A stretch of 64,000 bases of DNA from Bacteroidota bacterium (GTDB taxonomy: Bacteria; Bacteroidota; Bacteroidia; UKL13-3): contig CANGVA010000012.1 of NCBI GenBank assembly GCA_947457395.1, forward strand, positions 1-64,000. The letters are read 5' to 3'. The translations under genes and the position numbers were made by a program. Positions 1 to 64,000 of this stretch are shown here, one piece after another; position 1 is the first letter of the stretch; each line of letters begins with the position of its first letter. A model generated the notes under the pieces. That model made no database searches, was not told where the DNA came from, and worked only from the letters and a program-made list of their open reading frames with translations.

Positions 1-510
1 GAAGTTGCTTCCGGACAAGTACCACTTTGAACCACTGCTCTAAATTGTGTGGTTTGGGTGAGTGCGCCTGACGTATATGTTGTTGATGTATTGCTGATGG
101 TTGTCCAGGTTGTAAATGGTGCTACTGAGCTCTCCCATCTTACCACGCTACCTGTATTGCCACTGAGTGCTAATATTCCACTGGTTGAACCTGTACAGAT
201 ACCTGCCCCCCCACTAACGCTGCCTCCAACTGAAGTAGGACTTACTGTTACGGTAGTAGTTGTTGAATTGGCTTCCGGGCAAGTACCGCTTTGAACCACT
301 GCTCTAAATTGTGTGGTTTGGGTGAGTGCGCCTGATGTATAAGTTGTGGCTGTATTGCTGATGGTTGTCCAGGTTGTAAATGGTGCTACAGAACTTTCCC
401 ATCTTACCACGCTGCCTGTATTGCCACTGAGTGTTAATGTTCCACTGGTTGCGCCTGAGCAAATCGTTGTTCCTCCACTTACGCTACCACCAACTGATAA
501 CACGTTCACA
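1..510 (-). repeat. Two tandem 264-bp (88-residue) coding repeats
   Basis: Positions 1-246 and 265-510 are near-identical copies at an offset of 264 bases, inside the giant surface-protein gene. Each encodes a beta-sandwich module with the strand VVRWESSVAPFTTWT and the end strand TTQFRAVVQSGTCPEA. The left copy runs off the window, so the full repeat number is unknown. Upstream of 510 the sequence diverges into Ig-like modules. Confidence 0.85.
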
Positions 511-3500
511 ATTAATGTAGCTGCATTTGAATTAATAACAGGGCTACATATTCCTGACACAACACATCTGTATTGATAACCACTCATTGAAACTAAGATA
601 TTATTGATGGTTAAGGATGCTCCAGTAGTTCCTACATAGGTAGCATTATCGCTTAAATTATTCCAACTAAAACCTTGATTTTCCTGCCATTGGTAAGTGA
701 GGCCACCTCCCGTTGCAGTAACCGTAAACAAGGCCGAGCCACCTGTGCAATTTGTAATATTTACCGGTTGAGCTGTGATTAAAGGTGAAGAATTAACCGT
801 TAATTGTGCTTGATTACTGTTAACTGAGTTACAACTACCGGTAATTACGCAGCGATATAAATACCCATTAAATAAAGCAGATGCATTTAATACGTTCAGT
901 GTATCATCTGAAACATTTGGATAAGTTGGACTCACTGTAATATTATTCCAGCCTGAACCTGTATTTAACTGCCATTGGTAAGAAAGACCACTACCGGTAG
1001 CAGCTACAATAAATCTGCTATTATTACCTGAACAAATAGTACTAGCTAATGGCTGCGCTGTAATTGCTGCTAAATCATTCACAGAAAGAATGACTGAATC
1101 AGAAGCCAGCACCGGAAGACAAGCAGCTGTTATTAAACAACGATATCGGTTACCGTTAAATGATATAGGTGGATTAATGATACTTAGACTAGAAGAGGTT
1201 ACTCCACTATAATTCGTACCATTTATTAAGTTAGACCATAAGCCTCCTAACTCAATCTGCCACTGGAAGCTAATACCATATCCGGTTGCGCTGGTGGTAA
1301 GAATACGAGTGCCTGCACCTGCACAAACTGCAGCTGGTACAGCAGGCTGTGTAGTAATTACAGGAGAGCCCGTAGGGGTTGTAAACTCAACAGAGCCAAT
1401 ATCTGGCGTACTGCTTCGGCTGTTATTATTAAAATCTGTAGTAACACTCACAACTGAACCCGCATTAGAAACCCTGCAAGCATTGGTTGATAGATTGCCG
1501 GTTGCAATAGATGTAAAGAATTGGGCCGCTGGCAGTTCACTAGTTAGATTACCAAGATTGTTAGTTGGATTACCTGTTAGACTATTCCAGCTGGCAAGTG
1601 TTCGGCTATTTCCAATCGGATTCTCAATCAAATTTGTATTACCTCCAACATATAAATTATTATTATGCGTAAAACTTCCGAAAAATACAGATGAGAGTGC
1701 ATAATGTGTTTGAGAAGAAGAGGTTCTTTGGTTATAAAGGATATTGTTGCCTAAGATTAATGCAACTGTAGAACTGGTTGTGTTTCTAAAAAAGGCAGAG
1801 GTGGTATTGATTCCGTTAGCTGTTCCACCTATAAAAATAGTATTGTAGTAAAATTCATTAACGCCTCCTGAGGTATTCAACTCTATCCCCCTGATACGGG
1901 TTTGGTTATTAACCGTTGGAGGGGCAATGGAAACCTGGTTATTATGAAATGTTGCAGACCCACTTGATCCTACATAAATACCGTAAATAACTGCACTATT
2001 GCCGCCTGACGCAGTATTCGTAGCATCTAATCCATAAATCCGGTTGGCATATACCTCTGAACCTGTCCATGAATTATTCACAGAAATTCCAGCTACAGAA
2101 GTTCCAAGTGTTGAGCTTGTATTGATCAAAGTAGAGATTGTATTACCATTGACTATATTACCTGATGTTGTTGTAGAAATACGTATACCTGTGCAGGCAA
2201 AATCAGGGGCCGTTTGTGTAGTAGTGGTAGTAAAGACACTTTGAATTGTATTACCTGTAATAGTATTGGTTCCGGATGAAATACTGATACCCTGAGTGGT
2301 GCTTACTCCGGTATTAACCAGGTGCGAGATACTGTTCGTATTGATTTGTATTGTACTACTGCTGCTTGATGTTATGCCATTCACAATTCCATTGGCAATG
2401 ATGGTATCTTGTACTCCGCCAATTTGATTATTCAACAGATTAACCATCCCTCCTGCTATATTAATTCCATAAAAATTAGCAGCTGTTGTATTACCTATTC
2501 GATTTGAGGTTATTGATGATCCAATTGATGTTCCAGCAGTTACATTAATAGCAAACCAAGTACCGCTGGTTTGGAAATAACCATTGCCTCTGTTTGTATT
2601 ACAACCGCCAATTGAGTTATTGGTTATGATTATTCCATTAATTGAGCTTGCAACCCAAATACCATTGCTGGATCCACTATGAAGAATTCCCGGACTATTA
2701 AATAATTTATTAGACCCTATAACATGGCCAGTACCCGAAAATACAGCTATAAAACTCTGGGCACCTCGAGATGCACGTTGGTAAATATTATTACCTAAAG
2801 AGGTATCTGTAGGATGACCAATCAAAGCATTGTTACCTGTAACGCTTAGTACGATACCGTATGCGGAGAAATCAAATATGGTATTTGCCTGAATAGTTAG
2901 GTTTTGAATATTATTGGCAGCACCGGAAACAGTAATGCCGGAAGCAGGACTATTTGCAGCATTCAATACAGCCCCCCTGATAACATTATTTAAAAGAACA
3001 ATACCAGATGATAATGCACCTGCAGTAGATGTAGTGATGGTTACAGCAGCATAAAAGGAGTTTGAATTATTTCCCTCAATTACGCAATTTCTAATGGTAT
3101 CGTTTACTCCATTAATAATCCAAACCGTTGGAGCAGTTAAACCGGAAGGTGTGGTCCCGGAAATATTCCTAATAAGCAGGTTTCTGTTTGGCCCACCATC
3201 AATTGTTACTCCTGCTGCTCCATTTAAATGTATTAATCCATTACCGCCCAGTGTAAATGAGCCGGAGAGCGTGCGCAATTGATTATCGGGTCTAATTAGC
3301 AGATTAAATCCGCCAAGGCCTGCATTATTCAAAATATTGGCACCAGTTTCAGTTATATCGGAAACAATGGTAACTACAGTATTTCCTGATAATGCACCAT
3401 TATTGATGGCATTGAATAATCCGCCTGCACCTGTAAGTGATGTATAGGTTTGACCTGCACCAACACTAATTGATACAGGCAAGCTTCCTACCAGGCTATA

Positions 3501-6500
3501 ACTAAATGGTGTAGTTGGCGCAGTTATCTGGGTGTTTACATCAGAATGTGCTGCACCTGCAAACGGAAGAATTGCAACATTTACAGGTGAAGCTGAATCC
3601 TGCACAACGATATAATACTGATACTGATTGTTAATGGAAGGAATACCCGGAATAAGCGCATAATCAAGCGTGAATGACCAAGTGCCATTATTTATTGTAC
3701 CAGATGTTAGCACGCCACCGCTACTAACCCATGCAGTTGCAGAAGGGAATGTTCTCCGATACCACAAACGAGGCTGCAATGAACCTGAATTTCTAACCCC
3801 CGTGCCAATATCAGTTATAACAGCAGTAATTGTTCTGTTAGTAAATGTAGAAGTATTACCAACTTGGGTATGAGTAATGATCGAGGCAAAAATATCTACC
3901 GTCTGATAATTTCCTGCATCTGCACCAATGTCAACAGGCGTAAGTGCAGCCCTTGACTGACCTTCAGAATCAATTGTTACCGGCATACCTATTAACCCTG
4001 TTCCTTCTGCCGGTGTTGTTGCACCCAATCCTAAACTCATACTTGCATTAGCTGCCTGCGGTGCCACAAAATTGGGATTGCCGTTACCCGAATTGATATC
4101 AAAATTAGCTATAGCTCGCCAAGCACTCATAGAATTAATATCAGCAGCATTATATCGAACCAGCGTTCCGCCATTACCCGGAGCAAAGTATAAGTTATTG
4201 TTTATGGTCAAACCATTAATATTTGTTGTGGTAAGGAATAAGCAATAATGCTTGGATGTTGCAGTGCTGTTTGAGCGCACATTAGTAAAAATATTATTTA
4301 CAATTATCCTTGTTCCACTAGAAAAAGTACTGTTAAAAAATGCTGCAGTATTTGATGCAGAAGCCCCACCAACACTTGCACCACCAATATATACTGAATT
4401 ATGTATATAAGCATTTGAATTACCTGCATCCTGTATCCCGATGATATTATGGTTAGTATTCATGTCGCTACCGGCTGTATCTACTCCGAGCCTTACCATG
4501 TTATTATAGGCGCTGGTAGCAGATGTTGCATTAAAAATGCCTGTGATGGTACAAGTTCCGCTACTTGCCGGGAAGATACTTTTTATCACATTAGCGGAAA
4601 GTGAATTACCTGTACCGGTGGTGTTAAAGTATATACCATTAATTGCTAAAGTCAGAAAAGGATTAAGAGAAACAAGTCCATCAATGATGTTATTATTACA
4701 ACTTAACCCACTGCCGCTTGCAACCACGAGTATACCATGCAAATGTGCAAGATTGGCTGTGCCTGTATTTGTTCCATTGGTTACCAATCGTCTGATAGTG
4801 TTGTTATTTATATTGTAGGCACCTGAGCCCTGAGCAAAAATTCCTGTAGTTCTGTTTGAGCTGGAATTTGATGCTGCAGTTAGGTTAGAAATTGTATTAC
4901 CTGTGATGTTATTATTGGTAGAAGTAACCTGAAGAAAAATTCCGCTAACATCTGCAAATGTAGAATCAACAATAGAATTGCTAACAGAAGGACTACCCAG
5001 ATAGTTATTAGCAACATCAAGCTGTGAAGTACTCGCTGTAATATTAATCCCCCTAATAGCAGCAGTTCCTCCGCCATTAACCGTAACGCCACCAATCTGA
5101 TTGCCGCTAATAATTGCATCGCCATAATTACTCCCGCCACCTAAGGCTATTGCTGAAAAGATGGTACCAGTTGCATTTGTAAATAATCGGATATTACTGG
5201 TTTGTGTGGTGCTACCAATAACATTATTAATTACATTGAATGTGCCATTGGTTAAATTAATCAGGTTGTGCGCACTGTTGTTTAACTCCAAATTAATATT
5301 GGCAATGGTATTTCCGATAATCTGAACCGTATCAGAAACTGCTGTACTGATGCTAATCATACTTAGCGTGCCATCTCCAGTGTAATTCAAAGGAGCTCCT
5401 GCGCACAAAGGAAGTGAGCCCCCGAAGAAATTATTCTGAATGGTATGTCCTGCACCTGAAGCAATTGCGATAGCAGTGGCAGAGTTAAAAGATAAGCTTC
5501 TTGACGTTTCCTGATAAAAGCTGTTTGCGCTAATAGTCCAGTTCTCGGAGGCAGCTGCAAGATTAACCCCAAAATTGGCGTTGGAACCATTATAAAAATT
5601 AATAATACGATTGCTTTGTATGATATTGTTCTGGTTAGGAAAAGCTGCGCTACCGGCAGAGTATATGCATTGAATAGGTGTTGCAATAGAATCTTTTATA
5701 ATGCAATTAATAATTGTATTGCTATTGTTGCCAGCACCAGCAGTGCTGCTTCCAAAAACAATAACTCCTGATGTAAGACTTGAAGTAGCTCCGGTAATGA
5801 TGCAATCCCTGAAGGTATTGTTACTGGAGTTGTTAGTGAAACTAACCGCAGTTCCGGAACCCGTTAAATTGGTTATCTGAAGGAAACCGCCACTGCCTGA
5901 TCCTCCTCTCCTACCGTCAATTGTTAAGAATCGGGTATTATTCAGGTCAAAAGTGGAAGTACCAAAACCTGTAAAGACAACAGGACTTGTTACATTATTT
6001 CGAGGCCTTATTGTAACAGTATTGGCCGCTGTTGTTTGTAAATTACCAAAGCCTAATGGAAAAGTTTCAAGTGTTGGATCATACGTTGCATCCAGTTCCA
6101 AAATAAAATTACCATTCACCCCCAGATTTCTTATATCAGTCAACGCATTAGTAATGGCAGGATAATCGCAGCCGGTTGGGCAAACAGTTTTTACACCGCT
6201 TAATAAGCCAGAGAGCGTTGCCTGAGTTCCTGCAACAAAACTTGTTGGTAAACTACCTTCATTGCAAACAAACAAACGATAATAATATGTTACACCTGGA
6301 GTTAAACCAGCAACCGAAGCGGAATAGTTTGTGCCGGTAGTAGTTCGTGTGGTTGAATTAACCGTTGTGTGAAGATTATAGTTAACTGCATCTGATGAAA
6401 TGAAAAGTTGATAATAGGTTTCAGTTGTAGCGTTATCTACCCAACTTACATTCATACTCATAGGAGATATAGCGCTATAGTTAAGTGCTGAAGGAGCAAC

Positions 6501-7220
6501 TGGAGTTGCAAACTGAGGGCTGAATGTAAAGCGTTGGCCATTGTTTGGTTTGGTATTAATAGTAGTCGTCTCAGTAACAGTTGAAGTATCAAATGGCAAA
6601 CCACTAACGGAAGTAAGACAAAGAAAATTTCTAGGCCCGGTTAAAATATTGGTAATACCTAATGATGCCGAAGGCGTTACAAGTGCTCCCGCTTCTGGCC
6701 TGTAAATAAACTCTACCCTACTGTTTGCTTCATACAATTTTACTTGCATGGATAAACAACCTGCTGTTGCATTATAATTCCACTGAATATTGAGCCACTC
6801 GGCAGTAAATACACGATTTGGTGCAGTTCCGCTTGTTTGATAGCTAAAACCATTAGCAGTAGACATCTCATTATCATCCCATAAAGGCGCTATAATAGGC
6901 CTTGGAGATGTAGTTCCGGTGCCCGTTGCCAGATTATTGGCCTGACTATTTGCATTACTGATGTTTGAACCCAAACTTATAAAGCCATTGGTACTGGCCG
7001 AAAGGGTTGTATATACCGTGCTATTGTATATAAAATTAAACCCAATGGGAATTCCAGTATAGAATCCATCATCTGTATTACCATTTAAAGTAGCATTGGC
7101 ACCTCCGCTTAGCTGGGTAAAGGTAGTTGTACCTGAGGTGAAAATATAGTTAGTAACCGATTGCGCAATTCCTGTAAAAGAAAAAATGAGCAAGCTAAAT
7201 AGTAAGGAAATATGGTTCAT
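1..7220 (-). CDS. Giant secreted beta-helix / Ig-like repeat surface protein (3' end outside window)
   Basis: Single open minus-strand frame from the ATG at 7218-7220 to the window edge, about 2,406 codons, with the C terminus missing. I checked that the frame is the same at both ends and in the middle. Residues 1-20 are a clear signal peptide ending in GIAQS. Next come a beta-rich domain (about 30-235), an Fn3-like domain (about 243-325, with GLTPGVTYYYRL), a long Asn/Gly/Ile-rich parallel beta-helix block (about 355-1070), a linker, a second beta-helix block (about 1230-1945), three Ig-like modules each with a YQWQ- or FQWQ-type strand and a YRC motif, and then at least two 88-residue PKD-like repeats. 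Proteins of this build in Bacteroidota usually carry a type IX secretion C-terminal domain; that part is not visible, so this is inference. Likely a cell-surface adhesin or matrix protein. No promoter of the usual type was seen upstream. Confidence 0.9.
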   Translation of the reverse strand, partial: MNHISLLFSLLIFSFTGIAQSVTNYIFTSGTTTFTQLSGGANATLNGNTDDGFYTGIPIGFNFIYNSTVYTTLSASTNGFISLGSNISNANSQANNLATGTGTTSPRPIIAPLWDDNEMSTANGFSYQTSGTAPNRVFTAEWLNIQWNYNATAGCLSMQVKLYEANSRVEFIYRPEAGALVTPSASLGITNILTGPRNFLCLTSVSGLPFDTSTVTETTTINTKPNNGQRFTFSPQFATPVAPSALNYSAISPMSMNVSWVDNATTETYYQLFISSDAVNYNLHTTVNSTTRTTTGTNYSASVAGLTPGVTYYYRLFVCNEGSLPTSFVAGTQATLSGLLSGVKTVCPTGCDYPAITNALTDIRNLGVNGNFILELDATYDPTLETFPLGFGNLQTTAANTVTIRPRNNVTSPVVFTGFGTSTFDLNNTRFLTIDGRRGGSGSGGFLQITNLTGSGTAVSFTNNSSNNTFRDCIITGATSSLTSGVIVFGSSTAGAGNNSNTIINCIIKDSIATPIQCIYSAGSAAFPNQNNIIQSNRIINFYNGSNANFGVNLAAASENWTISANSFYQETSRSLSFNSATAIAIASGAGHTIQNNFFGGSLPLCAGAPLNYTGDGTLSMISISTAVSDTVQIIGNTIANINLELNNSAHNLINLTNGTFNVINNVIGSTTQTSNIRLFTNATGTIFSAIALGGGSNYGDAIISGNQIGGVTVNGGGTAAIRGINITASTSQLDVANNYLGSPSVSNSIVDSTFADVSGIFLQVTSTNNNITGNTISNLTAASNSSSNRTTGIFAQGSGAYNINNNTIRRLVTNGTNTGTANLAHLHGILVVASGSGLSCNNNIIDGLVSLNPFLTLAINGIYFNTTGTGNSLSANVIKSIFPASSGTCTITGIFNATSATSAYNNMVRLGVDTAGSDMNTNHNIIGIQDAGNSNAYIHNSVYIGGASVGGASASNTAAFFNSTFSSGTRIIVNNIFTNVRSNSTATSKHYCLFLTTTNINGLTINNNLYFAPGNGGTLVRYNAADINSMSAWRAIANFDINSGNGNPNFVAPQAANASMSLGLGATTPAEGTGLIGMPVTIDSEGQSRAALTPVDIGADAGNYQTVDIFASIITHTQVGNTSTFTNRTITAVITDIGTGVRNSGSLQPRLWYRRTFPSATAWVSSGGVLTSGTINNGTWSFTLDYALIPGIPSINNQYQYYIVVQDSASPVNVAILPFAGAAHSDVNTQITAPTTPFSYSLVGSLPVSISVGAGQTYTSLTGAGGLFNAINNGALSGNTVVTIVSDITETGANILNNAGLGGFNLLIRPDNQLRTLSGSFTLGGNGLIHLNGAAGVTIDGGPNRNLLIRNISGTTPSGLTAPTVWIINGVNDTIRNCVIEGNNSNSFYAAVTITTSTAGALSSGIVLLNNVIRGAVLNAANSPASGITVSGAANNIQNLTIQANTIFDFSAYGIVLSVTGNNALIGHPTDTSLGNNIYQRASRGAQSFIAVFSGTGHVIGSNKLFNSPGILHSGSSNGIWVASSINGIIITNNSIGGCNTNRGNGYFQTSGTWFAINVTAGTSIGSSITSNRIGNTTAANFYGINIAGGMVNLLNNQIGGVQDTIIANGIVNGITSSSSSTIQINTNSISHLVNTGVSTTQGISISSGTNTITGNTIQSVFTTTTTQTAPDFACTGIRISTTTSGNIVNGNTISTLINTSSTLGTSVAGISVNNSWTGSEVYANRIYGLDATNTASGGNSAVIYGIYVGSSGSATFHNNQVSIAPPTVNNQTRIRGIELNTSGGVNEFYYNTIFIGGTANGINTTSAFFRNTTSSTVALILGNNILYNQRTSSSQTHYALSSVFFGSFTHNNNLYVGGNTNLIENPIGNSRTLASWNSLTGNPTNNLGNLTSELPAAQFFTSIATGNLSTNACRVSNAGSVVSVTTDFNNNSRSSTPDIGSVEFTTPTGSPVITTQPAVPAAVCAGAGTRILTTSATGYGISFQWQIELGGLWSNLINGTNYSGVTSSSLSIINPPISFNGNRYRCLITAACLPVLASDSVILSVNDLAAITAQPLASTICSGNNSRFIVAATGSGLSYQWQLNTGSGWNNITVSPTYPNVSDDTLNVLNASALFNGYLYRCVITGSCNSVNSNQAQLTVNSSPLITAQPVNITNCTGGSALFTVTATGGGLTYQWQENQGFSWNNLSDNATYVGTTGASLTINNILVSMSGYQYRCVVSGICSPVINSNAATLIVNVLSVGGSVSGGTTICSGATSGTLTLSGNTGSVVRWESSVAPFTTWTTISNTATTYTSGALTQTTQFRAVVQSGTCPEANSTTTTVTVSPTSVGGSVSGGAGICTGSTSGILALSGNTGSVVRWESSVAPFTTWTTISNTSTTYTSGALTQTTQFRAVVQSGTCPEAT

Positions 7221-7328
7221 AGGTTATGGCAATAAAAAGTGAAATTAGGTATTTGTGTTAAAAACACAAGATTATAGTAAAAATTATATTCGATTGGCAA
7301 TCTGCACTGTAATGCAACCAAAATTACC

Positions 7329-8027
7329 TTATTTTATGCGAAATGCAGCCATAACTTCATAACGTATTTTTATTTTCTGCACATCAGATTCAGGTGCTGA
7401 TTCTTGTGATGCATTGCCATCCATAGCTGTATTGGAAAGCATGGTTCGCTGCAAAGGATAGTATGCATCATTACTTGTTTCTTTAATCAATACTACTTCA
7501 CCCATTTGCTCACCGATTGATTCAAGCATAATTCTGGCTTTTTCTTTTGCAGCCTTCAATGCATCAACCTTTACCTTTTGTCTGTACTCTTCTATTTTAC
7601 TGTGAGATGTTCTTTGGAGATAAACATGCTGTATTCCTTTATTATCCAACCTCTCCATAAGTCGGTTATAACCGTTTAAATCAACTAACTTTAACACATA
7701 GGTTTTTGATGCTAAAAACTCTGTTTCCTTTTGTCTTTGATAATCCCAGTTATAAAAACCGGCTGCACCCTCAATGGCTATATCATTTTTATCAATTTTT
7801 AGTTCATTCATCACTTTCAAAAAATGTTTGTCAATTTCATTCAGTCTAACCTTAACCTTATCATTCACATACTCTCTGAGTGAAATACTCAAATATATTT
7901 CGTCAGGCAGTATTTCCATTTCTGCACTTCCGGAAACCTCTATGAGTTTATCTTTAACCGATGCATTTTGGGCATTTACAGATACCGTAAAAACCAAAAC
8001 CAGAAACATTGCAAAATTTGCTTTCAT
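7329..8027 (-). CDS. SIMPL (DUF541) domain periplasmic protein
   Basis: A 232-residue secreted protein. Residues 1-19 form a signal peptide ending in VNAQ. The rest fits the SIMPL/DUF541 family (relatives of E. coli YggE and the outer-membrane BP26 antigen): the opening strand IEVSGSAEMEILPDEIYLSISL, written here as two short segments VSGSAEM and PDEIYLSISL, a central KVDALKAAKEKARIM helix, and a C-terminal strand KIRYEVMAAFRI. Family members form oligomeric channel-like rings and are linked to stress defence, but the molecular role is not settled. It stands alone, 44 bases from the start side of nothing obvious and 108 bases downstream of the giant surface-protein start. No unusual features. 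Confidence 0.85.
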   Translation of the reverse strand: MKANFAMFLVLVFTVSVNAQNASVKDKLIEVSGSAEMEILPDEIYLSISLREYVNDKVKVRLNEIDKHFLKVMNELKIDKNDIAIEGAAGFYNWDYQRQKETEFLASKTYVLKLVDLNGYNRLMERLDNKGIQHVYLQRTSHSKIEEYRQKVKVDALKAAKEKARIMLESIGEQMGEVVLIKETSNDAYYPLQRTMLSNTAMDGNASQESAPESDVQKIKIRYEVMAAFRIK

Positions 8028-8071
8028 ATAAATTGTATTTTAAAATTTAACCTATGAAACTATGCCAAATC

Positions 8072-8644
8072 TTAACGATGCAGATAGGGCAAGCGTACCG
8101 ATTTCACATATCTTTTTTTGTAATAGTCGTAATCCAAACGATCTATCCTAACTCCTTCACTTGTGCTGGAATGTATAAACCTTACAGGCTGCCCTTTTTC
8201 TGAAATAACAATACCTACATGCCCAATCCTTCGGCTACGCCTGTTACGCCCCCTAAATAAGATCAGATCGCCCTTCATTATATTTTTTAGATTTACCTCA
8301 TACCCTACCAGACCTTGACCTGCTGAAGTGTGGGGCAACTTTATTCCAAATTTTTTAAATACGGTTAACGTAAACCCAGAACAATCAAATCCCTTAACAC
8401 CGGTGCCTCCACGTCTGTACCGATCGCCCAAAAAAGTGTAAGCATAATTAATCAAACTATCTATTCTTCCTGATTTTGATGCAGTTAATTTAATAGCATC
8501 TGGTAGCTCAGAGATCGCATGAACAGATTCGGTGGTATCTATTAGCTCCTCGATGGAATCAGGAAATAGAGCAACCTGGCCTGTAAGCTGTTTACAAGTC
8601 AACAAACAAATTACAATGAGCGTATGGATACTTAACTTGTTCAT
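8072..8644 (-). CDS. NlpC/P60 family cell-wall hydrolase
   Basis: A 190-residue protein predicted to cleave peptide stems of peptidoglycan outside the inner membrane. The N terminus (about residues 1-23) is a signal peptide ending TGQ. The C-terminal half is an NlpC/P60 domain: catalytic Cys88 in GFDCSGFT, His142 in RIGHVGIV and the third polar residue His158 in FIHSS. The ATG at 8642-8644 is preferred because it begins the signal peptide directly; an in-frame start four codons upstream (8656) would only add MQLC. There is no attached SH3 or LysM domain, so targeting to the wall must rely on the catalytic domain or on the roughly 60-residue linker. It is monocistronic, followed by the SIMPL gene on the same strand. 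Confidence 0.9.
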   Translation of the reverse strand: MNKLSIHTLIVICLLTCKQLTGQVALFPDSIEELIDTTESVHAISELPDAIKLTASKSGRIDSLINYAYTFLGDRYRRGGTGVKGFDCSGFTLTVFKKFGIKLPHTSAGQGLVGYEVNLKNIMKGDLILFRGRNRRSRRIGHVGIVISEKGQPVRFIHSSTSEGVRIDRLDYDYYKKRYVKSVRLPYLHR

Positions 8645-8923
8645 GCACAATTGCACAAGATATAAAATCGCTCCAACTAGCCTATTATTTTTTTCAAACT
8701 TTTCGAAAACAGCTTAGTAAGCAAGCAAATAGCATACAAAAGCAGACTGGCATACAACTACATAGGAAGGACCCGAAATTGACTGAATTGCTTACCATTT
8801 AGATTGAGCAGATGCAGTTGCAAAAACAATCAGTATAAATAATATATTCTAACTTAACCGCACTGACTTATGGGTTCATTTTGATTTTATATATATTGCC
8901 ATTTGATCTGATTATAAAACCAT

Positions 8924-10984
8924 ATGAAAAAAGTAGTTTACCTTCTACTCATTCTTGGTATGCATGCAAGTGCCCAGGAACGATTAACCCCAGAAATGCT
9001 TTGGAAATTCGGCAGGGTTTCCAATCCGCAATTATCACCAGATGCCAAACAGTTGATATTTGAAGTAAAGAAATATGAACTGGCTGCTAATAAAGGTACA
9101 AATATTATTTATGTATTGCCACCCTCCGGAGGTAATCCTGTTGCTGTAACAGATGATGCCACCAATGCTTTTAATGCGAAATGGAGACCTGATGGTAAAA
9201 AAATAACCTTCTTGTCGTCAGCTAGCGGCAGCGTACAGTTGTTTGAGATAAACCCGGATGGTAGTGCAAAAACACAAATAACAAATGTAGAAGGTGGAAT
9301 AAGCGGCTATAAATATTCACCAACCCTTTCCCATATTGCCTACACAGCTGATGTAAAGCTAGACCGCACTGCAGCAGAAATGTATAGTGACTTACCGGAA
9401 ACAAAAGCCCGCATTATTGATGGTTTATTTTATAGACACTGGGATAGCTGGCATGATTATGCATACAGCCATATGTTTATTGCAAGCTACGCTGATGGCA
9501 AAATAGCCGATGAGGCGACAGACATCATGAAAGACGAAAAGTATGACGCCCCGCTGCAGCCACATGGAGGTGACGAACAATTTAACTGGAGTCCTGACGG
9601 CAAAAAACTCGCATATACCAGTCGCAAACTGAACGGCACACAAGAAGCTTTAAGTACCAACAGTGATATTTATGTGTACTATCTTGAATCAAAAAACACA
9701 GTTAGCTTATCAGAAAACAATTCAGGTTATGATACAGAACCTGCATTCTCACCTGACGGAAAAAAACTGGCATGGCTAAGCATGAGGAGAATCAGCAACG
9801 AGGCTGATAAAAACAGATTAATGGTTTATCAATTTGATAACAGAACCATCACAGAGATAACTGAAAAATTTGACTATCCAGTTGAACAGTTTGAGTGGAT
9901 AGGTAGCGCGCAGACAGGCCAGAAAATATACTTCATTGCCCAATATCAGGGCACACGAAATGTATTCATGAGCGAGGAAAAAGTTAAGAAAACAGGAGCA
10001 ACCTACACAATTGTTGAGCCTGTTACAACAGGTGATCATGACTACCTGTCTATCTCAACAAAATCACCGGATAAGAAAACTTTTGTGCTGATTGGAGCCA
10101 AACAACATATGAGCATGCCAACGGAATTGTTTAACATATCAGCAAAAGGCATAGAAACACAAATTACATTTACCAATAAGGCACTCACAGATAATATTAC
10201 CTGGGGTAAGGTTGAAAAACGCATGATTACAACCACAGACGGTAAGCAAATGTTAACCTGGGTTGTTTTACCTCCTAATTTTAATCCCCAAAAAAGATAC
10301 CCTACACTGCTTTATTGCCAGGGTGGACCGCAAAGCATGGTTAGCCAGTTTTTTAGCTACCGGTGGAATTTTCAGCTAATGGCAAATAATGGTTATATTG
10401 TGGTTGCACCAAACCGAAGAGGCGTTACAGGCTTTGGTCAGGAATGGACCGATGCAATAATTGGTGACTATGGAGGCCAATGCATGCGTGATTATCTGAG
10501 TGCCATTGATGATGTATCGAAAGAAAGTTGGGTAGCAAAAGATAAGCGCGCGGCTGTTGGTGCCAGCTTTGGCGGCTATTCCGTTTATTGGCTGGCAGGA
10601 AACCACCAGAAAAGATTTAAAACTTTTATTGCCCATTGTGGCATGTTTAATATAGAAAGCTGGTATGGCAGCACAGAGGAAATGTGGTTTGCCAATAATG
10701 ACAATAAAGGCTCATATTGGAGCACCCCCAGATCTAAAAACTTTGATCAGTCGCCTCACAAATTCGTACATAATTGGGACTCTCCTATCCTGGTAATTCA
10801 TAATGAGAAAGATTACAGAGTACCCATAACACAAGGTATGGAAGCTTTTACTGCTGCTCAGCTTAAAGGCTTGCAAAGTCGTTTCCTCTATTTCCCTGAT
10901 GAAAACCACTGGGTAACAAAACCACAGAATTCAGTTTTGTGGCAGCGTGTATATTTTGAGTGGCTTGATAACTGGCTTAAATAG
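8924..10984 (+). CDS. S9 family prolyl-oligopeptidase-type serine peptidase
   Basis: A 686-residue exported peptidase. Signal peptide at residues 1-18 (ending HASAQ). Residues about 30-400 form a beta-propeller built from PD40-like blades, seen as LSPDAKQLIF, WSPDGKKLAYTS and FSPDGKKLAWLS. The C-terminal third is an alpha/beta hydrolase: catalytic Ser548 in GASFGGYS, Asp in NEKDYRVP and His in DENHWV. This order is that of S9C/S9B peptidases (acylaminoacyl-peptidase or DPP IV-like), which remove short peptides from the N terminus of oligopeptides in the periplasm. The substrate cannot be read from sequence. The S46 dipeptidyl-peptidase 1.6 kb away would act on the same peptide pool. The 267-base upstream gap is AT-rich and shows no clear promoter. 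Confidence 0.9.
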   Translation: MKKVVYLLLILGMHASAQERLTPEMLWKFGRVSNPQLSPDAKQLIFEVKKYELAANKGTNIIYVLPPSGGNPVAVTDDATNAFNAKWRPDGKKITFLSSASGSVQLFEINPDGSAKTQITNVEGGISGYKYSPTLSHIAYTADVKLDRTAAEMYSDLPETKARIIDGLFYRHWDSWHDYAYSHMFIASYADGKIADEATDIMKDEKYDAPLQPHGGDEQFNWSPDGKKLAYTSRKLNGTQEALSTNSDIYVYYLESKNTVSLSENNSGYDTEPAFSPDGKKLAWLSMRRISNEADKNRLMVYQFDNRTITEITEKFDYPVEQFEWIGSAQTGQKIYFIAQYQGTRNVFMSEEKVKKTGATYTIVEPVTTGDHDYLSISTKSPDKKTFVLIGAKQHMSMPTELFNISAKGIETQITFTNKALTDNITWGKVEKRMITTTDGKQMLTWVVLPPNFNPQKRYPTLLYCQGGPQSMVSQFFSYRWNFQLMANNGYIVVAPNRRGVTGFGQEWTDAIIGDYGGQCMRDYLSAIDDVSKESWVAKDKRAAVGASFGGYSVYWLAGNHQKRFKTFIAHCGMFNIESWYGSTEEMWFANNDNKGSYWSTPRSKNFDQSPHKFVHNWDSPILVIHNEKDYRVPITQGMEAFTAAQLKGLQSRFLYFPDENHWVTKPQNSVLWQRVYFEWLDNWLK

Positions 10985-11020
10985 AAACAAAAGCAGCAGA
11001 AATGATTTGATAAAAAACAC

Positions 11021-12424
11021 CTAAATTATTGCCCTGAATAAAAGGAACAACCCTCCCGCCATAACCACCGTTACAGGCAAGGTAAGTGCCCAGGCAATAA
11101 AAATACTCTTAATGGTATTTTTCTGAAGATTTTTTATTCCCCTGCTGGCTACCATGCTTCCTGCAATACCGGAAGACAATACCTGTGTGGTACTTACCGG
11201 CAATCCCAGCCAGGTTGAAAGTCCAATAGTTCCTGCTGCCACAAGTTCGGAAGATGCACCTTGTGCATAAGTTAGATGTTGTTTGCCTATTTTTTCTCCA
11301 ATTGTTTTAACAATTCGCTTCCAACCTATCATGGTTCCTAAGCCCAATGAGAGCGAGATGAGCAATATAATCCAATATGGGGCATAATCTGTTAACGACT
11401 TTAAAGCACTTACATTATTCTTTAAAATCTTTTTATCATTTTCACTCAGATTTAAAAACTCACTCTCAAGTAATTTTTTACTTGATTTCCCTATCGTTAT
11501 TGCACTTTTCCTTAATGCAAATTGCTCATCCTCCCTAAATGCAAGAAAATCATTTGCAACCAAGAGTTGCTCCTGCATTTCATCCAGTAACACATTAACT
11601 TTTGCAAATTCAAAGCTGTCGCTTTTATTTAACTGATGAACATCTACCTTGGCCAGTGTTTGTTTAACTTCCACTACCTTGTTTCTGTAGTGCTGCACAT
11701 CACCTTCCTGATTAATGGCAAAATAGGATGGCACAATAGCAATCATCACCAGCATCATTAACCCCACTCCCTTTTGTCCATCATTTGAACCATGCGAAAA
11801 ACTTACACCTGTGCAGGTAAGCAAAAGAATCGCTCTTATCCATGTAGGTGGTGGATTATTTGTATTAGGCTCTTTAAAGATAATTTTATTTTTCACCACC
11901 TGTCGTAAAATATACATAAGCATAATGGCAAGGCTAAAACCAACCATAGGCGATAAAATGAGCGACATGCCAATATCTGAAGCCTTAGACCAATTAACAT
12001 AGGATACCGCTTGGTTTTCTGCAATAAAAGAATAGGCAATACCTACCCCTAAAATGGAACCTACCAGAGTGTGAGAACTGGAACAAGGTATACCATAATA
12101 CCAGGTGCCCAGATTCCATGCAATAGCTGTTAATAACAAAGATAGAATAAGTGCAATATTGTGATGAATATTCGTATCAGTTAACACCTCAACCGGCAGC
12201 AGGTTACTGATACCCATGGCTACTGCTATACCACCGGCAAAAACACCAATTGAATTCCAGATGGCAGACCAGATAACCGCTACCCATGGCTTTAATGAGT
12301 TGGTATAGATAACAGTAGCCACCGCATTTGCAGTATCATGAAATCCATTTATAAACTCAAATGCACAGGCAAGTGTAATACAAAAGATAAGCAGTGCTGT
12401 AAGCGTAGGATCTAAGCCAAACAT
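11021..12424 (-). CDS. PiT-family inorganic phosphate (or sulfate) transporter
   Basis: A 467-residue inner-membrane protein. It has the two inverted PiT signatures, GFHDTANAVATVIYT near the N terminus and SHGSNDGQKGVGLMM near the middle, about ten hydrophobic segments, and a charged cytoplasmic loop of about 130 residues after the second signature (residues about 240-340), which is longer than in E. coli PitA. PiT proteins move phosphate as a metal-phosphate complex with protons or sodium. No phoU-like partner is adjacent, unlike many Bacteroidota loci. The start ATG (12422-12424) lies 20 bases from a perfect TACATTTG -7 box, which supports it. Confidence 0.9.
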   Translation of the reverse strand: MFGLDPTLTALLIFCITLACAFEFINGFHDTANAVATVIYTNSLKPWVAVIWSAIWNSIGVFAGGIAVAMGISNLLPVEVLTDTNIHHNIALILSLLLTAIAWNLGTWYYGIPCSSSHTLVGSILGVGIAYSFIAENQAVSYVNWSKASDIGMSLILSPMVGFSLAIMLMYILRQVVKNKIIFKEPNTNNPPPTWIRAILLLTCTGVSFSHGSNDGQKGVGLMMLVMIAIVPSYFAINQEGDVQHYRNKVVEVKQTLAKVDVHQLNKSDSFEFAKVNVLLDEMQEQLLVANDFLAFREDEQFALRKSAITIGKSSKKLLESEFLNLSENDKKILKNNVSALKSLTDYAPYWIILLISLSLGLGTMIGWKRIVKTIGEKIGKQHLTYAQGASSELVAAGTIGLSTWLGLPVSTTQVLSSGIAGSMVASRGIKNLQKNTIKSIFIAWALTLPVTVVMAGGLFLLFRAII

Positions 12425-12443
12425 GGTAGCGGGTATTTTTAGG

Positions 12444-12451
12444 CAAATGTA
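12444..12451 (-). promoter_or_regulatory. -7 element (TACATTTG) of the PiT transporter gene
   Basis: Read on the minus strand, TACATTTG matches the Bacteroidota -7 consensus TAnnTTTG exactly. It lies 20 bases before the ATG, which predicts a leader of about 15 bases. No convincing -33 TTG was picked out. Confidence 0.5.
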
Positions 12452-12623
12452 TATGCCTAAAGCACCTCCAATATTAATTTATTGTTAAGTTTAGCATTTT
12501 ACACCAACCGACATATATTCAAGTAGCAAATGCACAATTAATTACATTTATAATCACACTTTTGCATCCAGTAATTTTCTTTTACATTCGTTGCCCATTT
12601 ACTAAATCACTAATCTTAGAAAC

Positions 12624-14771
12624 ATGAGAAAAAATCTGTTACTTGTAATTGCTGCATTTATTTTGCTGCCAACACTTAGGCTTAGAGCCGATGAAGGCAT
12701 GTGGTTGCCTTTATTGCTTAAAAACTACAACTACGAAGACATGAAGAAAAAGGGACTTAAACTAACCCCGGAACAGTTATATGATGTAAACAATTCAAGT
12801 CTTAAAGATGCCATTGTCTGGTTTGGTGGCGGCTGCACCGGTGAAGTGATTTCTGCTAAAGGTCTGGTATTAACCAATCACCATTGCGGATATGATGCCA
12901 TATCTGAACTTAGCTCGCCTTCAGATAATATCCTGGATAATGGGTTTTGGGCTAAATCTTTTAAAGAAGAAAGACCTGTGCAGGGGCTTTCTGTATCATT
13001 TGTGGTAAAAATGGAAGATATTACCAAAGAAGTATTAGACTCAGTTGGTTCATTAACCGAGAAAGAAAGAGCTAAGCGTTTACCTTCTGTTTTTAAACAA
13101 ATCACAAGCCGCATTACTAAAGGTACCCACTATGAGGCACAATGCCGTGAAATGTTTAAAGGAAATGCATATTATGTTTTTGTATTTGAGCGTTTCACCG
13201 ATATCAGATTAGTGGGTACACCTCCACAAAATATTGGAAAATTCGGTGGCGAAACTGATAACTGGATGTGGCCGCGCCACACCGGAGACTTTAGCATGTT
13301 CCGCATCTACAGTGGCAAAGACGGCAAACCTGCTAAATACAATGCAGATAATATTCCTTATACACCTAAACATCATTTACCTATTAACCTTAAAGGCATT
13401 AAGGATGGTGATTTCGCTATGATTATGGGCTTTCCGGGCCGTACCAACCGTTATGAATTTTCGCAAGGTGTAGAAATTGCAACCGATTTGGTTGATCCCG
13501 CAATTGTTAAGTTACGTGAAGTGCGCCTCAATGCCTGGAAAGAACAGATGAACAAAGATGTGGATGTGCGGTTAAAACTATCAGGCGATTTTGCTTCAAT
13601 TGCCAACTACTGGAAATATTTCCGCGGTGAGGCCGAGCAATTAAAGAAAAACAAAGTGTATGAACAAAAAGTGAAAGAGGAAAAAGCTTTTGCCAAATGG
13701 GCAGCTGATAAGAATGAATACAAAAATCTGCTAACCGATGTAGACAAGACATTTGCAGCCTACAAACCATACAGCACTCTCAGAACTTATTTGAATGAAG
13801 GCATTCAGGCACCAACTGTATCCAAATTTGCTGCGTTTGCAATTAGCCTGGAAGAAGCATTAGAAAAAGGCGATGAGAAAGCAACCAAAGCGGCACAAAC
13901 TCAATTACTATCAGCACTAGAGGAAATGCCTTACAGTGCACCAATTATTGAAGCAGATAAACGCATTTTCGATAGTATATTATTGTTCTATTATACCGAT
14001 GTAGTAAAAGAACAGCAACCTACATATATGAGTGATATTGTTGCTGCATATAATAAAGATAATATGCGCGAAGCTATTAAAGCATACACCGCGCATGTAT
14101 TTGCCAACAGTATTTTTGCAGATAAGGAAATGACTAAGGCATGGATTCAAAATCCACGTTTGGCATTGCTTAAAAACGACCCTGCCTACAAGCATGTAAA
14201 AGCTTTTCGTGACCACTACAACAAAAACTACAAAAACAAAGTTGATGAGTTTAACGAAAATATTCAGGCATTGGGAAGGACCTACATTAAAGGTTTGATG
14301 GAAATGAATAAAGATAAAAAGTACTACCCGGATGCTAATTCTTCCCTGCGTTTAACATACGGTAGCGTGCGCAGTTACATGAAATATCCACTTATTACTA
14401 ATCTGGATGAGGTGATGCAGAAAAATGAAAAATACAAAGACAATCCGGAATTTGATGTGCCACAGCGTTTACGCGATTTACATAAAGCCAAAAACTATGG
14501 CCCTTATGCCTTGAAAGATGGTAAATTACCGGTGGCCTTTTTAACCAATAATGATATCACCGGAGGTAATAGTGGAAGTCCGGTTATTGATGGAGAAGGC
14601 CGTATCATCGGGCTTGCATTTGATGGAAACTGGGAAGCGATGAGTGGTAATATTCATTTTGATCCTGCTAATAAACGCACCATATGTGTGGATATTCGAT
14701 ATGTGTTGTTTCTGGTTGATAAATATGGAGAAGCAGCCAATATCATCAATGAGCTTAGCATTGTAAAATAA
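12624..14771 (+). CDS. S46 family dipeptidyl-peptidase, DPP7-type
   Basis: A 715-residue exported serine peptidase that releases dipeptides from peptide N termini in the periplasm. Signal peptide at residues 1-22. It has the S46 signatures: catalytic His in TNHHCGYDAI (residues 84-93), the GGETDNWMWPRHTGDF block with the catalytic Asp, and Ser650 in TGGNSGSPV. In Porphyromonas gingivalis the residue 18 after the catalytic Ser separates DPP7 (Gly, hydrophobic P1) from DPP11 (Arg, acidic P1). Here it is Gly668 (AFDGNWEA), so a DPP7-like preference is inferred. The length matches the family. A strong terminator follows at 14795. Confidence 0.93.
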   Translation: MRKNLLLVIAAFILLPTLRLRADEGMWLPLLLKNYNYEDMKKKGLKLTPEQLYDVNNSSLKDAIVWFGGGCTGEVISAKGLVLTNHHCGYDAISELSSPSDNILDNGFWAKSFKEERPVQGLSVSFVVKMEDITKEVLDSVGSLTEKERAKRLPSVFKQITSRITKGTHYEAQCREMFKGNAYYVFVFERFTDIRLVGTPPQNIGKFGGETDNWMWPRHTGDFSMFRIYSGKDGKPAKYNADNIPYTPKHHLPINLKGIKDGDFAMIMGFPGRTNRYEFSQGVEIATDLVDPAIVKLREVRLNAWKEQMNKDVDVRLKLSGDFASIANYWKYFRGEAEQLKKNKVYEQKVKEEKAFAKWAADKNEYKNLLTDVDKTFAAYKPYSTLRTYLNEGIQAPTVSKFAAFAISLEEALEKGDEKATKAAQTQLLSALEEMPYSAPIIEADKRIFDSILLFYYTDVVKEQQPTYMSDIVAAYNKDNMREAIKAYTAHVFANSIFADKEMTKAWIQNPRLALLKNDPAYKHVKAFRDHYNKNYKNKVDEFNENIQALGRTYIKGLMEMNKDKKYYPDANSSLRLTYGSVRSYMKYPLITNLDEVMQKNEKYKDNPEFDVPQRLRDLHKAKNYGPYALKDGKLPVAFLTNNDITGGNSGSPVIDGEGRIIGLAFDGNWEAMSGNIHFDPANKRTICVDIRYVLFLVDKYGEAANIINELSIVK

Positions 14772-14794
14772 GCTCACAAATCATTACATTTGAA

Positions 14795-14825
14795 GGCGTT
14801 GCGTGCTTACATGCAACGCCTTTTT
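14795..14825 (+). terminator. Rho-independent terminator after the S46 peptidase gene
   Basis: Arms GGCGTTGC (14795-14802) and GCAACGCC (14813-14820) pair perfectly around a 10-base loop and are followed directly by TTTTT. Confidence 0.85.
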
Positions 14826-14837
14826 AATTGATTAACC

Positions 14838-15239
14838 ATGAAAAAAACATTTCTGATTGCTGTCTTACTTTTTGCACTATTCTCTTGTAATAACAATCCC
14901 AGAAAAAGCCTGCCGCAAACAGGTACTTTTGGCAAAACCTTATCAGATACAGCTGCCATGACCACAGAGCAACTGATGGATATGATGACACTAACCACCG
15001 AGATGAAAGGAAATGTAAGAGGGATAATTGATGAATATTGCAAAGGTGAAGGTTGCTGGCTTACCTTAAAAAACACCAAAGGTGATCCTCTAATGGTAGA
15101 AATTGAAGATAAAGCATTTGTATTACCTTACGATATTAATGGCAAAGAAGCCATTGTTTCCGGCACTGCTATTACCGATACTACGGAAGATGGTAGTATT
15201 GAAGTGGTCATGTTTGCCGATGGGATATTGATTAAGTAA
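14838..15239 (+). CDS. DUF4920 lipoprotein
   Basis: A 133-residue protein with a lipoprotein signal peptide: a hydrophobic stretch then LFALFSCNN, so Cys17 or so is the lipidated residue. The mature part fits DUF4920, a small beta-barrel (OB-like) family: CKGEGCWLTL, then KAFVLPYDINGKEAIVSGTA. Two Cys bracket the GEG turn (CKGEGC), which could bind a metal or form a disulfide; that is inference. The function of the family is unknown. The start lies 13 bases beyond the terminator of the previous gene, so it must have its own promoter within or upstream of that hairpin, or depend on read-through. It converges with the aldehyde dehydrogenase gene, 2 bases apart. Confidence 0.8.
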   Translation: MKKTFLIAVLLFALFSCNNNPRKSLPQTGTFGKTLSDTAAMTTEQLMDMMTLTTEMKGNVRGIIDEYCKGEGCWLTLKNTKGDPLMVEIEDKAFVLPYDINGKEAIVSGTAITDTTEDGSIEVVMFADGILIK

Positions 15240-15241
15240 AG

Positions 15242-16687
15242 CTAAAGCTTAATACAAACATTTTTCGCTTCAGTAAAAAAGCGCAAGGCTTCCCATCCTC
15301 CTTCACGTCCTACTCCGCTATTTTTCACTCCGCCAAATGGGGTTCGTAAATCACGTAACAGCCAGCAATTAATCCATACAATGCCGGCTTTAATATTTGC
15401 TGCCATTTGATGCGCACGGGTAAGGTTTTCTGTCCATATGGTAGATGAAAGTCCATATTGAGTTGAATTGGCCATCGTTAATACCTCTTCTTCCGTATCA
15501 AATGGTGTAAGGGTAACTACCGGCCCAAAAATTTCTTCCTGGTTGGTTCTGCAGTTATAAGGTAAACCTTCAATAATGGTTGGTTCTATAAACCAGCCAT
15601 TTTTGCATCTCCCATCCGGATTTACTGCATTGCCACCGCAAAGCACGCTGCCTCCCTCCTGTTTAGCAAGCTGGATATAACTTAATACTTTATCGAAGTG
15701 CATCTTAGAAACAATGGCTCCGGTTTTGGTTGCAGCATCCAGCGGATCGCCCACTATTAATTCGGATTTAACTTTATTTATAAATGCATATTTGAACTTA
15801 TCATAAATTGATCGTTCAATAAAAATACGAGAACCACACAAGCAAATTTCACCCTGATTTAAAAAGGATGATCTTACCGTTTCGGTAAGCATTTTCTCAA
15901 AATCACAATCAGCAAATATGATATTGGGATTTTTACCTCCTAGTTCTAACGATAGCTTTTTAAACATTGGTGCTGCAACCTTTGCAATTTCTGCTCCTGT
16001 TTTAGTTCCACCCGTAAAAGATATAGCCTTAATTTCTGGATGTGCAGTGATGGCACTGCCTACCTTGGGTCCCAAGCCATGCACAATATTTAACACACCG
16101 GCAGGCAAGCCCGCCTCTATACAAACCTTACTTAACATAAAGGCGGTCATAGGTGTTATTTCTGATGGCTTAGCCACCACGCAATTTCCTGCGGCAATGG
16201 CAGGAGCAATTTTCCAGGTAAACAAATACAATGGCAGGTTCCATGGAGAAATGCAACCCACAACTCCGATAGGTGTTCGAAGGGTATAATTCACTGCATG
16301 GTCTCCCATTGGATGAGCCTCGCTTGCAAAATGTTCAATAGCAGTTCCAAAAAATCGCATATTGCTAACCGCTCTGGGTATTTCACCATTGCGTGAAAGC
16401 CAAAGTGGTTTACCCTGATCAACGGTTTCGGCTGTTGCAAATGCATCCAGATTCTGCTCAATCAGTTCTGCAATATGCAACATAATACGTGAGCGCTTTT
16501 CAGCAGGGGCAATACTCCAGGATTCAAATGCTGCTTTCGCAGCTTTGGTTGCCAGTTCCACATCTGCTGCATCACTATCCGGACAAAGTGAATAAGTTTC
16601 ACCGGTAGATGGATCCGGATTATCTAGGTATTGTTTGGAAACAGGCTCAACCAATTGCCCATTGATATAATTCAATATCTTTTGCAT
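15242..16687 (-). CDS. Aldehyde dehydrogenase, ALDH8 / 2-aminomuconic or 2-hydroxymuconic semialdehyde dehydrogenase-like
   Basis: A 481-residue NAD(P)-dependent aldehyde dehydrogenase, cytoplasmic. It has the expected motifs: GCISPWNLPLYL for the cofactor and active-site Asn, FTGGTKTG (Rossmann turn), LELGGKNPNIIF with the general-base Glu, nucleophile Cys282 in NQGEICLCGSR, and EEIFGPV. The NQGEICLC form around the nucleophile is typical of ALDH8A1 and bacterial muconic semialdehyde dehydrogenases, so a role in tryptophan/kynurenine or aromatic ring-cleavage breakdown is suggested. No other gene of those pathways is in the window, so the substrate stays open. A -7 box ends 5 bases before the ATG. 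Confidence 0.88.
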   Translation of the reverse strand: MQKILNYINGQLVEPVSKQYLDNPDPSTGETYSLCPDSDAADVELATKAAKAAFESWSIAPAEKRSRIMLHIAELIEQNLDAFATAETVDQGKPLWLSRNGEIPRAVSNMRFFGTAIEHFASEAHPMGDHAVNYTLRTPIGVVGCISPWNLPLYLFTWKIAPAIAAGNCVVAKPSEITPMTAFMLSKVCIEAGLPAGVLNIVHGLGPKVGSAITAHPEIKAISFTGGTKTGAEIAKVAAPMFKKLSLELGGKNPNIIFADCDFEKMLTETVRSSFLNQGEICLCGSRIFIERSIYDKFKYAFINKVKSELIVGDPLDAATKTGAIVSKMHFDKVLSYIQLAKQEGGSVLCGGNAVNPDGRCKNGWFIEPTIIEGLPYNCRTNQEEIFGPVVTLTPFDTEEEVLTMANSTQYGLSSTIWTENLTRAHQMAANIKAGIVWINCWLLRDLRTPFGGVKNSGVGREGGWEALRFFTEAKNVCIKL

Positions 16688-16691
16688 GAGG

Positions 16692-16699
16692 CGAAGATA
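16692..16699 (-). promoter_or_regulatory. -7 element (TATCTTCG) of the aldehyde dehydrogenase gene
   Basis: On the minus strand TATCTTCG is one base from TAnnTTTG and ends 5 bases before the ATG at 16687. TTG lies about 15 bases further upstream. The placement predicts a leaderless or almost leaderless mRNA. Confidence 0.5.
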
Positions 16700-16772
16700 A
16701 AAAGTTCAACAAAACAATCGACACATAACACATTTAGAACAAGTGGTACCTTAAAGGCTTGAGCATTCTCCA

Positions 16773-17648
16773 TTATTTGATGGTAGCCATTGCCTTGTCC
16801 AATGCAAGCATAGCATCTTTACCAACCGTAGCAAGAGGAGGCCTAACCACATTGCTGCATAATTTCATTTTACTCATTACATATTTTACACCACCCGGAC
16901 TTCCATCCATAAATAATGATTTCATCATTGCATATAGGTGGTAATGCAAAAGTCTGGCTTCCGAATAGTTTCCGTTTAATCCTAATCTAACAAGGGTACT
17001 GAATTGCTTGGGATAAGCATTGGCTATAACTGAAATAACGCCACACATACCCATTGACAGGAATGGCAGTGTAAGATTATCATCACCGGAAATTACTTCA
17101 AAGCCTTTAGGCTTACTGGCCAGTATATCCATAAACTGTTCCGAATTGCCGCTGGCTTCTTTTATTGCCACAATATTTTTGCACTCCTTGGCAATGCGAA
17201 GCGTAGTAGCAGCAGTCATATTAGATCCGGTGCGTCCCGGAACATTGTATAATATCAAAGGCAAGCGCGAAGCTTTACTTAAATGCTTGTAATGATTGTA
17301 AATACCTTCCTGATTGGGTTTATTGTAATAAGGGCTTACAGATAATATTGCTTCATATCCTTTGAGTTTAAAAGACGAAAGGATTTCAGCAATCTCAGCA
17401 GTATGATTGCCACCGATACCTGCCACACAAGGCACACGTCCTGCGGCTTGTTGTGTCACAAACTGGTAGATTTTCTTTTTTTCCTCCTTGCTTAACGTTG
17501 GTGCCTCACCGGTAGTTCCTAATGCAACCAGATACTCTACTCCACCATCAATTACATGGTCAATGATATTGGCAAGGGCATTGAAATCAATACTCAGATC
17601 TTTTTTAAATGGTGTAATGAGTGCAACACCTGTTCCGCTAAGCATCAT
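16773..17648 (-). CDS. dapA: 4-hydroxy-tetrahydrodipicolinate synthase
   Basis: A 291-residue TIM-barrel aldolase of the DapA/NAL family that condenses pyruvate with aspartate semialdehyde, the first committed step to diaminopimelate and lysine. Visible signatures are GTTGEAPTLS near residues 44-53, Tyr134 in LILYNVPGRTG, and the Schiff-base Lys163 in VAIKEASGN. The Arg of GRTG that binds the substrate carboxylate is present, which supports DapA over other family members. Two adjacent ATG codons exist (17648 and 17645). It lies 9 bases after the DUF6913 gene, so the two are co-transcribed. lysA is 35 kb away at 52664. Confidence 0.93.
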   Translation of the reverse strand: MMLSGTGVALITPFKKDLSIDFNALANIIDHVIDGGVEYLVALGTTGEAPTLSKEEKKKIYQFVTQQAAGRVPCVAGIGGNHTAEIAEILSSFKLKGYEAILSVSPYYNKPNQEGIYNHYKHLSKASRLPLILYNVPGRTGSNMTAATTLRIAKECKNIVAIKEASGNSEQFMDILASKPKGFEVISGDDNLTLPFLSMGMCGVISVIANAYPKQFSTLVRLGLNGNYSEARLLHYHLYAMMKSLFMDGSPGGVKYVMSKMKLCSNVVRPPLATVGKDAMLALDKAMATIK

Positions 17649-17657
17649 GTATTTAGG

Positions 17658-18200
17658 TTATTTAATCACTTTCAAATAAAAGTCCATTTGCTCAATTAAA
17701 AAAGCAAGGCTACTATTATCACCTGTATCTATCATGGCATCAAAATACCTTACCCCTCCTTTAATGGCAGGACCAATACGGTAATGTGCATTTGAGTAAG
17801 CTGCTACTGCAAGCATAGGCAAAGTTGGCTCAGTATAAATATTCAGGAGCCAGTCAAATTCCATTTCAACAAACCGACTAATTTTTGATTTAACAGGAAG
17901 ATTAAGCGGGGTTAGGGTTTCCTGCCAAAAATACTCTGACTGTAAACTGAATTTTTTATTCCCCGGCAACTGTTTCATCTCTACAAAACCAAAGAGAAAA
18001 ACTTTTTTGCCATCTGCTCTGAGTTTATTTGCATACTGATGAACCATTGCCTCTTTCTCTATATAAGTGGCATTATAAACAATACCCACATGCTGCACCT
18101 GCTCATAAGCAAGCATACGGCTACTCTTTTTACGTGCTGCTATCTCCTTGGTTAATAGCAAATGGCCGAGGGTATTTTTTATTTTTTCGATAAACGACAT
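17658..18200 (-). CDS. DUF6913 family protein (dapA-linked)
   Basis: A 180-residue soluble protein without signal peptide. It matches the small Bacteroidota family DUF6913, typically found next to dapA: an opening basic helix (KIKNTLGHLLLTKEIAARKKS), here given only by its key segment LLLTKEIAARKKS, a beta strand HVGIVYNAT, a second strand KKVFLFGFVE, and the block EFDWLLNIY with FDAMIDTGD near the end. The pattern of alternating strands and helices suggests a Rossmann-like or TIR-like fold, but no catalytic residues are evident and the function is unknown. Only 9 bases separate it from dapA, so a link to lysine or cell-wall precursor supply is plausible but unproven. Confidence 0.75.
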   Translation of the reverse strand: MSFIEKIKNTLGHLLLTKEIAARKKSSRMLAYEQVQHVGIVYNATYIEKEAMVHQYANKLRADGKKVFLFGFVEMKQLPGNKKFSLQSEYFWQETLTPLNLPVKSKISRFVEMEFDWLLNIYTEPTLPMLAVAAYSNAHYRIGPAIKGGVRYFDAMIDTGDNSSLAFLIEQMDFYLKVIK

Positions 18201-18284
18201 GAGTTGAATTTCAACTAATTCATTGCGAATTTAACAGGAGTAAGCAAAGTTCAGCGAATAATTGTCCACCAATTTAAAAATCGT

Positions 18285-19484
18285 TCAATCAACATAATCC
18301 TTGAGATAGGCATAACGCTCTGTTAAGGCCCCATTCTGCGCAATGGTAGCATGTTTAATGATATGGTCCTTATCTGCAATTAGCAGGTGTGGCAATACAT
18401 GTCTGATAAGTTGCTCCCCGAATTCTACCGATGCATCCAAAGGTAACTCGCATGGCAGGTTACCCACAGCCTGCACATCTATGGTATTTGGCAGAAAAGA
18501 TTGCGTTTCCGATTCAAGAAACTGATTGTATCCGTAAAACGGATTATCTATGGTGGTGCTTCTCGAAGTAGATGGCAAAGGGCCGGGTATATCGCAAGTA
18601 ATATCGGAAATAATCTTGATACGAAAATCTTTGGCTTTCATTTCTTCCTTTGTAAAAAATGGAGGAATACCGTCTTTCCAAAAAACAGCATTAATAAAAA
18701 TATCTGCTGCTTTGGTGTAAGGTTGAAAACTACTTATATAATCTTCCGGGTGCTTATAAAAATCAGATTTATCCCACTCACGCCCATCTCTTCGCTGATA
18801 ATAATCTTCAGAGCGTAATTGTACATAAACCGGATGATCATATTCATTCTCTAAAAACTCCTCCTGAGATACGTGATGTATTTTCAGCTTCTTCATAAAC
18901 TCAATGGCTCCGTGAGCCACTCGGCCATCACCACAAATCACAATTTTCATCGGAGGCAAAGAAACTCCATGATATTGGGCATACATTTCATGCATATTGC
19001 TGCATGCAAAAGCCTGCTTCAAATAATAAATACCGTATTTCTTTCCCCACATTAAAAATGCATAGTGAGCCCCCACAATACCGGCAAAACGACCAAAACC
19101 TATAATACGGTTACCTGCATCCCAAACCAGGGTTTCATAATCAACCAAACGTATATTTTTTTTAAGTATAGACCTCAACAATTTCCTATTATGCGGTTGT
19201 TTTTTGATGGTATGCGAAAAAAATAAATACGTTTTATCTGCTATTAAATCATCTACCGGAACTTCTTTTACACCAAGCAAAATATCTGCACCAGATAAAT
19301 CTTCTACTACTTCAATTCCTTTATTGATGTATTGCTCGTCACTAAAACAACGTGAAACAGAGCTTTGTACTAAAATGCGGGTGCCAGGAAATTTTTGAAT
19401 AATTTCTAGACAATGGTCGGGTGTTAGCGGGGTCCTGAGGTCGGGGGGCATTTTACCCTCCCTGATGATTCCGATTGTAGCCAT
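18285..19484 (-). CDS. Saccharopine dehydrogenase (LYS1)-like NAD-dependent oxidoreductase
   Basis: A 399-residue protein of the alanine dehydrogenase / PNT / LYS1 fold. The N-terminal domain begins TIGIIREGKMPPDLRTPLTP, with the substrate Arg of this superfamily; Lys in GVKEVP and His in FFSHTIK stand where saccharopine dehydrogenase has its catalytic Lys and His. The second domain holds VICGDGRVAHGAIEF, a Rossmann turn, and ADIFINAVFW, which lines up with the ADIFINCIY block of fungal LYS1. The tail (LPLDASVEFGEQL...) also fits LYS1. Fungal LYS1 makes lysine from saccharopine; in a bacterium with dapA and lysA the reaction could instead be lysine breakdown or another amino acid. A perfect TATCTTTG box ends 7 bases before the ATG. 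Confidence 0.8.
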   Translation of the reverse strand: MATIGIIREGKMPPDLRTPLTPDHCLEIIQKFPGTRILVQSSVSRCFSDEQYINKGIEVVEDLSGADILLGVKEVPVDDLIADKTYLFFSHTIKKQPHNRKLLRSILKKNIRLVDYETLVWDAGNRIIGFGRFAGIVGAHYAFLMWGKKYGIYYLKQAFACSNMHEMYAQYHGVSLPPMKIVICGDGRVAHGAIEFMKKLKIHHVSQEEFLENEYDHPVYVQLRSEDYYQRRDGREWDKSDFYKHPEDYISSFQPYTKAADIFINAVFWKDGIPPFFTKEEMKAKDFRIKIISDITCDIPGPLPSTSRSTTIDNPFYGYNQFLESETQSFLPNTIDVQAVGNLPCELPLDASVEFGEQLIRHVLPHLLIADKDHIIKHATIAQNGALTERYAYLKDYVD

Positions 19485-19490
19485 AGGCTA

Positions 19491-19498
19491 CAAAGATA
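19491..19498 (-). promoter_or_regulatory. -7 element (TATCTTTG) of the LYS1-like gene
   Basis: A perfect TAnnTTTG match on the minus strand, ending 7 bases before the ATG at 19484. It sits back to back with the tyrS promoter. No clear -33 TTG at the expected distance. Confidence 0.55.
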
Positions 19499-19533
19499 AG
19501 AGCTACCCATAGTTTTACATCATAGAAAAACCT

Positions 19534-19541
19534 TATTTTCG
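19534..19541 (+). promoter_or_regulatory. -7 element (TATTTTCG) of tyrS
   Basis: TATTTTCG is one base from TAnnTTTG and its last G is 8 bases before the A of the tyrS ATG. The lepA gene has the identical octamer at the identical distance. Confidence 0.5.
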
Positions 19542-19548
19542 CTCCCGT

Positions 19549-20841
19549 ATGACCAAAATAAATTTTGCTGAAGAAATGCGTTGGAGAGGCATGCTACATG
19601 ATATGATGCCCGGAACCGAAGAAGAACTGAATAAAGGTATGGCACACGGCTATATTGGCTTTGACCCTACAGCAGATTCTTTGCATGTTGGCCATTTAAT
19701 GCAGGTAATGACGTTAATCCATTTTCAGCGTGCGGGGCATAAGCCTTTTGCATTGGTAGGCGGTGCTACCGGCATGGTAGGCGATCCTTCAGGGAAAAAT
19801 GCAGAACGTAATTTGCTGAATGAAGAGGTTTTGCGCCATAATGTAGACTGCATTCATACACAGCTTGAGAAGTTTTTAGACTTTAATGCAGGCGCCAACA
19901 GTGCAGAAATGGTAAACAACTACGACTGGTTTAAATCTTTCAGTTTTCTTGACTTTATAAGAGACGTTGGAAAGCATATCACCGTTAATTACATGATGGC
20001 CAAGGATAGTGTGAAGAAAAGGCTGGAAGGCGAAACAGGCATGAGTTTCACCGAATTTAGCTATCAGCTTGTGCAAGGTTATGATTTTTACTACCTGTGG
20101 AAACATCACGGTATTAAAATACAAATGGGAGGCAGTGATCAGTGGGGAAATATTGTTACCGGAACCGAATTAATCAGAAGAAAAGATAGCGGTGTAGCTT
20201 TTGCACTAACAACCAATCTGATTAAAAAATCGGATGGTACCAAGTTTGGTAAAACCGAAAGCGGTGCAGTATGGCTGGATCCTAAGAAAACATCTCCATA
20301 TAAATTCTATCAGTTTTGGCTAAATGCCAGTGATGAGGATACAAAAAACTGGATTAGGATATTTACCTTAAAGGCAAAAGATGAAATTGAGCTATTAGAA
20401 GTAGAACATGCGCAAGCACCGCACCTGCGCACATTGCAAAAAGCACTGGCATCAGATATAACAGCAAGGGTGCATGGACAGGCCGAATTGGATAAGGCAA
20501 TTGAGGCAAGCAATATCCTGTTTGGAAATGCTACCGCAGATGCATTTGCGGCATTGGACGAAGAAACCTTCCTCGATATTTTTGATGGTGTACCTCAATT
20601 CCAACTATCTAAAACAATACTTGAGCAAGGTATTGCAGTGATTGACTTGTTGGCCGAACAAACGCAAGTATTCCCTTCCAAAGGCGAAGCACGTAAAATG
20701 CTGCAAGGAGGCGGAGTTAGTATTAATAAAAATAAGGTTGATGATATGAACGCTGTTATTGATGCTTCCATGCTCATTAATAACAAATACCTTATTGCAC
20801 AAAAAGGCAAAAAAAATTATTACCTCATTATTGCAGGCTAA
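19549..20841 (+). CDS. tyrS: Tyrosine--tRNA ligase
   Basis: A 430-residue class I aminoacyl-tRNA synthetase that charges tRNA-Tyr. The class I signatures are visible: HVGH at residues 46-49 (HIGH motif) and KFGKT at 232-236 (KMSKS motif). The tyrosine-binding block [24 protein letters not shown] is present (key residues Y, Q, D in QGYDF and GGSDQW). The C terminus is an S4-like RNA-binding domain ([16 protein letters not shown]). Length is normal for bacterial TyrRS. The start is fixed by a promoter box 8 bases upstream. It is divergent from the LYS1-like gene. Confidence 0.96.
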
Positions 20842-20968
20842 GCACAAAACCTGTTTGCACATACGCTGCAGGCCTTGACAATGTATCTGAAATAGATCAA
20901 TTTTATTCCTGACCAATATCAGTTTATGCCTGCATTTGGCAGGCTAACTTGCGCCTAAATTCTTTTCT

Positions 20969-21778
20969 ATGTATAGAATGAAGGCTTCCTGCTTAAATAA
21001 ACAGCTACAAAGACTTACTTTGCTGATACTAATCTGTGTCTTAAGTCTGCTGCTCCACGCGTGGTCCCTGAAAATAAAACCGGAACAAGCATTAAACGCA
21101 AAAGAAATCATTAAAAAATCTGAGGACCGACTCAGGGGACAAACATCCATTGCTGAGTTATCAATTGATATTATTCGCCCCACTTGGAGCAGAACCATGA
21201 AGGTAAAAGGCTGGACCAAAGGTGAAACATTTTCTATGATTTTTATAACTGCTCCGGTAAAAGATAAGGGCACCGTATTTTTAAAACGACACAAAGAAGT
21301 ATGGAATTGGCTGCCATCCATTGAGCGCATCATTAAACTTCCGCCTTCCATGATGACACAGAGCTGGATGGGTACAGACTTTACAAACGATGATTTGGTA
21401 AAAGAATCATCCGTAGTAAATGATTATACCCAACAGATAACAGGCGAGGCAATCATACAAGGTAGAAAATGCTGGAAAATTGAGATGATTCCACTACCTG
21501 AGGCTGCAGTGGTTTGGGGTAAGGTTATTTTATGGATAGATCAGCAGGATTTTTTGCAACTGAGAATTGAATTTATGGATGAAGAATATGAGCCTGTTAA
21601 TTTAATGCAATGCTCAGATATCAGGGAATTGGGGGGCCGCATGATTGCTACGCGTATGGAAATGATGCCCGTTGATAAACCTGGAAACAAAACTGTATTA
21701 AAATATCAGTCTATCATATTTAATCAACCTATTACTGATGATTTTTTCACCACCCAACAAATGAAAATAATTAAATGA
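20969..21778 (+). CDS. LolA-like outer-membrane lipoprotein-sorting protein, first gene of a lipid/lipoprotein transport operon
   Basis: A 269-residue exported protein; an uncleaved or cleaved hydrophobic segment at about residues 12-32. The mature part has the LolA/LppX-type half-barrel pattern of the 'outer membrane lipoprotein-sorting protein' family: DRLRGQTSIAELSIDI, WTKGETFSMIFITAPVKDKGTVFL, WNWLPSIERIIKLPPSMM, and SWMGTDFTNDDL. Such proteins carry a lipid or acyl chain across the periplasm. A second ATG nine bases downstream (20978) is possible. The stop overlaps the next ATG (ATGATGA-type, shared 4 bases at 21775-21778), so it is co-translated with the permeases. Confidence 0.85.
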   Translation: MYRMKASCLNKQLQRLTLLILICVLSLLLHAWSLKIKPEQALNAKEIIKKSEDRLRGQTSIAELSIDIIRPTWSRTMKVKGWTKGETFSMIFITAPVKDKGTVFLKRHKEVWNWLPSIERIIKLPPSMMTQSWMGTDFTNDDLVKESSVVNDYTQQITGEAIIQGRKCWKIEMIPLPEAAVVWGKVILWIDQQDFLQLRIEFMDEEYEPVNLMQCSDIRELGGRMIATRMEMMPVDKPGNKTVLKYQSIIFNQPITDDFFTTQQMKIIK

Positions 21779-22995
21779 TGTACCTGCAGCTGGCATGGAG
21801 AAATATTTGGCGAAACAGACGCAGGTCGCTTATTACGATGGCATCTGTAATGTTTGCCGTTATTCTTGCCATCATTATGAAATCGATGATTACCGGAGTG
21901 TGGGGAAAAATGATTCAGGATGTGGTGAGTTTTTCTTCGGGTTATATTCAGATTCATAAAACAGGATATTGGGCTGAGCAGTCCATAGACAATGCCTTTG
22001 CTACCGACAGCGCGCTGATTCACACACTCAACAGTAATAAAGCCATCACCTCGTGGTCACCACGGCTGGAGTCATTTAGTTTGGCATCCGTAGGCGAAAA
22101 AACAAAAGGAGTATTCATTAATGGCATCGACCCTGATAAAGAAAATACAGGAACCAAACTTGCATCTAAAATAGTGGCAGGCAATTACCTGCAGCCCACC
22201 GATCGATCAGTGATGGTAGCCGAAGGATTGGCTCAGCACCTGAAACTAAAACTGTATGATACACTAATTTTATTGGGACAGGGCTATCATGGAAATATGG
22301 CTGCTGCGCAATTTCCGGTTAAAGCCATTGTACATTTAGGTGTGGTTGAACTCAACCAATCTATGGTATGGATGCCGCTGCAGGCTTGCCAAAATTATTT
22401 TACTGCCGATCGTATGCTCACCTCAGTATCGGTTATGCTCAAAAACAATAACGATATGGATGAGGTAAAAACACAACTGCTTGCATTACCGCTTGCTGCA
22501 ACGTATGAAGTGATGAACTGGAAAGAAATGCTGCCCGAACTTGACCAAATGGTAGAAGGTGACAGTGCTGCGCACTTTCTGGTTATTTATGTGTTGTATT
22601 TTGTCATATCGTTCGGCATATTCGGCACCCTGCTGATGATGATGAATGAACGCATGCATGAGTTTGGCATCTTGCTGGCCATTGGCATGAAAAAACACAT
22701 CATGTGTGTGGTTACCGTTGTAGAAATTATAATCCTATCCATGATTGGGGTTATTGCAGGCACGGTGGTAGCTTTGCCGATATTGTTATATTTCCATCAA
22801 AACCCCATAACGTTTACCGGTGAGTTGGCTAAAGTGTATGAGGGATTTGGTATGGAAGCTGTATTGCCACCTGCCTTGCAACCGGAGATATTTTTATCAC
22901 AGGCTTATACTGTATTTGTATTGGTACTGCTGCTATCCTTCTACCCGATTTACAAAATCATGCGTTTGAAAATTATTCAGGCACTAAACTCATAA
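21775..22995 (+). CDS. ABC transporter permease, FtsX/MacB (LolC/E-like) type
   Basis: A 406-residue inner-membrane protein with the four-helix FtsX layout: one helix near residues 18-40 after the coupling-like start LAWRNIWRNRRRSLI, a large periplasmic domain (about 45-265), then three helices in the last third (ILLAIGMKKHIM between the second and third). This is the type VII ABC fold of LolCDE and MacB, which extrudes lipoproteins or lipids mechanically instead of passing them through a channel. It overlaps the LolA-like gene by 4 bases and is followed 3 bases later by a paralogous permease. Confidence 0.9.
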   Translation: MMYLQLAWRNIWRNRRRSLITMASVMFAVILAIIMKSMITGVWGKMIQDVVSFSSGYIQIHKTGYWAEQSIDNAFATDSALIHTLNSNKAITSWSPRLESFSLASVGEKTKGVFINGIDPDKENTGTKLASKIVAGNYLQPTDRSVMVAEGLAQHLKLKLYDTLILLGQGYHGNMAAAQFPVKAIVHLGVVELNQSMVWMPLQACQNYFTADRMLTSVSVMLKNNNDMDEVKTQLLALPLAATYEVMNWKEMLPELDQMVEGDSAAHFLVIYVLYFVISFGIFGTLLMMMNERMHEFGILLAIGMKKHIMCVVTVVEIIILSMIGVIAGTVVALPILLYFHQNPITFTGELAKVYEGFGMEAVLPPALQPEIFLSQAYTVFVLVLLLSFYPIYKIMRLKIIQALNS

Positions 22996-22998
22996 TAT

Positions 22999-24213
22999 AT
23001 GCTGTTAAAAATTGCTTGGAAAAATATTTGGCGCAACAAAACCCGAAGTCTGGTTGTCATAGCATCGGTAATCATTGGCTTATGGGCTGCTTTGTTCATG
23101 ACCAGTTTTTCGTGGGGCTTGTATCAAGGGCATATAGATGACTCCATTGAAAATTATTTATCACACCTGCAAATTCATCACCCCTCCTACGCAGCTGAAA
23201 AATCTCCTGAGTTTAGTATACCCAACAGTACTTCTATTATTGCCAAACTAAAAAACGATAGCAGAGTAAAAGCCACAACAGCGCGTGTACTATCAACAGG
23301 TATGATTACCTCTGCCACTTCCGTTTCAGGGGTGCTTATTTGTGGCGTTGAGCCGGCAGACGAATTTAAGGTGAGCCGTGTTGCAGAGTATGTGGTAGAG
23401 GGTACCGCACTTCAATCAGGCAAAAAGCGCCAGTTGCTCATGGGTAGTAAGCTGGCCACTAAACTAAAAGTAAAACTAAAAAGTAAGGTGGTACTTACAT
23501 TTCAATCGATGAATGCAGAAATTACCGCAGGCTCATTTAGGGTAGCCGGTATTTTTAAAACACAAAATGCTGTATTTGATGAGATGACCTTATTTGTTAA
23601 TCAGCCTGAATTATCAGAATTGCTTGGAACAGGTAATGCCATTCATGAAATTGCCGTACTGCTGCACAATGAAGCTGAAAGTGATTCGGTAAGTGCATCG
23701 CTTAAGCATACATTTTCGGGCATAAGCTCACAAACATGGAAAGAACTTTCACCTGAATTGCGCCTTGTCATTGAATCTTTCAATGAATACATGCTCATAT
23801 TTATTGGTATTGTGTTGCTGGCTCTCATGTTTGGTATTGTAAACACCATGCTGATGGCCGTGCTGGAAAGGCAAAGAGAAATAGGCATGCTCATGGCCAT
23901 TGGTATGAATAAGCTGCGCATATTTATGATGATTGTTACCGAAACCATGATGCTGGTTTGCATTGGCACTCCGTTTGGTATACTCATCACCTACCTTACG
24001 GTAGGATATTTTGGTAAAAACGGTATCGATATTTCAACCTTTTCTGAGGGGCTTGCAGCCTGGGGATTTAGAAATAGAGTGTATACCCACCTTGATTCAT
24101 CCTATTATTTACCCGTGATTATACTCACAGCTTCATGTGCCCTTGTTTCATCACTGTATCCGGCCTACAGGGCACTAAAATTTAAACCGGCCGAAGCCAT
24201 CAGAAAAATATAA
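22999..24213 (+). CDS. ABC transporter permease, FtsX/MacB (LolC/E-like) type, second subunit
   Basis: A 404-residue paralogue of the preceding permease; both begin with the same AW(R/K)NIWRN pattern. Same layout: N-terminal helix, periplasmic domain (about 45-255), three C-terminal helices with GMLMAIGMNKLRIFMM between the second and third, and a C-terminal PAYRALKFKPAEAIR typical of the family. Two different permeases plus one ATPase give a heterodimeric transporter as in LolCDE. It lies 3 bases after the first permease and 18 bases before the ATPase. Confidence 0.9.
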   Translation: MLLKIAWKNIWRNKTRSLVVIASVIIGLWAALFMTSFSWGLYQGHIDDSIENYLSHLQIHHPSYAAEKSPEFSIPNSTSIIAKLKNDSRVKATTARVLSTGMITSATSVSGVLICGVEPADEFKVSRVAEYVVEGTALQSGKKRQLLMGSKLATKLKVKLKSKVVLTFQSMNAEITAGSFRVAGIFKTQNAVFDEMTLFVNQPELSELLGTGNAIHEIAVLLHNEAESDSVSASLKHTFSGISSQTWKELSPELRLVIESFNEYMLIFIGIVLLALMFGIVNTMLMAVLERQREIGMLMAIGMNKLRIFMMIVTETMMLVCIGTPFGILITYLTVGYFGKNGIDISTFSEGLAAWGFRNRVYTHLDSSYYLPVIILTASCALVSSLYPAYRALKFKPAEAIRKI

Positions 24214-24231
24214 TACACTAAAAGCACATCT

Positions 24232-24924
24232 ATGAAAACAGTGATTGATGCACATGAAATTTCAAAGGTATACAACCCTGACACCATCCCGGTTTACGCT
24301 GTAAATGGTGTGCACCTGCATGTAGACGAAGGTGAATTTATTGCCCTAGTTGGCCCCTCCGGTTCGGGCAAAACTACCTTGCTTAATATTATTGGTGGAT
24401 TAGATTACCCAAGCAGCGGTCATGTAAAAATTGGCGATGTAGATATTACCGAATTAAGCGAAAACAAACTCATTGATTTTCGCCTGCGTAACATCGGATT
24501 CGTGTTTCAGGCATTTAACCTTATACCCGTGCTTACAGCAAAAGAGAATGTAGAATTTGTGATGCTGATGCAAAAAAAGAGCAAGCACGAACGCAGTGAG
24601 CGTTCCGAAACATTACTCAAAGAAGTAGGGCTGGCAGATAAGATGAATTGCAGACCTGCAGAACTTTCAGGCGGACAGCAACAGCGGGTTGCTGTGGCAA
24701 GAGCCCTTGCATCGAAACCGCGTTTTGTGCTCGCTGATGAACCCACAGCCAATCTCGATTCTGTATCGGCCGGCAATTTGCTGGATATGATGGCGAGACT
24801 GAATAAAGAGGAAAAAATGACGTTTATATTCTCTACACACGATCAAAGAGTAATAGATAAAGCCAGGCGTGTGATTACACTGGTTGACGGAAAAGTACAT
24901 TCCGATATCAAACAAACTGAATGA
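24232..24924 (+). CDS. ABC transporter ATP-binding protein, LolD/MacB type
   Basis: A 230-residue ATPase that powers the two permeases before it. Walker A GPSGSGKTT (about residues 41-49), Q-loop FVFQAFNLIPVLT, signature LSGGQQQRVAVARAL, Walker B FVLADEPTANLD and the H-loop STHD are all intact. The FNLIPVLTA sequence after the Q-loop is usual for LolD/MacB/FtsE-type ATPases. Its last 4 bases overlap the start of the beta-barrel gene (24921), so all five genes from 20969 form one translationally coupled unit. Confidence 0.94.
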   Translation: MKTVIDAHEISKVYNPDTIPVYAVNGVHLHVDEGEFIALVGPSGSGKTTLLNIIGGLDYPSSGHVKIGDVDITELSENKLIDFRLRNIGFVFQAFNLIPVLTAKENVEFVMLMQKKSKHERSERSETLLKEVGLADKMNCRPAELSGGQQQRVAVARALASKPRFVLADEPTANLDSVSAGNLLDMMARLNKEEKMTFIFSTHDQRVIDKARRVITLVDGKVHSDIKQTE

Positions 24925-26090
24925 GGCGTTGTATGCTCATATGGCTGTGCTATTTACCCATTATGCTGCTTGCAGATGAAAAGAAAGATAGTGCGGAAAC
25001 GCAACGTTTAACTGTGAGAGGATATGTAAAATATATGCAACAGGCTTTTTTTGTGAAGCAGATTGAGCAATTGCAAACATCCAATCTGATACATAACCGC
25101 ATAAACATGCAATATGAAATAAACAAGCATGTGTATGTGAGAACCGACTTACGTAACCGAATTTTTTACGGTGAAATGATTAGGCAAACCCCCGGTTATG
25201 CCACTATGCTTGAAAATCCAAATGACTACACCGATATGACCCGTGTATGGTATAACAAAGACGCGGTTATTTTGCATACTGTTATTGACAGGGCATACCT
25301 TAATTACCGCACCAATAAACTAGAAGTGAGCATTGGCAGACAGCGCATCAATTGGGGCATCAATACCGTGTGGACACCCAACGATATCTTTAATACCTAC
25401 AACTTTTTTGATTTTGACTATGAAGAAAGACCGGGCAGCGATGGTATCAGGATTCAATATACACCCGGTGGATTTTCTGCGGTGGAGGTGGCTTACAAAG
25501 CAGGCAGAAATAAAGAAGAACACATGGCTGCCATGTTGTACAGAATGAATAAATGGAATTATGATTTTCAATTGCTGGGAGGGCTGCTAAATACCGATGC
25601 AGTTGTAGGTGCCGGCTGGGCAGGTAATATCCGCAATGCAGGATTTAAAGGAGAAACAACCCTACTAAAGCCGGTAATGAATACAGAAAATTATCGCACA
25701 TGGGATATTCTTTCTACCCTTTCTGCCGATTATGTATTTAAAAACGGATGGTATGGAAGTGTGGCATTTTTATACAATAGTGCCGGTGCTAACCGCTTAA
25801 ACAGTATTGAAGGTTTTTATACCACACGCCTAACCCTACGTAACCTTATGCCATTTACCTATTCCTGGTGCTTGCTGGTAAATAAATCGTTTACTCCCGT
25901 GTTTGGTGCAAATGCTGCCGCTATTTATTCAGCTACATCCAACGCATTTATTGCCGTACCCTCACTCACCTACTCAATAGCTGATAATTGGGATTTACTT
26001 TTGACGGGACAATTATTTTTTGCCGAACAAAATCGCCAATACACCACATTAGGTAATTCACTTTTTTTAAGGGTAAAGGCGGCTTTTTAA
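24921..26090 (+). CDS. Outer-membrane beta-barrel protein, DUF1302/alginate-export-like
   Basis: A 389-residue exported protein: signal peptide at about residues 1-18, then mostly alternating beta strands ending in Phe (LRVKAAF), as expected for an outer-membrane barrel. The block SIGRQRINWGINTVWTPNDI resembles the conserved GRQ...WG...D element of DUF1302-type porins. It starts within the last bases of the ATPase gene (ATGA overlap). Its context suggests an outer-membrane exit or acceptor for the substrate carried by the LolA-like protein. The family call is by motif only; it could be another barrel family. Confidence 0.75.
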   Translation: MRRCMLIWLCYLPIMLLADEKKDSAETQRLTVRGYVKYMQQAFFVKQIEQLQTSNLIHNRINMQYEINKHVYVRTDLRNRIFYGEMIRQTPGYATMLENPNDYTDMTRVWYNKDAVILHTVIDRAYLNYRTNKLEVSIGRQRINWGINTVWTPNDIFNTYNFFDFDYEERPGSDGIRIQYTPGGFSAVEVAYKAGRNKEEHMAAMLYRMNKWNYDFQLLGGLLNTDAVVGAGWAGNIRNAGFKGETTLLKPVMNTENYRTWDILSTLSADYVFKNGWYGSVAFLYNSAGANRLNSIEGFYTTRLTLRNLMPFTYSWCLLVNKSFTPVFGANAAAIYSATSNAFIAVPSLTYSIADNWDLLLTGQLFFAEQNRQYTTLGNSLFLRVKAAF

Positions 26091-26281
26091 CACTAAAGAT
26101 AAATGTATCCTAGCACAATGAAGCGCGCCTGCAGTCATAACCAAACAAAGCTTATCAAAAAAACATGGATGCTTTGTTCGTTGTTGACGGAATGGAATAA
26201 ATATTATGCATAAATTGGGAAAACTATATTTAACCGTATGCTTTATCCGGGGCTGCATTTCTTTGCATATATTTACATCTG

Positions 26282-28774
26282 TTGAGTGAAAGTAAAATTA
26301 CATATGGCATAACTGATGCCCATGCTGCCGAGCTATTAAAACAATACGGGTACAATGAGCTGCCTGCTTCAAAGCCTAAGACTGTTGGTCACATTGCAGG
26401 TGAGGTGATGAAAGAACCGATGTTTACCTTGCTGCTTGCATGCAGTACCCTATATATGCTACTTGGCGATTATAATGAAGGAATCATTATATTCTGTTCA
26501 GTATTTGTTATTATACTCATTACATTTTTTCAGCACCGTAAAACCGAGAAATCATTAGAAGCCCTGCGTCAGCTCTCTTCTCCTAGAGCGCTAGTTATAA
26601 GAAATGGACAGGAAATACGTATTGCCGGCCGGGATGCGGTTCCAGGTGATGTGATGAAACTGCATGAGGGAGATCGGGTACCTGCCGATGCAACCTTACT
26701 AGACAGCAACAATCTGAGTATTGATGAATCGCTGCTTACCGGTGAGTTTATTCCGGTAAATAAAAGCCATGAAAACTCATTGGTAAATATTATATACAGC
26801 GGCACCCTTGTGGTAGCGGGCAGCGGCTTGGCAGTGGTAACACATACAGGTACTCAAACACAATTTGGTAAAATTGGCACATCGCTTGAAAGTATTGAAA
26901 AATCATCTACCCAGCTGCAGAATGAAATGAAGAAATTAATTCGACATTTATTTTTGGCAAGTTTAGGGATTAGCATTGTAGTTGTAGTATCTTTCTATTT
27001 TACGCGCGGAAATTTCCTTGAATCATTGCTCAATGGATTAGCCTCGTCTATGGCTTTAATGCCAGAAGAGTTTCCGGTTGTACTAACCATTTTTCTTGCG
27101 TTGGGTGCGTGGCGCCTGTCTAAAAGCAATATTTTAACCAGAAACCCTTCAGCCATTGAAACATTAGGATCTGCTACTGTGCTGTGCAGTGATAAAACAG
27201 GAACCATCACACAAAACAAAATGGAAGTTGCCGCACTGTATGCCAACCATTCAATTTATGCGAAAGACCATTTTAGCAATTTAAATACAGAAACAAACGA
27301 ACTTATCAGATGCCTGTTTCATGCATCGGCAACGCAAACCATAGACGCTATGGAAAAAGCCATTAAAAAGCTGGGGGACTCCATAAACACAGAAACCTGC
27401 GAATTAATAAAGGAGTTTCCGCTTAGCAAAGATTTATTGGCTATGACGCGCCTTGTTAGCAGCGATGATAAAAAAATACTGACTGCCTATGCCAAGGGAG
27501 CACCGGAAGTAATTTTCAGTTTATGTAAACTGGCTGATGAAGTGATACAAACGTACATGAAGGTAGTGCATGAATTTGCACAGAAAGGCTATCGTGTAAT
27601 AGCTGCTGCGCAATGCAGTATACAAGATGATTTCATGCCTCAACATCAAACCGATATCCCTTTTGTATTTACAGGTCTTGTTGGTTTTGAAGATCCTGTG
27701 CGACCGGAAGTCCCTCAGGCTATAAGGGAATGCTATGCTGCCGGAATAAAAGTTATTATGATAACCGGTGACTATCCGGCTACTGCCAAAGCCATTGCGG
27801 GTGAAATTGGTATACAAAACCATGAGGAAATTATAACGGGTACCGAACTCAAGCAAATGAGTATGGAGGAACTTGCCAGCCGCATTAAGCTAACAAATGT
27901 TTTTGCGCGTATTGTGCCTGAGCAAAAATTACAAATCATTCGTGCATTAAAAGCCAATGGCGAAGTAGTAGCCATGACCGGAGATGGTGTAAATGATGCA
28001 CCTGCGCTTAAAGCAGCTGATATTGGTGTGGCTATGGGACTTAAGGGCACCGATGTAGCACGCGAAGCCTCATCACTTGTGTTGCTGGACGATAATTTTG
28101 CATCTATTGTACATGCCATTAGAACAGGCCGTAAAATTTATGATAACCTACAAAAAGCAATGTCCTATATCATGGCTATACATATTCCCATAATTGGATT
28201 AGTATTGCTGCCTGCATTTTTTCCTGCATTGCCTATTTTACTCATGCCCCTTCACATTGTTTTCATGGAGCTGATAATTGATCCGGTCTGCTCTGTTGCA
28301 TTTGAATCAGAACAGGAAGAAAAAGCCGTGATGAGCAGACCACCACGAAAATCTGATGAGCGTTTTTTCGGCTGGAATAAAATTGTGTACAGCCTGTTTC
28401 AGGGCTTAATTTTACTTGCTATTGTGCTGAGTGTATACTTTTTATCCCTCAATGAAGGACATAACCCCGAAGAAGTAAGAGCTATTGCTTTCTCAGCACT
28501 CATTACCGGAAATATATTCCTGATTCTAACTACCCTTTCAAAAACCAGAAGTTTTCTTTCTGTGATTACAGAAAAGAACAAAGCCTTAATCATGATTACA
28601 ACCGCTGCTATGATTATGCTGCTATGCACAATCACTGTGCCTGCCCTTCAAAAATTATTCAGCTTAGAGTTTCCCGGTTTCAGTCACTTCATTATTTCCA
28701 TTTTAGGAGCATCTGCCATGCTCATAATATTAGAAATGATAAAAAAAGTTAATACCAATAAACAATCTGCTTGA
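26282..28774 (+). CDS. Cation-transporting P-type ATPase (P2-like), TTG start
   Basis: An 830-residue inner-membrane pump. Cation_ATPase_N start (GITDAHAAELLKQYGYNELP), actuator loop LLTGEF, M4 motif PEEFP at residues 261-265, phosphorylation site Asp304 in CSDKTGT, and the hinge GDGVNDAP at about 567. Six C-terminal hydrophobic segments follow. Calcium pumps usually carry PEGLP in M4; PEEFP puts two acidic side chains at the ion site, so the ion is uncertain (calcium, manganese or other). There is no in-frame ATG between the upstream stop (26231) and the conserved N-terminal domain; TTG at 26282 fits, with TATATTTA ending 7 bases before it. Confidence 0.9.
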   Translation: MSESKITYGITDAHAAELLKQYGYNELPASKPKTVGHIAGEVMKEPMFTLLLACSTLYMLLGDYNEGIIIFCSVFVIILITFFQHRKTEKSLEALRQLSSPRALVIRNGQEIRIAGRDAVPGDVMKLHEGDRVPADATLLDSNNLSIDESLLTGEFIPVNKSHENSLVNIIYSGTLVVAGSGLAVVTHTGTQTQFGKIGTSLESIEKSSTQLQNEMKKLIRHLFLASLGISIVVVVSFYFTRGNFLESLLNGLASSMALMPEEFPVVLTIFLALGAWRLSKSNILTRNPSAIETLGSATVLCSDKTGTITQNKMEVAALYANHSIYAKDHFSNLNTETNELIRCLFHASATQTIDAMEKAIKKLGDSINTETCELIKEFPLSKDLLAMTRLVSSDDKKILTAYAKGAPEVIFSLCKLADEVIQTYMKVVHEFAQKGYRVIAAAQCSIQDDFMPQHQTDIPFVFTGLVGFEDPVRPEVPQAIRECYAAGIKVIMITGDYPATAKAIAGEIGIQNHEEIITGTELKQMSMEELASRIKLTNVFARIVPEQKLQIIRALKANGEVVAMTGDGVNDAPALKAADIGVAMGLKGTDVAREASSLVLLDDNFASIVHAIRTGRKIYDNLQKAMSYIMAIHIPIIGLVLLPAFFPALPILLMPLHIVFMELIIDPVCSVAFESEQEEKAVMSRPPRKSDERFFGWNKIVYSLFQGLILLAIVLSVYFLSLNEGHNPEEVRAIAFSALITGNIFLILTTLSKTRSFLSVITEKNKALIMITTAAMIMLLCTITVPALQKLFSLEFPGFSHFIISILGASAMLIILEMIKKVNTNKQSA

Positions 28775-28823
28775 ACAAAATGCAGTTGATGGTTCTGTAG
28801 ATTTATTGCAACAACGAATCATA

Positions 28824-29204
28824 TCAGATCACATCAAAAGGATAGAAAGCATCTTCAAAATGCTCAATTTCAAATTTATCTCCTTTAACTACCGCTACTA
28901 TATCAAAACGGGTTGACCCCCTGTAATCTATTTCCTCCAAATAATTCTCGGCAGTGATGCGAATATTTTTTTGTTTAGCTTTACTTACAGCCCTTTCAGG
29001 ATAAGCCATATCATCTGAAGCACGTGTTTTAACTTCCACAAAGACAATTTCATCTTTAAATCGGCAAATAATATCAATCTCAGTTTTTTGGTAACGATAG
29101 TTACGCTCTAAAATGGCATAACCCTTTCTCTGCAGATAACCGGCTGCAATATCTTCACCCAACATACCAAATTGCTGATTTTGCTTCCCTTTACCTGGTT
29201 TCAT
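28824..29204 (-). CDS. YraN/UPF0102 family nuclease-like protein
   Basis: A 126-residue protein of the UPF0102 family with the restriction-endonuclease-like core: GEDIAAGYLQRKGY, the Asp of EIDIICR and the Glu/Lys of IVFVEVKTR (the D...ExK pattern). Members are thought to be structure-specific DNA nucleases, linked in Bacteria to recombination or natural transformation, but the function is not firm. The start ATG is supported by a perfect TACCTTTG -7 box at 29225-29232 on the minus strand, 21 bases upstream. It is followed (minus strand) by the converging P-type ATPase gene. Confidence 0.9.
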   Translation of the reverse strand: MKPGKGKQNQQFGMLGEDIAAGYLQRKGYAILERNYRYQKTEIDIICRFKDEIVFVEVKTRASDDMAYPERAVSKAKQKNIRITAENYLEEIDYRGSTRFDIVAVVKGDKFEIEHFEDAFYPFDVI

Positions 29205-29324
29205 AAAATAGATTTAATGGAGAACAAAGGTAAATTATACTTATAAATCATCGTCAAACAACTGAAGCGAAGGACTATATTGGCGCAAACCACATTTAAC
29301 ATATGGAGGAAGTAAATAATAAAC

Positions 29325-30164
29325 CTATTGCTCCTGATAACCTTCATAAACAATCAGTTCCTTTAAGTCAGTTGGCAAATCAGGCTTTTCCCTGAACAAA
29401 CCAAACAAACTGGATCCGCTTCCGCTCATTAAAGCAAATACAGCACCTGAATCATATAAAAGTTGCTTCATATTTGTAAGTTGAGGATGATTCTTGAATA
29501 CCGATGGTTCAAAATCATTAAAAACTAGATCTTTCCATTGCTCTACCGGTAGTTGAAGAAAATGCTTTAGACATTTATCCTGATCAAGAAATTCTCTGCG
29601 CTGCACGTGTTGATATGCAATTGCTGTGTTGGAATGTAACTTCGGATAAATAAGAACCAGATACCAACCTTTCAGGGAAATTGCATAGGGTTCCAATTCA
29701 TGTCCTTTACCATAAAGATATGCCGGTGCATTATCCAAAAAAAACGCACAATCGCTTCCCAGTTTAGCTGCATACTTCTTTAAGTCCAGTGAGCTGATTC
29801 GAAGAGCATATATCTGATTTAGTAAATTGAGCATGAACGCTGCATCCGCAGAACCACCTCCCAGGCCTGCACCCATAGGTATTTTTTTATATAAACAGAT
29901 ATCAGTTGATGGTAGATCATAATCGGCCTTTAATAATTGAAAAGCCTTTATAATCAGGTTTTCGCTGTCGGCCCCGTTCACCGGCAAACCTGCTGACATG
30001 AAACGATAGTCAGGTGTATCAGCATCTGCGTGCAGTGGTATAGCCTCCAGCATATCACATAAGGGCACAGGATAAAAAACGGATTCAATATTATGAAAGC
30101 CGTCTGCCCGCTTGTTGATAACGTGCAAACCAAGATTTATTTTGGCATTCGGGAAACAAATCAT
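29325..30164 (-). CDS. ispE: 4-diphosphocytidyl-2-C-methyl-D-erythritol kinase
   Basis: A 279-residue GHMP kinase that phosphorylates CDP-methylerythritol in the non-mevalonate isoprenoid pathway, in the cytoplasm. Signatures: FPNAKINLGLHV at the N terminus, the GHMP ATP loop PMGAGLGGGSADAAF, and the C-terminal ALMSGSGSSLFGLF loop. The ATG at 30162-30164 is chosen because it starts directly before the conserved first strand; a longer reading from 30197 would add eleven residues without similarity and run into the divergent neighbour's promoter. It is divergent from the metallophosphoesterase gene (43 bases apart). Confidence 0.93.
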   Translation of the reverse strand: MICFPNAKINLGLHVINKRADGFHNIESVFYPVPLCDMLEAIPLHADADTPDYRFMSAGLPVNGADSENLIIKAFQLLKADYDLPSTDICLYKKIPMGAGLGGGSADAAFMLNLLNQIYALRISSLDLKKYAAKLGSDCAFFLDNAPAYLYGKGHELEPYAISLKGWYLVLIYPKLHSNTAIAYQHVQRREFLDQDKCLKHFLQLPVEQWKDLVFNDFEPSVFKNHPQLTNMKQLLYDSGAVFALMSGSGSSLFGLFREKPDLPTDLKELIVYEGYQEQ

Positions 30165-30171
30165 TTTCAAA

Positions 30172-30179
30172 TACCTTTG
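30172..30179 (+). promoter_or_regulatory. -7 element (TACCTTTG) of the metallophosphoesterase gene
   Basis: A perfect TAnnTTTG octamer 28 bases before the ATG at 30208, in the short gap between divergent ispE and the metallophosphoesterase gene. TTC, not TTG, stands 21 bases further upstream. Confidence 0.45.
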
Positions 30180-30207
30180 TTGCGCAAAATGCAACAAAAA
30201 AACAGAA

Positions 30208-31458
30208 ATGCTTCAATTTAAAATCATACTTGTTTTATCTGTCTTAAGTTTTATAACGCTTATTGACCTTTATACCTGGCAAGCGGTAAAAACTATTGTT
30301 AAACATAAAAACATTAACAATGCTAAGCGCATACATTTCGGCATTACTATCGGAATCAGTTTTTTATTCATTTCCAGCTACCTTTTTCTTGGTCTTGAAA
30401 CCAATGTATATTACCGCAGCTATGTAGCATCATTTATTTTTATAATATATCTCTCTAAATTTTTTGTTTGTATTTTTCTCTTAACGGATGATTTGCGAAG
30501 AGGAATACTATGGCTTTGGAAAAAGATTAATCCTCCTCCACCGGCACCTGTGACACAAAAGAAAGGAATTACGCGTGCAGAATTCTTATCTAAAGCGGGT
30601 GCCATAACCGGTGCGGTTCCATTCTTTATATTAAGCAAAGGTATATTTAAAGGAGCCTATGATTACCAGATTCACAAAGTGCCATTGTATTTAAAAAATT
30701 TGCCTGCCGGTTTTGAGGGGCTAACGGTTGGGCAACTATCCGATATCCATACAGGCAGTTTGTTTGATAAAGATTCCGTACATAAAGGCATTCAAATGCT
30801 ATTGTCTCAAAAACCCGATCTTATTTTTTTTACAGGAGATTTTGTAAATAACAAAACAGATGAAGCATACCACCTGATGGATCACTTTGCAGAAGTTCAA
30901 GCCCCGATGGGAGTATTCAGCATATTTGGAAACCATGATTACGGTGATTACCTGCAGTGGGCAAGCCCAGAAGCAAAAGCAAAAAATCTGGCTGATTTGG
31001 TAACCGTGCATAAGGACATGGGTTGGCACCTCATGCGCAATGAACATGTTTTGCTTGATAGGGGAGGTAATAAAATTGCCTTGCTAGGTGTAGAAAACTG
31101 GGGCGATAAAGGGCGTTTCCAAAAATTTGGAGATATAGAAAAGGCCCAAAAAGGCATCAGCGATGTACCTGTTAAGCTACTTCTCTCCCACGATCCTTCA
31201 CATTTTGACTCCATTGTATCGAAGCAGCATCAGGATATTGCCGCTACTTTCAGCGGACATACACACGGATTTCAGTTTGGTATTGAAGCCATGGGAATTA
31301 AATGGAGCCCGTCACAATGGATTTATCCGCATTGGGCAGGGCTTTACCGGGATGGCAATCAGCAATTGTATGTTAACCGTGGTTTCGGATTTTTAGGTTA
31401 TCCGGGCAGGGTTGGTATTTTGCCTGAAATAACCATCTTTGAATTAAGAAGAGCTTAG
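30208..31458 (+). CDS. Membrane-anchored metallophosphoesterase
   Basis: A 416-residue protein. The first half has about four hydrophobic helices (residues about 1-110), a proline-rich linker, and one more hydrophobic stretch at GAVPFFILSKGIF. The second half is a calcineurin-like phosphoesterase with all metal ligands: LSDIHTGS, FTGDFVNN, GNHDYG, LLSHDP and FSGHTHGFQFG. This YkuE/YaeI-like family hydrolyses phospho-ester bonds at the membrane surface; UDP-diacylglucosamine or phospholipid substrates are known for some members, but none can be assigned here. Start ATG 30208 chosen because the sequence before it overlaps ispE and lacks coding character. Confidence 0.88.
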   Translation: MLQFKIILVLSVLSFITLIDLYTWQAVKTIVKHKNINNAKRIHFGITIGISFLFISSYLFLGLETNVYYRSYVASFIFIIYLSKFFVCIFLLTDDLRRGILWLWKKINPPPPAPVTQKKGITRAEFLSKAGAITGAVPFFILSKGIFKGAYDYQIHKVPLYLKNLPAGFEGLTVGQLSDIHTGSLFDKDSVHKGIQMLLSQKPDLIFFTGDFVNNKTDEAYHLMDHFAEVQAPMGVFSIFGNHDYGDYLQWASPEAKAKNLADLVTVHKDMGWHLMRNEHVLLDRGGNKIALLGVENWGDKGRFQKFGDIEKAQKGISDVPVKLLLSHDPSHFDSIVSKQHQDIAATFSGHTHGFQFGIEAMGIKWSPSQWIYPHWAGLYRDGNQQLYVNRGFGFLGYPGRVGILPEITIFELRRA

Positions 31459-31531
31459 TTATACACTTTATCTTGTGTGGTAGGTAACAAATTTTTTATT
31501 GTTACTGTCGTTCATTAAAATTGCATGAGAA

Positions 31532-32254
31532 ATGGCAAAAAAGAGCAGTAGCAAACCCAAACAATTCATGCTAACTTTTTTAGCATTTGTAAAAAATCTG
31601 CTCTTGTTGAGTGGCCAGGTGTTTATACTAATCATTATTTTGTATCGCGTAATTCCGCCACCGGTTACTCCCCTTCATCTAGTAAGGGTTTATGAACAAA
31701 TAAGAGATGGTAAAGATATTAAACTAACCAAAAGCTGGAAAAGCATTGATTATATTTCAGACAAATTTTGCCTGGCTGTTATTACTGCAGAAGATGCAAA
31801 ATTTATACAGCATTACGGATTTGATTTTGAACAAATACAAAACTCAATTGAGCGGGGATTTAAAACTGGTAAAAAAATGCGAGGCGCGAGTACCATTTCA
31901 CAGCAAACTGCAAAAAATTTGTTTTTCACACCTAAACGAAGCTGGATTAGAAAGGTTCCTGAAATATTTATTACATTAACACTGGAACTATTCTGGACCA
32001 AAAAGCGGATATTGGAAATTTACCTCAATATCATAGAGATGGGAGATGGAATTTACGGAGCTGAAGCTGCCGCGCAGCAATACTTTAAAAAATCAAGTGC
32101 TGATCTTAGCTCAAGAGAAAGTGCATTGATTGCCGCTTGTCTGCCCAACCCACGCAGATGGAAAGCCAACAAACCATCAAATTATATAGACAGGAAGGCA
32201 CGAGGGATACAGCGGTTCATGCATCATATTGGAGAACTACCCTGGAGGGAATAA
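31532..32254 (+). CDS. mtgA: Monofunctional biosynthetic peptidoglycan transglycosylase
   Basis: A 240-residue GT51 enzyme that polymerises lipid II into glycan strands at the outer face of the inner membrane. One N-terminal transmembrane helix (about residues 20-38). GT51 motifs: catalytic Glu87 in ITAEDAKF, GASTISQQTAKNLF, RKVPEIFITLTLE, LEIYLNIIEMG and AAQQYF. No transpeptidase domain is present, so it is the monofunctional form. It converges with the thioesterase gene, 4 bases apart. Confidence 0.94.
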   Translation: MAKKSSSKPKQFMLTFLAFVKNLLLLSGQVFILIIILYRVIPPPVTPLHLVRVYEQIRDGKDIKLTKSWKSIDYISDKFCLAVITAEDAKFIQHYGFDFEQIQNSIERGFKTGKKMRGASTISQQTAKNLFFTPKRSWIRKVPEIFITLTLELFWTKKRILEIYLNIIEMGDGIYGAEAAAQQYFKKSSADLSSRESALIAACLPNPRRWKANKPSNYIDRKARGIQRFMHHIGELPWRE

Positions 32255-32258
32255 TCGG

Positions 32259-32696
32259 CTATCTTCTCATATCTTCCGGATTAACCACAGCCATTGTAAG
32301 AGAAGCTTTGGCCACAAGTAAATCTCCCACCCATAACTCGCTTTCACAAAAATACAAGCGCTGGCCTGCTTTAATCACATATCCTTTTGCCTGTAATACA
32401 TCTCCTTTTGCAGGATTCAAATAAGAAACCTTTAGTTCTACCGTAACCACACCCTGCCCATGCTTTACGAGCGTAAAAGCAGCAAAACCTGCTACGATAT
32501 CGGCTACAGTTGCCGTAACGCCTCCATGCACAAAATCCATCTGCTGCAAATGGTGCTTTTGTAAATCCAGTTCACCTGATATAAAACCGGGCTTTATTTC
32601 ATTGATAGTAAAACCTAAATAATGAAGAAAATGATTCCCATTAATCTTCTCTTTTACCATTTCGGTAAAATCTGTTTCGGCTGGTTTAAAACTCAT
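32259..32696 (-). CDS. PaaI-type hotdog-fold thioesterase
   Basis: A 145-residue hotdog-fold protein predicted to hydrolyse acyl-CoA thioesters. The hotdog helix and active site are visible as FVHGGVTATVADIVAGFAA with the conserved HGG and an Asp in place of the usual catalytic acid, followed by VTVELKVSYLNPAKGD. The ATG at 32694-32696 begins MSFKPAETDF, directly before the conserved helix; a longer in-frame reading to 32756 would overlap the divergent DUF3822 gene. The physiological acyl-CoA is unknown. Confidence 0.87.
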   Translation of the reverse strand: MSFKPAETDFTEMVKEKINGNHFLHYLGFTINEIKPGFISGELDLQKHHLQQMDFVHGGVTATVADIVAGFAAFTLVKHGQGVVTVELKVSYLNPAKGDVLQAKGYVIKAGQRLYFCESELWVGDLLVAKASLTMAVVNPEDMRR

Positions 32697-32710
32697 ATCG
32701 GTTTTTTCTT

Positions 32711-32718
32711 TACATTTG
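32711..32718 (+). promoter_or_regulatory. -7 element (TACATTTG) of the DUF3822-rsmD-coaD operon
   Basis: A perfect TAnnTTTG octamer 27 bases before the ATG at 32745, in the gap between the divergent thioesterase and DUF3822 genes. No clear -33 TTG. Confidence 0.45.
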
Positions 32719-32744
32719 ATGCGCTGCGAAAGTAAACAAAGGAC

Positions 32745-33611
32745 ATGCAAGCACAAACCTATTCAACAGTAAAAAATTATCTTAACCGCGAGCAACTCAA
32801 TGAGCATGCTTCAAAATGCACACTGGTTATAAATGTTTCTCAGCATTGTATCAGCCTGCTCGCAGCAGATATGGTACAAAAGGAAGTAATGGGGCTACGT
32901 GTTATTGAAACAGGAAACCTTAGAACTACCGAAGTTACTGCCATGCAATTGGCCGAATGGATTGAGCAGGGCGAATTTGCAGAGGTTGATTTCCAGCAAC
33001 GTATAGTATTACTTGAAAACAGTTGTTATACCATTATTCCGGAAGCGCTGTTTGTAGCAGAGAAAGCAGAAAGTTACCTTAATTTTGTTCATAAAATTGG
33101 TGCAGGACAGGAAGTTTTATTTAACCGAACCAATGGGCATGTATGCATTTATGCAGCTCCTTCCCTGCTTTTACAAAACCTTAGACACCTTTATCCGGGC
33201 TTATCTTTCTATCATGCTTCAGGAGTATATATTGAAAGTATCTTCAGTTCCATAAGAAAGGCAGAAAAAGACATACTACATGTGAACGTCCATAAAAACT
33301 TTATGGATGTGGTGCATATACGTAATGGCCAATTGCAGTTTGCGAATACCTTTCCATTTGAAGCTGACACTGATATTGTATTCTTCCTGTTATCAGTTGC
33401 TGAACAGCAAAAAATGAATCATGATAAACTGGCTATTATTCTTTCCGGTGAGATTAGTCAATCTGACGCGTTGATGTCTTTACTCAAAAAGTATATACCT
33501 GAAGTACTGCTTCAAAACAGACCTGATGAGTTTGTTTATCCCGCATCATTCAGAGAGTTTCAGGACCAGCAACATTATCAAACAATCGCTGCGTTATTGT
33601 GCGAATTATAA
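32745..33611 (+). CDS. DUF3822 family protein
   Basis: A 288-residue cytoplasmic protein of the Bacteroidota-specific DUF3822 family, known for its place directly before rsmD. It has the two-lobed alternating pattern of an ASKHA (actin/hexokinase-like) fold: TLVINVSQHCISLLAAD near the N terminus, ILHVNVHKNFMDVVHIRNG at about 185-205, and LAIILSGEISQSDALM near the C terminus. The ATP-binding loops of true ASKHA kinases are not obvious, so it may be a non-catalytic relative. It overlaps rsmD by 13 bases, so the two are translationally coupled. Function unknown. Confidence 0.83.
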   Translation: MQAQTYSTVKNYLNREQLNEHASKCTLVINVSQHCISLLAADMVQKEVMGLRVIETGNLRTTEVTAMQLAEWIEQGEFAEVDFQQRIVLLENSCYTIIPEALFVAEKAESYLNFVHKIGAGQEVLFNRTNGHVCIYAAPSLLLQNLRHLYPGLSFYHASGVYIESIFSSIRKAEKDILHVNVHKNFMDVVHIRNGQLQFANTFPFEADTDIVFFLLSVAEQQKMNHDKLAIILSGEISQSDALMSLLKKYIPEVLLQNRPDEFVYPASFREFQDQQHYQTIAALLCEL

Positions 33612-34156
33612 GTGGTTCATTAAAAGGCATCATACTGCATCCGCCAAAAGGATTGCCGGTTAGGCCCACAACCGATAGGGCGAAGGAAAGCTTATTTAAT
33701 ATTCTTGAAAATCATTTTATACTAACAGGGCTGGAGGTTATTGACTTGTTCTCCGGAACAGGTAATATTTCTTTTGAATTTGCATCGAGGGGGGCAGCTA
33801 AGGTAACTGCAGTTGATTTGCATGGCAAATGCATTGCATGGATCAAAGAAACGGCATTAAAGCTTGGGCTAAAACAAATACATACCGTTAAATGTGATGC
33901 ACTGGGATACCTAAGAAAGTGTCAAACACCGGCTGATATCATTTTCTCTGATGCTCCTTATGCTATGAAGGAAATAATTCAGATACCGGGTATTGTTCAT
34001 CACAATCAGTTGCTAAAACTAGATGGCTGGCTCATTATTGAGCATGAGGTAAATTTGGATTTAAGCCACGAAAACGGTTTTTTTGATAAACGGATATATG
34101 GACAGTCGGCTTTCTCATTCTTTCGTTATGTTCCATCTGTTCCGATACTTAATTAA
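33599..34156 (+). CDS. rsmD: 16S rRNA (guanine(966)-N(2))-methyltransferase
   Basis: A 185-residue SAM-dependent methyltransferase for G966 of 16S rRNA. Family signatures: start MRIISGSLKG, VRPTTDRAKESLFNIL, the SAM loop DLFSGTGNISFE (residues 49-60), and the catalytic tetrapeptide at 118-121. In RsmD this is normally DPPY or NPPY; here it is DAPY, with Ala in place of the first Pro. The start is GTG at 33599, fixed by the universal RIISG N terminus, and lies inside the last codons of DUF3822. coaD follows after 5 bases. Confidence 0.9.
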   Translation: MRIISGSLKGIILHPPKGLPVRPTTDRAKESLFNILENHFILTGLEVIDLFSGTGNISFEFASRGAAKVTAVDLHGKCIAWIKETALKLGLKQIHTVKCDALGYLRKCQTPADIIFSDAPYAMKEIIQIPGIVHHNQLLKLDGWLIIEHEVNLDLSHENGFFDKRIYGQSAFSFFRYVPSVPILN

Positions 34157-34161
34157 TTTTT

Positions 34162-34632
34162 ATGAGCAAGCGTATAGCCCTTTTCCCGGGCACTTTCGAC
34201 CCCATTACCATAGGCCATGCAAATATCGTGGAACGGGCAATGCCTCTGTTTGATGAGATTGTGATAGGGATTGGCACCAATAGCAATAAAAGTACATTAT
34301 TCCCAATTGAGCAAAGAGAGGCATGGATAAGTGAGATGTATAAGAATCACAAGAACGTGCGTGTAGAAAAATACGAAGGATTAACGGTTAAATTCTGTGA
34401 GGTGCTAGGCGCAAATTACATACTGCGTGGCCTGCGCAACATGGCAGATTTTGATTACGAAAAAAATATCGCGCAAATGAATAAACTTGTTTATCCCAAA
34501 GTTGAAACTGTTTTCCTCATGTGTGATCCTGCATTTACACCTATCAGCTCTTCTATTGTAAGGGACTTAATCAAAAACGGAGGAGATGCATCAGCATACC
34601 TGCCACCGCAAGTGCAGTACAAACATAGCTAA
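34162..34632 (+). CDS. coaD: Phosphopantetheine adenylyltransferase
   Basis: A 156-residue nucleotidyltransferase that makes dephospho-CoA from ATP and 4'-phosphopantetheine. Signatures: FPGTFDPITIGHANIVERA (key GTFDP and the T/HxGH motif TIGH), LRGLRNMADFDYE, and the C-terminal ISSSIVRDL. Length and motifs are standard. It is third in the DUF3822-rsmD-coaD operon; rsmD-coaD linkage is widespread in bacteria. Its 3' end overlaps the converging NUDIX gene by 4 bases. Confidence 0.95.
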   Translation: MSKRIALFPGTFDPITIGHANIVERAMPLFDEIVIGIGTNSNKSTLFPIEQREAWISEMYKNHKNVRVEKYEGLTVKFCEVLGANYILRGLRNMADFDYEKNIAQMNKLVYPKVETVFLMCDPAFTPISSSIVRDLIKNGGDASAYLPPQVQYKHS

Positions 34633-35234
34633 ACCAACACATCATCTAATAAATCTCTAATGGATGTGTAGGTATCTAACGCATCAAGATCCGTGCGCTT
34701 TATATTGAACCACGCAGCCTCTGTTATTTGCTCCTCGGCTTGCGGTATGAGTTTCTTATCCCAATTGGTGCGCATCTCAAACCATCTGGTAACCTTAAGA
34801 AAACGATGGTTGTGCATTTTGTAGGTGTGGTAAGTAGATGCCAAAGGTTTAATCAGCTTAAGGCTGCCAATCCCACACTCTTCCTCAACCTCCCTAAGCG
34901 CAGCCTCTTCAGACGTTTCCCCTGCATCTATCTTGCCTTTTGGCAAGTCCCACTTACCCATGCGTTTAATCAACAGTAACTCATTCATTGAATTAAAAAC
35001 TACTCCCCCGGATGCTTCAATGGCTACGAAATGGGTGTAAAAATCTTTGAAAGAAAAATCCGGGTCATCTGTAAGCAATACCAACCCCTTTGAACGCATA
35101 CCTTCGGTATCTTTAATAAACTCCAGCACTTTTGATGGGTCATATGTAACCCTTTTGCAATTGGCATATCTTGAATCTTCAGAATCTTTTTCTGTAATAA
35201 TAAAGGGTTTCTCGTTGATGAATATTTTATACAT
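34629..35234 (-). CDS. NUDIX hydrolase
   Basis: A 201-residue protein with an N-terminal domain of about 70 residues and a NUDIX domain. The NUDIX box is complete from the G of GKIDAGE to the EECGI end (G-x5-E-x7-RE-x2-EE-x-G-I). Substrates of the family are nucleoside diphosphates linked to another group. The box is preceded by KMGKWDLPKG, typical of MutT/diadenosine-type members, but the substrate cannot be named. The ATG at 35232-35234 is preferred; a longer frame would overlap the divergent pyrE gene. pyrE starts 8 bases away. Confidence 0.88.
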   Translation of the reverse strand: MYKIFINEKPFIITEKDSEDSRYANCKRVTYDPSKVLEFIKDTEGMRSKGLVLLTDDPDFSFKDFYTHFVAIEASGGVVFNSMNELLLIKRMGKWDLPKGKIDAGETSEEAALREVEEECGIGSLKLIKPLASTYHTYKMHNHRFLKVTRWFEMRTNWDKKLIPQAEEQITEAAWFNIKRTDLDALDTYTSIRDLLDDVLV

Positions 35235-35237
35235 TTG
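35230..35237 (+). promoter_or_regulatory. -7 element (TACATTTG) of pyrE
   Basis: A perfect TAnnTTTG octamer whose last G is 5 bases before the pyrE ATG (35242). It overlaps the start codon of the divergent NUDIX gene. Predicts a leaderless pyrE mRNA. No TTG at 17-23 bases upstream, only TTT at 19. Confidence 0.5.
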
Positions 35238-35241
35238 CCTA

Positions 35242-35883
35242 ATGCAAGAAACAATTTCGACCGCCTCAAAGATAGCGGAATATTTGTTAGAAATTAATGC
35301 CATTAAATTAAGTCCTGACCAACCTTTTACATGGACTTCAGGTTGGCGCTCGCCTATCTACAGCGATAACCGACTGAGTCTTTCACACCCACATGTAAGG
35401 GACTATATTAAAGCTGCTTTGGGAAAACTTATACATGAAAATTTTCCTGCTGCAGAGGCTGTGATTGGTGTGGCAACAGCGGGTATTGCTCCGGGAGCTC
35501 TTGCAGCCGATGAATTGGGATTACCTTTTGGCTATGTGCGCAGTGAAGCCAAAAAACACGGTATGGGTAAACAGGTTGAAGGCGATATTAAGCCTGCTCA
35601 AAAAGTAGTTGTGGTAGAGGATTTGGTATCGACCGGTAAAAGCAGTCTTCAGGCTGTTGAAGCGTTGCGTGCATATGGTTGTGAGGTATTAGGAATGGTT
35701 TCGATCTTCACCTATGGCTTTGAAGCGGCTAAACAGGCCTTTGAGGAAGCTGGTTGCCCTTACTTTTCATTGAGTGATTATAATGTACTGATTGAGCTGG
35801 CAGCAAAAACAGGAAGAGTAAACACAGATCAACTGGAACAATTAGCAGAATGGAGAAAATCACCGTCAACGTGGAAGCAATAA
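35242..35883 (+). CDS. pyrE: Orotate phosphoribosyltransferase
   Basis: A 213-residue enzyme that joins orotate and PRPP in pyrimidine synthesis. Signatures: FTWTSGWRSPIYSDNR near the N terminus, GVATAGIAPGALAAD, FGYVRSEAKKHGMGKQVEG, and the PRPP loop VVVVEDLVSTGKSS. The ATG at 35242 is chosen because it begins just before the conserved helix and follows a promoter box; an in-frame extension to 35047 lies inside the NUDIX gene and has no similarity. It is the first gene of pyrE-plsC-gatC-ABC ATPase. Confidence 0.95.
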   Translation: MQETISTASKIAEYLLEINAIKLSPDQPFTWTSGWRSPIYSDNRLSLSHPHVRDYIKAALGKLIHENFPAAEAVIGVATAGIAPGALAADELGLPFGYVRSEAKKHGMGKQVEGDIKPAQKVVVVEDLVSTGKSSLQAVEALRAYGCEVLGMVSIFTYGFEAAKQAFEEAGCPYFSLSDYNVLIELAAKTGRVNTDQLEQLAEWRKSPSTWKQ

Positions 35884-35890
35884 ATAAAGC

Positions 35891-36640
35891 ATGAAGAAAA
35901 TTAAGAATACATTGAAGGTAATAATGGCAAGTTATTTTGCATTGATTACTTTTTTGGGATTTTTGGTTTTGTATCCAGGTTTTTTATACACGCTTGCCCA
36001 CCCAAAACGCTACCACCTTGGCCACCGCCTTCGCAGATTATGGGGGCGCTGGCTGTTTTTATGCGGATTGGTAAGGGTTAAGCAACTCATGGAAGAACCA
36101 ATTGATGCTTCTAAAGCATATGTAATTACGCCCAATCATACATCTAAACTGGATATTGTAACACTTACAGTAAAGTTAAAACTTGATTTTAACTTTATGG
36201 CCAAAATTGAGCTGGCAAGGGTACCGGTATTTGGCATATTTTTCAGAACCATAGATATTGCTGTTGACCGAAAAAGTGCGCGACATTCAGCAATGGCATA
36301 CCAGAAAGCCAAAGACCAATTGATGAAGGATAAAAAGAGTATTGTCATTTTTCCTCAAGGCACCATTCCGTCCTACACACCTAAACTGGGAAAGTTTAAA
36401 GATGGCGCATTTAAAATGGCCATTGAGAGCCAATCTGATATTTTACCTGTAACCATAATTCATAACTGGAAAATACTACCCGATTACGGAGGATTTCACT
36501 TCAGACCGGGCACCGTGCTGCAGTTTATACATAAGCCAATCCCAACAGCGGGAATGACAGATGAGGATTTACCTGCCCTTAAGCAAAAAGTTTTCGATAT
36601 TATTGCAGCTAAATTAGCAGAACATGGATATTTCGAATGA
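35891..36640 (+). CDS. plsC: 1-acyl-sn-glycerol-3-phosphate acyltransferase
   Basis: A 249-residue membrane-associated acyltransferase that makes phosphatidic acid. An N-terminal hydrophobic helix at about residues 10-33, then the family motifs: NHTSKLD (the H-x4-D catalytic pair), the block FFRTIDIAVDR, and FPQGTIPS (the FPEGT-type motif, with Gln in place of Glu). It lies 7 bases after pyrE and overlaps gatC by 17 bases, so it is within one operon. The Q for E change in the third motif is uncommon but tolerated in some members. Confidence 0.9.
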   Translation: MKKIKNTLKVIMASYFALITFLGFLVLYPGFLYTLAHPKRYHLGHRLRRLWGRWLFLCGLVRVKQLMEEPIDASKAYVITPNHTSKLDIVTLTVKLKLDFNFMAKIELARVPVFGIFFRTIDIAVDRKSARHSAMAYQKAKDQLMKDKKSIVIFPQGTIPSYTPKLGKFKDGAFKMAIESQSDILPVTIIHNWKILPDYGGFHFRPGTVLQFIHKPIPTAGMTDEDLPALKQKVFDIIAAKLAEHGYFE

Positions 36641-36914
36641 GTTAATCGACAAATTGGCCGATCTAGCTAAACTTGAATTTAACGGTGAGGAAAAGGAGCA
36701 TATTAAAAACGACTTGTCACGCATCCTAACCTTTATTGATAAATTAAATGAGATTGACACCAATGGCGTTGAACCTTTAATTTTCATGAGCGATGCAGTA
36801 AACGTCCTTCGTGAAGATGAGGTAAAGCAAACCATCACAAAAGAAGAAGCATTGCAAAATGCACCAAAGAAAGACTCTGACTATTTTAGGGTTCCAAAGT
36901 TTTTAGATAAATAA
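36624..36914 (+). CDS. gatC: Asp-tRNA(Asn)/Glu-tRNA(Gln) amidotransferase subunit C
   Basis: A 96-residue helical subunit that stabilises GatA in the amidotransferase making Gln-tRNA(Gln) or Asn-tRNA(Asn). Family features: [31 protein letters not shown] (key LAKLEF and ILTFIDKL), VEPL, LREDEV and the C-terminal DYFRVPKFL. It starts 17 bases before the end of plsC. gatA and gatB are not in the window. Confidence 0.92.
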
Positions 36915-36931
36915 TAATTCCCAATTACCAC

Positions 36932-37618
36932 ATGCCTGCAGTTATTGAATTAAAAGATATTACCCGCCATTTTAAAATTGGAGAGGTAGAGGTGCAGGCC
37001 CTCAGAGGTGTAAATCTGGTAATTAATAAAGGTGAGTATGTAGCACTCATGGGACCATCGGGTTCCGGCAAATCCACCCTTATGAATATTCTGGGTTGTT
37101 TGGATACACCAACCTCAGGTAATTATGTATTAAATAATAACAACGTAAGCAACCTGAGTGATAATGAACTTGCCGAAATTAGAAATAAAGAAATTGGCTT
37201 TGTGTTTCAAACATTTAATCTACTTGCCAGAAGCACTGCACTTGATAATGTTGCCTTGCCATTGGTTTATGCCGGCAGAAGCAAAAAAGACAGAACACAA
37301 AGAGCTAAAGATGTATTGGGCAGCGTGGGTTTATCCGACCGAATGACGCACAAACCCAATGAGCTTTCTGGTGGACAAAGACAGCGTGTAGCAATTGCGC
37401 GTGCACTTGTCAACGACCCTTCAATTATTCTTGCAGATGAGCCTACAGGAAATCTGGATACCAAAACCAGCTACGAAATCATGGAATTGATGGAGGAGAT
37501 ACATCAAAAGGGCAACACGGTTGTGATTGTAACCCATGAGGAAGATATTGCCCGCAGAGCTAAAAGAATTGTGCGCATGCGTGATGGGAAAATCGAAAGT
37601 GACATAACATTGGTTTAA
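36932..37618 (+). CDS. ABC transporter ATP-binding protein, MacB/LolD type (orphan)
   Basis: A 228-residue ATPase. Walker [11 protein letters not shown]-loop [13 protein letters not shown], signature [15 protein letters not shown], Walker [13 protein letters not shown] and H-loop VTHEED are intact. By sequence it belongs with LolD/MacB/FtsE ATPases that pair with FtsX-type permeases. No permease is next to it, unlike the ATPase at 24232, so its partner is elsewhere in the genome. It lies 17 bases after gatC, at the end of the pyrE operon. Confidence 0.93.
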
Positions 37619-37651
37619 TGAACAGCCATAATAACCAGTTCATTCAAAGAT

Positions 37652-38746
37652 TTAAAACACCTCGGTAATATGAAAGTAAAGACCGCTGTTATTGTTTAAT
37701 CCCCGGGCATAATCTATTCTCAGGTTTGTACGTTGCTCTTTATTGAGCATGAACCTAAAGCCACCACCTGCAGCAGGATTAACATACTTAAATGTACCTT
37801 TCTCTTCGCTCACACTATGCACATTGGCAAATAACACTCCTCCCAACCATTTCCAGATTTTAGCCCTATATTCTGTTTCTAATGTAAGCAAAGTATTGCC
37901 CCGGTAACGGCCCTGCACATATCCCCTTGTTAGGAAGTACCTGCCGGTCATAGGCGTTAGCATGTAAGGAACCTGCTCAGTAGCGTGTTCCAAAAGTAAG
38001 CGGCTAGCCCATGTTTTAGTAATGGCATTATTTGATAAATAATATCTTCCATCTAAGCGCAGGTTTACCCAGTTCTGTGTGCTTCCGGTAGCTTTCAAAT
38101 AAGGGTTGGCTGCTAATTCAAGAAAATACCCCTTACTGGCATTTTGCACATTATCCCTGCTATCATGAATAAAATGAGCACCAAAACCCGAGGCAACATA
38201 TCCATCATTTCCAACGCCTTTATCCCTAAAATAACTATAACCACCTGTTTCGCTATGCATATTATAGCTTGCATATAAACGATAGTGCAATCCGATAAAA
38301 TTTTTTGACTGCCCCAAACGTTTGAGCACACGCTCCTCCAATTCAATTGCTTTATAATGAATGCGTTCTTTGGTTGTGAGTTCATCATCAGGCGTATTGC
38401 CTCCGAAACCATAGGCATACTCGGGCCAGTCTAAAAACATAAGCCTTCCTTGCCATATCCACTTTTCGCCTTTGCTAAATATCTGATGATTTACCTGAAG
38501 CATAAGCTGATCATTAGTAGTGTACATTGCTATTGCCTGTGCATTTGAGTAACGCGTATTGGAAGCATCTCCCATTAAAAAATTAAGATTACACATTCCT
38601 CCATATCCCAAACCGGTAAATGGATCATAAAGCAATATGGGTAGTATTGTCTTATGAAACTTAGCACTGTCATTTTGAGCAAATGAGTTTTGGATACAAA
38701 GGAAAATTCCAAGTACAAATAGAAGGTTATTCTTAGCGTTTCTCAT
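37652..38746 (-). CDS. BamA/TamA-family (surface antigen D15-like) outer-membrane barrel
   Basis: A 364-residue exported protein: signal peptide at residues 1-23 (ending NSFAQ), then alternating beta strands throughout. The Omp85-type end is seen as YFLTRGYVQGRYRGNTLLTLETEYR (key RGYxxGRYRG, the family's L6-like loop motif) and the last strand ending in F (YFHITEVF). There are no POTRA domains; the barrel alone fills the protein. Such short Omp85 members in Bacteroidota are of unknown role. CAAATTTG, one base from the -7 consensus, ends 6 bases before the ATG. Confidence 0.82.
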   Translation of the reverse strand: MRNAKNNLLFVLGIFLCIQNSFAQNDSAKFHKTILPILLYDPFTGLGYGGMCNLNFLMGDASNTRYSNAQAIAMYTTNDQLMLQVNHQIFSKGEKWIWQGRLMFLDWPEYAYGFGGNTPDDELTTKERIHYKAIELEERVLKRLGQSKNFIGLHYRLYASYNMHSETGGYSYFRDKGVGNDGYVASGFGAHFIHDSRDNVQNASKGYFLELAANPYLKATGSTQNWVNLRLDGRYYLSNNAITKTWASRLLLEHATEQVPYMLTPMTGRYFLTRGYVQGRYRGNTLLTLETEYRAKIWKWLGGVLFANVHSVSEEKGTFKYVNPAAGGGFRFMLNKEQRTNLRIDYARGLNNNSGLYFHITEVF

Positions 38747-38864
38747 GATACAAATTTGTTTATGTTTTTCTGAAAAGCTATTTCAGATCAAGCTAGTTCA
38801 TCAAACAAGTTTGGCAATAACTACAATCAAACCTGAGTATAGTTGCAAAATATGCAAAAGACAG

Positions 38865-40388
38865 CTATTCCAGTATTTTAAATTCAACGCGCCTGTTTAG
38901 TTGCCTATTCGCTTCACTAGAATTTTCTATCAGTGGTCTACCCTCTCCAAAACCCTTGCTAAACAATCGGCTGGAGGCTACGCCACTTCCTATGAGGTAG
39001 GCATATACCGCCTTTGCTCTGTTCTCTGATAAGTTAAGGTTATCGGCATCTTGACCCACATCATCCGTATGACCACTGATTTCGATACGCACCTGTTTGT
39101 TCTGTTTCATAAATTCTACCAAACGCTCCAATTCAGGTGTAGACTCCTCCTTTAACTCCCATTTTCCGGTATTAAAAAATATATTGTTTAAACGAATGGT
39201 TAATCCCTTTTCAATGGGCACCATTTCCAGGTCTATTCTTTTTTCATCATATTCATCCTCCTTTCGCAAATCAATGTTAACCGACACAGGAATGAATCCA
39301 TCAGCCTTGGCGACAATACCATAGTTTTTACCATATCTTAAAACAAGGTTATACTCCCCATCCGGCTGGAAGTTGGCCCGGCCGGCAACCTGACCTGATG
39401 GTAATTCCTCATAAGTAATCATTGCCTCTACCGGTGCCTTAGTTTTGCTGCTATACACCCTGCCCTTTACCAATACTACAGGTTCAGGTCTGGTGGAGGC
39501 TGTAGTGGTTACCTTGAAAATATCTGCTTTACCTAATGATTGATGGTTGCTAACCAGGTAAGCCACATCACCTTTAGCAGGCAATGTATAAAATCCTTCT
39601 TTACCTTCTGAATTAATGGGTTTTCCCAGATTTACGGGGGCCGACCATTTTTTCCATGAATCATCCAGCCTCCTGGTCATATAAATATCATGCTCGCCTA
39701 TTCCTCCAGGCCTGTTGCTGCTAAAGTACAATGTCATCCCATCCGCAGCCAGAAATGGGGTAGACTCATCAAACTCAGTGTTTAAATCTTTACCTAAACT
39801 CATTGGCTCGCTCCATTTACCATTGCTCTGTAAGAAAGATATATAAAGGTCGTTGATGGTGCTTGCTTCTTTTTCAGAAAAACTAATAATAAGCAATTTG
39901 TTATCTGCCCCCATGCATGCTGATGAAAATTCCCCCATACATAATTCATCAAACTTTTTTATTTCTAAATACTTTGCAGGTAACCATTGGTTATTCGCTC
40001 GTTTTATTAATGAAAATCCAACACCCCAGAAAAGCTGATCATCATATGCCCCACCAATAAGTAATTGGTTGCCATCAGGACTCACATTCCATAAGGTATT
40101 ATAATTGGTTCTGTTCAAAGCTTCGGGTGCGCGGAAAGCTTCACCCCAATTTACACTATCAATTGCCTTGCTAATCCATATATCCTGAGATCCTGAAACA
40201 CCTCCTTTATTTTGCGGATGCTCAGACCTGATAAAATACAAGGTTTTACCATCTGCAGAAATAATGGGGTTTAACTCACTGTAGGCAGAATTGATTTTGG
40301 GTCCCAGATTCTCAATCTTGATTTGCTGGGCTGATGTTGATTGGACAATCAACTGAATTACAAAAAACAGGAATGGTGTTTTGTTCAT
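38865..40388 (-). CDS. PD40-propeller / OmpA-domain outer-membrane protein
   Basis: A 507-residue exported protein. Signal peptide at residues 1-21 (ending STSAQ). Residues about 35-310 hold PD40 blades: NPIISADGKTLYFIRS, TPFLAADGMTLYFSSNRPGG and similar; these are followed by a carboxypeptidase-regulatory-like beta sandwich (about 315-400) and a C-terminal OmpA domain with ISGHTDDVG, LSENRAKAVYAYL and NRRVEFKIL, which binds peptidoglycan diaminopimelate. The ATG at 40386-40388 is chosen as the signal-peptide start; a longer frame would cross the terminator of the upstream gene. It resembles the 48662 protein without the TPR part. Confidence 0.9.
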   Translation of the reverse strand: MNKTPFLFFVIQLIVQSTSAQQIKIENLGPKINSAYSELNPIISADGKTLYFIRSEHPQNKGGVSGSQDIWISKAIDSVNWGEAFRAPEALNRTNYNTLWNVSPDGNQLLIGGAYDDQLFWGVGFSLIKRANNQWLPAKYLEIKKFDELCMGEFSSACMGADNKLLIISFSEKEASTINDLYISFLQSNGKWSEPMSLGKDLNTEFDESTPFLAADGMTLYFSSNRPGGIGEHDIYMTRRLDDSWKKWSAPVNLGKPINSEGKEGFYTLPAKGDVAYLVSNHQSLGKADIFKVTTTASTRPEPVVLVKGRVYSSKTKAPVEAMITYEELPSGQVAGRANFQPDGEYNLVLRYGKNYGIVAKADGFIPVSVNIDLRKEDEYDEKRIDLEMVPIEKGLTIRLNNIFFNTGKWELKEESTPELERLVEFMKQNKQVRIEISGHTDDVGQDADNLNLSENRAKAVYAYLIGSGVASSRLFSKGFGEGRPLIENSSEANRQLNRRVEFKILE

Positions 40389-40427
40389 CGTGCAAATTGC
40401 AAAGTAAGATAAGGACAAATAATGCTC

Positions 40428-40457
40428 AAAAAAAAGCCACCTCAATTGAGATGGCTT
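40428..40457 (-). terminator. Terminator of the DUF6580 gene
   Basis: On the minus strand AAGCCA and TGGCTT arms with the inner palindrome CTCAATTGAG (one C-A mismatch) are followed by a run of eight T. It lies 21 bases after the DUF6580 stop. Confidence 0.75.
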
Positions 40458-40477
40458 GAACAATTTTTAGCTTCAGA

Positions 40478-41023
40478 TTATGCATTCTGCTGTTTTAACT
40501 GAGGAATATTGATTTGCAGTAAATAAAAGCCTCCAAATAATATTGTGTTATAAAACAAATCAGACAACAAAGTTTTATCAAAAAACGGAATTGCTGATAC
40601 ATAACATTGTGCCAAACCACTTGCATTGAGTGCGTATAACTCAGGTTTATGTATAAACCCACCTACCCATACAAAAAAGTTGGTTACTATAAAAAACAAT
40701 AAAGATGATGCTATAGAATAGCCTGCAACACGCAATGGCCCTTTGTTTTGTTGCATCGTTGTGCCCAGCCATGTGATGAGCATGTAGGTAGCATAGACCA
40801 TAACGGTTTGCTCAGCAAAATACCATCCGTTAAAACCCATCAGTATATCACTGAGTAACATGGCAAGTGCTGGGATACCAAAGGCAAGCCAACGATTACT
40901 TAAATAAGCACCTGCAAATAGTGCCATGGCTCCGATAGGAGTAAAATTTGGCGCGTGTGGGAATAAGCGGGTTAATGCTGCCGCAAAAACAATCAAAACA
41001 ATGGTTGTAATTCTTTTATTCAT
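40478..41023 (-). CDS. DUF6580 family membrane protein (putative transport protein)
   Basis: A 181-residue protein with about five hydrophobic segments (residues about 5-20, 28-60, 72-88, 100-125 and 158-172). The N-terminal motif FTPIGAMALFAGAYL and the FNGWYFAEQTVMVYATY and FFVWVGG segments fit DUF6580, whose layout resembles ECF-transporter S components. A vitamin or metal uptake role would be inference; no ECF ATPase or riboswitch is adjacent. It is divergent from the M16 peptidase gene across a 223-base AT-rich gap in which I see no clear regulatory element. Confidence 0.8.
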   Translation of the reverse strand: MNKRITTIVLIVFAAALTRLFPHAPNFTPIGAMALFAGAYLSNRWLAFGIPALAMLLSDILMGFNGWYFAEQTVMVYATYMLITWLGTTMQQNKGPLRVAGYSIASSLLFFIVTNFFVWVGGFIHKPELYALNASGLAQCYVSAIPFFDKTLLSDLFYNTILFGGFYLLQINIPQLKQQNA

Positions 41024-41246
41024 AACATTTATACTATCTTTAGCTTGTTTGCGAATGTAAGGGAGAGAAATATGAAAACCAATTAAACATTTTTGCCGGA
41101 TTGTATATAACTTTTTGTAAGCATAATGAACCTTTTATCACATGGGCTTGCCTTTTGAAAAAAAAGTTGGTGTATGTAGCTTAAAAACCTGAAATTGCAA
41201 TCCTTTCTAAAATAAAACCCTATTTATAACCATAAAATAAATACAT

Positions 41247-44144
41247 ATGAAACGTAAGTTTTTAACAGGAATTGTGGCACTGTTTCTTGGCGTGGCAATA
41301 CAGGCGCAAACCCCTGCACCTGCTCAGGCCGATCCAAACCAGCCGCAACTAATTGAAAAGGTTACCGCCAAACCGGGAGAATTGGCTATAGCCTATGAGA
41401 AATGGCGCCTACCTAATGGCTTGGTTGTTATAGTGCATGAAGATCATTCTGATCCGATTGTTCACGTAGACGTAACCTATCACGTTGGTTCTGCCAGAGA
41501 AACTCCAGGCAAATCAGGTTTTGCTCACTTTTTTGAACACATGATGTTTCAAGGATCTGACCACGTAGCTGATGAGGAACATTTTAAAATTGTAGAAGGT
41601 GCCGGTGGTGATATGAATGGTACAACCAACCGTGACCGTACCAATTATTTTGAAACACTTCCTAAAAACTATCTGGAAACCGCTTTATGGCTAGAGGCCG
41701 ACCGCATGGGTTATCTGTTAGACGCTGTTACACAGAAAAAATTTGAGGTACAGCGCGCCACTGTTAAAAACGAGAAAGATCAGCGTGTAACAAACGTACC
41801 TTACGGCCGCACCGATGAAATAAAAGATCAAATTTTATACCCTGCCAAACATCCATACAACTGGCCAACCATTGGTTATGTTGAGGACCTTGACCGTGTT
41901 AATGCAGAAGACCTGAAAAATTTCTTTATGCGCTGGTATGGCCCTAACAATGCCAGTCTGGTTGTTGCCGGTGATGTTGATCCTAAAGATGTGGTAAAAC
42001 TCGCAATGAAATATTTTGGCCCAATTCCACGCGGACCTGAGGTTAAAAATTTGCCAAAAACCCCTGTTCGTTTGCCGGATAATGTGTATGCAAATTATGG
42101 CGACAATGTATTCCTTCCATTAACCTATATCGTTTATCCGGGGGTTGCCAATTATCATCCGGATGAAGCTCCGCTGGATATTCTAGCATCTATTTTAGGT
42201 GATGGAAATAATTCTTGGCTGTATCAGAAATTGGTAAAAACTGAAAAGGTTTTCCAGGCTGAGTGTTTTAACCCGTGTTTTGAACTGGCCGGAGAATTTA
42301 CTTTTCAAGTGCTATCCTACCCTGCCATGATGCAGGAAGAACCTGCCAATCCGGAAGACCTGCTAAAGAATGTATTGGATGAGTTTGACCGCACAGGAAT
42401 TACAGATGAGGAACTGAGCCGTGCCAAAGCCAAATTTGAAACCCAGGCTGTACAAAGCCTGCAAAGCATTGGTGGAAAAGCTGCACAATTAAGCATGTGG
42501 AATTACCTGCTACCCAACAAAAGTGTAAACGTGCAGGATGAGATTAACCGTTATAATAAAGTAACCAAAGAGGATGTAATGCGTGTTTTCCGCACCTATA
42601 TTAAAGGTAAGTATGCCGCCATTGTTAATGTATTCCCTAAGGAGGCCAATGCCGCATCAACCAAGGAAGAAACCAAACTGGCTAATTCTTCCGGAGTTGC
42701 CTCATCAGAATTGGAATACAAAGGACTCAGCTATACAAAACCGAAAGACAACTTTGACCGAAGCAAAAAGCCTGAAATCAAAGGTTCGGTAACCCCTGTG
42801 GTACCAAAAATTTACTCAGCCAAATTTGATAATGGTATGAATGTATTGGGAACACAAAACAGTGAGTTACCATTGGTTACCATTATGCTTACCATGAAAG
42901 GTGGTAATGTGGTTGTAAATGATCCTGCAAAATCCGGACTTGCTTTGCTAACTGCATTTATGATGGGTGAAAGCACCCAAAATTATACATCAGAGCAATT
43001 TAATGCTGAACTGGATAAACTTGGCAGCAGTATTAGTTTTAACGCAAGCAAAGAAAATACGAGTGTAATGGTTACCTGCCAGAAGAAAAACCTGGATAAA
43101 ACACTTCAGTTGTTTGAAGAAGCCTTGTTAAGACCTAAATATACTGCAGAAGATTTTAAACTAAAGCAGCGCCAACTTGCCGAGCAGATTAAAGCCAATA
43201 GCCGTCAGGCAGGTGATATGGCCGGTAAAGCATACAGCAAATTATTGTATGGTAAGTCAATTTTTGCGGAGCCCGTAACCGGAAGTATTAAAACCATCAA
43301 AGGAATGTCTATTAAAGATGTACAATCGTATTACGATAAGTACTACTCTCCTACTGTTGCATCTCTTGTAATTGTGGGTGATGTTGCTGAAACCGACATT
43401 ATGCCTAAACTTCAGTTTCTTAAAAATTGGGGCAAAAAAGAAGTGGTTCTTCCTAAACCACCTGTTGCTGAGGTTCAAACCAAACAACAGATTTATTTAA
43501 TCGATAAGTACAAAGCCACACAAACTGAGATTCGCGTTGGTTATCTGGCTCTTCCATATGATTATAATGGTAAATTCTTCAAATCAAATGTGATGAATTA
43601 TCCTTTGGGTGGTAACTTTAATAGCCGTTTAAACCTGAATTTAAGGGAGGAAAAAGGTATTACTTATGGCATTCGTTCAGGCTTTCAGGGTACTTATAAC
43701 CCGGGCACTTTTACAGTTGGCGTAGGTGTAAGGGCATCTGCAACTGATACTGCTGTTCGTGAAATCATGAATGAGATGGTAAATTATCGTGCAAAAGGTA
43801 TAACAGAAGAGGAATTGGCATATGCTAAAAAATCGTTGACCCAAAGCGATGCACTGCGCTATGAAACCATTTTTGACAAAGCAGGATTCCTGAACCAAAT
43901 TGCCTACTATAACCTTCCAACTGACTATATTGATCAACAAAACAAAACATTACAGGAAATTACCAAACAGGAAATAGATGCACTTGCCAAAGAAATGCTG
44001 GCAATTGAAAAGATGGTAATTGTGGTGGTTGGTGACAAAGATAAAATTAAGTCAAATCTTGATAAACTTGATTTTGGTGGTCAGCCGGGTTATAAATCAC
44101 CTTTGGGAACCTATAAAGTAGTTGAGTTAAAACCTGAAGAATAA
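41247..44144 (+). CDS. M16 (insulinase/pitrilysin) family zinc peptidase, two-module
   Basis: A 965-residue exported peptidase with both M16 halves in one chain. Signal peptide at residues 1-20 (VAIQAQ). The first half is catalytic: the inverted zinc motif HFFEH at 94-98 and the third ligand Glu176 in VKNEKDQR. The second half (from about 530) has the same fold without HxxEH (GLALLTAFMMGES at the matching place) and ends with the substrate-clamp R/Y region (LREEKGITYGIRSGF). Homologues degrade peptides in the periplasm. A strong terminator follows. Confidence 0.93.
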   Translation: MKRKFLTGIVALFLGVAIQAQTPAPAQADPNQPQLIEKVTAKPGELAIAYEKWRLPNGLVVIVHEDHSDPIVHVDVTYHVGSARETPGKSGFAHFFEHMMFQGSDHVADEEHFKIVEGAGGDMNGTTNRDRTNYFETLPKNYLETALWLEADRMGYLLDAVTQKKFEVQRATVKNEKDQRVTNVPYGRTDEIKDQILYPAKHPYNWPTIGYVEDLDRVNAEDLKNFFMRWYGPNNASLVVAGDVDPKDVVKLAMKYFGPIPRGPEVKNLPKTPVRLPDNVYANYGDNVFLPLTYIVYPGVANYHPDEAPLDILASILGDGNNSWLYQKLVKTEKVFQAECFNPCFELAGEFTFQVLSYPAMMQEEPANPEDLLKNVLDEFDRTGITDEELSRAKAKFETQAVQSLQSIGGKAAQLSMWNYLLPNKSVNVQDEINRYNKVTKEDVMRVFRTYIKGKYAAIVNVFPKEANAASTKEETKLANSSGVASSELEYKGLSYTKPKDNFDRSKKPEIKGSVTPVVPKIYSAKFDNGMNVLGTQNSELPLVTIMLTMKGGNVVVNDPAKSGLALLTAFMMGESTQNYTSEQFNAELDKLGSSISFNASKENTSVMVTCQKKNLDKTLQLFEEALLRPKYTAEDFKLKQRQLAEQIKANSRQAGDMAGKAYSKLLYGKSIFAEPVTGSIKTIKGMSIKDVQSYYDKYYSPTVASLVIVGDVAETDIMPKLQFLKNWGKKEVVLPKPPVAEVQTKQQIYLIDKYKATQTEIRVGYLALPYDYNGKFFKSNVMNYPLGGNFNSRLNLNLREEKGITYGIRSGFQGTYNPGTFTVGVGVRASATDTAVREIMNEMVNYRAKGITEEELAYAKKSLTQSDALRYETIFDKAGFLNQIAYYNLPTDYIDQQNKTLQEITKQEIDALAKEMLAIEKMVIVVVGDKDKIKSNLDKLDFGGQPGYKSPLGTYKVVELKPEE

Positions 44145-44166
44145 TATTGTATGTTGAAACCGCTCA

Positions 44167-44202
44167 AAGAGGCTGTCCTTTAATTGGACAGCCTCTTTTT
44201 TT
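44167..44202 (+). terminator. Terminator of the M16 peptidase gene
   Basis: Arms AAAGAGGCTGTCC (44167-44179) and GGACAGCCTCTTT (44186-44198) pair perfectly, with a 6-base loop and a run of T after it. It also marks the left border of the accessory cassette. Confidence 0.9.
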
Positions 44203-44207
44203 AAAAG

Positions 44208-44322
44208 AATAAAATAAATTGTTTACAGTTCATAACGCTAAAATTTTCAAACAAAGGTGGGTGGTGTTTCAAGCATTATATGACTAGTTCAACTTGTGCG
44301 GGATAAGCGGGAACGGGAGGGG
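44208..44322. repeat. Cassette-flanking direct repeat, copy A
   Basis: Direct repeat of about 115 bases shared with 46907-47022. The first 42 bases (44208-44249) are identical in both copies; the rest is imperfect, with the conserved parts GTGGGTGGTGT, GCATTATATG and GCGGGAACGGG. It lies between the M16 terminator and the last gene of the RiPP-like cassette. Copy A has lost the hairpin that copy B still can form. Origin unknown: a dispersed intergenic element or duplicated insertion site are both possible. Confidence 0.85.
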
Positions 44323-44358
44323 TATGATCGTCCCCGTTTGAAATAATTAGGACCTTAT

Positions 44359-45348
44359 TCATTTAACTACATAATTTGGAGGCAATGGCAAGTTTTTTAT
44401 TTTACGTTCTATTTCGATGGGCATTAAACCTATTTCCGCTCTGCGTTTATTAACGTTTTCGGGATCAAGTAGAGGATAATTTATAAATTCTTTTCCATAC
44501 CAATATCGAGGTATACCATATAGTGCCACACTGTCGGCATCAAGTGAATAATCCATGCAATAGGCAAAATCGTTAGGTTCATATTCGCCCAACAGAACTT
44601 GTTTTTTTAGCATTGAATCCAAAAACAAAAAACGTTCTTTCTCAAAATTACTTGCAGTAGCATCAGCGTATTTAAAAACATGAATTAAGAATGCACTAGA
44701 GTATAGATCTTTCCCCCCTAAGCTTTTTCTTCCCGGAAACCCGTACTCTTGGCAGTAATTTTGAAATCGTATAAAGTTAGTACTGTCAACGTTATGAATA
44801 ATTTCAGATCGTGCTGCCCTGTAGACACTATCATTATGCATGTACTTTTTAAAAGGGCGCAATGTTCCATCGCGGACAAGCTGATCAGAAGCATCGATAG
44901 ATGCCATTAGCCTTAAATTATTAAAGTTATAATTTTTCTCATTCTCAGCTATCCATTTCGGGAAATTGTATAAATATTTTTTGCCATAAGCAGAATGAAT
45001 AAAGCCATCATACAATTGTTTGCCAAACAGCTGATCAAGAGCAAACCAACCTGTGTTTAATACTTTTTGCTCGATAAACCAATACGTGAGTTTATATTTT
45101 CTTTGAGTAAGCGTTAACTCTATAGGTGTGTAATAATCTACTTCGAATCCGGCAAAGTTTTTAAACGCGAGTAAATAAGTATTAATAGCTGATGATGTAT
45201 CTTTTTCGTATAACTCTACCTCTGCATCATTTATAAGTTTATAATAGTCTAAATAGTTTGCCGTTTTATTTTGTGCTATACCTGAATATGATAAACAAGC
45301 AGTCAACCATATTAATACTATTTTATATAATCTCAATTTTATAATCAT
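44359..45348 (-). CDS. Secreted DUF6624-like protein, last gene of the RiPP-like cassette
   Basis: A 329-residue protein. Start ATG at 45346-45348 gives a signal peptide ending SYSGIAQ; an in-frame codon at 45369 would add only MINRKEI. The N-terminal part has TPR-like helices (YKLINDAEVELYEKD, TYLLAFKN). The C-terminal part ends with VALYGIP then PLLDPENVNKRRAEIGLMP, which resembles the GTQ...DP..V..RR...GL.P ending of DUF6624. No catalytic residues are evident and the role is unknown. It starts 17 bases after the LanC fragment, in the same orientation as the three genes before it. It is as AT-rich by eye as the rest of the cassette, more so than its core-genome neighbours. Confidence 0.7.
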   Translation of the reverse strand: MIIKLRLYKIVLIWLTACLSYSGIAQNKTANYLDYYKLINDAEVELYEKDTSSAINTYLLAFKNFAGFEVDYYTPIELTLTQRKYKLTYWFIEQKVLNTGWFALDQLFGKQLYDGFIHSAYGKKYLYNFPKWIAENEKNYNFNNLRLMASIDASDQLVRDGTLRPFKKYMHNDSVYRAARSEIIHNVDSTNFIRFQNYCQEYGFPGRKSLGGKDLYSSAFLIHVFKYADATASNFEKERFLFLDSMLKKQVLLGEYEPNDFAYCMDYSLDADSVALYGIPRYWYGKEFINYPLLDPENVNKRRAEIGLMPIEIERKIKNLPLPPNYVVK

Positions 45349-45352
45349 AATT

Positions 45353-45371
45353 TCTTTGCGGTTTATCAATC
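45353..45371. repeat. 19-base repeat at the end of the LanC fragment
   Basis: TCTTTGCGGTTTATCAATC occurs here and again at 46861-46879. On the minus strand it supplies the final Asp codon and the TGA stop of the LanC fragment and then leads into the start of the DUF6624-like gene. In the other copy it leads into the start of the precursor gene. Confidence 0.85.
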
Positions 45372-45665
45372 CATTATGTAACTTCTAATTAATTTTCGAT
45401 ATAAAAAATAAAAACCACCAAGTCCGTCATGTAAAGATGTTGAGGCCTCCTTGTTAACTATTATCTCTGAAATAGCACCATTAAATAGTTGAATGCACTT
45501 GTATATGTATTTTTCGTCATTACTTGAAGTATATCTGTAAAAATAGTATAAACATACACCCCACAATTGACGAAGTTCTTCTTGATTTTTCCTCTCAGTT
45601 TTCTCCTCTAGCTCTCGTTCAATATTGCATAAAAGCGAGGCTAAATTCGATGTGTTTTTGGGCAT
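45366..45665 (-). CDS. Truncated LanC-like lanthionine cyclase fragment
   Basis: A 99-residue protein that matches only the N-terminal toroid repeat of LanC-like cyclases: LWGVCLYYFYRYTSSNDEKY (residues 35-53) and SLHDGLGGFYFLYRKL (77-92), the S-L-x-D-G-L-x-G turn of that family. Complete LanC proteins are about 400 residues and bind zinc with two Cys and a His in the C-terminal half; all of that is missing. The reading frame ends inside the 19-base repeat at 45353-45371, and no frame beyond it continues LanC. Either a remnant or a shortened helper protein. It follows the DUF2927 gene by 55 bases. Confidence 0.65.
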   Translation of the reverse strand: MPKNTSNLASLLCNIERELEEKTERKNQEELRQLWGVCLYYFYRYTSSNDEKYIYKCIQLFNGAISEIIVNKEASTSLHDGLGGFYFLYRKLIRSYIMD

Positions 45666-45720
45666 ATATTATTACAAACTTCAGTTAAATTTTCCTGTTA
45701 ATGCAAACGCAAAGAATTAC

Positions 45721-46494
45721 TTAATTAGTTTCAAATATTGATTTCTTTGCTTTTGTTTGTTCCTTGAGTGTTCGCTCATCTGTTATTCCCAAAGCATCTT
45801 CAAAAGTATGCTGCATAACCCCTGGCTGTAAGCCGCTATTGTAAAGTATTTTTACACAGGCCAAATCCATAGGCCCATAACAAGTATCAGCAAAATAATC
45901 AGAAAAAACAGTGTGTCTTTCGTGCTCCGAGTCTTTAAAAATGCCAAGCACTTGCGTTATTTCTTGAATTATAATAAATTTTTGATGGTACGGAGTTGAT
46001 ATGTCAGTTGGTAACACAACATCCATCTTAGTAAGTATTTTGTTGTCATAAATTCTTGGAATTACACATCCGCCCGCAGTTGGATAATATCTATCCGGCA
46101 TATTATTTTTCCATTCCTCATCTGTCCAAAAATAAATTGAAATGGAAGTAGGCTTAGTGGTATCCGGTTCAAATACTAAATGGTTAAATTCTAAGGTAGC
46201 ATTAAGGGTATCAATCGTTTTAAACAAAAACCTTAAGTTGTCACTACTCGGGTGGCCTATAATTTTAAAGGTTATTGTATCCTCTAAAAATTTGTAAGTA
46301 TAATCGCCAGTGCTGTTATGCTCATGTCCAAAACCAACAGTAGTAAAGTAAAATATTTCTTTGTAGGTAAAATTTGATAGAATGTACTGTTGGGTTTGTT
46401 CAGATACTTGCTTATAATTTATAATTATTTGCGCGTATCTAAATAAAAACAGTACAAATACTACTACCAATGATATTTTTATTGCTCTTTTCAT
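45721..46494 (-). CDS. Membrane-anchored DUF2927 (zincin-like) protein
   Basis: A 257-residue protein with one N-terminal transmembrane segment (residues about 6-20), so it faces the periplasm. The C-terminal half has the DUF2927 pattern: QEITQVLGIFKDS (residues 177-189), TVFSDYF (195-201), Asp210, KILYNSGLQPGVM (215-227). DUF2927 is related to zinc metallopeptidases; here the first-helix His of a classic HExxH is not seen (QEITQ instead), so activity is uncertain. It lies 42 bases after the precursor peptide gene and could act on the exported peptide. This link is inference. Confidence 0.7.
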   Translation of the reverse strand: MKRAIKISLVVVFVLFLFRYAQIIINYKQVSEQTQQYILSNFTYKEIFYFTTVGFGHEHNSTGDYTYKFLEDTITFKIIGHPSSDNLRFLFKTIDTLNATLEFNHLVFEPDTTKPTSISIYFWTDEEWKNNMPDRYYPTAGGCVIPRIYDNKILTKMDVVLPTDISTPYHQKFIIIQEITQVLGIFKDSEHERHTVFSDYFADTCYGPMDLACVKILYNSGLQPGVMQHTFEDALGITDERTLKEQTKAKKSIFETN

Positions 46495-46536
46495 AAGAAT
46501 AGTTGCAGTGGCATTTTTTTATGCCACTGCAATTAA

Positions 46537-46857
46537 TTAATAAGGTTTGATACAAATGAATGCACCATTTGGTATGTTAACATTTGTATTATCTAATTGA
46601 CCAGTTTGTTTTTGGTTTAATGGAACATACTCAGATTTTGGACCTTCCTGATATGGGCATCCCCAATATGAGTTAGCTTTAGCTGCATCATTAACTATTG
46701 TTGCGTAACCATAAGCTTCAGTTAAACATTTGAATGAAGATTCTTTCGTGGCTTGGACTATTGTTCCGGTTCCCCCATGAACTTGATTAAGTTGCATTTC
46801 GTTAAGTAATTCAATTGTCTCTTTGTTCAACTGCAATTTAAATTTCTTGTTTTTCAT
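46537..46857 (-). CDS. Double-glycine-leader peptide (RiPP / class I lanthipeptide-like precursor)
   Basis: A 106-residue peptide. The start ATG at 46855-46857 gives the leader KNKKFKLQLNKETIELLNE followed by MQLNQVHGG; this basic-then-LNKETI pattern ending in Gly28-Gly29 is that of Bacteroidota natural-product precursors (grasp-with-spasm and class I lanthipeptide leaders), cut after GG by a C39-type peptidase. The proposed core is 77 residues (30-106), long for a lanthipeptide, with Cys44, Cys67 and Cys102 and many Ser/Thr. First gene of a four-gene minus-strand cassette; no modification enzyme other than the LanC fragment is present, and no C39 transporter is in the window. Confidence 0.72.
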   Translation of the reverse strand: MKNKKFKLQLNKETIELLNEMQLNQVHGGTGTIVQATKESSFKCLTEAYGYATIVNDAAKANSYWGCPYQEGPKSEYVPLNQKQTGQLDNTNVNIPNGAFICIKPY

Positions 46858-46860
46858 TTC

Positions 46861-46879
46861 TCTTTGCGGTTTATCAATC
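46861..46879. repeat. 19-base repeat upstream of the precursor peptide gene
   Basis: Second copy of TCTTTGCGGTTTATCAATC (first at 45353-45371), 3 bases from the precursor ATG. On the minus strand its GCAAAGA end could serve as a weak ribosome-binding region for both genes. Confidence 0.85.
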
Positions 46880-46906
46880 AAAACCTGCTGAAAACTTTAG
46901 GTTAAA

Positions 46907-47022
46907 AATAAAATAAATTGTTTACAGTTCATAACGCTAAAATTTTCAGGCAAAAGTGGGTGGTGTCTCACGCATTATATGGCTAGTCCCACTTGAACGA
47001 GATGCGCGGGAACGGGGTGGGG
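46907..47022. repeat. Cassette-flanking direct repeat, copy B
   Basis: Direct repeat of about 116 bases matching 44208-44322; bases 46907-46948 are identical to copy A. Copy B keeps a 7-bp hairpin, AAGTGGG (46954-46960) with CCCACTT (46988-46994). The rest of the 420-base gap between the precursor start and dnaN (47023-47225) shows no gene; it holds only a weak TGTAAAG/CTTTACA dyad at 47177-47205. Confidence 0.85.
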
Positions 47023-47225
47023 AATGGAAGGGAGCTAGAGAAGAACCACTGCCCATAACAGCAATCTTGGGTGATTACCGTTAACACTCTTAATCTAACC
47101 TTTCCTTTCCGCATTATTATTTATCATGGCTGCCGGTTTACAATACGCCTCCCTATAATTATCGGTTGGCATCTAATGTAAAGTTGCGAAACGTTATGCT
47201 TTACACTAATAGTGGTTTAGGCCCA

Positions 47226-47256
47226 TAAAAAAAGCTGCCTTCATGAAGGCAGCTTT
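47226..47256 (-). terminator. Terminator of dnaN
   Basis: A perfect 26-base palindrome (47231-47256, halves AAAGCTGCCTTCA and its complement) followed on the minus strand by a T run (A run at 47226-47233). It lies 21 bases after the dnaN stop. Confidence 0.88.
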
Positions 47257-47277
47257 CGCAATATTAAATTACTTTTA

Positions 47278-48399
47278 TTAATAGCTGTTAAGCATCATTG
47301 GCATCACCAGCATCAGGATGTCTTCTCCATCATCTGCAGCAGAAGGCCTAAGCACCCCTGCCCTGTTAGGCTGAGACATTTCAAGGCGCACCTCCGGTGA
47401 ATCAAGAGAATTTAACATCTCGGATAGGTATTTAGAGTTAAATCCAATCTCCAAATCTTCACCTTCATAGGAGCACTTTAACTTCTCTTGTGCCTCATTT
47501 TCAAAGTCAATATCTTCAGCAGAAATGGTTAACTCACTACCTGCGATCTTTAAACGAATTTGATGGGTAGTTTTGTTGGATGTAATGGATACACGCTTTA
47601 CCGAAGTAAGAAACTCATTGCGATCCATGGTAAGCATGTTAGGATTTTCGGTAGGAATGACTGCTTTATAATCAGGATATTTCTCATCAATCAATCGGCA
47701 AATCAAACTTAAATCAGCAGTTGAGAAATGTGCATTGGAACGGTTAAAATCAATAGTAACTTCTGTATCATCATTTGGCAAGGCCGACTTTAGCAGGTTA
47801 AGTGCCTTCTTAGGAAGAATAAAGGAATCTTCTACACCAGGCTTAACATCTACCCTATTGTATCTCACCAAACGATTCGCATCCGTTGCAACAAATGTAA
47901 TATCGCTTGTACTTAGTTGAACTAATACACCTGTTAAATTTAAACGCAACTCATCATTACTGGTTGCAAAAACGGTTTTCGTAATAGCCTTTTGCAATAC
48001 TTTAGAAGGTATGGTAAATTTCTTTCCATCCTCAACAACAGGATTCTTAGGGAATTCATCTCCCTTCTGAGCCGTTAATTTAAACCGCCCTGAATCATAT
48101 TTAATCTCAACAGCCCCCTTTTCTGTATTGATAGAAAAAGCCAATGGCTGGTCGGCCAGTGTTTTTAGTAGATCAAGCGTAGTTTTGGATGGAATAGCAA
48201 TGGATACGTCCTCTTTGGCATCCACTTTGATTCCGGTGGTCATCGTAGTTTCCAGATCAGTTGAAGAAATCTTCAACTCACCATTTTTAATATCAAATAA
48301 AAAGTTGTTTAGAATGGGAATAATAGGTTTAGATACCACCACTCCGTCAATTAACGAAAGGTGTTTGAGCAAAGTAGTACTGTTAACTATAAATTTCAT
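47278..48399 (-). CDS. dnaN: DNA polymerase III sliding clamp, beta subunit
   Basis: A 373-residue clamp that holds the replicase on DNA. Three clamp domains of equal length are visible. Typical segments are KFIVNSTTLLKHLSLI at the N terminus, FVATDANRLVRYNR in the second domain, and the C-terminal LMLVMPMMLNSY, close to the usual MPMRL end. Length is standard. It is not next to dnaA or recF here. The transcript ends at the terminator 47226-47256, which separates it from the accessory cassette. Confidence 0.96.
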   Translation of the reverse strand: MKFIVNSTTLLKHLSLIDGVVVSKPIIPILNNFLFDIKNGELKISSTDLETTMTTGIKVDAKEDVSIAIPSKTTLDLLKTLADQPLAFSINTEKGAVEIKYDSGRFKLTAQKGDEFPKNPVVEDGKKFTIPSKVLQKAITKTVFATSNDELRLNLTGVLVQLSTSDITFVATDANRLVRYNRVDVKPGVEDSFILPKKALNLLKSALPNDDTEVTIDFNRSNAHFSTADLSLICRLIDEKYPDYKAVIPTENPNMLTMDRNEFLTSVKRVSITSNKTTHQIRLKIAGSELTISAEDIDFENEAQEKLKCSYEGEDLEIGFNSKYLSEMLNSLDSPEVRLEMSQPNRAGVLRPSAADDGEDILMLVMPMMLNSY

Positions 48400-48661
48400 T
48401 GGTTCAAGATTTTAAAACGAAAGACAAAGACATGCAATTAATGAAACACACCTTTGATGCACCAAAAATAGAAGGGCAAGCCTTGCATTTAAACACAAGT
48501 TATGCACAGTTTGGGGAAACAAGCCTAGACTTCACCGGAAGTAACCGGAACCAGCGAAAGCTACAATTAAAAGCCGGCAGGTTCTATATGCATAGGCTTT
48601 ATGGCATAAAGCAATTGGATACGTTGACAACAAAATATTTTATATTGCGTTTCTATTACAC

Positions 48662-50563
48662 ATGAAAAATTTATTCCTCTGCATATTACTGTTTTGTAGC
48701 ATTTTCTTACATGCACAGAATGAACGCCCCTTTACCGGTACAACCAATAAAAAAGCTGAAAAACTATTTGGTGAAGCCCTGCAGGCCTTTACCGCAATGG
48801 ATTACAAATACGCGCTGCAAACCTTGAATAAAATACTTCAGGAGGACCCTAATTTCATAGATGCCCTCATGCTGGTTGCTGATTTACGGGAACAAAACGA
48901 TCAGATAAATGAAGCCTTTGATGTTTACAGAAGAATTATTGGTATAAACCCTGATTTTCAAATTCCATACTACAAAATGGCTTTTACTGCATTATCCTTT
49001 GGGGAGTATGATTCAGCCTGCGTTTACATTGCATTATACAAAGAGAAAAAAGGCAATCAGATAGATGGCATGAAAGTTTCCAATGTAGAAACCATGGCAA
49101 AATTTGGTAGCCATGCAGTTAAAAACCCTGTACCGTTTAATTCTAAAAATGCAGGTGCCGCTATTAATTCTCCAATGGATGAATATTTTCCGGGAACCAC
49201 AGCAGATGAACAAACACTCATTTATACCCGGCTTGAACCAAATGTTACCGAGGATTTTTATGTAAGCAAGAAAGGTTCGGACAATACTTGGACCAAATCA
49301 TTTAATATGGGTTCTCCAATCAATACGGAAGATAATGAGGGTACCGTTTCATTGTCTGCCGATGGACAATATGTTTTTTTTACAGCCTGCAACAGACCCT
49401 ATGGAGAAGGAAGCTGCGACTTATATTTCAGTTTGCTTGACGGAGACGTTTGGCGGGAACCCAAAAGTCTCGGATTTCCAATAAACACAAGAGCTTGGGA
49501 GTCGCAACCCAGTGTATCTTTTGATGCTAAGACTTTATATTTCAGTAGCAATAGACCGGGAGGATATGGCGGAATGGATATCTGGTATAGCAATTACAGC
49601 AAAGGCAGATGGTCGCCTCCGGTAAATCTTGGACCCGAAGTGAATACGCCAGGTAATGAGGAGTCGCCATTTATTGCAAAAGATGACCTGACTTTATACT
49701 TCTCATCTGATGGGCATTTAGGCATGGGTGGCAATGATTTATTTATAACCAGGAAGCAAACAAACGGCAAGTGGGGAAAACCGGAAAATTTGGGATACCC
49801 TGTAAACTCATTTAAAGACGAGCGTTGCCTGGCAGTGGCTGCGGATGGAATAAACGCATATATTGCTACCGAAAGGCCAGGCGGATTTGGCGGTTTAGAT
49901 ATTTGGGCATTTGAATTGCATGAAAAAATAAGGCCACTAAAAACTGGCTATGTAAAAGGCATTGTTTACGATGCCCGTACCTTACAAAAACTGCGAGCAC
50001 AGTTGGAACTGATAGATTTAGAAACCGAAAAGCCGGTCATAATTGCTGCATCAAATAAACTTACAGGTCAATTCTTATTTTGCCTGCCAGGTAATAAGAA
50101 CTATGCACTCAATGTTACTTGTGATGGTTATCTCTTTCACTCAGAGAACTTCTCATTGAAAAATCAACCTTCTTCAGAGCCCATTACGTTAGATATTCCG
50201 CTGAAAAAAATTCTTGAAGGTGAACGCGTTGTACTGAAAAATATCTTCTTTGATACCGACAAATTTGACCTAAAACCGGAATCCAAAGCAGAACTAAATA
50301 AATTGATAGGCTTTCTAAATAATAATCCCCTGATGAGGATTGAAATTGGCGGGCATACAGATAATACCGGTATAAAGGAGAAAAACACTACCCTATCTCA
50401 CAACAGGGCCAAAGCAGTTTATGATTATCTGATTTTGAATGGCATTCCGGCAACACGCCTAAGCTATAAAGGATATGCCGAAACCATACCGGTTGCAGAC
50501 AATAAAACCGAGTCAGGCAGGAAGCAAAACAGAAGAACAGAATTTAAAATTATTGGTAAGTAA
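48662..50563 (+). CDS. TPR / PD40 propeller / OmpA protein, PorE-like
   Basis: A 633-residue exported protein: signal peptide at residues 1-19 (FLHAQ), TPR-type helices (about 30-130, e.g. ALQAFTAMDYKYALQTL), PD40 blades (about 165-410, e.g. VSLSADGQYVFFTA, LYFSSNRPGGYGGMDIW), a carboxypeptidase-regulatory-like sandwich (about 425-510) and an OmpA domain (about 520-633, IGGHTDNTG and NRRTEFKI). This domain order is that of PorE, a type IX secretion component that ties the PorK/N ring to peptidoglycan. Unlike PorE it shows no clear lipobox. Function as a secretion or gliding part is inference. Confidence 0.88.
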   Translation: MKNLFLCILLFCSIFLHAQNERPFTGTTNKKAEKLFGEALQAFTAMDYKYALQTLNKILQEDPNFIDALMLVADLREQNDQINEAFDVYRRIIGINPDFQIPYYKMAFTALSFGEYDSACVYIALYKEKKGNQIDGMKVSNVETMAKFGSHAVKNPVPFNSKNAGAAINSPMDEYFPGTTADEQTLIYTRLEPNVTEDFYVSKKGSDNTWTKSFNMGSPINTEDNEGTVSLSADGQYVFFTACNRPYGEGSCDLYFSLLDGDVWREPKSLGFPINTRAWESQPSVSFDAKTLYFSSNRPGGYGGMDIWYSNYSKGRWSPPVNLGPEVNTPGNEESPFIAKDDLTLYFSSDGHLGMGGNDLFITRKQTNGKWGKPENLGYPVNSFKDERCLAVAADGINAYIATERPGGFGGLDIWAFELHEKIRPLKTGYVKGIVYDARTLQKLRAQLELIDLETEKPVIIAASNKLTGQFLFCLPGNKNYALNVTCDGYLFHSENFSLKNQPSSEPITLDIPLKKILEGERVVLKNIFFDTDKFDLKPESKAELNKLIGFLNNNPLMRIEIGGHTDNTGIKEKNTTLSHNRAKAVYDYLILNGIPATRLSYKGYAETIPVADNKTESGRKQNRRTEFKIIGK

Positions 50564-50634
50564 TAGATATTGTTCAATTGCAACCAATTTACCTTGTTTT
50601 GCGTTTAACATTTCTACAATCATCCTGATCAGAT

Positions 50635-51570
50635 ATGCAAAAATCATTAAGTCTACTCATCCTTTTATTGTATCACGGTGTTTTTGCTGCCAACCCCACA
50701 GCAGATACCAGCACATTGATACAGGCGCGCTGGCAAATAGGCGATTCTCATCACTATCGACTCATACATAACCGCGAGAAAACAGAAGATGGGAAAACCA
50801 CACGCAATACCTCCTACTATGATATTGCTTTAAAGATAACAGCCATTGAAGATAGCACCTATGTATTAGAATGGAGATACCGAAACATAAAACCTGAGCT
50901 AGCAGGAAAAAACCAGCTTGCAGACAAACTGGCCAAAATTACAGAGGATGTACCTATAAAGTATACAACCGATAGTAAAGGCCGATTTTTGCAACTCATT
51001 AATTGGATGGAAATTCGGGATCAAATTTTTAAAGCCGCAGATAAAATTACAAACGACAGACCTGATAAAGAAACAGAGAAAGCCATGACATTTCTGAAAG
51101 GCATATACAGCTCTCAGAAAAATATTGAAACACTGGCACTTGCCGATATTAGAATTTTTCATGCAATGTATGGCTATGAATTTACCGCAGGACGTAAAGA
51201 TGTTTACTCTTCACAATTGCCAAATATGTATGGAGGCAGCCCATTTTTTGCACAAACCATGCAAACATTGGTAAGTATTAATCCTACTGCGCAAACTGCT
51301 GAAGTAAGTGCTGAAACCAACATTGACCGAAAAAAATCATTAAACATCATTACTGAGTTAACAGATCAGCTGCAAAAACAACAGAAGGATAACGCACAAA
51401 AGAATATTAGACTTAATATTGAAGACAAATCAACTTATACTTTTTACATGGAAACAGGATGGATTAAAGAGGCTCAATTTATAAGAATCATAGACACCAA
51501 TGAGCTACAAAACAAGGACACCTATGTACTTAAAGAAATGAATAACCCTGCTCATCTGAAAAAGCAGTAA
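50635..51570 (+). CDS. Secreted protein of unknown function
   Basis: A 311-residue protein with a signal peptide (residues 1-18, ending GVFAA). The mature part has many beta strands at the start (IALKITAIEDSTYVLEWRYRN), a charged helical middle (KPDKETEKAMTFLKG region) and a beta-rich end with YTFYMETGWIKEAQFIR. I do not recognise the family with certainty; it has some look of DUF6263. No catalytic motifs or membrane segments. It lies 71 bases after the PorE-like gene and 19 bases before kdsD. Confidence 0.6.
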   Translation: MQKSLSLLILLLYHGVFAANPTADTSTLIQARWQIGDSHHYRLIHNREKTEDGKTTRNTSYYDIALKITAIEDSTYVLEWRYRNIKPELAGKNQLADKLAKITEDVPIKYTTDSKGRFLQLINWMEIRDQIFKAADKITNDRPDKETEKAMTFLKGIYSSQKNIETLALADIRIFHAMYGYEFTAGRKDVYSSQLPNMYGGSPFFAQTMQTLVSINPTAQTAEVSAETNIDRKKSLNIITELTDQLQKQQKDNAQKNIRLNIEDKSTYTFYMETGWIKEAQFIRIIDTNELQNKDTYVLKEMNNPAHLKKQ

Positions 51571-51575
51571 AAGTT

Positions 51576-51583
51576 TATCTTTG
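51576..51583 (+). promoter_or_regulatory. -7 element (TATCTTTG) of kdsD
   Basis: A perfect TAnnTTTG octamer whose last G is 7 bases before the ATG at 51590. It favours this ATG over the in-frame TTG at 51581, which overlaps the box. No clear -33 TTG upstream. Confidence 0.5.
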
Positions 51584-51589
51584 TCCATC

Positions 51590-52546
51590 ATGACTAAAAC
51601 AGGCAGATACATTTCCTATGCAAAGGAGGTTTTTCAAATAGAGGCGCAATCTATCAGCAACCTTTCCAAGCAATTAGATGAGCAGTTTGAGCACAGCGTT
51701 GAAACCATTCTTAAAAGCAAAGGCCGTTTGGTAATAACAGGTGTTGGCAAATCAGGTTTAATAGGTCGTAAAATTTCAGCAACCCTTGCAAGCACCGGTA
51801 CACCAAGTATGTTTCTGCACCCAGTAGAAGCCTTCCATGGAGATTTGGGTATGCTTAAAAAAGAAGATGTGGTTTTGGCAATATCCTACTCCGGTGAAAC
51901 AGAAGAATTACTAAAAATTATTCCATTTATAAAAGCCAGCCGGATAAAGCTAATTGGGATGAGCGGCAAACCACAATCAACCCTTGCAAAAAATAGCGAT
52001 TATCACCTGAATGTGTATGTACAGAAAGAGGCTTGCCCGCTTGAATTGGCTCCAACATCGAGCACAACAGCCTCCCTTGCCATGGGTGATGCCCTGGCTG
52101 TAGCACTCATGAAAGGTCGTAATTTTAAATCAGAAGACTTTGCTCGTTTTCATCCGGGAGGAAGCCTGGGACGCAGGTTGCTAACCACCGTTGAAGATTG
52201 CATGTTTAGAGATAATTTACCAGTTGTTAATCTTCAGGATTCAGTAAAAACAGTGATTAATACAATGAGCGCAGGCCGACTGGGTATTGCTGTAGTAACA
52301 GATAAAGGCTTAATTAAAGGCATTATAACCGATGGCGATTTAAGAAGAGCCATGGATAAGTATGCAGAAAAATTATTTACACTCAAGGCTTCACAAATCA
52401 TGACACCCAAGCCTAAAACCATTGCGAAAAGTATGAAAATGGCAGAGGCAGAAGCCTTGATGACTCGCTACAAAATAACATCACTGCTTGTTGCCGATAA
52501 GGGCAAACTGGCTGGTGTAGCCCAAATTTATAGTGTTTCCTTATAA
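51590..52546 (+). CDS. kdsD: Arabinose-5-phosphate isomerase (KpsF/GutQ family)
   Basis: A 318-residue enzyme that makes arabinose 5-phosphate, the precursor of Kdo in lipopolysaccharide. SIS domain at about 30-170 with GVGKSGLIGRKISATLASTG, HPVEAFHGDLGM (key HGDLG) and AISYSGETEELL, then two CBS domains (about 200-318; GIITDGDLRRAMDK, MTPKPKTI). The length and domain order are standard for KdsD. The start is taken at the ATG 51590. Gene neighbours do not include other Kdo genes. Confidence 0.92.
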   Translation: MTKTGRYISYAKEVFQIEAQSISNLSKQLDEQFEHSVETILKSKGRLVITGVGKSGLIGRKISATLASTGTPSMFLHPVEAFHGDLGMLKKEDVVLAISYSGETEELLKIIPFIKASRIKLIGMSGKPQSTLAKNSDYHLNVYVQKEACPLELAPTSSTTASLAMGDALAVALMKGRNFKSEDFARFHPGGSLGRRLLTTVEDCMFRDNLPVVNLQDSVKTVINTMSAGRLGIAVVTDKGLIKGIITDGDLRRAMDKYAEKLFTLKASQIMTPKPKTIAKSMKMAEAEALMTRYKITSLLVADKGKLAGVAQIYSVSL

Positions 52547-52663
52547 ATTTACCTCCTGTAGTTTTTGTTTTCTATCACACATCAGCTACATGTGTTTTGG
52601 GTATTTATGCATTTAAGGAAAATATTATCTTGCACACGCTTTTAAAAATTACATGTTCATTCA

Positions 52664-53896
52664 ATGGAAATAAAAGAGAATATCTATACCGCAGGAGGTG
52701 TTTCACTGCTTAGTATTGCTGAAACCTACGGAACACCCGTATATATTTATGACGGAGGAAAAATTATAGCGCAATACAAACGCCTGAAAAAAGCGTTTGA
52801 ACCCTTGAATGTAAAAATTAAGTATGCCTGCAAAGCACTCAATAATTCTGCCATATTAAAACTGCTAAAATCAGAAGGAGCGGGCCTTGATACCGTTTCT
52901 ATTAATGAACTTTTATTGGGTTTACGTGCGGGTTTTCCTCCTGAAGAAATAATCTTTACACCCAATTGCGTGAGCTTTGCCGAAATTAAAGAAGCCGTAG
53001 CATACAATGTGCATATTAACATTGATAATATTAGCATACTTGAACAATTTGGGGCAGAATATGGCAACAGCATACCATGTTGCATTCGTTTAAATCCACA
53101 TATTCTTGCCGGTGGGAATACGAAGATTTCTACCGGACATATCGATTCTAAATTCGGTATAAGCATCTATCAGTTGAGGCATGTTTTACGTGTAATCAAA
53201 ACCTACAACATCAAGGTAAATGGTTTACACATGCATACGGGAAGCGATATTCTTGATGCAGGTGTTTTTCTCCAAGGTGCTGAAATATTGTTTGAAGCAG
53301 CTAAAGATTTTCCCGATCTGACTTTCATTGATTTTGGCAGTGGCTTTAAAGTTGCCTATAAAGAAGGCGATGTTACTACCGATATTGAAGATCTGGCAGC
53401 AGCCATTACCCAAAGATTCCAGGATTTCTGCAAAGAATATGGCCGAAACTTGGAATTATGGTTTGAACCCGGAAAATTTATTGTAAGTGAATCAGGTTAT
53501 TTTTTAGCCAAATGCAATGTTATTAAACAAACAACAGCAACAGTTTTTGTAGGCATCAACTCCGGATTAAATCACCTGATTCGCCCAATGTTGTATGATT
53601 CTTACCACGAAATTATAAACATATCTAATCCTGCAGGTAAACCAAGAATTTATACCGTTGTTGGCTATATCTGCGAAACTGATACGTTTGGGTGGGATAG
53701 AAAACTAAACGAAGTTCACGAAGGAGATATCATCTGTTTTAAAAATGCAGGTGCATACGGCTTTACCATGAGTTCCAATTATAATGCACGTTTCAGGCCG
53801 GCAGAAGTGCTCATTCATAAAGGGGAGGCTCATCTGATAAGAAAGGCAGAGAATTTTGAGGATCTGGTAAGAAACGAAGTAGATATTACATTTTAA
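52664..53896 (+). CDS. lysA: Diaminopimelate decarboxylase
   Basis: A 410-residue PLP enzyme of the fold-type III group that makes lysine from meso-diaminopimelate. PLP Lys57 in KYACKALNN, GLHMHTGSDI, FGSGFKVAY for the phosphate, FEPGKFIVSESG, and the C-terminal CETDTFGWD and NAGAYGFTMSSNYN, where Cys and Tyr of the neighbouring subunit complete the active site. Length is standard. It is the last step of the pathway opened by dapA at 16773. It converges with the M23 peptidase gene. Confidence 0.94.
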   Translation: MEIKENIYTAGGVSLLSIAETYGTPVYIYDGGKIIAQYKRLKKAFEPLNVKIKYACKALNNSAILKLLKSEGAGLDTVSINELLLGLRAGFPPEEIIFTPNCVSFAEIKEAVAYNVHINIDNISILEQFGAEYGNSIPCCIRLNPHILAGGNTKISTGHIDSKFGISIYQLRHVLRVIKTYNIKVNGLHMHTGSDILDAGVFLQGAEILFEAAKDFPDLTFIDFGSGFKVAYKEGDVTTDIEDLAAAITQRFQDFCKEYGRNLELWFEPGKFIVSESGYFLAKCNVIKQTTATVFVGINSGLNHLIRPMLYDSYHEIINISNPAGKPRIYTVVGYICETDTFGWDRKLNEVHEGDIICFKNAGAYGFTMSSNYNARFRPAEVLIHKGEAHLIRKAENFEDLVRNEVDITF

Positions 53897-53908
53897 ACTT
53901 AACAATTA

Positions 53909-54886
53909 TCACCTAAGTCTTAGCCTACGTCCGGGACGCAGCTTGGTTTTAGTGGATATGCGGTTAAGTCTTGCGAGTGTTTTAACGCTGATACCATACT
54001 TATAGGCAATTTTAGATAAGGTCTCCCCCTTCTTAACCAGATGATAGCGCGTGCGCAACTTATTTGCCTGCACTTTATATAAGTGGCTAAAACAGCTTTT
54101 ATCAATCACCAGCGAATCGCTGAGCAAGGAGCCTGTAGGGAAATACACAATTTTATTGGGGTCAATCTTTTCGCCTTTATATCTTACTTCAAAATGCAGG
54201 TGCGGACCTGTTGATTTACCTGTGCTGCCGGCAAGCCCAATGATATCACCGGAACGCACCGGAGCACCGGGCCATGTTAGCAACTGATTAAAATGAGCAT
54301 ACAAGGTTTCCAGACCATTGTAATGCCTGATGAGTACTACATAACCATAATCTGCGCTGCGCTTGGCCACCCTTACCACACCATCAAACATCGCATAAAC
54401 AGGATCTCCTACCTCCATGCGCACATCAACTCCAAAATGAAATTTTGATCTTCTGCCCCACCTTCTGAAACCAAACGTTGAAGTAATATCACCCAGTGCA
54501 GGCGGATGAAAAAAGCAGTCCATACTGTCGCGCAATGCAATCAGCACCGTATCATTCATGTTACGTAAATCAACTTTATACGGATTGATAGTAATAGTAT
54601 CCCAGCCTGCCGGGTAATGATCGTGAGCCGGTATCATAGCTGAATCAAAAGTGAATTTAGGTATCCGAATGAAATCCCAATAGTTCAGATCGGTGTAGCC
54701 GGTAAAATTATCAAAATCCTCGCCCTCGTCATCCGGTGCCTCCTCTGCTTCATCTGATGTCATTATGCTATCTTCAGGCTCTGTTACTTGTGCCTGAACA
54801 GGGTTACTAAACAGAAGATTAAACAAAATAGGCAGAAAAAAATAAGCAGGAAACCCAATATAGATAAAACGGTTTTTAACTTTCAT
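53909..54886 (-). CDS. M23 family metallopeptidase with C-terminal LysM
   Basis: A 325-residue exported peptidoglycan hydrolase. A hydrophobic N terminus (about residues 10-33, ending PVQAQ). An acidic stretch (EAEEAPDDEGED) follows. The M23 domain covers about 140-250: FHFGVDVRMEVGDPV (zinc ligands H and D) and GPHLHFEVRY. A LysM domain closes the protein (about 280-325, VKKGETLSKIAYKYGI), which binds glycan strands. Its ATG overlaps the ribF stop by one base (TAATG), so the two are coupled. Zinc ligands look complete, so it is likely active and not a dLytM activator. Confidence 0.92.
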   Translation of the reverse strand: MKVKNRFIYIGFPAYFFLPILFNLLFSNPVQAQVTEPEDSIMTSDEAEEAPDDEGEDFDNFTGYTDLNYWDFIRIPKFTFDSAMIPAHDHYPAGWDTITINPYKVDLRNMNDTVLIALRDSMDCFFHPPALGDITSTFGFRRWGRRSKFHFGVDVRMEVGDPVYAMFDGVVRVAKRSADYGYVVLIRHYNGLETLYAHFNQLLTWPGAPVRSGDIIGLAGSTGKSTGPHLHFEVRYKGEKIDPNKIVYFPTGSLLSDSLVIDKSCFSHLYKVQANKLRTRYHLVKKGETLSKIAYKYGISVKTLARLNRISTKTKLRPGRRLRLR

Positions 54887-55824
54887 TAATCAATTGCGTT
54901 TGCCAAAAGGCGTGTGGCGTGCAATTTATCTTTTTCCAATTGCTTTTTAAGTTCATCAGGACCTGAAAAGCGTATTTCGTCTCTGATTTTATCAACATAA
55001 CCAATGGTGATATTTTTTCCGTAGATGCCTTCTGAGAAGTTAAATATATGAACCTCTATTGCATGCATGGTTCCATCAACCGTAGGTCTAAAACCTGCAT
55101 TGAGCATACCACCGTAACACACATTATCAACCCATACCTGAACGGCATAAACACCATCTGCAGGAATTAATTTGTAAGGATGAGATACATCTATATTTGC
55201 CGTAGGGAAACCTATTGTTCTGCCAAACTTTTTACCTTCTTTTACCGTGCCTGAAACAGTATATAATCGGCCTAAATATTTTGCAGCTATCTGCACCTCT
55301 CCTGCCTCCAGCGCTTTACGTATGCGGGTAGAGCTAACCGATTCTGCATCTACATCCTGCCTTGGTATTTCCTCTATTTCAAATCCATACAACGATGCAA
55401 ATTCTTTTAAATGTTCAAATGTTCCTTCTCTATTCTTGCCAAAACGATGATTATAGCCTATTACCAACATCTTTGTTTTGATGGTATTAACAATGATATC
55501 TCTGATAAACTGAAGAGAGGTAAGTCTTGAAAACGCTTTGGTAAATGGAAGTACCAATAAATGTTCAACACCTGCTTCTTCCAGTGAGGCAATTTTTTCA
55601 TCCAGTGTTTGTAGCAAATGCAATCCATGATCATCTGGAAATAAAACCATGCGTGGATGTGGTTCAAAAGTCATTACAACTGTTTCCCCATCATGCAGCC
55701 TTGCCAATTCTTTAAGCCGATTAAGTATAGCCTTGTGTGCCAGATGCACCCCATCAAAGGTACCCTGCGTAACAATGGCATTGTTAATTATAGGCAGTTC
55801 TTCAAGGCTTCGGTAAACTTTCAT
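54886..55824 (-). CDS. ribF: Bifunctional riboflavin kinase / FAD synthetase
   Basis: A 312-residue enzyme that makes FMN and then FAD. N-terminal nucleotidyltransferase: VTQGTFDGVHLAHKAIL with the GTFDGVH motif, FEPHPR, GYNHRFGKNREG and the SSTRIR segment. C-terminal kinase: GRTIGFPTANID and DGVYAVQV. The ATG at 55822-55824 is preferred; the codon before it is TTG. TATTTTTG ends 8 bases before the ATG. The M23 gene starts at its stop codon. Confidence 0.94.
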   Translation of the reverse strand: MKVYRSLEELPIINNAIVTQGTFDGVHLAHKAILNRLKELARLHDGETVVMTFEPHPRMVLFPDDHGLHLLQTLDEKIASLEEAGVEHLLVLPFTKAFSRLTSLQFIRDIIVNTIKTKMLVIGYNHRFGKNREGTFEHLKEFASLYGFEIEEIPRQDVDAESVSSTRIRKALEAGEVQIAAKYLGRLYTVSGTVKEGKKFGRTIGFPTANIDVSHPYKLIPADGVYAVQVWVDNVCYGGMLNAGFRPTVDGTMHAIEVHIFNFSEGIYGKNITIGYVDKIRDEIRFSGPDELKKQLEKDKLHATRLLANAID

Positions 55825-55831
55825 CAATCAG

Positions 55832-55839
55832 CAAAAATA
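55832..55839 (-). promoter_or_regulatory. -7 element (TATTTTTG) of ribF
   Basis: A perfect TAnnTTTG octamer on the minus strand, last G 8 bases before the ribF ATG. Predicts a very short or absent 5' leader, hence no FMN riboswitch; none was seen. Confidence 0.5.
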
Positions 55840-55959
55840 TCCTTTTCGGTTTATTTATTATTTAACAGTTGCAGCCAATAACCTAATTGTCTGATTTTCC
55901 TGTGCATCGGTTACATCAATCCAAATAAATACTAATGTAGGAAATACCTTCTAAAAAGC

Positions 55960-55967
55960 TATTTTCG
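55960..55967 (+). promoter_or_regulatory. -7 element (TATTTTCG) of lepA
   Basis: Same octamer and same 8-base distance to the ATG as in tyrS. One base from TAnnTTTG. Confidence 0.45.
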
Positions 55968-55974
55968 CGGGCGA

Positions 55975-57762
55975 ATGAAGCACATCAGGAATTTTTGCAT
56001 AATTGCACATATTGACCACGGAAAGAGTACCCTTGCCGATCGTTTATTAGAATACACCAAAACTGTAAGCGCGAGAGACTTGCAGGCGCAAGTGCTGGAT
56101 GATATGGATTTGGAAAGAGAAAGAGGCATTACCATTAAAAGTCATGCCATTCAAATGGATTATGAACTGGATGGCAGCAAATATGTGCTTAATCTGATCG
56201 ATACCCCGGGCCACGTAGATTTCAGCTATGAAGTATCACGCTCTATTGCAGCCTGTGACGGTGCTTTGCTGATTGTAGATTCTTCCCAGGGTATTCAGGC
56301 GCAAACTATTTCAAACCTTTATCTGGCAATTGAACAGGGACTTGAAATTATTCCCGTTCTAAATAAAATTGACTTACCTCACTCTATGCCGGAAGAGGTG
56401 AGTGATCAGATTATTGATTTAATTGGCTGCAAACCGGAAGAAATTATTCGTGCCAGCGGGAAAACCGGTCAGGGGGTACACGACATTTTACGTGCCATTG
56501 TGGAACGGGTGCCCGCACCAAAGGGCGATGAAAAAGCACCTCTCAAGGCACTTATATTCGATTCCGTTTTCAATTCATTCCGCGGTATTATCGCATATTT
56601 TAGGGTTTATGATGGCATTATACGTAAAGGCGACAAGGTTAAATTCTTGGCTACCGGTAAAGAATACCTGGCAGATGAGGTTGGTGTGCTGCGATTAGAT
56701 ATGGAACCTCGAAGCGAAATCAAAGCAGGTGATGTAGGATACATTATTTCAGGAATTAAAGAAGCCCGAGAGGTAAAGGTGGGTGATACGCTTACCCACA
56801 TTGACAGACCATGTGCGGAAGGCGTGAAAGGTTTTGAAGATGTAAAGCCTATGGTATTTGCTGGAATATATCCGGTAGATACAGAAGATTTTGAAGAACT
56901 ACGCGAAAGCATGTATAAACTGCAACTCAATGATGCGTCCTTAACATTCGAACCTGAAAGTTCTGCAGCATTAGGATTTGGTTTCCGCTGCGGTTTTTTA
57001 GGCATGTTACACATGGAAATAATTCAGGAGCGTTTGGAACGTGAGTTTAATATGACGGTAATTACTACCGTGCCTAACGTAAGTTACCACTGTTATACCA
57101 ATAAAGGTGATATGATTGTGGTAAACAACCCCAGCGATTTGCCGGAACAAAATTATATCGACCACGTAGAAGAGCCTTTTATTGCGGCTACCATCATTAC
57201 ACGATCAGAATTTGTAGGACCAATTATGACCTTGTGTTTGGGGAAACGAGGTATCCTAAAAAATCAGGTTTACCTTACGGCAGACAGGGTGGAAATGAAA
57301 TTTGATATGCCACTCGCAGAAGTAGTATTTGATTTCTTTGATAAACTAAAAACCATCTCAAAAGGCTATGCATCTTTCGACTACCACCCTATCGGTTATG
57401 TAGAAAGTGATTTGGTTAAACTGGATATATTACTTAACAAAGATAATGTAGATGCACTCTCAGCTATTATTCACCGCGAGCGTGCTTATGACTGGGGTAA
57501 GAAAATTTGCGAAAAACTAAAAGAGCTAATACCACGTCATCAATTTGAAATACCGGTGCAGGCCAGTATTGGTGCGAAGGTTATTGCACGCGAAACCATT
57601 AAAGCGCTTAGAAAAGATGTAACAGCAAAATGTTATGGTGGTGATATTTCACGTAAACGTAAATTACTGGAACGCCAAAAAGAAGGCAAAAAGCGCATGA
57701 GACAAGTTGGTAGCGTTGAGATACCGCAAAGTGCATTTATGGCGGTACTAAAATTAGACTAG
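55975..57762 (+). CDS. lepA: Elongation factor 4 (back-translocating GTPase)
   Basis: A 595-residue translational GTPase. G1 [10 protein letters not shown]2/G3 around ERERGITIK and [10 protein letters not shown]4 NKIDLP. The family-specific C terminus is present ([29 protein letters not shown], key RHQFE; and [23 protein letters not shown], key [11 protein letters not shown]). LepA helps ribosome assembly or rescue of stalled ribosomes. Length is standard. A terminator follows. Confidence 0.97.
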
Positions 57763-57767
57763 ATTTA

Positions 57768-57800
57768 AACGGCAAGATTTTTATCTTGCCGTTATTATTT
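57768..57800 (+). terminator. Terminator of lepA
   Basis: Arms AACGGCAAGA (57768-57777) and TCTTGCCGTT (57784-57793) pair perfectly around a 6-base loop, followed by ATTATTT. Confidence 0.8.
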
Positions 57801-57864
57801 ATAACCGTATGCAAGCGCTGCATATAAACAAATCAAATATTGATGAACCATAAGGCCCACACCT

Positions 57865-58722
57865 ATGCAAATACTTGACGGAAACATTGTATCGCAGCAC
57901 CTGCGCAAACAAATACAGGAGGAAGTAGCGCAGCGTAAAGCCCACGGCAAAAAAATCCCGCACCTGGCTGCTATTCTGGTAGGCAGTGATGGTGCAAGTA
58001 TGACTTATGTTGCAGCGAAAGAAAAAGATTGCCATGAGGTTGGATTCCATTCTACCGTGTTGCGTTTTGATGCATCCATTGCAGAAGAGGCGCTGATTGA
58101 GGAAGTAGAAAAGATAAATAACAATGCAAAAATAGATGGATTGATTGTGCAGCTGCCTCTACCCAAACACATAAACGAAAAACGAATCACTGAAACCATT
58201 TCATGGAAAAAAGATGTGGATGGTTTCCACCCCATGAATGTGGGGTTGATGTTTAAGGGCCTGCCCTGCTTTTTACCAGCCACTCCCTTTGGCATCATAA
58301 AATTACTTGAACACTACCACATTGATACAACCGGCATGCACTGCGTAGTGATTGGCCGAAGCGATATTGTAGGCAAGCCGATGAGCGCACTGATGCTGCA
58401 AAAAAATTGTACCGTAACTGTATGCCACAGCAAAACCAAGGACCTTGCTTCATTTACGCGCAATGCCGATATTGTAATTGCTGCATTAGGCAAACCTGAA
58501 TTTTTAACGGGTGATACGATTAAGGCTGGGGCAATCGTAGTTGATGTGGGCATTACCCGTGTTGCCGATGCAACCAAAAAATCGGGCTTTGCACTGAAAG
58601 GTGACGCCCATTATGAATCTTGCGCAGCCAAAGCATCCTGGATTACCCCTGTGCCCGGTGGCGTGGGGCCCATGACAAGAATTGCTTTGCTGCTAAACAC
58701 GCTGCATGCAGTTAAATCATAA
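57865..58722 (+). CDS. folD: Methylenetetrahydrofolate dehydrogenase / cyclohydrolase
   Basis: A 285-residue bifunctional folate enzyme (5,10-methylene- to 10-formyl-tetrahydrofolate, with NADP). Catalytic region [15 protein letters not shown] (with the Tyr and Lys of the Y-x3-K pair), [23 protein letters not shown], and the cofactor turn [17 protein letters not shown]. The C terminus has [17 protein letters not shown]. The proline-rich loop reads PATPFG where many species have PCTPxG. It converges with merR. Confidence 0.95.
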
Positions 58723-58738
58723 ACATTGTTTAAAATAT

Positions 58739-59101
58739 TCAGCATGCTTCTGCAGCAATATCTCCTTTAAATTTACTAATTAATTTTTTCATACCCTTTA
58801 GCTGCTTGATTCGCTCATCAATTGCAAGTAGCTTCTGATCCAATATAGCTAATTTCTTTTCAACCGTGAGTTTGTTATTGTACCAGGCATCAATTAGTTG
58901 CCTTATTTCACTAAGGGTAAAACCTATGGACTTAGCATCCCTGATTAATTCCAGTTTCTCTACCGTTTCATCATCATAATGAAAATAATTATTAGACTTG
59001 ACCTGCTCGTTTCGCTTGCCTTTTATTAAACCGGACTTTTCATAAAACCGAATGGTATGAACGGTTATACCTGTGCGTTTAGATAATTCATTGATTAACA
59101 T
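58739..59101 (-). CDS. MerR-family transcriptional regulator
   Basis: A 120-residue regulator. Winged-helix DNA-binding domain at residues 1-70 (ELSKRTGITVHTIRFYEKSGL, key TGIxxHTIRFYE, and RDAKSIGFTLSEIRQLI), followed by a dimerisation helix (about 78-110). The C-terminal tail is short and has one Cys at the very end (EAC), so a classical metal-binding loop is not present; it may sense an organic ligand or redox state. Divergent from a short-chain dehydrogenase gene with a palindrome between them. TATATTTG ends 5 bases before the ATG. Confidence 0.92.
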   Translation of the reverse strand: MLINELSKRTGITVHTIRFYEKSGLIKGKRNEQVKSNNYFHYDDETVEKLELIRDAKSIGFTLSEIRQLIDAWYNNKLTVEKKLAILDQKLLAIDERIKQLKGMKKLISKFKGDIAAEAC

Positions 59102-59105
59102 TGCG

Positions 59106-59134
59106 CAAATATAGGACGTGAAAAAATATTACAA
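59106..59134 (-). promoter_or_regulatory. merR promoter (TTG-N18-TATATTTG)
   Basis: On the minus strand TTG (59134-59132) and TATATTTG (59113-59106) are separated by 18 bases, a full match to the Bacteroidota consensus. The G of the -7 box is 5 bases before the merR ATG, so the mRNA should be leaderless. The -33 TTG touches the palindrome 59134-59148. Confidence 0.65.
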
Positions 59135-59148
59135 GTATAGACTATACT
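59134..59148. promoter_or_regulatory. Palindromic operator candidate between merR and the dehydrogenase gene
   Basis: AGTATAGACTATACT, a perfect 7-1-7 inverted repeat. It begins at the -33 element of merR and ends 6 bases before the -33 TTG of the divergent gene, a good place for the MerR protein to control both. Confidence 0.55.
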
Positions 59149-59154
59149 CTCATG

Positions 59155-59185
59155 TTGTAGGTTGCTATATTAACCGTTAAGTTTG
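59155..59185 (+). promoter_or_regulatory. Promoter of the short-chain dehydrogenase operon (TTG-N20-TAAGTTTG)
   Basis: TTG at 59155-59157 and TAAGTTTG at 59178-59185, spacing 20, a match to TTG-N17-23-TAnnTTTG. The ATG follows 20 bases after the box. Confidence 0.6.
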
Positions 59186-59205
59186 CTAAATTAATAAGTA
59201 AACAA

Positions 59206-59985
59206 ATGGCAACAGCATTAATAACAGGAGCCTCAAATGGCATAGGTTTAGAACTAGCAAAAGTACATGCATCAAAAGGCGGAGATCTGGTTTTGGTAGC
59301 TAGAAACAAAGCAAAATTAGATGAACTTAAAACAACTTTAGAAAATGAATACAAGGTAAATGTATATACTATTGGTAAAGATCTTTCAGCTACAAATGCA
59401 GCGAACGAGGTGTATGACGAAACAACCCGTCAACACATTCAGATTGATTACCTGATTAATAACGCAGGTTTTGGCGAATTTGGCCTGTTCACCGATACAG
59501 ACTGGAACAAAGAATTACAAATGATTAACCTGAACATAACAACCCTTACTGCATTTACCAAACTGTATTTACAAGATATGGTTAAACGCAGGAGTGGCAA
59601 AATAATGAATGTAGCTTCTACAGCTGCATTCCAATCCGGACCCACCATGGCCGTTTACTATGCTACTAAAGCATATGTGCTTAGCTTTTCAGAAGCAGTG
59701 AATAATGAAGTAAGCGATAAAGGGGTAACCATTACTACTTTATGCCCCGGAGCAACTGAAAGTGGATTTCAGGCGGCTGCAGCTATGGAAGAAAGCCGAT
59801 TGGTTAAAGGCAGAAAATTGCCAAGCTCAAAAGAGGTGGCCCAATATGGTTATGCAGCCATGATGAAAGGGAAAACAGTGGCTATTCATGGCCTGATGAA
59901 TTGGATATTGGCCAACTCCGTGCGATTCACACCAAGATCAATAGTGGTTAAGATTACACGCAAAATTCAGGATAAAGCAAAATAA
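59206..59985 (+). CDS. Short-chain dehydrogenase/reductase
   Basis: A 259-residue NAD(P)H-dependent oxidoreductase of the classical SDR family. Cofactor turn TGASNGIG (residues 8-15), NNAG, catalytic Ser in MNVASTAAFQ and the YYATKAYVLS motif with Tyr and Lys. The Arg after the second strand (VARNK) suggests preference for NADPH. Its C-terminal tail (from about 225) is basic and hydrophobic, as in DltE/YqjQ-like members that act on lipids, but the substrate is unknown. It is 2 bases before the small membrane-protein gene, so they form one operon that is likely controlled by MerR. Confidence 0.92.
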   Translation: MATALITGASNGIGLELAKVHASKGGDLVLVARNKAKLDELKTTLENEYKVNVYTIGKDLSATNAANEVYDETTRQHIQIDYLINNAGFGEFGLFTDTDWNKELQMINLNITTLTAFTKLYLQDMVKRRSGKIMNVASTAAFQSGPTMAVYYATKAYVLSFSEAVNNEVSDKGVTITTLCPGATESGFQAAAAMEESRLVKGRKLPSSKEVAQYGYAAMMKGKTVAIHGLMNWILANSVRFTPRSIVVKITRKIQDKAK

Positions 59986-59987
59986 AC

Positions 59988-60485
59988 ATGGAAATAATTA
60001 CCAAATACTTCCAAGCGGAAAAATACGAGGGCGTATTATTTATGTTGGTGGGGATCCTAGCCATTTCTTTTGCTACCTACTTTTATATCAAAGTAAAAGA
60101 GCCTTTTTATACCGGTATTGCATACCCGGTAATGGCTGTTGCGCTCATTCAAATTGTTGTTGGTTTAACCGTTTACATTCGAAGCCCTAAGGATATTGAA
60201 AGAATGGAGAAAATTATTAAATCAGATCAAGCAGCTATAAAAACCTTAGAAATACCAAGAATGCAGACGGTCATGAAAAACTTTGAACTTTACAGGCTGA
60301 TAGAATTAGTATTAATAGCGGTAAGTGTAGCTTTGATAGTTTTTTTTCATGTTTCTGCATTATGGAAAGGCGTTGGCTGCGGGCTCTCTATTCAGGCGGG
60401 GCTGATGCTATTACTTGATTATTTTGCCGAAAGCAGAGGAAAGGCTTATCTGGAGTATTTGCATACAATAATGAATGGTGTATAA
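59988..60485 (+). CDS. Small inner-membrane protein of unknown function
   Basis: A 165-residue protein with four hydrophobic segments (about 14-33, 40-62, 105-122 and 124-142) and a charged stretch (SPKDIERMEKIIKSDQAA) between the second and third. No known motif recognised. It follows the SDR gene by 2 bases; co-expression with a MerR-controlled oxidoreductase suggests a role in the same stress or lipid response, which is inference. Confidence 0.75.
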   Translation: MEIITKYFQAEKYEGVLFMLVGILAISFATYFYIKVKEPFYTGIAYPVMAVALIQIVVGLTVYIRSPKDIERMEKIIKSDQAAIKTLEIPRMQTVMKNFELYRLIELVLIAVSVALIVFFHVSALWKGVGCGLSIQAGLMLLLDYFAESRGKAYLEYLHTIMNGV

Positions 60486-60550
60486 CATGGAGTACCAGAA
60501 TGATTTTCTAGAATTAAATTATCTTTTCAGCTCATTTTAATTCATGCACT

Positions 60551-61159
60551 ATGCTTTCTAACGCAACACTTCCTGTTATGGAACACTTCTATACCATTCA
60601 GGGTGAAGGTTTCTATACCGGACATGCAGCTTATTTTATCAGGCTTGGCGGCTGCGATGTGGGTTGTGTGTGGTGCGATGTAAAGGAAAGTTGGGATGCA
60701 TTTAAACACCCAACATATACAGTTGATGAAATAGTGAATTGGGTGAAAGATTCAAGAGCAACACTTGCAGTGATTACTGGCGGAGAACCTTTGCTGCATA
60801 ACCTGGATGCACTAACCCAAGCCTTACATGCTGCAGGAATTAAAACCAATATAGAAACATCAGCTTCTTCTCCCCTTTCCGGCAACTGGGACTGGATTTG
60901 TGTATCACCTAAAAAATTTAAAGAACCACTGGTTGAGGTGGTTAAAGAAGCCAATGAATTAAAAATAGTGATTTTTAATAAAAGTGATTTTGAATGGGCT
61001 GAAAAGTATGCTGCGCTGGTAAACAGTAGCTGTAAGTTATTTTTACAGCCTGAATGGGAGAAATCGGCACAAGTTGCACCATTATTAATTGATTATGCAA
61101 AAGCACATCCCCAATGGGCTATTTCCTTGCAAACCCATAAATTTTTAAATATTCCTTAA
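60551..61159 (+). CDS. queE: 7-carboxy-7-deazaguanine synthase
   Basis: A 202-residue radical SAM enzyme in queuosine (7-deazaguanine) synthesis. The iron-sulfur motif is C-x3-C-x2-C at Cys35, Cys39, Cys42 (GGCDVGCVWCDVK), and FYTIQGEGFYTG and ITGGEPLLH are typical of QueE. This is a short-form QueE, close in length to those of other Bacteroidota. No queC, queD or queF is in the window. It overlaps the converging truB by 4 bases. Confidence 0.93.
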   Translation: MLSNATLPVMEHFYTIQGEGFYTGHAAYFIRLGGCDVGCVWCDVKESWDAFKHPTYTVDEIVNWVKDSRATLAVITGGEPLLHNLDALTQALHAAGIKTNIETSASSPLSGNWDWICVSPKKFKEPLVEVVKEANELKIVIFNKSDFEWAEKYAALVNSSCKLFLQPEWEKSAQVAPLLIDYAKAHPQWAISLQTHKFLNIP

Positions 61160-61875
61160 GCTTCCAGCAGTTTTAGAAACTCCGTAAGTTCATAAGCATC
61201 GGTAAGCCTGAAATCACCTGAGCGGGTGCGACACAATTCATGAAGGTGTGCTCCACTCGCAAGCGCTTTACCAAAATCATAAGCCAGGGAGCGGATATAT
61301 GTTCCTTTGCTGCATACAACCCTAAAGTGAACCAATGGCAATGCAATTCCGGTTATTTCAAATGAATGGATATAAATGGTTCTTGGCTCAGGAGTTATTT
61401 CTACTCCTGCCCTAGCTGACTCATACAATTTTTTACCATCCTTTTTTATAGCTGAAAAAACAGGTGGTAGTTGCTGTTGTGTACCTACAAATTTTAATGC
61501 TGTTTGATGAATCAATTCGGCTGTAATACCACTGATGTCGAAGGTACGGTCAACCTTTGTTTCCCGGTCATATGATGGAGTGGTTGCTCCCAGGTAAATG
61601 GAACCTGTATATTCTTTTTCAGAAGCCATAATGGCATCTATACCCTTTGTTTGTTTGCCCATACATACAATGAGTAAACCTGTTGCAAGCGGATCTAGCG
61701 TACCCGCATGCCCAACCTTTACCTTGCGCTTTACACCGGGTTCATCACCGTGTATGCGATGCAGATAACGCAATAAGGCATAACGGATTTTATTTACAAC
61801 ATCAAATGAGGTCCACTCCAGTGGCTTATTGATTAATACCACATTTCCTTTTTCGGTATCGAAGTGGAAATTCAT
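61156..61875 (-). CDS. truB: tRNA pseudouridine(55) synthase
   Basis: A 239-residue enzyme that makes pseudouridine 55 in the T-loop of tRNAs. Family motifs: INKPLEWTSFDVV, the catalytic block KVGHAGTLDPLATGLL with Asp, YTGSIYLGATTPSYD, and CSKGTYIRSLAYDFG. The start is taken at the ATG 61873-61875; two further codons upstream begin with TTG. It is 7 bases after uppP and the last gene in the ftsX-DUF3098-uppP-truB run. Confidence 0.95.
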   Translation of the reverse strand: MNFHFDTEKGNVVLINKPLEWTSFDVVNKIRYALLRYLHRIHGDEPGVKRKVKVGHAGTLDPLATGLLIVCMGKQTKGIDAIMASEKEYTGSIYLGATTPSYDRETKVDRTFDISGITAELIHQTALKFVGTQQQLPPVFSAIKKDGKKLYESARAGVEITPEPRTIYIHSFEITGIALPLVHFRVVCSKGTYIRSLAYDFGKALASGAHLHELCRTRSGDFRLTDAYELTEFLKLLEA

Positions 61876-61882
61876 AATCAAG

Positions 61883-62674
61883 TTAAATCACCTGCATGGG
61901 ATAACCCATAAAATAACGGATAAGAATGATTAACGCAAGAACAATGCGATACCATCCGAAAATTCTGAAGCCATGTTTGGTCAGATAAGCAATAAATCCT
62001 TTAATAGCCAGCATGGCCACAATGAATGCTACCACATTGCCAATGGCTAGTAAGGTAATTTGCTCTTCACCAAAAGTATTTCCCTGGTCAATGTATTTAT
62101 ACATTTTATAAACCGTGGCTGCAAGCATGGTTGGTACTGCCAAAAAGAAGGAGAACTCAGCGGCTGCTTTCCTGCTTAGCTTTTGAGTTAATCCACCAAT
62201 AATTGTTGCAGCCGATCGGGATACACCCGGTAGCATGGCTATTACCTGAAAAAAACCAATTTTAAGCGCCTTGGCATACGTCATTTCGTCATTGCTATCC
62301 TTCTCATCATTTAACCATTGATCAATGAATAGCAGGATAATACCTCCTATCAGCAAGGTTAAAGCTACTGCAATCGCATTTTCCAACAACGCATCGATTT
62401 GGTCATCGAATAATTTACCAAATACGGCTGCAGGTATAAAAGCCACCAGAAGTTTCAAATAAAAATCAAACGATTGTATAAATTTTCGCCAATACAATAC
62501 AATTACCGATAAAATAGCACCGAATTGTATAGCCACCGTAAACATCTTCACAAAATCATTGGAAGCAATACCCATCATGGAGGAGGCAATAATCATATGC
62601 CCCGTGGAGGAAATGGGAAGATACTCCGTAATCCCTTCAATAATTGCAAGGATAACGGCTTCTAATGCGGTCAT
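61883..62674 (-). CDS. uppP: Undecaprenyl-diphosphate phosphatase
   Basis: A 263-residue inner-membrane protein (BacA family) that recycles undecaprenyl diphosphate for peptidoglycan and other polymers. Family motifs: [17 protein letters not shown] near the N terminus and [15 protein letters not shown] in the second half, with about eight hydrophobic segments. It lies 7 bases after the DUF3098 gene. Length is standard. Confidence 0.95.
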
Positions 62675-62681
62675 TTAGAAA

Positions 62682-62933
62682 TTATGCTTTAGGTTTATAC
62701 ATGATGGCAAACAGCTCAATGCCGAAACCAAGTAATACCATAATTGGGGCAACGGTTAGTTTTGTGGCACTGAAAATATCTTCGGTACCCGACATAAGAA
62801 TGAAACCCAGTGCAATCACCAGAGCCCCTGCAGCCATGAGGATATAGTTTTCTTTAGCAAAGACGAACGAATGCTCTATTTTGGTTGTTGCCTTATCAGC
62901 TGCTTTTTTTACGGTTGCTTTTTTATCTGCCAT
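62682..62933 (-). CDS. DUF3098 family small membrane protein
   Basis: An 83-residue protein with a charged Lys/Ala-rich N terminus and two transmembrane helices (about residues 33-50 and 56-78). FAKENYILMAAGALVIALGFILMSG (key AKENY and LGFILMSG) is the DUF3098 signature. This family is usually found between ftsX and uppP in Bacteroidota, as here. Function unknown; a part in divisome or envelope assembly is suggested only by position. Confidence 0.88.
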   Translation of the reverse strand: MADKKATVKKAADKATTKIEHSFVFAKENYILMAAGALVIALGFILMSGTEDIFSATKLTVAPIMVLLGFGIELFAIMYKPKA

Positions 62934-62944
62934 TGTTTATTAAA

Positions 62945-63817
62945 TTAATATAAATCATCAATTTTCATACGGAGGTAATGATTGGTTGAAATCATGCTGC
63001 TTACCATGCTGATGATGATACCTGCAATAATAATCACTGCAAACAATATTGCAAACTGTGCTGTATCATAAAGCATTTGCAGGTCGGCTACCCAAAAAGG
63101 CAGCCAATAAAGCAAACCTGCCATTAAGAAGCATGCTATAATGCCCCCGTAAAGCCCATGTAAGAAAGATTTAATAACAAAAGGTTTGATAATAAAACTA
63201 TGTGTTGCGCCAACCATTTGCATGCTTTTAATTAAAAATCTGCGTGCGTAAAGGTTTAAACGTATGGTATTATTAATTAGTGTAATGGCAATTAAAAGAA
63301 AAATTATGCTCAGGGCAATCAGAATTGTGCCCACTGTTTTCACGTTCTCATTAATTTCCTCAATAATAGTTTTTTGATAAACCACATCTGTTACCTCCGG
63401 ATTTTTTCTGATTTCCTGTTCAATTTTGGCAATTTTTTCTGGGGTGGCATAATTAGATTTTACAAATAGTTCAACTGAGTTGAGCAGCGGGTTAAAACCA
63501 AGAAAGTTTACAAAATCCTGTCCAAGTTCTTTAGCAAAGTCTTTTGCCGCCTCTTCCTTATTTACATAGGAGGCTTTGCGTGTGTACTCAGACGACTCAA
63601 TAAGCAAATGAATACGTTTGATATCCGCTTCCTTTACATCGTCTCTGAAAAAGATGGTGAGTTGAAAGTTTTCCTTAATATGATCGGATAGCTTTTTACC
63701 ATTGATGAGGATGATACCAAACAATCCAAGCATGAATAAAACCAGCGCTATGCTGATAATAGATGGCAGATAAGATACTCTGCGCTTTTTTATGATTTTA
63801 CCTTCTTGTTGTGTCAC
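62945..63817 (-). CDS. ftsX: Cell division protein FtsX
   Basis: A 290-residue inner-membrane protein with the FtsX layout: an N-terminal helix (about 20-40), an extracytoplasmic domain (about 45-165, including FFRDDVKEADIKRI), and three C-terminal helices. With FtsE it controls peptidoglycan hydrolases during division. The start codon is GTG (63815-63817), followed by MTQQEGKII-like residues; a perfect TACCTTTG lies 22 bases upstream. ftsE is not adjacent. Confidence 0.93.
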   Translation of the reverse strand: MTQQEGKIIKKRRVSYLPSIISIALVLFMLGLFGIILINGKKLSDHIKENFQLTIFFRDDVKEADIKRIHLLIESSEYTRKASYVNKEEAAKDFAKELGQDFVNFLGFNPLLNSVELFVKSNYATPEKIAKIEQEIRKNPEVTDVVYQKTIIEEINENVKTVGTILIALSIIFLLIAITLINNTIRLNLYARRFLIKSMQMVGATHSFIIKPFVIKSFLHGLYGGIIACFLMAGLLYWLPFWVADLQMLYDTAQFAILFAVIIIAGIIISMVSSMISTNHYLRMKIDDLY

Positions 63818-63838
63818 TTGTTAATACTAATTATTAAA

Positions 63839-63846
63839 CAAAGGTA
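63839..63846 (-). promoter_or_regulatory. -7 element (TACCTTTG) of the ftsX-DUF3098-uppP-truB operon
   Basis: Perfect TAnnTTTG on the minus strand, last G 22 bases before the GTG start of ftsX. No other candidate promoter was seen inside the four-gene run. Confidence 0.5.
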
Positions 63847-63899
63847 ACTGAATTAGACCTTCGCGCATCAATGATAATACACACCCAATTTGTGAATTG

Positions 63900-64000
63900 T
63901 TACTTGTTCAGCATCCCTGCAAGCTGACCAACAATTGCCTCGGTATTAAACAATGCTGCCTGGGCTAAACCTTTACCCACAACAGCTTCTCTTAACTGCG
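63900..64000 (-). CDS. C-terminal end of an unidentified protein (start outside window)
   Basis: An open minus-strand frame enters from the right edge and ends with TAA at 63900-63902. The last 32 residues are visible, including VVGKGLAQAALFNTEAIVGQL and the end AGMLNK. It looks like a real coding end (Ala/Gly-rich amphipathic helices), but I do not recognise the family. Confidence 0.5.
   Translation of the reverse strand, partial: QLREAVVGKGLAQAALFNTEAIVGQLAGMLNK

Follow-up and report, generated by a model that had tools for sequence, protein, structure and literature searches.

A probable eroded remnant of a class I lanthipeptide gene cluster between duplicated promoter copies in a Bacteroidota genome

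The DNA analyzed here, referred to as the window, comprises the first 64,000 nucleotides of contig CANGVA010000012.1 of a Bacteroidota bacterium (GCA_947457395.1), whose genome assembly spans 2.54 Mb on 34 contigs at an estimated completeness of 99.96 %. Between the terminators of an M16 peptidase gene and of dnaN it carries four genes, all encoded on the minus strand, for a lanthipeptide precursor, a DUF2927 protein, a fragment of LanC and a secreted DUF6624-like protein (Table 1). Lanthipeptides are small ring-bearing peptides, often with antibiotic activity. A first-pass annotation had described this gene set, its coordinates and its flanking direct repeats, all of which proved to be real: both repeats measure 118 nt, are 86 % identical, share a longest exact run of 42 nt and lie at an offset of 2,699, and these are the only two copies in the 2.54 Mb genome. 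The cassette had also been judged AT-rich by eye, which is borne out by a GC content of 34.0 % over 44204–47226, compared with 39.7 % on average (sd 1.0, z = −5.6) in 19 non-overlapping segments of equal size from the rest of the window; the lowest-GC stretch of the whole window falls inside the locus as well.

Table 1. Features of the locus, with positions in the window.
Feature	Position	Strand	Remarks
Locus DNA missing from the M16–dnaN junction of G049	44204..47226	none	bounds approximate, between two terminators
Left repeat, putative second promoter copy, no gene behind	44205..44322	-	abuts M16 terminator
Secreted DUF6624-like protein, 329 aa, apparently captured	44359..45348	-	PF20329 match, homologs
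19-bp copy of the 3′ end of the precursor leader region (GATTGATAAACCGCAAAGA)	45353..45371	-	LanC/DUF6624 junction
LanC N-terminal fragment, 99 of ~378 aa, without zinc ligands	45366..45665	-	LanC similarity
DUF2927 protein, 257 aa, N-terminal membrane helix, predicted pseudo-metzincin	45721..46494	-	PF11150
Lanthipeptide precursor (LanA), 106 aa	46537..46857	-	NF038153; 71 % to G003 precursor
Conserved precursor 5′ leader (AAAGTTTTCAGCAGGTTTTGATTGATAAACCGCAAAGA)	46858..46903	-	same element in relatives
Right repeat, upstream control region of the precursor gene (promoter/operator, predicted)	46904..47021	-	86 % to left copy; G003 match

The leader peptide of the precursor passes the NCBIfam model NF038153 ‘class I lanthipeptide’ with 30.0 bits at a cut-off of 22. 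It is of the LxLxKx5L type, ends in a double glycine (GG) and is followed by a core with three Cys; the locus combines a class I leader with a Ser/Thr/Cys core. This leader type has been described for Bacteroidetes, often with C39 proteases encoded nearby (Walker et al. 2020, PMC7268733). The 5′ leader element AAAGTTTTCAGCAGGTTTTGATTGATAAACCGCAAAGA also precedes lanthipeptide precursors in the related genomes G003, G057 (two), G056 and G010 (two). In comparison with G003, the reading frame of the precursor is open with a dN of 0.19 and a dS of about 2.3, the synonymous sites being near saturation. The leader motif was not found in viral contigs. A further GG-leader match within the window at 32487–32573 (QMDFVHGG, E=0.028) was discarded as a chance match, as it sits inside the 165-aa frame of a PaaI-like thioesterase (32259–32756).

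The DUF2927 protein shows 65 % identity to its homolog in G003, with an open frame and a pN of 0.22 against saturated pS, and matches PF11150 with 51.4 bits (cut-off 26.2, E=1.9e-13). A sequence search of the PDB yielded nothing convincing. The AlphaFold2 model of the protein reached a pLDDT of 83.5 and retrieved matrix metalloproteinases in Foldseek, with MMP-13 first (E=6.3e-6, probability 1.00, TM 0.65 by target length), which places the protein in the metzincin fold according to this predicted model. Where metzincins such as MMP-13 carry HExxHxxGxxH, however, DUF2927 features (Q/E)ExxQxxG without the third histidine. The window protein has no HExxH and shows QExxQxLG in its place, and the zinc motif is missing in 11 of 11 DUF2927 members checked, other phyla included. 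Because an MMP-type fold is thus combined with replaced zinc histidines in all 11 members, DUF2927 is predicted to be a membrane-anchored pseudoprotease from which catalysis is not expected; it may instead serve in immunity or peptide binding.

DUF2927 homologs of the window type occur in four of 64 family genomes, in each case between a GG-leader precursor and LanC. The search for the precursor–DUF2927 pair in other genomes that the first-pass annotation had proposed therefore found both genes adjacent in all four. DUF2927 genes are rare elsewhere in the Bacteroidia, being present in 5 of 395 sampled genomes with this one included, and the flanks examined at the inspected loci contained no lanthipeptide genes. 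A plasmid search returned only distant DUF2927 matches, in Leptolyngbya, and a search of the literature library gave no paper naming DUF2927 or DUF6734.

The LanC fragment scores 15 bits with its profile, which is below the cut-off, but its identity is confirmed by 59–67 % identity to the intact LanC of G057; identity to the LanC of G003 amounts to 40 %. The zinc-ligand motifs WCHND and CHG, present in the full LanC proteins of the relatives, are missing from it. Its TGA stop codon is supplied by the joined leader region GATTGATAAACCGCAAAGA, an exact copy of 46861–46879 that occurs only twice in the window, and the start codon of the DUF6624 gene lies 4 bases beyond this junction element. The DUF6624-like protein matches PF20329 with 20.9 bits, below the cut-off of 27, and has homologs in G036, G037 and G045 (46–48 %) as well as in G050 (37 %). 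All of these sit among unrelated genes with no lanthipeptide genes nearby, by which DUF6624 was dismissed as a component of the system, and in none of the other genomes examined does the gene belong to it. As the homologs are unlinked to lanthipeptides and the leader tail lies directly before the gene, we conclude that DUF6624 was picked up downstream of a precursor leader region and became linked to a broken LanC. In G037 (contig C12, L092, 7282–9440) DUF6624-like genes stand in tandem, the second one being broken by several stops.

An intact counterpart of the window locus is found in G003 (L007), which encodes HlyD, a C39-peptidase ABC transporter and an XRE regulator on one strand and the precursor, DUF2927, LanC (378 aa), DUF6734, a 232-aa protein and LanB on the opposite strand, LanB running off the contig end. 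LanB, a zinc-ligand LanC, a GG-leader precursor and the C39-ABC transporter all stand in this one locus, as in a class I lanthipeptide cluster, and the shared genes follow the same order in the window. The proposal of a compact system of a new type found no support, since the LanB, C39 transporter and complete LanC missed at the window locus are all present in this homologous cluster. In G057 (L008), a unit of precursor, DUF2927, LanC, DUF6734 and a 227-aa protein directly follows a unit of precursor, esterase, LanC, LanB and TolC. The gene between precursor and LanC in the latter genome (C49, 1642–2892) belongs to the erythromycin-esterase family (PF05139) with a possible role in tailoring or immunity, and a gene is likewise found between precursor and LanC in G056 (C204, L094, 5973–7031). 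The structure model of DUF6734 was unusable with a pLDDT of 33.

With the class I clusters described for Bacteroidota, which combine LxLxKx5L-GG leaders and C39 proteases (PMC7268733), the window locus shares the leader type and LanC, and its intact relative additionally LanB, C39-ABC and HlyD; the window copy differs by having no working enzymes or exporter, and the present subgroup adds DUF2927 and DUF6734. The pinensin cluster of Chitinophaga pinensis is of the same phylum and also of class I, but its LanB is split (PMC7268733), whereas LanB is a single protein of ~1020 aa in G057, G056, G010 and G014, and the accessory genes differ. The same cluster type has eroded independently in G014 (C36, L009, 12530–15365), where LanC breaks off at 117 aa and IstA/IstB-like (IS21 family) transposase genes follow at a short distance. 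A further lanthionine cyclase of the family has decayed in G056, where a LanC-like gene on another contig (C194, L097, 6932–7455) is interrupted by internal stops and the examined stretch lacks LanB.

Compared to these clusters, the locus in the window no longer has LanB, DUF6734, the regulator, the exporter or the greater part of LanC. Profile searches of the host genome gave no match to PF04738 (LanB), PF03412 (the C39 peptidase of GG exporters) or PF20508 (DUF6734), nor to PF05147 (LanC) elsewhere in the genome, leaving the ligand-less fragment as its only LanC. A tblastn search of the contig, 47022–47226 included, revealed no remnants of the regulator, the C39 domain or LanB, and the C39-ABC query retrieved only generic ABC ATPase matches at 24259–24897 and 37001–37594. 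A PADLOC defence search gave no match.

Over 69 bp, the right repeat matches the upstream DNA of the G003 precursor at 91 % identity, and the core GAAAATTTTAGCGTTATGAACTGTAAA, which may act as an operator, is identical in the left repeat, the right repeat and G003. This upstream sequence common to the window and G003 adjoins the divergent XRE gene in the latter genome, while the clusters of G057, G056 and G010 share a different upstream sequence and have response-regulator genes beside their first precursor; the common leader AAAGTTTTCAGCAGGTTTTGATnnATAAACCGC lies downstream of both types. Relatives carry their control region twice. One copy stands before each precursor unit in G010 (97 % over 185 bp, 7.4 kb apart) and in G057 (78 % over 463 bp, 7.8 kb apart), and in G056 (85 % over 192 bp, 7.4 kb apart) the second copy lies at the contig end. 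The left repeat of the window, which ends within ~10 bp of the M16 terminator, most plausibly represents, for this reason, the promoter of a second unit that has otherwise disappeared, and both repeats accordingly look like promoter duplicates and not like mobile-element termini. In Rfam, the repeats matched no RNA element at a score near its cut-off. The two lanthipeptide-type precursors of G010 (C263, L096, 848–1352 and 8172–8712) have unrelated leaders behind their near-identical promoter/leader regions.

In G049, which belongs to the same genus and whose M16 gene is 96 % identical, M16 and dnaN stand in the same convergent order with ~35–45 bp between their terminators, and the site contains neither an insert nor a repeat copy. 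The comparison with a close relative suggested beforehand therefore recovered the anticipated empty site, but not the single repeat copy expected in it. As ~205 bp to the right of the right repeat (47022–47226) are likewise missing in G049, the inserted stretch extends past the repeat-to-repeat span on this side. The M16–dnaN adjacency was not seen in the other M16 loci examined, which cover 28 of the 64 family genomes. Due to the patchy distribution, the foreign GC content and the empty site in G049 we favour a horizontal gain of the locus, with gain versus loss at this particular site not polarised by a genus of two genomes.

Taking these observations together, we consider, at a probability of roughly 0.85, that the locus is what erosion and rearrangement have left of a Bacteroidota-type class I lanthipeptide cluster with LxLxKx5L...GG leader and C39 exporter that had been gained by horizontal transfer. 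Judging by the protein families, an XRE or response regulator would control the shared promoter and 5′ leader before each precursor unit in the intact relatives, LanB and LanC, both present among their genes, would dehydrate and cyclise the precursor, and C39-ABC/HlyD would cut the leader and export the product together with TolC. In the window, one deletion would have left LanC truncated after residue ~91 and fused to the precursor-leader tail that now precedes the captured DUF6624 gene, and another would have erased the DNA between the second promoter copy and the M16 terminator; how many deletion and capture events there were, and in which order they came, is as we infer it. The cluster seems to have been a mosaic already, as the nearest relatives differ between precursor and DUF2927 (G003) and the LanC fragment (G057). 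Since no LanB, complete LanC, C39 exporter or DUF6734 is left in the genome, the precursor is probably transcribable but neither matured nor exported, although a plasmid-borne set of LanB, LanC and C39 genes could be missing from the assembly. Of the first-pass wording of a mobile or eroding locus, the eroding part is thus retained, with intact relatives at hand and the lost parts nameable, and mobility bounded by the repeats is given up.

The locus today is likeliest a silent or futile remnant. The main alternative is a reduced but working system, in which the unmodified precursor and the membrane-anchored DUF2927 protein keep a joint function, for example as a ligand and its immunity or peptide-binding protein. 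The frames of this pair are open and were held under purifying selection after the divergence from G003, neither promoter nor leader is damaged, and the two genes never stand apart in the four genomes carrying them. We nevertheless regard it as unlikely, as the genome provides no C39 or other GG-peptidase exporter and no LanB or LanC, and as LanC, regulator and second unit were lost; the low dN/dS mostly covers the time spent in intact clusters and is no proof of present function.

A mobile cassette bounded by the 118-bp repeats, which recombination would remove exactly as proposed in the first-pass annotation, would account for direct repeats at both ends as well as for the patchy distribution (4/64 genomes), the low GC content and the empty site in G049, yet we hold it to be very improbable. 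The repeats differ by 12–14 %, unlike a target-site duplication, they correspond to the promoter and sit at promoters in the relatives, and the empty site retains no copy; identical terminal or target repeats with a one-copy empty site were thus not found, and the repeats are ruled out as insertion ends. Moreover, ~205 bp of extra DNA lie outside the right repeat, no recombinase or transposase is encoded among the locus proteins and the two flanking genes, and no tRNA target site lies in or beside the locus. Pieces of different lanthipeptide clusters might also have been wrongly joined in the assembly, which would explain the mosaic similarity and the 19-bp repeat at the junction. This is very unlikely, however, as 19 bp falls short of the usual assembly k-mer lengths, the remaining cluster parts are missing from all contigs, and both flanks consist of the native genes M16 and dnaN, ordered as in G049.

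The eroded remnant illustrates a route of decay in which the genes for catalysis and export disappear but those for the precursor and its membrane-anchored partner can still be read. An apparent repeat-flanked cassette is traced here to a known architecture in which the promoter is duplicated before each precursor unit, which cautions against reading such repeats as mobility. More tentatively, precursor and accessory genes may be exchanged as units behind the shared promoter and 5′ leader, a recombination platform that would also capture unrelated genes, DUF6624 among them, and DUF2927, as a pseudo-metzincin, may be the dedicated membrane-anchored immunity or peptide-binding partner of one precursor type. 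For the unstudied Pfam family DUF2927, here tied to lanthipeptide clusters, the pseudo-metzincin model provides a structural prediction, and the uncharacterised class I lanthipeptide cluster of G003 is pointed out as suitable for expression.
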